A DNA stretch of 23,603 bases from a virus. The stretch lies in IMG/VR virus record IMGVR_UViG_3300042445_000063, positions 1 to 23,603 of that record. One strand, 5' to 3'. The notes under the pieces were generated by a model. That model saw only the letters and a program-made list of their open reading frames with translations. It did not search any database and was not told the origin of the DNA. Positions 1 to 23,603 of the stretch are shown here, in pieces. The first letter of the stretch is position 1; each line of letters opens with the position of its first letter. The translations under genes were made by a program, and so were the position numbers.

Positions 1-2064
1 GTCAAAAATGTATGGCCCAGTTGTTTCGTCATCGGCTTGCGCAAACGGCCTGCCAGTGACATACAACTCCATTTGGCCTGTTTGCACAAAGTCAGGCTCA
101 ACACGCTCAATTCTTAACCAAACGTTTTCTCCAACCATTTGGTCTTGTGATGGCCCACCAGCTACCAATCCAAGATCACTTGTTTCAAAATAACTTGGGA
201 TGGCAAGCACAGCTTGGTCTGTCACCTGATTTGTGCCAACCTCATGTTGCCAAACAGACACTTGATTTGCAGGCGAACTGAATGTCAATATTTGAGTGCC
301 AGAACCTGTGGCATTCGCACTTAATGTGATGGTTTGTGCATAAATAGCAGCAACAGTCACACTAAAACCCGCCCCTGCGCCAATGCTTGCGCTTGACAAT
401 AAATTTCCAACAACATAACCAGCGCCTCGGCCAACAATCGTGCATGCGGTAACAATGCCGCCAGCAACAGTGATGTTTGCTGTTGCAGAGAACCCAGACC
501 CGCCAGTTAGAGCTACCGCTGTATATGTGCCGTTGGTATATCCCGTTCCCCCAACAAGAGTATTAATTGTTTGAATAGAGCTTGTTGTGATACCAGTAAC
601 AGTTGTTCCAAGTGCAATGTTTGTCCCGCTTACCACTTGCTCTGGGACAACATCCACGTTGTACGTTGTTAAAAATATTTTGTTGCTTGCATTGGTAGTG
701 GTCATTGATTGCGTAAAAACAATCGTTGATACAGACGCTTCCCAACTGGCGCTAATGGGGTAATGAAAAACTTGCGAAAAGTATCCCGCCGAGCGACGAG
801 CGGCAACTGCCTGTCCAGCGTCATACCAGATGTTTTCGCGCACGTTGTAAATGACTGCGTCCGTGCATTCTGTTGCATTACCTCGGGGGTAGTACCACCA
901 AATTTCCCCATAACGAGGAACTTTTTGCACCCATACTTTTTGACGCTGTGAGTAATTCAAATTGTCAAAAAAGTAGTTTTGATTCATGGTGTTGGGAATT
1001 TCTTTCACAACACCGTTGTACATCAGGAAGCGATCAGAACCAACCCAATAATAAATGCCGTCATACTCAATTGCTGACTGACTGGAAAGGATTGAGGACT
1101 GACTTGAAATCAAGTCATATCGCCAGTATTGGATAGGAGTGCCAACGCCACCAATGTACGAAACACGGATCAAGCTATCAAGGCTCCAAAACAGTCCAGA
1201 AGGGGCGTTTGAGCCGCCTCGCACTGGTAGCCCTTGCACAATCTTTCCTGTGGCTACGTTGGTCTCGTTTGCGTCCGCAGACACCCAATCTGTCAGATCC
1301 CCAGCAGAACAGTTTTTGATTAGGCCATCATTGCCATAAATAAAAACATACGGATGCAAAGTCACAATCCCGCCAGATACGGAGATGTTGTTGTCAAACG
1401 TAATTGTTGCCGTATTGGCATTTGTAGTTGCCAAAGACAAATTGACAGTGGTAGTGCTGACAGACGTAACAGTAGTGCCAACAGCTATGCCATCACCAGT
1501 TACGGTTTGTCCAGCTCCAATACGAACATCACTTGCAGGCAATGTAAGGCTAGTTGCCCCAGATGCTTTAGTGCATCCAGCCACTGAAAACACGCCAATT
1601 TTTGACATGGTTGTGCCTAACGTGCTGCCATACAAGGGAGGCGTATTGGTTGTGCTGTCGATTTGCAGGAGGTTTTGCCCCGGGTGCGCCAACACCACAC
1701 TGAGCCCAGCTCCAGCAACATCGTAAAACCCATCGAACTGCCACAAGTTGTTGTTTGATGCAGTGAAATTTGATAGCGTGAAATCACTTACGCCGCCACC
1801 AGTCCCAACATCATCAACAACCAATACTTGCAAACCGTTGTTGTAGCCGCTGTAGACCGCCGTAAAGCCATCTTTTGGGTCTACCCACATGCCTCTGGAT
1901 GGGCCTCTCAATTGGCCTGAAATCTGGTTGAACCCACCCATTTTTCTTGGTCGTCCACGTTGAAACCTTACCCACTGACCATCAGTGTAGTAATTCATGT
2001 CAAACACAGTTCCGTCTCGCTGAATGCCAGCAAGAGTACGAAGGGCAAAAACTTTTGCCGTCAT
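1..2064 (-). CDS. Putative tail nozzle / P22 gp10-like stabilization protein, 3' end cut by window
   Basis: Open for 688 codons from ATG at 2064 to the window edge with no stop, so the C-terminus is missing. The start is fixed by a TAATG junction with the upstream gene. The core (about residues 1-160, 226-448 and 598-688) has the look of the beta-propeller-type nozzle proteins that cap the short tail (P22 gp10, T7 gp12): a GGFNQISG-like N-terminus, an IEYDGIYYWVGSDRF stretch near 332-346, a WWYYP segment near 389, an IYNVRENIWYD segment near 405, and a FVQTGQMELYVTGRPF segment near 659. P22 gp10 is about 470 aa; this protein is already longer because of two inserts (about 161-225 and 449-597) that look like mobile virion beta domains. 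It follows an adaptor and a fibre-like gene, which fits a tail role. The assignment comes from remembered family patterns; nozzle function is inferred. Confidence 0.65.
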   Translation of the reverse strand, partial: MTAKVFALRTLAGIQRDGTVFDMNYYTDGQWVRFQRGRPRKMGGFNQISGQLRGPSRGMWVDPKDGFTAVYSGYNNGLQVLVVDDVGTGGGVSDFTLSNFTASNNNLWQFDGFYDVAGAGLSVVLAHPGQNLLQIDSTTNTPPLYGSTLGTTMSKIGVFSVAGCTKASGATSLTLPASDVRIGAGQTVTGDGIAVGTTVTSVSTTTVNLSLATTNANTATITFDNNISVSGGIVTLHPYVFIYGNDGLIKNCSAGDLTDWVSADANETNVATGKIVQGLPVRGGSNAPSGLFWSLDSLIRVSYIGGVGTPIQYWRYDLISSQSSILSSQSAIEYDGIYYWVGSDRFLMYNGVVKEIPNTMNQNYFFDNLNYSQRQKVWVQKVPRYGEIWWYYPRGNATECTDAVIYNVRENIWYDAGQAVAARRSAGYFSQVFHYPISASWEASVSTIVFTQSMTTTNASNKIFLTTYNVDVVPEQVVSGTNIALGTTVTGITTSSIQTINTLVGGTGYTNGTYTAVALTGGSGFSATANITVAGGIVTACTIVGRGAGYVVGNLLSSASIGAGAGFSVTVAAIYAQTITLSANATGSGTQILTFSSPANQVSVWQHEVGTNQVTDQAVLAIPSYFETSDLGLVAGGPSQDQMVGENVWLRIERVEPDFVQTGQMELYVTGRPFAQADDETTGPYIFD

Positions 2065-3299
2065 TAGAACGCGCCCCCAGAAATACCGCCAGTAAATGTG
2101 CCAGTTCCGTAAATGGTCAAACCTGTTGATGTCAGTGCAGACATTTGGACGCCAAGCACAGCCATGCTCAAGTTCCCAGATGATGGGCGATACATGCCTG
2201 TTGAGGTTTCTGCGTTGAAGTTGAGGCCCGGTGTGCCAGCAGTGCCATCCGACACGCTCAAAATTGATGCGCCAGCAATGGTCGTATTTGCATTAAACAA
2301 ATTGACCGAGTCACAAACCAAAGTAACTTGATTGGATGCCGTTAATGTTGCGGTTTGGGCTCCAACTACGCCAGTTGTCACTGTCACTGAATAAATTCCA
2401 GTGGTTTCATTCAAGATGTAATAAACCTGAACCGTTTGCGGGATGACCACCGTGCAATTGCCACTCAAAGCGCCTGTGAACTTGATAATCACGTTGGCCG
2501 CTTCAGCGGACGACAGTGTGTATGAGCCCGATACCAGCGGCTTGGTCAATTGGGTAAAGTTAAATTGCGTTGGAGAACTCAGGCCAACCGAATAAAACGC
2601 AGACCCAGAGCAAACAATCATGCAGGAGTCTGCTGGCTGCAACAACACCGTAGTTGATCCATTGAAGAAATCAGACCCGTTGGTATTGATAGACAAAGTA
2701 CCAGAACCGCCGTTGCGAACCATGGTGAACCAATTGTTGCCAAGGCTACTAGCAGATGGCAAGGTTAGTGTTCCAGCGCCGCCAGTCCATACGTTTGTCT
2801 GCGCACGAAAATCGGCAGTTGCTGTTTCGCTGGATGAAAACGTCACAACAGGATGGCTTTGATTTAACGTGCTAGAAATTGCCAATACACCATAACCAGC
2901 CAAGGTTGCCGCATCCGCCGAAGATGAGCCAACACCAAATGCAATATTGCCCCAAGTGCCTTGTGAATTGGCATTGGTGGTGATGTACACATATTTGGTT
3001 TCGCCAGCCGCAATGGTGATCAGCGTATTGGTTCCAGCAAAATCTTTGACTGTGAATGTGTTGCTTCCAACGTTGCGGATCAACGCATCATTACCAACCG
3101 AAGTTTGATCTGCTGGTGGCATCAGCAAAGACAACCCAGCAGTCGATGCGGTGACCTGCATGATCCGAGCGGCGTAGTTGTCAGTTGCGTTGCCGTTGAT
3201 CGGCCAACTCAATTGAGTATCAGCCGTTAACGTGATTGCGCGGTATGAAACGTCAGTCGGCTGAATGACGTTCCCTGTGAATGGACTGTTGTAACTCAT
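2064..3299 (-). CDS. Tail fibre/appendage-like structural protein with three beta modules
   Basis: 411 aa, starting at ATG 3299 inside an ATGA overlap with the adaptor gene and ending in a TAATG junction with the nozzle-like gene. The sequence is rich in Ser, Thr, Gly and Asn and lacks charged stretches, as in beta-structured virion fibres. Three successive modules (about residues 40-120, 165-240 and 265-340) share one pattern: a hydrophobic-Pro strand (LLMPP, LTLPS, VVIPQ), a residue run ending in an Asn-rich turn, a T/S-rich strand and a final Tyr-containing strand. Residues 351-371 (DGTAGTPGLNFNAETSTGMY region) resemble the segment that in many phage fibres precedes a peptidase S74 chaperone, but no S74 domain follows: the protein ends in GISGGAF. 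Placed between adaptor and nozzle, it is probably attached to the tail. Exact role unknown. Confidence 0.75.
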   Translation of the reverse strand: MSYNSPFTGNVIQPTDVSYRAITLTADTQLSWPINGNATDNYAARIMQVTASTAGLSLLMPPADQTSVGNDALIRNVGSNTFTVKDFAGTNTLITIAAGETKYVYITTNANSQGTWGNIAFGVGSSSADAATLAGYGVLAISSTLNQSHPVVTFSSSETATADFRAQTNVWTGGAGTLTLPSASSLGNNWFTMVRNGGSGTLSINTNGSDFFNGSTTVLLQPADSCMIVCSGSAFYSVGLSSPTQFNFTQLTKPLVSGSYTLSSAEAANVIIKFTGALSGNCTVVIPQTVQVYYILNETTGIYSVTVTTGVVGAQTATLTASNQVTLVCDSVNLFNANTTIAGASILSVSDGTAGTPGLNFNAETSTGMYRPSSGNLSMAVLGVQMSALTSTGLTIYGTGTFTGGISGGAF

Positions 3300-3931
3300 G
3301 TGTCAAGTACCACTGCCTGTCTATCACCAATCCGAGTCAGGTCTTCGGCCCTCAAGGTTTGGATGATCTTGTCATACTGTTGTTGCCACAGCGGCGTTCT
3401 GGTGTCGTTCTTCAAGAATGGCATTGCTTGAAGCAGTGAGCCATACAAAAGAGCTTGCGGGGCATAGATCGTGAACCAGTTGGTTTGATTGCTGGAGTCC
3501 AAGGGCTGAACGCGCTCGTAATACAGCACTTCAAAATTGAAGGCAGAGGCTGGCGTTGGGGCAACCAGCCAATGCGTGTAGTCATAGTCACAATAAAACT
3601 TGGGCGTATCCGTTGCTGCTGGATCAGGCCAATATTCGCGCAAATACTCATACTTGCGCAACAACACGGGCTGGCGCTTACCAGCTACCGTGATGTTCAT
3701 TGAAACTGTTTTGTGCCAACGGGCTGGCTTGTCAATCGTGGCCTGACTTGCCACCATATTGCTTGTATTGACAGTTAAATTACCCAGAAATTTGATTTCT
3801 GTCGCAATAACTTGCTCCGCCAGCATGATGAACAACGGTATTTTTTCCAAAGTAGCCGTGTCAGTACGCTCCAAATAGCTTTGGATGTTTTCAACAAGGC
3901 TGTCATATGTCATCACACTTGCGGTAGTCAT
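3296..3931 (-). CDS. Phage adaptor protein (SU10-type head-to-tail adaptor)
   Basis: 211 aa from ATG at 3931. An in-frame TTG lies six bases further upstream (3937), but the AAAGG ribosome site sits 6 nt before the ATG, so the ATG is preferred. The N-terminus (MTYDSLVENIQSYLERTD, then a helix with FIMLAEQVIATEIKFLG) and the middle segment with PARWHKTVSM are typical of the adaptor family described for phage SU10, functionally like P22 gp4: a ring of helical proteins that bind under the portal and receive the tail. The C-terminal half has the usual beta strand pair (WLVAPTP, FEVLYYERVQPL) and a helical end (QALLYGSLLQAMPFLKND, then QQQYDKIIQTLRAED). It overlaps the next gene by four bases (ATGA), implying coupled translation. 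Family assignment is firm; the structural role comes from family knowledge. Confidence 0.82.
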   Translation of the reverse strand: MTTASVMTYDSLVENIQSYLERTDTATLEKIPLFIMLAEQVIATEIKFLGNLTVNTSNMVASQATIDKPARWHKTVSMNITVAGKRQPVLLRKYEYLREYWPDPAATDTPKFYCDYDYTHWLVAPTPASAFNFEVLYYERVQPLDSSNQTNWFTIYAPQALLYGSLLQAMPFLKNDTRTPLWQQQYDKIIQTLRAEDLTRIGDRQAVVLDT

Positions 3932-3986
3932 AACCAACCTTTCTTCGTTGCGTTATTTTAAGCCTTGCACCCGTCTATGGCAACCG

Positions 3987-4463
3987 TCAGGCAACCAAGC
4001 CGTTCAGGTAGGTGGTCTTGCCAGCAACCTTGGTGGCCGTCAATTCTTGCTTGCGAAGATCGGCTGGGTTATAGCTGACATGCACCCAGCCAGAGTCGGG
4101 GATGCCGGGAGTGTAGAACTCCAGAATCAACTGGGTGTAATCCAAGTTATCCATGATCCACTGGGCAAGGTCAGCGTTGGCGACGCCGGGGATCTCAATA
4201 TCCGCCGCCATTCCACGGGTATGGTCAGAGGGTTTAGCTCCTTGTACGCCACCAGCCGCAGCATTAACAGCCAAAGAACGGAACCCAGAGTTCACCTTAA
4301 CACCTTTGCCGAAGTGGTCACGCACGGGCTGTAGGACTTTCTCGCACAGCAGGCGGAGGGATTCGGTCTCAGCTTCGCTGGGGGTGTTGTCCAAATCGTG
4401 GCGTAGGGCTGTTTCGGACTTGGTCAGTTCGTGAAGGGAAAAATTGGTTGTAAGTTGTGTCAT
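3987..4463 (-). CDS. Peptidase M15-family endolysin
   Basis: 158 aa. This is a compact zinc peptidase of the M15 type (Peptidase_M15_3-like), which cleaves peptide cross-links or stem peptides of peptidoglycan at the end of infection. Visible motifs: NSGFRS at 58-63, then a Gly-Gly loop, SDHTRGMAADIE at 79-90 giving the His81 and Asp88 zinc ligands, a likely catalytic Glu115 in LILEF, and WVHVSY at 126-131 giving the third ligand His128. The N-terminal NFSLHELTKSETA segment is the usual beginning of phage M15 enzymes. There is no signal peptide, so release would depend on a holin. It starts in an ATGA overlap with the Rz-like gene and is the last gene of the lysis cassette; 55 nt separate it from the adaptor gene. 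Confidence 0.93.
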   Translation of the reverse strand: MTQLTTNFSLHELTKSETALRHDLDNTPSEAETESLRLLCEKVLQPVRDHFGKGVKVNSGFRSLAVNAAAGGVQGAKPSDHTRGMAADIEIPGVANADLAQWIMDNLDYTQLILEFYTPGIPDSGWVHVSYNPADLRKQELTATKVAGKTTYLNGLVA

Positions 4464-4921
4464 TTGATGCCTTTCTGTGATTCAAGGGCTTGGTTGTACA
4501 AAAATATGCAGGCGTTGAGCTTGGTGATGGCTCTGTCGCCTTCCTCGGCTATGGCGATAAGAGCTTTAGCAGTTTCTCGGTCAAGCTCGGCTGATGCCTC
4601 TCCTCCACTACTTCCTGTGGTAGTGGCGGTATCTGCGGAGGCAGATACGGGGCAGGTCGTTTTGACGCGCAACCGCAAAGCACCAGAGTCAATAGCAGAA
4701 TCACGCTCTTTTGCGGCAAGTTTGGCTTTTTCATTGGTCTTCCTCAGTGCATCAGCGGTGGTGGTTACAGCGGTTGTCAGGGCGGCTTCTTTGGCTCGGG
4801 CTTCGGTGTTCAAGCGGTCAACCTCATCCTGCTGGGCTTCCTTTTCGACATATTTGCCGTAGAAGTACCCGCCGCCAAAGGTCAGCAGCAGGGTTATCAA
4901 TCCAGAGAGTAAACCCTTCAT
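4460..4921 (-). CDS. Rz: i-spanin (Rz-like)
   Basis: 153 aa. An N-terminal membrane anchor (about residues 4-24, LLSGLITLLLTFGGGYFYG) is followed by a charged alpha-helical, coiled-coil-prone periplasmic region (25-85) containing LRKTNEKAKLAAKERD and the GALRLRVKT segment that recurs in Rz-type lysis proteins; a Ser/Thr/Gly linker and a final helix follow. Rz sits in the inner membrane and, with the outer-membrane lipoprotein Rz1, fuses the two membranes in the last step of lysis. Identification is supported by an Rz1-like lipoprotein gene wholly embedded in the +1 frame (4734-4549). It overlaps the holin-like gene and the endolysin gene by ATGA junctions on both sides. Confidence 0.88.
   Translation of the reverse strand: MKGLLSGLITLLLTFGGGYFYGKYVEKEAQQDEVDRLNTEARAKEAALTTAVTTTADALRKTNEKAKLAAKERDSAIDSGALRLRVKTTCPVSASADTATTTGSSGGEASAELDRETAKALIAIAEEGDRAITKLNACIFLYNQALESQKGIK
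4549..4734 (-). CDS. Rz1: o-spanin lipoprotein (Rz1-like) embedded within Rz
   Basis: 61 aa, read in the +1 frame entirely inside the Rz-like gene, from ATG 4734 with a good ribosome site (GAGGAAG just upstream). The N-terminus is a lipoprotein signal: MKKPN, a hydrophobic core VILLLTLVL, and a lipobox LCGC with the modified cysteine at residue 22; position +2 is Ala, which favours outer-membrane sorting. The mature part is about 40 residues and proline-rich (PAPYLPPQIPPLP), a hallmark of Rz1. Lambda Rz1 is of nearly the same size and also lies inside Rz. The two products are expected to pair across the periplasm. Confidence is high because lipobox, length, Pro content and nesting all agree. 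Confidence 0.9.
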   Translation of the reverse strand: MKKPNLPQKSVILLLTLVLCGCASKRPAPYLPPQIPPLPQEVVEERHQPSLTEKLLKLLSP

Positions 4922-5238
4922 GGCTTTGGTGGCTCATCAGCGTCGTTGGCCTCGGCGTTGGCTACAGCATTGGCTACAGCCTTGATGCCAGACCGCCCCG
5001 CCACACCGCCCAGCACCCCAGTGATGAACACCATAATGGTGCTGATCTGCTGCGTGTAAACCTTGTCAATTGGGGCCATGCCAGCCATTGGCTGCGTGAC
5101 GTAGGTCACCGAGTAGAGGAATGCGGCAACCGATCCAAACAGGATCAGCACCAGAATGATGATGACAAAAGCCCAAACGCGCACTTCAATTTCTTCTGCG
5201 GTCAGGCGGTTATTTGTTTTGTATCCAACGGTAGGCAT
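4918..5238 (-). CDS. Putative holin (two membrane segments)
   Basis: 106 aa from ATG 5238. A GTG one codon earlier (5241) is possible, but the ATG forms a TGATG junction with the lipoprotein gene and has AGGAG 8 nt upstream. The soluble N-terminus (TNNRLTAEEIEVRVW) is followed by a long membrane segment (about 22-45, VWAFVIIILVLILFG onward), a short loop with a conserved-looking APIDKVYTQ, a second more glycine-rich membrane segment (about 65-82), and a hydrophilic Ala/Asn/Asp tail. Size, two membrane spans and position next to the spanins and endolysin point to a holin, which permeabilises the inner membrane and lets the signal-less endolysin out. Sequence alone does not prove holin activity; other small membrane proteins in this cluster are alternatives. 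Confidence 0.65.
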   Translation of the reverse strand: MPTVGYKTNNRLTAEEIEVRVWAFVIIILVLILFGSVAAFLYSVTYVTQPMAGMAPIDKVYTQQISTIMVFITGVLGGVAGRSGIKAVANAVANAEANDADEPPKP

Positions 5239-5417
5239 CACTTTTTCTCCTGTTCAGGTTTTGTAAGTTGATCTGGGCATGTGCCCGTAGCGGTGCAAAT
5301 TGGAGGCTTGCATTCGGCGTTATTCCAGTTTGTCGGGTCTTGGCAGGGATAGCGAAATCGGTCTTCGCACCCTGTCAAACACAGGATTGTCAGCAAAAGA
5401 ATCAGGCTCTTTGTCAC
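5238..5417 (-). CDS. Small cysteine-rich lipoprotein, candidate second o-spanin
   Basis: 59 aa if started at GTG 5417, chosen because AGAGGAA lies 7 nt upstream; an upstream TTG at 5432 would add five residues ahead of the signal peptide and has no such site. The signal (TKSLILLLTILCLTGC) ends in a clear LTGC lipobox with the lipidated cysteine at residue 17, and Glu at +2 does not retain it in the inner membrane. The 43-residue mature part has four further cysteines (25, 36, 41, 47), enough for two disulfides, and several prolines. It begins inside the 3' end of the upstream membrane/coiled-coil gene in the +1 frame and runs past its stop, an overlapping geometry known for some Rz/Rz1 pairs. 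Its function is not known to me; the spanin role is an inference. Confidence 0.72.
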   Translation of the reverse strand: MTKSLILLLTILCLTGCEDRFRYPCQDPTNWNNAECKPPICTATGTCPDQLTKPEQEKK

Positions 5418-5565
5418 GTTGTTTCCTCTCAATCTGTCGTCTTAATCGTTCCAACTTTTCCGTCTGCGCCTTGACCTCATTCTTGGCTTCCAGAATGTCC
5501 AAGTACAACATCCCGCCCAAGGGAAGCAACAAAGCAATTAGTACGCAACAAGCGATCCAGCCCAT
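5320..5565 (-). CDS. Small membrane-anchored coiled-coil protein, candidate second i-spanin
   Basis: 81 aa from ATG 5565, which shares its A with the TAA stop of the upstream gene (TAATG) and is preceded by GGGGGAAGG. A longer reading in the same frame from ATG 5688 exists but would overlap the upstream gene by 124 nt, so the coupled ATG is preferred. The N-terminus is a membrane segment (about 3-23, WIACCVLIALLLPLGGMLYL), followed by a charged helix (EAKNEVKAQTEKLERLRRQ, about 26-50) and a basic tail with several prolines. Topologically it resembles a short Rz. The last 98 nt are also read in the +1 frame by the lipoprotein gene. The protein family is not one I recognise; the Rz-like role is inferred from layout. 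Confidence 0.68.
   Translation of the reverse strand: MGWIACCVLIALLLPLGGMLYLDILEAKNEVKAQTEKLERLRRQIERKQRDKEPDSFADNPVFDRVRRPISLSLPRPDKLE
5423..5430 (-). promoter_or_regulatory. Ribosome binding site deciding the lipoprotein start
   Basis: GAGAGGAA on the minus strand lies about 7 nt ahead of GTG 5417. It favours this GTG over the in-frame TTG at 5432, which lies upstream of the site itself. The site is inside the coding sequence of the overlapping 81-aa membrane protein gene. Confidence 0.75.
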
Positions 5566-6167
5566 TACGCCTTCCCCCAGCGATTCACGAACAGGAGCCA
5601 CATCCACAGGTACGCTATAAGGATTAGAGTTACCACGAGGTACGCTGACTTTGCTTGGAAGTTTCTTTTTTCCTCCTGCCGTTGCCATGCCTTGTACCTT
5701 TCCTTGGCCTCTTCTTTCAGCCTTGCGTTCTCCTGTTCCTCCTGTATGACATCCCGCATTTCAAACACTTTGGAATACAACGCCCCCATTTCGGGCGGCG
5801 ATTGATACACCATCGTTTCCCTGATCGTCACTTCCAGTGCCGCCATCTGGTCTTGAGCCATAACCCTCTTTAGGGCGGCTTCCATCAGGTTGGCATCGGG
5901 GTCATAGACGTTCTGGCTCTTTTCTTCCTCTTCCCTTATGTGTGCCGCCAACTGCTCTTGCAGCTTGAAGAACTCAGTAAGCTGGCTGACAACATTCGCC
6001 ATGACTTGGGTTTCGTCAACAGCAACGAATTTTTCCTTCTTTTTCGCCACAGGCTTGGGCGCGGCGGGGGTGGGGTCTCCACCAAACATCTTGACCAGCT
6101 TGCCCCAGAACCCATGAACTTCCTTGGCGATCCCAACAGCTTCATCAACTGTAGCCTTGACCTCCAT
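5565..6167 (-). CDS. Coiled-coil protein with C-terminal membrane anchor, function unknown
   Basis: 200 aa from the first ATG (6167). An Ala/Pro/Lys-rich linker (31-48) separates a short N-terminal helix (KATVDEAVGIAKEVHGFWGKL) from a helical central region, a strongly charged coiled coil (about 138-172, rich in Glu, Lys, Arg) and one membrane segment near the C-terminus (about 175-195, YLVVTLILIAYLWMWLLFV). It lies in a run of small membrane proteins upstream of the holin-like gene and ends in a TAATG junction. The frame stays open upstream to the stop of the preceding gene, and the 31 extra codons (beginning IDPISILFAANACVAAIK) look coding and amphipathic, but contain no ATG, GTG or TTG; translation from ATT at 6260 would give 231 aa. 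Lysis or membrane-associated role is only suggested by position. Confidence 0.72.
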   Translation of the reverse strand: MEVKATVDEAVGIAKEVHGFWGKLVKMFGGDPTPAAPKPVAKKKEKFVAVDETQVMANVVSQLTEFFKLQEQLAAHIREEEEKSQNVYDPDANLMEAALKRVMAQDQMAALEVTIRETMVYQSPPEMGALYSKVFEMRDVIQEEQENARLKEEAKERYKAWQRQEEKRNFQAKSAYLVVTLILIAYLWMWLLFVNRWGKA

Positions 6168-6260
6168 GAAGGAAACCTTGGCTTGCTTGTAAAGCTCACA
6201 GCCTTCCTTGATTGCGGCGACGCAAGCATTGGCGGCAAAGAGGATGGAGATCGGGTCAAT

Positions 6261-6458
6261 TTACAGCCCCAATATTTTTTTTACAAACTCAGCAGCAACG
6301 CCCGGCCCAAACAATACAGCAAAAATTACCGCATAAAGCAAATACTCAATCTTGGTCATGCGCCTATCACCTTCAGCCAATGACTTTTGGATAGCCTCAT
6401 ATCTGGTTGCGCAAATTGCCTCATGGACGGCAAAATCAACTTCTAAATCAGATTCCAT
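6261..6458 (-). CDS. Small membrane protein, XhlA-like topology, possible lysis accessory
   Basis: 65 aa with AAGGA upstream of ATG 6458. An acidic amphipathic helix (about 1-35, with HEAICATRYEAIQKSLAEGDRR) precedes a single hydrophobic segment (about 38-56, YLLYAVIFAVLFGPGVAA) and a short basic end. This arrangement resembles haemolysin XhlA/holin-accessory proteins in which a soluble helix precedes one C-terminal membrane span, but length and motif do not prove the family. It opens the lysis-side gene run right after the large adhesin-like gene (9 nt gap), and its stop is immediately followed by the open frame that could extend the next gene. I treat it as a membrane protein of unknown function. 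Confidence 0.68.
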   Translation of the reverse strand: MESDLEVDFAVHEAICATRYEAIQKSLAEGDRRMTKIEYLLYAVIFAVLFGPGVAAEFVKKILGL

Positions 6459-6467
6459 CTTTTATCC

Positions 6468-9400
6468 TTATCCAATCAGTAAGCCGTAACTTTTGCTGGG
6501 CAGCGTGGAAGGAATTGTGTAAAGAAAAATAACTGCGCCAACACCGCCGTTGCCGCCATTTCCTGATGTAGCGCCACCACCTCCGCCACCCGCGCCAGCG
6601 GCAATTGATGGGCTTCCACCAGCACCGCCAATTCCAGTTCCATTTCCTCGACCACCACCACCACCACCACCAGATCCACCAAAAATAGTTGAAATAACAG
6701 TATTGCCGTTTATTTGAGTAACGTAGTATTCGCCGCTATAGCCTGATGCTCCTCCTGCGCCTCCATTGGTATTTGTTGTAGTGGCAAATCCGCCGCCTCC
6801 GCCACCACCGCCATATAGGCCCGCATCACCATCCGCACCCGCCAAGCCTCCTATTGCCACATTAGAAGATAAATCCAAACCGCCGTTTGCTCCCGATCCC
6901 GTTGCAGCCGGTGAAGTTGATCCAATACCCAGCGCCCCGCCACCACCGCCACCTCCAGCTTGCGCGGTTGATGAAGGCGATTGGTTTGAGAATGCAAACA
7001 TAGTGCGTAAGGTTGCAGCCGCCCCACCACCGCCACCGCTTTCAGAAGTTTGCTGACCCGTGCCAGCAGCAGCACCTATCAATACTTGACTTCTTGATGC
7101 TGTTGCTCCAGCGCTTGTGCCGCCAGCAGGAGCGCCACTTGCACCTGCCGCATAAATTCCATTATGCAGCGCTGTTGGATTTGCGTTTGTCACAGTGTTT
7201 AACCAAGAGTCACCTCCAGCTTGTCCAGAAGTTCCTGCTACGGTTGCGTTTACACCGCCCTTACCAGCTTGAAAATAAATAGTTTGACCAGCGCTTATAT
7301 TATTTAAATTTGAAAACATAGCCAACCGCCCAGATCCAGCGCCACCTGAACCAGAACCTGATGCCTTGCCAGCACCGCCACCGCCACCATACACAATACA
7401 TAAATTTGATCCCTGATAATTTGCGGGAACAACAAATGATCCTGTTACATTTACTCCTACAACACCCGTGTAAACCAAACCAGTCACTGTTGATGTAAAA
7501 GTAATTCCTGAATTTCGCGCTATATTTGCTACACCAAGAGCCAATAAAGAATAAGCCCCAGATTTTATAATTCCCCAATAAGCTACATAAGCTGTGACAG
7601 AGCCAATTGCAATTGAAAGAGTTGCAGTTGTTGACGCTTGAGATGAAGTTATAAGACTTCCTGTATATCCAGCAACAACTAATATTGGCGCTGACGCAGT
7701 GCCAATTAAATTAAAATTTGTAAAATTATATGATACAGAAGGTGTTAGCCATAAAGAACAAGGAGCGGTTCCTGTACTGTCTATTGAATTAAAACTCATT
7801 GGGCCATCAAGCCAAAATTGATTTGTATAGCCATCTGCTGTAACGCGAGTTGCATTTAAACGAAGCCTATAGAATGTATGATTATAAGCTTTTAATTTTG
7901 TGTATGCATTTGCAGTATTAATACTATTTAAAACAATAGTTGATGTCCCTGCGTTTACAGTCACAAGGTATTTAAAGTTTATCTCGTTATATCCCGCCCC
8001 ATTTGATGTTAAAGTGCTGCTGCCCAAATTTATAGTTGGCAAAACTGGGATTGACCAATTAAAAAGTCCAGATAGAAAGTTAGAGTCAGTAATTAAATTA
8101 CCAAATGTTACATTATAATTATTTGTTGTAAACGTCCCCGTTAAAATATAAATTGAACTTACGGTATCATAATTTGCTGATAATGTGACAGTTGCTCCCA
8201 GCGCTATATATATGTTATATCCATTGTATACATAATTACTTGCGCCAACACTTATATTTGATCTTACTGCATAGATAGTATTGCAACTATATGAGGAACT
8301 CGGATTAGTCAAAGTTCCATAAATGATAGGAAACCAATACCCAGTAGGTTGTGTAATAGCATTTGTGTATCCAGTTGTATTTAAACTTGCGCACAAATAA
8401 GGCATATCTACGCTTACAGAATGATTTCCTGAGTTTGCATCAAAAACTACATTATCTTGCGGTAATGGTACGCGAGCGACTGTTGGCCCCCCGCTTGATG
8501 GAGACCACATTGCGCTAGACCAAAGTGTTGGTGATGCAGTCATTTTTGCATAACATGTAATTGGCGTATCAAAAGTGCTTGCGGGGAATATATTACCCCC
8601 ACAATCGCCTACAAGTGTAAGAGGCCCAAGCGCTGAACCAGAATTGGTCAACGTAACATCTTGAAAATTAACCCACTTCAAAGTTTTAACACTAGCCGTT
8701 GCGCTAGTAGTTGTAATTGTTCGTGGCGTTCCCCAAACATTAGATAGAACCATTAATCTTTGGTTGCTTGCGTTGCTTCCTTGCAAAGTTAATGCGCCAG
8801 TAACTGTTTGATTTGCATACAAAAGAAAATTAACTGGCCAAACGTAAGAAGTTGAAGCGTTAAATTGAGTTGCAGTTACAGTTAAATTTGCAAACGTATT
8901 TGTGCCGTGAATTTGACCATATAAACAATTAATGTTTACCGTATTAAATGTACTTGTATATGATTCATTTCCCATTGTTGAACTGTTAATGCCTACAAAA
9001 GAACCTCCAGTGTTGTTTGTTACTGATCCAATATTTATTGTAGATGTTCCAGCATTAAACGTCATGCCAACATTTGTGAAATAAATAGAATAAAATGTTC
9101 CTACTTGAACTGCGGAGCCAGAAGTAGATACAGCAACTGTTCCACAATTTATCGTAGAAGCGCCAAGCGTTAATGACCTTGCATAACCACCACCAGCATT
9201 ATCGCCAAAACGATTACCAACAGTAACAGTTTGTCCGTTTGTGTTTAATGCGCCACTGTATAAAGAAATAGCACTTGCTGTTATTGGCGAAGTAAAACTC
9301 CATCCGCCAGTCACTACTGATCCATTAGTAGCTCCAAAAGTTAAATTGTTAATTATAGGAGTGGCTGTAGTGCAAGAAACAGTGTTGCCTGTTGTGGATG

Positions 9401-9716
9401 ACCGCATATTAAAGCTGAATCCTTGGGCAAAACCTAAAGTTGTTGTGCTACTTAACGTTAAACTTCCATAAATATCGTTAAAATAATTATTTGGATTAAA
9501 TAACAAAAACCCATTTACGCCTGTAGTATCAAGAGATGCGCAACTAACACCGCTGCCAAGTGTTACAGTGCCAGTACCTGAGTTTGCGTTAAAAAATACA
9601 TTATCTGATGATGTTGGTGCAGATGCCCCACTAGCCCCACCACTGGTCGCAGACCAGTTGGCTGTTGACGAGGTATTCCATGTGCCAGTGCCGCCTACCC
9701 AGTATCTATCAGCCAT
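6468..9716 (-). CDS. Large adhesin/tail-fibre-like protein: two ~370-aa repeats plus glycine-rich C-terminal domain
   Basis: 1082 aa, with AGGAG upstream of ATG 9716. Residues 1-~390 and ~391-~755 are two diverged copies of one beta-rich unit: DNVFFNANSG at 38-47 matches DNVVFDANSG at 421-430, CASLDTTG at 59-66 matches CASLNTTG at 442-449, IYGSLT at 82-87 matches IYGTLT at 465-470, and NAGTSTI near 221 matches NAGTSTI near 588. The repeat (opening YWVGGTGTWN) is common in phage structural proteins, likely a beta-solenoid or sandwich. From about 776 to 1064 there are long Gly runs separated by short hydrophobic segments, like the Gly-rich receptor-binding tips of some phage adhesins. It is probably exposed on the tail and contacts the host. 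The repeat-coding DNA is visibly AT-richer than the Gly-rich end. Confidence 0.82.
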   Translation of the reverse strand: MADRYWVGGTGTWNTSSTANWSATSGGASGASAPTSSDNVFFNANSGTGTVTLGSGVSCASLDTTGVNGFLLFNPNNYFNDIYGSLTLSSTTTLGFAQGFSFNMRSSTTGNTVSCTTATPIINNLTFGATNGSVVTGGWSFTSPITASAISLYSGALNTNGQTVTVGNRFGDNAGGGYARSLTLGASTINCGTVAVSTSGSAVQVGTFYSIYFTNVGMTFNAGTSTINIGSVTNNTGGSFVGINSSTMGNESYTSTFNTVNINCLYGQIHGTNTFANLTVTATQFNASTSYVWPVNFLLYANQTVTGALTLQGSNASNQRLMVLSNVWGTPRTITTTSATASVKTLKWVNFQDVTLTNSGSALGPLTLVGDCGGNIFPASTFDTPITCYAKMTASPTLWSSAMWSPSSGGPTVARVPLPQDNVVFDANSGNHSVSVDMPYLCASLNTTGYTNAITQPTGYWFPIIYGTLTNPSSSYSCNTIYAVRSNISVGASNYVYNGYNIYIALGATVTLSANYDTVSSIYILTGTFTTNNYNVTFGNLITDSNFLSGLFNWSIPVLPTINLGSSTLTSNGAGYNEINFKYLVTVNAGTSTIVLNSINTANAYTKLKAYNHTFYRLRLNATRVTADGYTNQFWLDGPMSFNSIDSTGTAPCSLWLTPSVSYNFTNFNLIGTASAPILVVAGYTGSLITSSQASTTATLSIAIGSVTAYVAYWGIIKSGAYSLLALGVANIARNSGITFTSTVTGLVYTGVVGVNVTGSFVVPANYQGSNLCIVYGGGGGAGKASGSGSGGAGSGRLAMFSNLNNISAGQTIYFQAGKGGVNATVAGTSGQAGGDSWLNTVTNANPTALHNGIYAAGASGAPAGGTSAGATASRSQVLIGAAAGTGQQTSESGGGGGAAATLRTMFAFSNQSPSSTAQAGGGGGGGALGIGSTSPAATGSGANGGLDLSSNVAIGGLAGADGDAGLYGGGGGGGGFATTTNTNGGAGGASGYSGEYYVTQINGNTVISTIFGGSGGGGGGGRGNGTGIGGAGGSPSIAAGAGGGGGGATSGNGGNGGVGAVIFLYTIPSTLPSKSYGLLIG

Positions 9717-9903
9717 TATTGTGCTCCTGTTCCTTACGTCTTATTTCTGCATACCAAGCGTCATATTCGGCAGTTTGTCGCTCAAGAATCTCTTCGTCGG
9801 TTATTAATCGAAACTCTTCTGGTGTAAATTCCATAGAGCCTTGATATGAGTATGTTGGATCTTGTTTTTGCCATTGCAAAACAATTTTATTTATAATGTT
9901 CAT
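9709..9903 (-). CDS. Small hypothetical protein between fibre genes
   Basis: 64 aa. ATG 9903 lies in an ATGA overlap with the 474-aa fibre gene, and the 3' end overlaps the 1082-aa adhesin gene by eight bases, so all three are probably translated in a coupled way. The composition is charged and rich in aromatic residues (KIVLQWQKQDPTYSYQG, then FTPEEFRLITDEEILERQTAEYDAWYAEIRRKE), suggesting a strand or loop followed by a long acidic helix. I do not recognise a named family. Small genes in this position are often fibre-assembly chaperones or minor tail proteins; that possibility rests on context only. Confidence 0.72.
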   Translation of the reverse strand: MNIINKIVLQWQKQDPTYSYQGSMEFTPEEFRLITDEEILERQTAEYDAWYAEIRRKEQEHNNG

Positions 9904-11324
9904 GTTCTGTACACTTTCAAAGAAATGGTTACGCGCTGAATTATTGTTGAAGAGTCCACATTAAACCTTAATGTGTCGCCAGAAGTAATTGAAGTTGTCC
10001 ACCCAGTCAATGTTGTGCTTTGATTCTTAATGCTGGCCGTGATTGTTGGTTTTGCGGAGCCAGTAATGGTATCTGCAACGGTTGGAGGATAGTTGGCATA
10101 TACATCCTTCCACACGTCAATAACAATTGATCCTGATTGGTCGGCCAAAATTGTCCATTCTGTGATGACGCAATTAAATGGAATGGTCAGATCACCCTTA
10201 ACACCAGAACTAATTACTGAACTTCCAGCATCAATGATGAACGTGATTGACGAATATTGGGCCACCCATGCTGGCGCTCCAGCGCTTGAAACCAAAGCGT
10301 AGCCAGCAGTGCCAATTGCAAGCTTCCCAAGGGTGTTTGTTGCGGACGAATAAACCAAGTCGCCTGTGGTGTAGGTGGTCAAACCCGTACCGCCTGAAGC
10401 TGTTGGCAGGGTTCCTGTCGCCAGAGCACTGGTTGAGGTGGCGTAGACGGCTCCGTTGGTTGTAAACGAGGTCAAACCAGTTCCGCCGCCATTTGTTGGC
10501 AATGTGCCAGTCGTCAACACTGAGGACGATGTGGCGTAAACAGCACCATTGGCATTGAACGAGGTTAAGTTCGTACCCCCGTTGGCGGTAGCCAAAGTGC
10601 CAGCAACTGTGATAGCCCCTGTGCCTGTGCCAGATGGGGTTAACCCTGTAGTTCCAAATGAAATTGAAGTGACACCAGAAGCGGCGGCGCTTGTCCATAC
10701 CAGTCCGTTAGCAGAGCCGTTTACCGCCAAAATCTGATTTGCTGTACCAAGGCCAAGCCTTGACAAAGCTGATGTCGAAGAAGCGTACAGAATGTCGCCA
10801 ACAGCGTAGCTGGATTGGCCTGTACCGCCGTTATCTGCATCAAGAGTGCCAGATAAAACAATAGCGCCTGTTGTTGCGGTGTTGGGTGAAAGTCCTGTTG
10901 TACCTGCGCTGAATGATGTAACGCCGCCAGTAGATGCGGCCCATGTGGGCACACCCCCAGCCAATGTCAAAACATAGCCGTTTGTTCCTGCGGTCAGTTT
11001 TGACAGTGTGTTTGCAGCCGACGCATAAATCAAATCACCTGCCGAATAAGTGCTAAAACCTGTTCCGCCGTTGCCTGAAACCAATGTGCCTGCAACTGAT
11101 ACTGCGCCGTTTGTAGCCGTACTGGGCGTAAGACCTGTTGAGCCAAATGTGATTGTCGTTACCGCAGGGGCACTAAACAGAGTTACTGCGCCAGAGTTAT
11201 TTCGATAGAAAATTTTTCCATCAGCTTGGTTGATAGCCAGCTCACCGTTTGCCAATGACGCAGGGGCATTGGTTGTAGTGTTTGAGTAATATAGTTGTAT
11301 CGGTGTAAAGCCTGCTTGTGCCAT
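9900..11324 (-). CDS. Modular tail-fibre protein with GGTG-type repeats and beta-sandwich-like C-terminal domain
   Basis: 474 aa with AAAGGAAC before ATG 11324. The N-terminus (GFTPIQLYYSNTTTNAPASL, then GELAINQADGKIFYR) is a common start of phage fibre proteins and probably the virion-attachment part. Residues about 55-345 hold repeated units of two kinds: VTxxxFGxTGLTPxxxTxGAxxVxGTL (three copies) and GNGGTGFSTYSAGDLIYASxxNTLSKL-like units (six, two of them with the variant NGAVYATSxSxLxTGTLPT). The last ~115 residues (from SSITFIIDAGSSVIS to KVYRT) look like a compact beta domain with a VDVWKDVY-like strand (IVIDVWKDVYANYPP), of the type ending many phage fibres, and may bind receptor. The role is inferred from the family pattern. 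Confidence 0.85.
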   Translation of the reverse strand: MAQAGFTPIQLYYSNTTTNAPASLANGELAINQADGKIFYRNNSGAVTLFSAPAVTTITFGSTGLTPSTATNGAVSVAGTLVSGNGGTGFSTYSAGDLIYASAANTLSKLTAGTNGYVLTLAGGVPTWAASTGGVTSFSAGTTGLSPNTATTGAIVLSGTLDADNGGTGQSSYAVGDILYASSTSALSRLGLGTANQILAVNGSANGLVWTSAAASGVTSISFGTTGLTPSGTGTGAITVAGTLATANGGTNLTSFNANGAVYATSSSVLTTGTLPTNGGGTGLTSFTTNGAVYATSTSALATGTLPTASGGTGLTTYTTGDLVYSSATNTLGKLAIGTAGYALVSSAGAPAWVAQYSSITFIIDAGSSVISSGVKGDLTIPFNCVITEWTILADQSGSIVIDVWKDVYANYPPTVADTITGSAKPTITASIKNQSTTLTGWTTSITSGDTLRFNVDSSTIIQRVTISLKVYRT

Positions 11325-11333
11325 GATGTTCCT

Positions 11334-11609
11334 TTATGTAGGCCCGTATTCGCCTTGATAATTTGGGGATTGGTCAACAACTTGATCGAGAGGGAGATCG
11401 GGTCTCGGGAATCGAATTGTTATTTTCTCGGTTTGTCTGGCGGGCAATCTGTATGGATCTTTTTCATCCGCACAACCTTGTCCACACACCAGAAGACCGG
11501 GCAAATTGGGGTCATTCCTCGCCTCAGAATGAGCGCGTTTCATCTTGCATCTATCGCACACGAAGATTGCAATGTCTGAGTTGCCTGAAGTATCGAGGAA
11601 CTTGGGCAT
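11334..11609 (-). CDS. Small zinc-ribbon-like phage protein
   Basis: 91 aa from ATG 11609, two bases after the adaptor-like gene. Cys18 and Cys21 (VCDRCKMKR) pair with Cys42 and Cys46 (VCGQGCAD), a four-cysteine arrangement that could bind one zinc ion. This is followed by a DPYRLPARQTEKITIRFPRPD segment that I associate with conserved small proteins in phage virion clusters. No enzymatic motif is visible. It sits between an adaptor-like gene and a fibre gene, so a structural or assembly role is plausible, but its function is not known to me. Confidence 0.78.
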   Translation of the reverse strand: MPKFLDTSGNSDIAIFVCDRCKMKRAHSEARNDPNLPGLLVCGQGCADEKDPYRLPARQTEKITIRFPRPDLPLDQVVDQSPNYQGEYGPT

Positions 11610-11611
11610 GG

Positions 11612-12685
11612 TTACCTCGTATACACAGAAATGTTTGGCGCGTAATAAATTGGCGACTTGTCTCGCTCTTCTTGTTCCGCCATTTGGAAGTATTTTTCGG
11701 CCTGCCCTTCCAGATATTGGATGCGGTCAACGGCCACGCCGGGCAGCTCCTGCGACATCTGGTGCGCCAACATACATTGGATCGCCAGATACCAGCGTTG
11801 AGGAATCTCAACCTCGTCCGTCAGATCTCCAACATCCATGACTTGGCGGGAATACCAAACCACCATCTGGTAGAACGGGTCTTGCGGGACAGGCCACAAG
11901 TTGATCTGAGCCTGCGGAATTGTTCTGTTGAACCAGAACTGAAACGGCTGGTTGGCGGTGAAGTTCTTGTTTGGCAGGTTGGTGTAGTCGTCACGGTTCA
12001 GTCGAGCCATGGTGATTTCAGTGCTGTTTTCGCCAAAAAACAGTTCACGCACACCCAGAGTAGTGCCTCCAGTGGCTCTGAGGCGGTAGTACGGGTTGTT
12101 GGCCCCGGGGTCAATGTCTGTCCACACCCACTGGCTATCAGTCACCGCAACCGAAGTCCCTGTGTACAAGGTTTGCCACGTTGCGCCATCAGCCGAAGTC
12201 TCGATCACATAACTCCAAACCTGACTGCCACCACCAGCAATGTAGGGCATGAAGCCCACAGAGCCAATGTAGTATGGCGTGGTAGATCCGTAATTGATCG
12301 AGATGTTGCCGTTTGCCGATGTCTGCAAGCAATACGTTGCAGTATTGTTGTCAAAGGCGTTGTCCGCATTTCCGCCAGCAGAAGATCCGTATATGCCTGT
12401 TGGTCGCGTCATGCGCCTGTACAGGGCGTTCAAAACATCGTTGCCGCCTACTGGCAAGTCATAAATGTATTGATTTGGATTTAAGCCGTAAACAACTTTA
12501 TTGATGGCCCAATAATTGATGCCTTGGTTGATCAGATTACTCAGGACGTAAAAAAGCGACTCTCTGGCAGAAAGTACTTGTTCCGAAGTAAGTTCTTCGG
12601 CCAACTTACCAGATCGACGCGCACCATGATCAATGAATGTTTGAACATTGATGACAGTCGTGCCAACCGTTCCAGAGTACGCCAT
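11612..12685 (-). CDS. Adaptor/connector-like protein with inserted galactose-binding (F5/8C-like) domain
   Basis: 357 aa. The outer parts form one protein: an N-terminal helical region (TFIDHGARRSGKLAEELTSEQVLSARESLFYVLSNLINQG, given here in parts: residues 17-55) and a C-terminal region with a strand pair around INLWPVPQDPFYQMVVWY and helices WYLAIQCMLAHQM and RIQYLEGQAEKYFQMAEQEE. That order, helices then strands then helices, mirrors the SU10/P22 gp4-type adaptor at 3931-3296. Between about 97 and 218 is an inserted beta domain: NAFDNNTATYCLQT, then IGSVGFMPYI, YVIETSADGATWQTLYTG and YYRLRATGG, the pattern of F5/8 type C (discoidin) domains, which bind sugars or surfaces. The insert could be exposed on the neck. 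Adaptor role is inferred from topology; the insert type is the stronger call. Confidence 0.75.
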   Translation of the reverse strand: MAYSGTVGTTVINVQTFIDHGARRSGKLAEELTSEQVLSARESLFYVLSNLINQGINYWAINKVVYGLNPNQYIYDLPVGGNDVLNALYRRMTRPTGIYGSSAGGNADNAFDNNTATYCLQTSANGNISINYGSTTPYYIGSVGFMPYIAGGGSQVWSYVIETSADGATWQTLYTGTSVAVTDSQWVWTDIDPGANNPYYRLRATGGTTLGVRELFFGENSTEITMARLNRDDYTNLPNKNFTANQPFQFWFNRTIPQAQINLWPVPQDPFYQMVVWYSRQVMDVGDLTDEVEIPQRWYLAIQCMLAHQMSQELPGVAVDRIQYLEGQAEKYFQMAEQEERDKSPIYYAPNISVYTR

Positions 12686-12694
12686 GATAGATCC

Positions 12695-13207
12695 TTACCA
12701 ATTGGGGCAATTCCAACGTTTAAGAGATGCCTTCGCCCGTTCAGCATCCCCCTTTGAATGCTCCACTACACCGCTCATTCTGGCGCAGAATGAATCCTTG
12801 CGGGAGCCACCTTGTGGTTGCGGAGCCTTCAGGTTTGATCCAGTCTCTCTGTTGTACTTGGCGCGACCTTTTTCGGTCAATCCAGCGCCTTTGGAGGCTG
12901 GAAGCTTTTCCCCGCGACCAACAGATAGAGCGACGCCGCCCTCTTTTTTCTTTACCGTTTTTGCTGATTGCTTAAAAGCATCAGCCGTTGGCGCACCTTT
13001 GCTACCAACTCTGCGCATTTTTTCGCCAGATCCTTCAGAAATTCTTTCGCGTTTTGCATGAATATTTTCATATAGTCCGCCTTCTTTCATTTTTTTGTCA
13101 GCCATAACAAATTCTTTCCCGACTTTTTGAGGAACACCACCAAAACCGCCCTTTGTGTGAGCGGCGGCTTCCATGAGTCGTCGTTGTGATTCTGATTTTA
13201 TTGGCAT
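12695..13207 (-). CDS. Basic phage protein with C-terminal DUF6321-like domain
   Basis: 170 aa, very basic (many Lys, Arg, Gly). The N-terminus (MPIKSESQRRLMEAAAHT, then GGFGGVPQKVGKEFVMAD) is a segment frequently seen at the start of small phage proteins. The C-terminal half contains GAGLTEKGRAKYNRETGSNL, followed by APQPQGGSRKDSFCARMSGV and a KASLKRWNC end, which I recognise as the DUF6321 pattern; the family has no assigned function. Two cysteines (in FCARM and at WNC) are part of this pattern. It lies between the glycine-rich fibre family and the adaptor-like gene. Possible roles such as DNA binding or packaging accessory are speculative. Confidence 0.78.
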   Translation of the reverse strand: MPIKSESQRRLMEAAAHTKGGFGGVPQKVGKEFVMADKKMKEGGLYENIHAKRERISEGSGEKMRRVGSKGAPTADAFKQSAKTVKKKEGGVALSVGRGEKLPASKGAGLTEKGRAKYNRETGSNLKAPQPQGGSRKDSFCARMSGVVEHSKGDAERAKASLKRWNCPNW

Positions 13208-13223
13208 GATTCATTATCCAACT

Positions 13224-13430
13224 TTACTCTGTTGGTGGCAACTCGTCTGGGGGTTCTGGGACGACAGGCTCGATCCAGTTTTCACCGTTCAAAGTCCAGC
13301 CAATGCCAATATGGTCAGGGGCAGGAATACAGTCGATTCCCTCTGGCGGTTGCCATCTATTCAAGTCTCCATCCCACAAACTGACGTTTTCAACAACGCC
13401 GTTACGAATCATTGCGTATCTGATTACCAT
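13224..13430 (-). CDS. Small accessory protein following glycine-rich fibre genes
   Basis: 68 aa; ATG 13430 overlaps the end of the 450-aa glycine-rich gene by seven bases. The sequence is a short beta-type unit (IRYAMIRNGVVENVSLWDGD, then a W-x-PPEGIDCIP segment and IGIGWTLNGENWIEP) with a Pro/Glu-rich tail. Small proteins of this look, with a NGVVxNVxxWDG pattern, commonly sit directly after tail-fibre genes in phages and are often taken as fibre-associated or assembly proteins. No catalytic features are seen. The context role is inferred. Confidence 0.75.
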   Translation of the reverse strand: MVIRYAMIRNGVVENVSLWDGDLNRWQPPEGIDCIPAPDHIGIGWTLNGENWIEPVVPEPPDELPPTE

Positions 13431-14776
13431 GAAATCACCACTACCTTTCCTGCTGCTCCTGTACCACCTTGACCACCGATGTTGGTTCCACCACCACCGC
13501 CTCCTCCCCCGCCTCCGGGTACGCCACCGTCACCGCCCTTTGAGCCAGTTCCAGCATTATTGGCCGCACCACCTGCGCCTCCTGCGCCAGCTTTGGTTGA
13601 ATCTCCTGCCGCACCATTGGCTGATGCTGTACCTGTGTTGATTGCCGCACTTGCCGCACCACCACCTGCCGCAGTAGCCGCGCCACCTGTTGAACCACCT
13701 GCGCCGCCTAATTGTGAAGTGCCGGGGGTTGCCGCATCAATACCGCCACCGCCACCACCTCCTGATGAGGAGAAATATGATGAGCCGCCTGCTCCTCCCG
13801 CTACGGATGACATTGATCCACCGCCACCGCCACCGCCACCTAAATATGATGAACCAGCGGCGGTAGTTGTAGTTGTGCCAGTTGATCCACCTGCGCCTCT
13901 ATGGTCAGGAGTGGAGGCTGGTGATACTCCTCCACTACTTGTTACTGTGGCACAGGCTCCGCCAGTTGCGCCTGTTTGGGTTGTTGACGATGATCCTGCG
14001 GCAGTACCGCCTCCACCGCCACCACCACCACCTGCGTTAGCCGCATTTGCTCCACCGCCTCCACCGCCATAGGCAACCAAAAAGTTGCCAAACTGAGATG
14101 TATTACCAACTGCTCCAGCAGTACCTGTGGCAGTTGTACCGCCAGCACCGCCAATTCTAGAAGCGGCAACAGTAACACCAACAAAAGGCGTGATTTCAGC
14201 AGTGAGGAATTGCATTTGCACATGTAATCCACCACCACCACCACCGCCACCACCTCTTATAGTTCCAGCAGGCTGACCTGTACCACCACCTCCAGAACCT
14301 CCACCACCATAGCAATTAACAAGCGTGTATGTGGCTCCTGAAGGTCGAGTCCAAATACCATTGGCAGTAAATACTTGAATATCAGTTACAGCGGTTGGCG
14401 CAATAAGAATATTGCCATTGGAATCAATGATTGACCAACCTCTTGTGTCAGTAAACTGCAATGTACAGTTAGGCGCAAGCGCCATTGATGCCACATAGTT
14501 GTATGTTGTCCCATTGTCATTTAAACGCACAGTCACGTTTACAAAATCTGTGTCTTTGTTGGCAATAGAGATGAAATTGACTTTTCTTTGCGTAGATGCC
14601 GCTGGCGCAGAAAGGATGTCAACAGCAGTTGCGCCGTTTGTTGTGGAAAGCTGAAGTGCTGGTGTTGTGGTTGTTGAAGTGAAGTCAACATAGTCAACTG
14701 CAACAGGCAATTGATTGGCAGTAACTGCCGCATCTAGCAGGATTTGAAGTTTTCGAGTTGTTGCGTCAAGTATCAT
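13424..14776 (-). CDS. Glycine-rich tail adhesin-like protein, paralogue 3 of 3
   Basis: 450 aa. The N-terminal domain (about 1-130: MILDATT, LPVAVDYVDF, ILSAPAASTQRKVNFISIANKD, LQFTDTRGWSII) is shared with the two upstream neighbours. Next comes a short strand pair (VFTANGIWTRPSGATYTLV, 135-153) and a long Gly-dominated domain with runs of up to about nine glycines alternating with short Ala/Thr/Ser segments, ending in GAAGKVVVISW. This matches the Gly_rich domain type found in phage tail tips. In the Salmonella phage S16 adhesin such glycine tracts form packed polyglycine-II helices presenting receptor-binding loops; the same fold here is an inference. The ATG (14776) is 4 nt after the preceding stop and has only a weak ribosome site, so reinitiation is likely. 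Confidence 0.85.
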   Translation of the reverse strand: MILDATTRKLQILLDAAVTANQLPVAVDYVDFTSTTTTPALQLSTTNGATAVDILSAPAASTQRKVNFISIANKDTDFVNVTVRLNDNGTTYNYVASMALAPNCTLQFTDTRGWSIIDSNGNILIAPTAVTDIQVFTANGIWTRPSGATYTLVNCYGGGGSGGGGTGQPAGTIRGGGGGGGGGLHVQMQFLTAEITPFVGVTVAASRIGGAGGTTATGTAGAVGNTSQFGNFLVAYGGGGGGANAANAGGGGGGGGGTAAGSSSTTQTGATGGACATVTSSGGVSPASTPDHRGAGGSTGTTTTTAAGSSYLGGGGGGGGSMSSVAGGAGGSSYFSSSGGGGGGGIDAATPGTSQLGGAGGSTGGAATAAGGGAASAAINTGTASANGAAGDSTKAGAGGAGGAANNAGTGSKGGDGGVPGGGGGGGGGGTNIGGQGGTGAAGKVVVISW

Positions 14777-14780
14777 ATTT

Positions 14781-16097
14781 TTACCAACAGTAGACTACTA
14801 CACGACCAGCCGCACCATTGCCACCAGCACCGCCTGTGGATGTGCCTCCACCTCCACCTCCACCGCCACCTCCGGGGAAGCCCCCTGCACCACCAGCGCC
14901 ACCAGTACCTGCATTGTTTCCGCCGCCGCCGCCGCCGCCTGTACCACAAGCTATAGATGATCCTGTTGAGCCAGCAGTTCCTGCCGCACCAGTTGCCGCA
15001 CCGCCTGCACCGCCACCCCCTGCGGTAGTTGCAGAGCCACCAGTAGTGCCGCCTGCACCACCTGCGTATGCAGTTCCGGGTGTTGCGGCAGATACACCAC
15101 CTCCGCCTCCGCCACCAGCCGCAGAGTAATATGAACTTCCGCCATCGAACCCTGCTGCTGAAACATATGATCCAGACGCTCCGCCACCACCTCCTAAATA
15201 AGAGGATAATCCATTTTGTGTATTGCCTCCGTATCCCCCAATATTGGTTGAAGATAAAGCTGAAACAGTACCCGCCAAAAAAGCAGATCCTCCAAGGCTC
15301 CCGCCATTACCTGTAGTTGATGCGCCAACAGATGTTCCGCCACCGCCTCCGCCGCCTCCACCTCCACCAAAACTTTGTCCTCCACCGCCGCCACCACCAG
15401 CGTACCCATAAAGCAATGTGCCAAAAGATGAGTTATTGCCAACAGAACCATTTGCGTTTGAAGCGCCTCCAGTAGAAGCGCCTCCAACAGTTACAGAAAC
15501 AGTAGAAGCCAAATCAGATATTTGAAAAATAGAAGTTAATCTATTTCCACCACCACCTGTTCCTCCGCCATATCTAGCATTACCAGCCGCCGCGCCTCTA
15601 CCACCGCCGCCACTACCACCACCACCTGTTACTTCAACATAAGCAACTGAACAATTGGCAGGTTTGCTCCATGTGTCGTTAGCCGTATAAATTCTTACAT
15701 CAGAATATGCAGAACCTTGGGCAGACAAAATTTGACCAGAAGCGTTGATTACAAACCAGCCTCTTGTGTCTGTGAATTGAAGTGTAGAACCAACAGCAAT
15801 AACCATTGATTGAGCAACAGCATATTTGACTGTGTTGTCATTGATTTGAATGGTTACCGTTATCGGTGATGTGTCTTTGTTGGCAACAGTGATGCCGTTG
15901 ATTTTGTATTGTGTGCTTGCTGCTGGGGCAGAAAGAACTGTGACCGCAGTAGTTGAGTTTGTATTACTTAGTTGAACAGACGGCGTAGTTGCGCTTGCAG
16001 TGAACGAAACATAGTCAACCGTCACAGGAGACTGGTTAGCTGCTACTGCCGAGCCAAGTACGATTTCAAGTGTTTGTGTTGTACTGTTTAATATCAT
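14781..16097 (-). CDS. Glycine-rich tail adhesin-like protein, paralogue 2 of 3
   Basis: 438 aa from ATG 16097, which shares its A with the TAA of the previous gene (TAATG); an in-frame TTG 12 nt upstream is possible but the ATG aligns with the starts of both paralogues (MILDATT, MIITSSQ). Domain order is the same: conserved N-terminal domain (1-130, with TLEIVLGSAVAANQSPVTVDY and LQFTDTRGWFVI), a bridging strand pair (IYTANDTWSKPANCSVAYVEV), then a glycine-rich domain from about 157 to the end, closing with GAAGRVVVYCW. Its glycine-tract spacers differ from those of the neighbours, so the three proteins would present different surface loops. Likely a receptor-binding or decorating tail protein; function inferred. 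Confidence 0.85.
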   Translation of the reverse strand: MILNSTTQTLEIVLGSAVAANQSPVTVDYVSFTASATTPSVQLSNTNSTTAVTVLSAPAASTQYKINGITVANKDTSPITVTIQINDNTVKYAVAQSMVIAVGSTLQFTDTRGWFVINASGQILSAQGSAYSDVRIYTANDTWSKPANCSVAYVEVTGGGGSGGGGRGAAAGNARYGGGTGGGGNRLTSIFQISDLASTVSVTVGGASTGGASNANGSVGNNSSFGTLLYGYAGGGGGGGQSFGGGGGGGGGGGTSVGASTTGNGGSLGGSAFLAGTVSALSSTNIGGYGGNTQNGLSSYLGGGGGASGSYVSAAGFDGGSSYYSAAGGGGGGGVSAATPGTAYAGGAGGTTGGSATTAGGGGAGGAATGAAGTAGSTGSSIACGTGGGGGGGNNAGTGGAGGAGGFPGGGGGGGGGGTSTGGAGGNGAAGRVVVYCW

Positions 16098-17389
16098 TAC
16101 CAACCCCAAACTCTAACTTGACCTGCCGCACCTTTGCCACCAGCACCGCCTGTTGTAAGACCCGCACCACCACCACCACCACCACCACATGGGAAACCAC
16201 CGTCACCGCCTTTCCCGCCAGTTCCTGTGGCATTAGAACCACCACCAGAACCTCCAGTACCCGCCCATCCAGCAATGGATAAACCTTGTAAACCTTGTCC
16301 ACCTCCAGCAATACCACCAGTCAGCGCCCCTGTCGTACTAACTGCACCCAATCCACCACTTAAACCAACTGTTCCACCTGCTGATTGAGCATTAGCGGCA
16401 GTCAATCCGCCGCCTCCACTACCGCTTCCACCACTAAACCATGAACCATAAGAGCTTCCACCAACAGTGCCGAGGCTAGACCCGTTCCCACCTGCTGCGC
16501 CCCCCCAAAAAGAAGTATTTGCCGATGTACTGCCACTTGCCCCACGGCTATCAGCATAAGAGGTTGTAGTTGTAGTCGCGGCAAAAGCAGCTCCGCCAGT
16601 AACTGGTGTGGAGCTTGTAGCAGAATTTCCAGCGGAGGTTCCGCCTCCGCCGCCTCCGGGCTGCCCTCCTGATGCACTAGAGCCAAGTGCTCCTCCACCA
16701 CCAGCATAACCAATCAAAAAAGCACCAAAAGATGAATTGTTCCCGACACTGCCGCTATTATTTGAACTTGCAGAAGATGTTTGCGCGCCAACAGTCACAG
16801 TAACTGATGAAGGCAAATCTTTAGCAAGGAATAACTGACGCTTTCTTATACCGCCGCCGCCACTTCCAGCACCAGAGCGTATTACACCAGCAGAACCGCC
16901 TTGGCCTCCTCCACCTCCTCCACCTCCAGCAGAGACTTCCACAAGGAAGAATCGGCAGTTACCCGGCTTATACCAAGTTCCATTACTGTTGAAATCTTGC
17001 ACCCAACCACTGCGTAGTTCAGCGATGCCGCCTGATGTGCCAATCAACCCCCATCCGTTTTGATCGGTGTATTGGAGTGTTTGACCTCTTGGGACAACAA
17101 TAGACTTGATGACTTCGTATTTCACCCCAGCCACATCAAACCGCACAGTCACCGAAATACTGGTCGTATCAGCGTTGTAGATTGTGATGTTGTTGACTTT
17201 GCGCTGCAAACCTGCCGATGGTGCTGACAGTATGGTTACAGCCGTTGTCGAATTGGTTGTTGTTGCGTTTAAAGCTGGCGTTGTAGTTGACGAGGAAAAC
17301 TGAACATAATCCACAGTCACAGGTGACTGATTGGTGGCAACAACAGCATCAAGTACAACTTCAAGGGTTTGTGATGAAGTAATAATCAT
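16097..17389 (-). CDS. Glycine-rich tail adhesin-like protein, paralogue 1 of 3
   Basis: 430 aa, starting in an ATGA overlap with the 75-aa gene. The N-terminal domain (MIITSSQTLEVVLDAVVATN, SPVTVDYVQF, ILSAPSAGLQRKVNNITIYNAD, LQYTDQNGWGLI) clearly pairs with those of the next two genes, and the bridge (FNSNGTWYKPGNCRFFLVEV, about 133-152) leads into a long glycine-rich domain ending GAAGQVRVWGW. The conserved last residues G-AAG-x-V-x-V-xx-W across the three copies suggest that the C-terminal strand is structurally needed. It is the first full-length adhesin downstream of the predicted promoter at 17682-17655, so it may be strongly expressed. Receptor binding is inferred from the domain type. 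Confidence 0.85.
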   Translation of the reverse strand: MIITSSQTLEVVLDAVVATNQSPVTVDYVQFSSSTTTPALNATTTNSTTAVTILSAPSAGLQRKVNNITIYNADTTSISVTVRFDVAGVKYEVIKSIVVPRGQTLQYTDQNGWGLIGTSGGIAELRSGWVQDFNSNGTWYKPGNCRFFLVEVSAGGGGGGGGQGGSAGVIRSGAGSGGGGIRKRQLFLAKDLPSSVTVTVGAQTSSASSNNSGSVGNNSSFGAFLIGYAGGGGALGSSASGGQPGGGGGGTSAGNSATSSTPVTGGAAFAATTTTTSYADSRGASGSTSANTSFWGGAAGGNGSSLGTVGGSSYGSWFSGGSGSGGGGLTAANAQSAGGTVGLSGGLGAVSTTGALTGGIAGGGQGLQGLSIAGWAGTGGSGGGSNATGTGGKGGDGGFPCGGGGGGGAGLTTGGAGGKGAAGQVRVWGW

Positions 17390-17613
17390 AGACGCAGGCT
17401 CACTAATTTCAGGGCTTGAGCTTGGGTTAAACCACCGCCACCTCCGCCCCCAGCGCCAATTTCTACAATTGTGGCCGTGCCATCGTCTTTTTTGATAAAC
17501 ATCTTGCCATCGTAAGTGTTTATCGCCACCTCTCCCAAGTCCAACTGGGAGGTGGTTGGGATCGCGCTCGGGGTTGCCGAGCGTTTCAACTTGATCAGAT
17601 TACCTGTTGCCAT
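17386..17613 (-). CDS. Short fibre-stub protein
   Basis: 75 aa with AAGGAAG upstream of ATG 17613. The sequence IKLKRSATPSAIPTTSQL, then GEVAINTYDGKMFIKKDDG, is the N-terminal unit that begins many phage fibre proteins (compare GELAINQADGKIFYR in the 474-aa fibre and SELAYNEADQILYIG in the 427-aa one), followed by a Gly8 run and a short Leu-rich end. It thus looks like only the attachment domain of a fibre, with the distal part supplied by the adjacent glycine-rich proteins or lost. It overlaps the next gene by ATGA. No frameshift signal is obvious at the junction, but the glycine run makes the boundary worth checking. Confidence 0.78.
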   Translation of the reverse strand: MATGNLIKLKRSATPSAIPTTSQLDLGEVAINTYDGKMFIKKDDGTATIVEIGAGGGGGGGLTQAQALKLVSLRL

Positions 17614-17629
17614 GTGGCTTCCTTTTTGT

Positions 17630-17641
17630 TGCTATATAGCA
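17630..17641. promoter_or_regulatory. Perfect 12-bp palindrome at the predicted transcript start
   Basis: TGCTATATAGCA is identical to its reverse complement. It lies about 7-18 nt downstream of the expected start from the promoter at 17682-17655 and just ahead of the AAGGAAG ribosome site of the 75-aa gene. It could be a binding site for a dimeric repressor; as a hairpin it would have almost no loop. Function is inferred from position. Confidence 0.4.
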
Positions 17642-17654
17642 GGAATGGTAAAAA

Positions 17655-17682
17655 ATTATATGTTAATACGTCCCGCCGTCAA
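17655..17682 (-). promoter_or_regulatory. Predicted sigma70 promoter for the glycine-rich fibre genes
   Basis: The minus strand has TTGACG (17682-17677), a 16-nt spacer and a perfect TATAAT (17660-17655). The -35 box lies in the final codons of the 427-aa fibre gene (the LDGG codons) and the -10 box just after its stop. Transcription would start near 17648 and run into the 75-aa gene and the three glycine-rich genes. The call rests on consensus match only; the host sigma factor is assumed. Confidence 0.7.
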
Positions 17683-18946
17683 GATTGATTGTGACCGTTG
17701 ATGCCGCAGTCAACTGACCTTGAGCATTGACAGTAAACGCCGCAAAGGCTTGGCCCAGCGAGGTGTCTCCATAAGAGTTGGCCGTCACAGCGGTGTTGGT
17801 AATGCTGAACACGTTTGAGGACAGCGTCAATCCAGTACCAGCGCTATATGTCGTGCCGCCAGCCGCAAATTGCTGAAAAACAATTGCTGTTGTTCCAATT
17901 GTGATGGGAAGAGCAGTTTGTTGAACCCAAGCGGAATTTGCGTTGACCGTTCCGCTAATGACAAGAAAGAAATCTCCCTCATCAATCTGGTCAACTCCAG
18001 TACCAACAGTGTCAAAATCAGTTGCGCGGGTCAGTATGTAGGGCGTTCCACCAGAGCCAACTTGTGTGACAACATACACACCATTATTTGCTTGTGTAGA
18101 TTCGTTCTTAACAAGTATGCGGTTGCCAGCAACAGTAAGTACTGAGTCAACAGACAAAGCACCGTTGGCGGTTGCTGTAAGGGTTGCTCCTACGCCAGAT
18201 GTGCCGTTGTTGTATGTGTTTGCTGGCAGAGCCGCAGTCGTTGCCAATTCCACTGCTTCGTGGAAATTAATGCCAGTTGCAATAGCGTCTGCATACGCCT
18301 TGTTGACAATGTCGTTTGCACCAGAAGGTGCGGTTGTGATTGTTCCTGTTGTCAGCGCAACGGTTGTCAACGCAGTAAACGATGGAAGAACGCCAGTGCC
18401 GTTGGATGTCAGAAGGGTTCCAGCCGCAGCAGGCGAGACCTTGGAGAAGGTCGATGTAGTGCCAGCCGCAAGAACGTCACCAACAGTGTAGGAGGAAAAC
18501 CCCGTACCACCAGATGCCGCAACCAAAGTTGACGTCAAACCAGCGGCTGATCCAGCAATGTTTGTTGTCCAAGTGGGAGTTCCAGTTGCGCCAGAAATCA
18601 ATACTTGTCCAGCAGTACCAACTGCCGTATATCCAATTGCCGAAGTTGTTGCGCCATATGCAACAGCACCAGCAGTTGGCGCGGTTGAGGTTCCTGTACC
18701 GCCGCTACCAACAGCAATTGCAGTGTTGAAGGTTTTTGTTCCAGAAATCGTTTGATTGCCAGTGAGGGCGACAAAAGACCCTGAGCCGCCAATTGGGACA
18801 ACAGAAGACGATGCTGACGAATTGCCGCCTGATCCGATGTACAGGATTTGATCCGCTTCGTTGTAGGCCAATTCAGACTGGACAGCCTGCGACGTTGATG
18901 GTGCGCCACTGGCGGCACGGCGCTTGATCTGAATTTTATTTGCCAT
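17663..18946 (-). CDS. Modular tail-fibre-like protein
   Basis: 427 aa. It begins with a basic fibre-type N-terminus (NKIQIKRRAASGAPSTSQA, then SELAYNEADQILYIGSG) and a GSFVALTGNQTISGTKTFNT segment typical of phage tail fibres. Residues about 78-200 hold SGGTG-type repeats like those in the 474-aa fibre. About 205-345 is a distinct domain (DIVNKAYADAIATGINFHEAV... ITGVYVVTQVG-like segment: NNGVYVVTQVG, then ILTRATDFDTV and EGDFFLVISGT), a pattern recurrent in fibres where a collar of short strands surrounds each Asn-Gly turn. The C-terminus (TAVTANSYGDT, FTVNAQGQLTAAS, INLDGGTY) is again a widespread fibre ending. The last codons contain the -35 box of the promoter that serves the next genes. 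Tail attachment is inferred. Confidence 0.85.
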   Translation of the reverse strand: MANKIQIKRRAASGAPSTSQAVQSELAYNEADQILYIGSGGNSSASSSVVPIGGSGSFVALTGNQTISGTKTFNTAIAVGSGGTGTSTAPTAGAVAYGATTSAIGYTAVGTAGQVLISGATGTPTWTTNIAGSAAGLTSTLVAASGGTGFSSYTVGDVLAAGTTSTFSKVSPAAAGTLLTSNGTGVLPSFTALTTVALTTGTITTAPSGANDIVNKAYADAIATGINFHEAVELATTAALPANTYNNGTSGVGATLTATANGALSVDSVLTVAGNRILVKNESTQANNGVYVVTQVGSGGTPYILTRATDFDTVGTGVDQIDEGDFFLVISGTVNANSAWVQQTALPITIGTTAIVFQQFAAGGTTYSAGTGLTLSSNVFSITNTAVTANSYGDTSLGQAFAAFTVNAQGQLTAASTVTINLDGGTY

Positions 18947-18955
18947 GATGATTCC

Positions 18956-19288
18956 TTAGTAATTGCCGCCGTCTAGACTTCCGTCCGTGTTTCCAAATCC
19001 ACCGTTTACTATTGGTAAGGGTGTTCCGCTGTAATTAATCGCCAAGGTTCCGCTTGTTGTGATTGGCGAACCAGTCACAGACAGCAAAGAAGGGACAGTA
19101 GCTGCCACGCTCGTCACCGTTCCGCCCCCGCCACCACCTCCAGCGGGAACCCATCCATTTGCGGATAAAACATAGTTGGATTGCCCCGCAAGTGGCTGTG
19201 GAACTTCACCTTGGATACCATCTACTGAGAGGGTTGGTGGGGTGAAGGTTCCAAAATCAACTATGCCTGCATGTGGCGCAACTGACAT
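18956..19288 (-). CDS. Small fibre-like protein ending in the DGGNY motif
   Basis: 110 aa. The N-terminal 55 residues (GIVDFGTFTPPTLSVDGIQGEVPQPL, given as residues 8-33, then YVLSANGWVPAG) precede a Gly7 run and a fibre-repeat unit (VTSVAATVPSLLSVTGSPITTSGTLAINYSG, in two strands, then GGFGNTDGSLDGGNY). The ending closely resembles the INLDGGTY end of the following 427-aa protein and suggests a shared C-terminal capping or docking element. It lies two bases after the coiled-coil gene. The protein is probably a small appendage or the basal part of a fibre; I cannot assign more. Confidence 0.75.
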   Translation of the reverse strand: MSVAPHAGIVDFGTFTPPTLSVDGIQGEVPQPLAGQSNYVLSANGWVPAGGGGGGGTVTSVAATVPSLLSVTGSPITTSGTLAINYSGTPLPIVNGGFGNTDGSLDGGNY

Positions 19289-19290
19289 GG

Positions 19291-19845
19291 CTACAAGCTT
19301 TGAATAAACGCTTGATGTTTAGCCAGAATGCTTGCCTTCAACTCAGCAACCTCGGCTCGCTCTTGAGCAACAGCGGCCTTTTCAGCCGCCGCCGTTTCAA
19401 GTTGAGCAGCACCCTTGGCAGCAATCTCTTCAGCCTTTTTCTGAGCCTTTTCAACGTCTTTTAAAGCCTGTTGAGCAGCTAAATTGGCGCTGCTGGCGCT
19501 GGCTTGTGCTGCATCAGCATCCGCCAAGATGGCTTCGGCTTGCGTTTTGGTGTTAAACAGCAAGGAGTCGGCTTCTTGACGAGCTTTGGCAACAATTTGC
19601 CCAGCTTGCTCATTGGCCGAAGCCAAAGCTTTTGCAGATTCAGCCTTGTCAGCCAAAATTGCGTCTCGAAGTTGCAAAATTTCAGCAACTGGGCCAACAG
19701 CTTCAACATATTTCTTGTTTTCTGCTGTTGCCGCTTCCAAAGCTTGAATCTTGGCTTTGTATGAGTCAGGATTTGCGACCAAGGTCAGCAAATCAAGCAA
19801 TTGTCCAGAAGATCCAGAAGATCCATCAATGCCATATGAAATCAT
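19291..19845 (-). CDS. Coiled-coil protein of the fibre cluster
   Basis: 184 aa. After a short Ser/Gly start the rest is continuous charged helix with heptad-like spacing, dominated by Ala, Glu, Lys and Gln (KIQALEAATAENKKYVEAV, then AILADKAESAKALASANEQA, LKDVEKAQKKAEEIAAKGA, VAQERAEVAELKASILAKH). Such a long coiled coil could form the shaft or the trimerisation unit of a tail appendage, or a scaffold. ATG 19845 overlaps the 108-aa gene by ATGA. Low-complexity composition makes family searches unreliable; no enzymatic motif seen. Confidence 0.78.
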   Translation of the reverse strand: MISYGIDGSSGSSGQLLDLLTLVANPDSYKAKIQALEAATAENKKYVEAVGPVAEILQLRDAILADKAESAKALASANEQAGQIVAKARQEADSLLFNTKTQAEAILADADAAQASASSANLAAQQALKDVEKAQKKAEEIAAKGAAQLETAAAEKAAVAQERAEVAELKASILAKHQAFIQSL

Positions 19846-20168
19846 GATATGCCTCCGCCAGCTTCAATGATGGTCAAAGCCGCAGTTCCAGTTCCAGAAG
19901 ATGTCGTCAGACGAATTCCGCGCACAGGATATGCAATGTTTGAGTCTTTGGTGGCCGTTTGCAAAGTCAACGTTGGGTGATCTGTCCAATTCCCTGTGCT
20001 GGGGTTGTAATTGGCAGCAAAAACATCATCGAACGTGTACTGCACGGTGTAAGTAATTGTGCCAGTGACAATAACGTTCAAACCAATATTGACCGGGGCG
20101 ACATAAATGTCAACAGGGCATACGGCTGAGTTATTGACACCTGTAATTGATAGGGTTACTGGTCTCAT
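19842..20168 (-). CDS. Small beta-structured virion-type protein
   Basis: 108 aa with AGGTGA before ATG 20168, the first gene after the terminator at 20214-20186. It is a single beta-rich domain (VTLSITGVNNSAVCPVDIYVAP, in parts, then VIVTGTITYTVQYTFDDVFAANYNP, and WTDHPTLTLQTATKDSNIAYPVRGIRLTTSSG across 62-94) with an alternation of strands and a FDDVF motif seen in small conserved phage proteins of this region. The role is unknown; it is translationally coupled to the coiled-coil gene and so likely belongs to the same appendage or head-decoration set. Confidence 0.77.
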   Translation of the reverse strand: MRPVTLSITGVNNSAVCPVDIYVAPVNIGLNVIVTGTITYTVQYTFDDVFAANYNPSTGNWTDHPTLTLQTATKDSNIAYPVRGIRLTTSSGTGTAALTIIEAGGGIS

Positions 20169-20185
20169 TTTTTCACCTGTAATTC

Positions 20186-20214
20186 AAAAAAGCAGGGGGC
20201 GAACCCCCTGTTTT
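20186..20214 (-). terminator. Rho-independent terminator
   Basis: On the minus strand a perfect 7-bp stem CAGGGGG / CCCCCTG encloses a TTCG tetraloop and is followed by C and six T. It begins three bases after the TGA stop of the Lys/Gly-rich gene. On the plus strand the stem is followed by only four T, so it is mainly minus-directed. It would partly separate the head genes from the fibre genes. Confidence 0.9.
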
Positions 20215-20216
20215 GC

Positions 20217-21188
20217 TCAACAAACCTTGCCACCACGCTTTTTGCCGGGAGCCACCGTCACGGATTTCTCTGTTTTGGTAACGCTCCCAGAAGGAAGAGT
20301 AGATGGCTTCAAAAACCTCTTTGCAGCTTCAACCAGACGGCCCGGGGCTCCAAGAATGGACTCCCGCATGCCTTCGTTTTCTTTTGCAATCGAGTTTTTT
20401 TCGGCATTTTTACGCGCCATTTCGCGGTCAATGATTGGATCGCTTTCGTCAGAATCTGCCGAAGCACCACCACCAGCCATTTTTTTGACGCTTCCACCTT
20501 TTTTGTAGACACCAGTCAATTCATTGATGCGAATTGGCTTTTGTGGCTTTTTATTGCCTTGCGGCATTGCGACGGGAGAGCCAGACTTAACACTGCCCCC
20601 CGCCGCGAAGGCTTTTTTTGCTGAACCACCCTTCTTGTAGCCGCCCTGACCGTCAACAACGCCACCAGTGGCATAACCACCCTGACCGTCAACAACTCCG
20701 CCAGTAGCATAGCCACCTTGACCTTTTACGACTCCGCCAGTTGCATAAGCCTTGCCGCCCTTTTTCAAGGACAGGGTTGTGCCTTTGCCGCCTTTGTGCT
20801 CTTGGGCGTCATGCTGCTTGATGGCCTTCTTGATCATGGCCTTGTCTTGCGCCATGTCATCTTTGCCGCCTTCAGCCTTGCCGCCTTTTTTCATGGCAGG
20901 CATAGCACGACCCATAGGGGAGGGTGCTGGCATTGCTGGGGCTGCTGGAGAACGTGAAGCCATCTTTGCCATCATGGCCTTGCGGCGATCCTTCATGGAG
21001 GGCTTGGCGGGGCGCTTACCCATCTCTGAGCCGCCTCGCGCAATGCCAGTAGCCATTGAAGAAGGCATGCCTGAAGGCATACCCATGAAACCGCCATCAG
21101 CTTTCTTGACAGCACCACCAGTTTTGAGCTTCAGGACAACTGAAGGCTCAGTGGTTTCCATTTTTACCATGCGTTTGAATTCAGACAT
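20217..21188 (-). CDS. Lys/Gly/Met-rich repeat protein of unknown function
   Basis: 323 aa with AGGAG upstream. It is strongly basic and of low complexity, with many KKGG/KGGK motifs (near 100, 132, 142, 185, 229, 317), a Met/Pro/Ala-rich section (36-99), three perfect-length 12-residue repeats YATGGVVxGQGG (148-183) and a more ordinary helical section near 250-295 (PIIDREMARKNAEKN, LVEAAKRFLKP). Proteins rich in KKGGxV motifs are seen near phage capsid genes, but I know of no established function. Basic, flexible character would suit binding to DNA or to the inner capsid; this is speculation. It is the last gene before a strong terminator. Confidence 0.75.
   Translation of the reverse strand: MSEFKRMVKMETTEPSVVLKLKTGGAVKKADGGFMGMPSGMPSSMATGIARGGSEMGKRPAKPSMKDRRKAMMAKMASRSPAAPAMPAPSPMGRAMPAMKKGGKAEGGKDDMAQDKAMIKKAIKQHDAQEHKGGKGTTLSLKKGGKAYATGGVVKGQGGYATGGVVDGQGGYATGGVVDGQGGYKKGGSAKKAFAAGGSVKSGSPVAMPQGNKKPQKPIRINELTGVYKKGGSVKKMAGGGASADSDESDPIIDREMARKNAEKNSIAKENEGMRESILGAPGRLVEAAKRFLKPSTLPSGSVTKTEKSVTVAPGKKRGGKVC
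20640..20747 (-). repeat. Three tandem 36-bp coding repeats
   Basis: Three consecutive 36-nt units inside the Lys/Gly-rich gene encode YATGGVVKGQGG, YATGGVVDGQGG and YATGGVVDGQGG. The units differ at several third-codon positions (for example cctgaccgtcaacaac against cttgaccttttacgac), so the peptide is better conserved than the DNA. This points to selection on the peptide rather than a very recent slippage event. Confidence 0.9.
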
Positions 21189-21200
21189 GTGTGGCTCCTA

Positions 21201-22202
21201 TTAACTGACCAAATTTTGGTTAACACCAAAAGCACCAATTCGGGTGGCATTTGGGCCTGCGGCAATTGCTGGAAGCATGATGCCAAGAACCAGACGCTTA
21301 ATGCCGTCAGGAGCGGTGGATGGACTGAACGTGCCGCGAACATCACCAGTGGTGGTGGTTGCGGTAGCGGTATCAGCAGCAGCCAAAGTACCTGTGTCAA
21401 GAGTAAAGCCACTGTTCCAACCAACGTGGGAAATGTACACGCCGCTGGTGACGCGAACTGGCAAGCCAATCAATTGGGTTGTGCCAACAGTAATGGTCGA
21501 TGTGGTTGCCGCGCTGCCAGAAACGCTCAGAATCTGATAGAAGGCTTTCTTGCCGTTGGTGGTAGTTGATGCCGCAACGCCTGACGCAATAACTTCGCTC
21601 ATTGGTTGACCGTACAAATCCCAACCAGTGATGGTGATATTGGAGCTAGTAGTTGTACCAGTGCCAGTTGTCACGCTTAATGCGCGAGGAGTGTCCAATT
21701 GAGTCACAGATGTGCCATTAGCACGAACGACTCGCTTGCCGCCCAAAGTGCTGGTAGTCAACAGTGTGAGTGCGCCTGCGCCTGCGGGTGTTTGCGATGC
21801 GCAAATGTTTGCAGCGTTTGCGGTCAAAGGAACAACATCAAACGTGTAGATACGACCCATGGGGCCAATACCTGTGTCCATTTGTGAAGGGTCTTGCAAA
21901 TAGTTTTGACCTTGGGTGTAAATGGTCGTGCTAGATGCTGTTTGAGACACGTTTACGGTGTAAGTACCAACACCACCATAACCAGTTCCATAACCAGTAA
22001 TGTATGTGCCAGCAGTAACGCCAGTACCGTTAACCCATTGACCAACTGTTATTGGCTCACCTTGCAAAATAGCAGTGATAGTGAGTGTGCCGCCATTGGT
22101 GGTAGCAATTGAACCAGTGTAAGTGCCACTAGTTGGATAGGTAGCAGTACCCATCGCGGTTGGGGCTGCGCCCAAGAAAAGGTCGTCTGAAAATTGAGGC
22201 AT
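21201..22202 (-). CDS. Structural protein following the capsid gene, with inserted beta domain
   Basis: 333 aa with AAGGAGAAG before ATG 22202. It is Ser/Thr/Gly-rich and beta-predicted. Residues about 26-97 form a separate unit ([31 protein letters not shown] in strands, ending [16 protein letters not shown]) that I recognise as a domain found inserted in many unrelated phage virion proteins. The rest ([19 protein letters not shown] from about 108, [34 protein letters not shown], and an end with [14 protein letters not shown]) looks like one continuous virion domain. Its position directly downstream of the capsid gene suggests a head decoration or other abundant head protein; the exact role is not established. 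Confidence 0.75.
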
Positions 22203-22233
22203 GTCGTCTTCTCCTTGAAAAGCTTGACGAGAT

Positions 22234-22268
22234 AAAAAAAATTGGGGAGAGGTTTTTAGCCCCTCCCC
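22234..22268 (-). terminator. Rho-independent terminator after the capsid gene
   Basis: On the minus strand GGGGAGGGG pairs with CCTCTCCCC (nine pairs, one of them G-U) around a seven-base CTAAAAA loop and is followed by AATTTTTTTT. It lies about 12 nt after the TAA of the major capsid gene. With the ribosome site of the next gene only about 20 nt further, it probably attenuates rather than stops transcription, giving extra capsid message. Confidence 0.92.
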
Positions 22269-22279
22269 GCTTGGCGTTT

Positions 22280-23194
22280 TTACACGCCTGCTGTGCCGTA
22301 CATGGCACGGGGATCGGTGTAGCCGACATCGTAACGCTCTGTCGCTTTGTAGCGCATAGAGTCAGTTTCGAAATCGCCTTCCATGGTCTTTTCCAACTTG
22401 CGGCGCATCAAAAGCTTCATGCCTTCGGGTGCGTCGGTTTGGACAAACCATGCTGTAGCACTGGTCAAACGAGACAGAACTGCTGCGCCTTCGTCCAGCA
22501 AACCAATAGATTTGATGGGGTTCAGGTCGTTGTTGGCAGTGCCAGAACGCAGAACAGACTTCAACAACACTTCGGCTTGGAAAACGTTGCCGGGGGCCAC
22601 GACGATTTGACGTGGAACCAAACGAATTTTCTTGCCGTTGTTGTCAACTGCTTGGCGAATCTGAATCAACATCTGTTCGAGAGATGTCTGAGACAGGTTA
22701 GCGGAAGTTGCCAACTGGTTGGAGAAGGAGCCTGAAACGATTGGGTGCGCAGTGTTGATCAATGACACGCCGTCGCCGCCAGCATAGCTGGAGTTAAAAG
22801 CGCGGTTCAACACGTTTGCAGACAATGTCTCTTTGGTTTCAATCAGAGATTGAGCCAAATGACGGGCATACACCTGACCGATACGGATGTGGTCACCATC
22901 TTCAACGAGCACTTTGGTCAAGGCAAAAGCCAAGCCATACACGTTGTAGACGTAACGCTTCAGGAACAGAACGCCACCTTGCTGATAGGACACAGGAGTG
23001 CCATCAGGAAGCTGGGGAGCTGCGCCGAAGCCGTACAGGACGGGTTCTTCGTGGTAGTTACGGGGAATGCCTTCTTGTTCACGGAAGACGCGAGACCATT
23101 CATCGGTACGCTGATCGTAGACACCGTCGAAACACTCATTCATGATTGGTTCGACGATGCTACGAAAGTCGGTACTTCGCATTGGAGCTGCCAT
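22280..23194 (-). CDS. Major capsid protein (Mu gpT-like, HK97 fold)
   Basis: 304 aa from ATG 23194, preceded by one of the strongest ribosome sites in the window (AGGAGGGAG, 6 nt spacing), as expected for the most abundant virion protein. Motifs of the gpT-like major head subunit group include [29 protein letters not shown] (near 145-157), a [15 protein letters not shown] helix, [11 protein letters not shown], and [20 protein letters not shown]. The C-terminus includes ATAWFVQTD and [21 protein letters not shown], also typical. The length is normal for gpT-like shells without a fused scaffold or protease; no separate scaffold gene is visible here and would lie to the right. A terminator follows the gene. 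Confidence 0.92.
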
Positions 23195-23200
23195 AGTTCA

Positions 23201-23209
23201 CTCCCTCCT
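23201..23209 (-). promoter_or_regulatory. Strong Shine-Dalgarno site of the capsid gene
   Basis: The minus strand reads TAATAGGAGGGAGTGAACT before the capsid ATG: the stop of the upstream gene is followed at once by AGGAGGGAG, then a 6-nt spacer. This is the closest match to the anti-Shine-Dalgarno consensus that I noted among the genes here and fixes the start at 23194. Confidence 0.85.
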
Positions 23210-23210
23210 A

Positions 23211-23603
23211 TTAAACGATAGCTGTCACAGAACCGAAGTACTGAGACGAAGCATTAACAACGCGCACGATTACATAGGCATCACCCCATGCATTGTCGGC
23301 GTACGGGGCAATATCGACGACACGCATTTGACCTTGTACGCCGTTGGCCTTGGCAGTAGACACACCCAAGCCTGTCGAAGACAAGCCAGTTGTGTTGGAG
23401 CCAGAAGTAACGGTGAAGCCAGAGCTTGCGGAGAAGTCGTATTCGCCACCCAAAGAAGTTTGGGCAATGGTTGCATCGGTTTGGATTTCATAAACGATGT
23501 TTTGGTCGTTGTAGAAATACGCAACGCACGAACCTGTTTGATAGGTCGTTGATGCAGGCCAGTAGTTGCTAACGCGACGGCGACCAGTGGTGTCAGTCCA
23601 CTC
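23211..23603 (-). CDS. Capsid-associated structural protein, 5' end cut by window
   Basis: Only the last 130 residues are visible; the frame is open to the right edge, so any start chosen within the window would be artificial. The visible part contains WTDTTGRRRVSNYWPAST near the edge, SCVAYFYNDQNIVYEIQTDA, TIAQTSLGGEYDF, then a Ser/Gly/Thr-rich strand region and MRVVDIAPYADNAWGDAYVIVRVVNASSQY near the end. It is a compact beta-type protein directly upstream of the major capsid gene, separated by 16 nt. Position and composition suggest a head decoration (cement) or other capsid-associated protein. I cannot name a family with certainty. Confidence 0.8.
   Translation of the reverse strand, partial: EWTDTTGRRRVSNYWPASTTYQTGSCVAYFYNDQNIVYEIQTDATIAQTSLGGEYDFSASSGFTVTSGSNTTGLSSTGLGVSTAKANGVQGQMRVVDIAPYADNAWGDAYVIVRVVNASSQYFGSVTAIV

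Follow-up and report, generated by a model that had tools for sequence, protein, structure and literature searches.

The window analysed here, a stretch of 23,603 nt that makes up the whole of viral genome record IMGVR_UViG_3300042445_000063, carries on its minus strand an open reading frame (2064-1) that encodes 688 aa and is open at the window edge. Its product matches PHROG 3287, annotated as a virion structural protein. An AlphaFold model was generated from a 71-row alignment, with rows L001 and L002 excluded, to a mean pLDDT of 85, and the whole model was used to search solved folds. The top eight matches all came from short-tailed-type phages (Pa223, VP1, SU10, Pan3 and A4) and were tail or portal-tail chains, and P22 gp10 was matched with an E-value of 2e-5, with modest TM-scores of 0.3-0.4. 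The profile of the family matches the Pa223 nozzle (9nwi_Y, E 1.3e-15) and the VP1 nozzle gp16 (E 8e-12). Given these fold and profile matches and the SU10-type adaptor gene nearby (Table 1), the product is the tail nozzle of a phage of the short-tailed type, bearing out an earlier note, made from the sequence alone, that had called it nozzle-like. The window nozzle has no Pfam match, and no Ig or Big Pfam families were found in six of its relatives.

Table 1. Coordinates of the nozzle gene, its modules and the neighbouring tail genes in the window
Feature	Position	Strand	Nozzle residues	Basis
Tail nozzle gene (P22 gp10/SU10-type beta-propeller), truncated at 3' end by window	1..2064	-		fold, profile, PHROG
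Module A2, right part, loop 2	274..333	-	578-597	profile and model
Module B, nested at the A2 hairpin tip	334..588	-	493-577	profile and model
Module A2, left part, loop 2	589..723	-	448-492	profile and model
Module A1, uninterrupted, loop 1	1390..1596	-	157-225	profile and model
Loop 0 site, empty in the window nozzle	1807..1809	-	86	relatives' inserts
Fibre-like gene, between adaptor and nozzle	2064..3299	-		ORF/PHROG listing
SU10-type tail adaptor gene, two genes upstream of nozzle	3296..3937	-		PF24175, E 3e-24

The earlier note had also described a unit at residues 169-225 that recurs, split in two, at 458-492 and 578-597. A profile of module A was built from 125 uninterrupted loop-1 A segments of relatives, and against it the rejoined halves of A2 score 47 bits (E 1.2e-13), compared with 9.5 bits for the best of 1020 composition shuffles. 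At E≤1e-3 the same profile found the rejoined loop-2 halves in 49 out of 51 relatives. If B is not excised, the match to loop 2 breaks into two pieces, and B by itself does not match the loop-1 A profile. The positions were therefore confirmed, with the best bounds being 157-225 for the intact copy and 448-492 joined to 578-597 for the split one.

In the predicted structure A and B appear as separate units and not as one integral fold. The strands predicted for A1 (158-166, 172-174, 187-190, 198-203, 206-209 and 217-224) follow the same order as those of A2 (448-456, 462-465, 477-479, 488-500, then B, 568-581 and 589-596), with pLDDT mostly above 90, while B contributes predicted strands at 512-520, 525-534, 537-548 and 555-557. 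Because the A2 strands flanking B match strands 198-203 and 206-209 of A1, the model places B on the tip of the equivalent hairpin of A2. The nesting of B inside A2 is genuine and has good support. Derivation of A2 from a recent duplication of A1 was considered and rejected, as the interrupted loop-2 copies are far diverged (median PSSM score of 29.6 vs 184 for loop-1 copies). Comparison of A with B gave no match, and only weak matches were obtained between A and module C of some relatives and between A and the capsid decoration protein 8eci (E 0.04).

Relatives were gathered by scanning viral contigs seven times and genome contigs once, taking the best 80 per scan of more than 590 matches, which yielded 233 sequences at 92% redundancy that are those closest to the seven queries and no random sample. 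The state of each loop was called by profile and length. Among these 233 non-redundant matches listed, 17 combinations of modules occur over three loops. Loop 0 is empty in 168 and occupied by B in 61, and in four it has a larger insert that contains B. Loop 1 holds A in 178, is empty in 29, and carries A with C in 18, A with B nested within it, A(B), in four and A split by another beta unit in four. Loop 2 is empty in 76, with B alone in 68, A(B) in 64 and short RVTE repeats in 25. A without B was found at loop 2 in none of the 233 matches listed, and B is kept in all 132 of those with a beta module there.

Individual relatives span the range of these states. The nozzle of Caulobacter phage GB2A has no modules, and the insert-free nozzle L002 (510 aa) spans most of PHROG 3287; L001 carries both A and B. 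Some relatives lack both modules, some have B only and some have an uninterrupted A, the last at loop 1; together these uphold the proposal that a beta domain lies in the nozzle with a second domain inside it. The same note regarded such nesting as unusual, which does not hold within the nozzle family, where nested forms are common (64 of the 233 matches listed at loop 2). At loop 0 of L555 two near-identical B modules lie in tandem, an apparent recent duplication. The predicted model of L076, which has A with C, was poor (pLDDT 60). The sole relative from a genome collection among the matches listed, L563 on the Limnohabitans MAG contig CAMDXR010000008.1, has A with C at loop 1 and A(B) at loop 2; it might represent a phage contig that was assigned to the MAG during binning, and hints at, without proving, a freshwater betaproteobacterial host.

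The point at which A is interrupted was called with a PSSM scoring scheme permitting one long free insert. Among the 64 loop-2 A(B) copies, 34 were too diverged for a call, and the break fell at residues 198-208 of A in all 30 of the remainder. The break lies in the same interval in the four loop-1 A(B) copies (4/4), in the three called copies of A split by other beta units (3/3) and in 12 of 17 called C insertions, the remaining five of which lie at another tip (216-219). The 98 controls (68 with B alone and 30 of plain A) gave no called break. The hairpin tip of A is thus a fixed entry point for most inserts, whether B, C or another beta unit.

The order in which loop 2 was assembled is a separate matter. 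The earlier note proposed that a beta domain was inserted and that a second was then inserted into the first, an order not matched by the loop-2 counts of 64 A(B), 68 B alone and no A alone among the 132 listed. Support for serial insertion comes solely from loop 1, in other phages. At loop 2, replacement of B by a ready-nested A(B) cassette is equally possible; the alternative is that A was present first, with the intermediate since lost or unsampled. That A entered loop 2 first and B then entered A draws on the prevalence of A without B at loop 1 (178 of the 233 matches listed) and on the four relatives whose loop-1 A contains B, but is rather unlikely given that A alone is seen at loop 2 in 0 and B alone in 68 of the 233 matches listed. 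Because the two kinds of loop-2 B group separately, replacement by a ready-made A(B) is slightly favoured. The B modules fall into four groups (loop 0, loop 1 in A, loop 2 alone and loop 2 in A), and this grouping by site and context needs the fewest possible changes, with support of just 72-75 for the two loop-2 groups.

Mapped on a tree of the nozzle core, the loop states changed at least 14 times at loop 0, at least 21 times at loop 1 and at least five times at loop 2. Two nozzles of different clades, L374 and L554, have cores that are 72% identical and both carry A(B) at loop 1, where their B modules are 73% identical and the left halves of A only 48%. Each left half is nearest to the plain A of its own clade. 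As B is so much more alike than the A that flanks it, and each A resembles that of its own clade, B seems, judged from these sequences, to have passed from one clade to another, entering resident loop-1 A domains. In pairs matched for core identity at 82-90%, which are non-independent, the left part of A is about 0.75 identical where the loop-1 state is the same and 0.53 where it differs by C. The unusual difference of A in the pairs differing by C fits an exchange of whole A+C cassettes.

In 18 long records, neither A nor B was found in other parts of the relatives' genomes at E≤0.01, and A, B and C were not found in other ORFs of the examined loci of relatives. The phage collection yielded no hits to consensus modules or to the A(B) segment, an outcome that probably reflects low-complexity filtering and not true absence, given that L001, which has A and B, belongs to that collection. 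Module B is similar to stretches of tail-fibre, baseplate-wedge and head proteins. No A(B) composites were shown in unrelated proteins, where B accounts for the PHROG matches; when the A flanks were added to a B query, the gain was about 6 bits for phrog_460 and little or nothing for most other PHROG families.

The best explanation is that three loops of the nozzle propeller accept small beta modules, that the hairpin tip of A takes further modules (B, C or a different beta unit), and that phages swap these modules by recombination, either one into a resident A or as a ready-nested cassette. The window nozzle has A at loop 1 and A with B on its tip at loop 2. We place the probability of this architecture and module exchange, the binding role apart, at roughly 0.8.

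The role of the modules is less certain. Module exchange probably varies what the tail tip contacts on host cells; we infer that the loops are surface exposed in the nozzle hexamer, and host binding is a plausible, putative role. Among relatives with the window architecture, mean identity is 0.84 for the core (229-435), 0.615 for A1, 0.605 for B and 0.39 for the left part of A2, the most variable stretch. Since B is constant at loop 2, whereas A is optional there and variable, B might be read, tentatively, as the working part that touches host-surface sugars or neighbouring fibres, with A2 as a variable stalk. It is doubtful whether this extends to a scheme in which the hairpin tip of A is a general domain acceptor through which clades build and trade nested nozzle modules, the module at the tip setting host contact and the outer one serving as stalk.

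Almost as likely, the inserted domains lengthen or brace the nozzle, or serve as docking sites for fibres, instead of binding the host. In the SU10 nozzle, Ig-like domains are inserted between propeller blades 2 and 3 (PMC9509320), where they form a tail extension and contact the short fibres (PMC9509320), and by strand count in the model loop 1 of the window nozzle would likewise follow the second blade. The modules of the present family, however, are optional and the insert-free L002 exists, unlike an essential extension. Self-folding beta units might also simply be tolerated at exposed loops as neutral passengers, consistent with the high variability of the left part of A2 and the many loop sites that are empty in relatives. 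This is improbable, as all 132 listed relatives that have a beta module in loop 2 retain B there, and the identity of B is above that of A2.

Most known cases of domain shuffling in phage tails concern fibres, spikes and baseplates. The nozzles of SU10 (gp17) and T7 (gp12), which are fold matches of the window nozzle, are likewise propellers with inserted beta domains; the domains of SU10 lie in a row at one site, whereas in the window family they occupy three sites, are optional and can be nested. The tail hub/nozzle P22 gp10 and PHROG 3287 are matched by fold and by family respectively, and the insert-free L002 covers most of PHROG 3287 without modules. An exchange of modules among related virion proteins has likewise been described as domain mosaicism of phage tail proteins (PMC10684548), a paper in which a text search found no mention of nozzle proteins, nested domains or domain insertion. 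The nested nozzle modules are a variant of this known modular evolution of phage tails. Here a nozzle whose core is 84% identical within the window architecture displays readable states (empty, A, B, A(B), A with C, and A split by a beta unit), and the series includes an apparent move across clades of one module into resident copies of another. How domains become nested is thereby directly testable in a family of hundreds of sequences.

Several other genes of the window, all on the minus strand, have features of their own. The gene at 21201-22202 adjoins the major capsid gene and carries an A-like unit (phrog_21413, phrog_38233), of a kind also inserted in the nozzle of relative L232, which gives a weak match to A. 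Gene 6468-9716 encodes a repetitive glycine-rich protein of 1082 residues in the same cluster as the nozzle. The genes at 13424-14776, 14781-16109 and 16097-17389 are neighbouring paralogues that share 46-55% identity across their first 150 residues and have glycine-rich C-terminal regions. The product of gene 11612-12685 has an F5/8 type C (galactose-binding-like) domain at residues 102-206 inside an SU10-adaptor-like protein, and its adaptor match rises from 17.6 to 25.8 bits once this domain is removed, against a curated cut-off of 27. This phage may thus have a second tail-connector-like protein into which surface modules insert.
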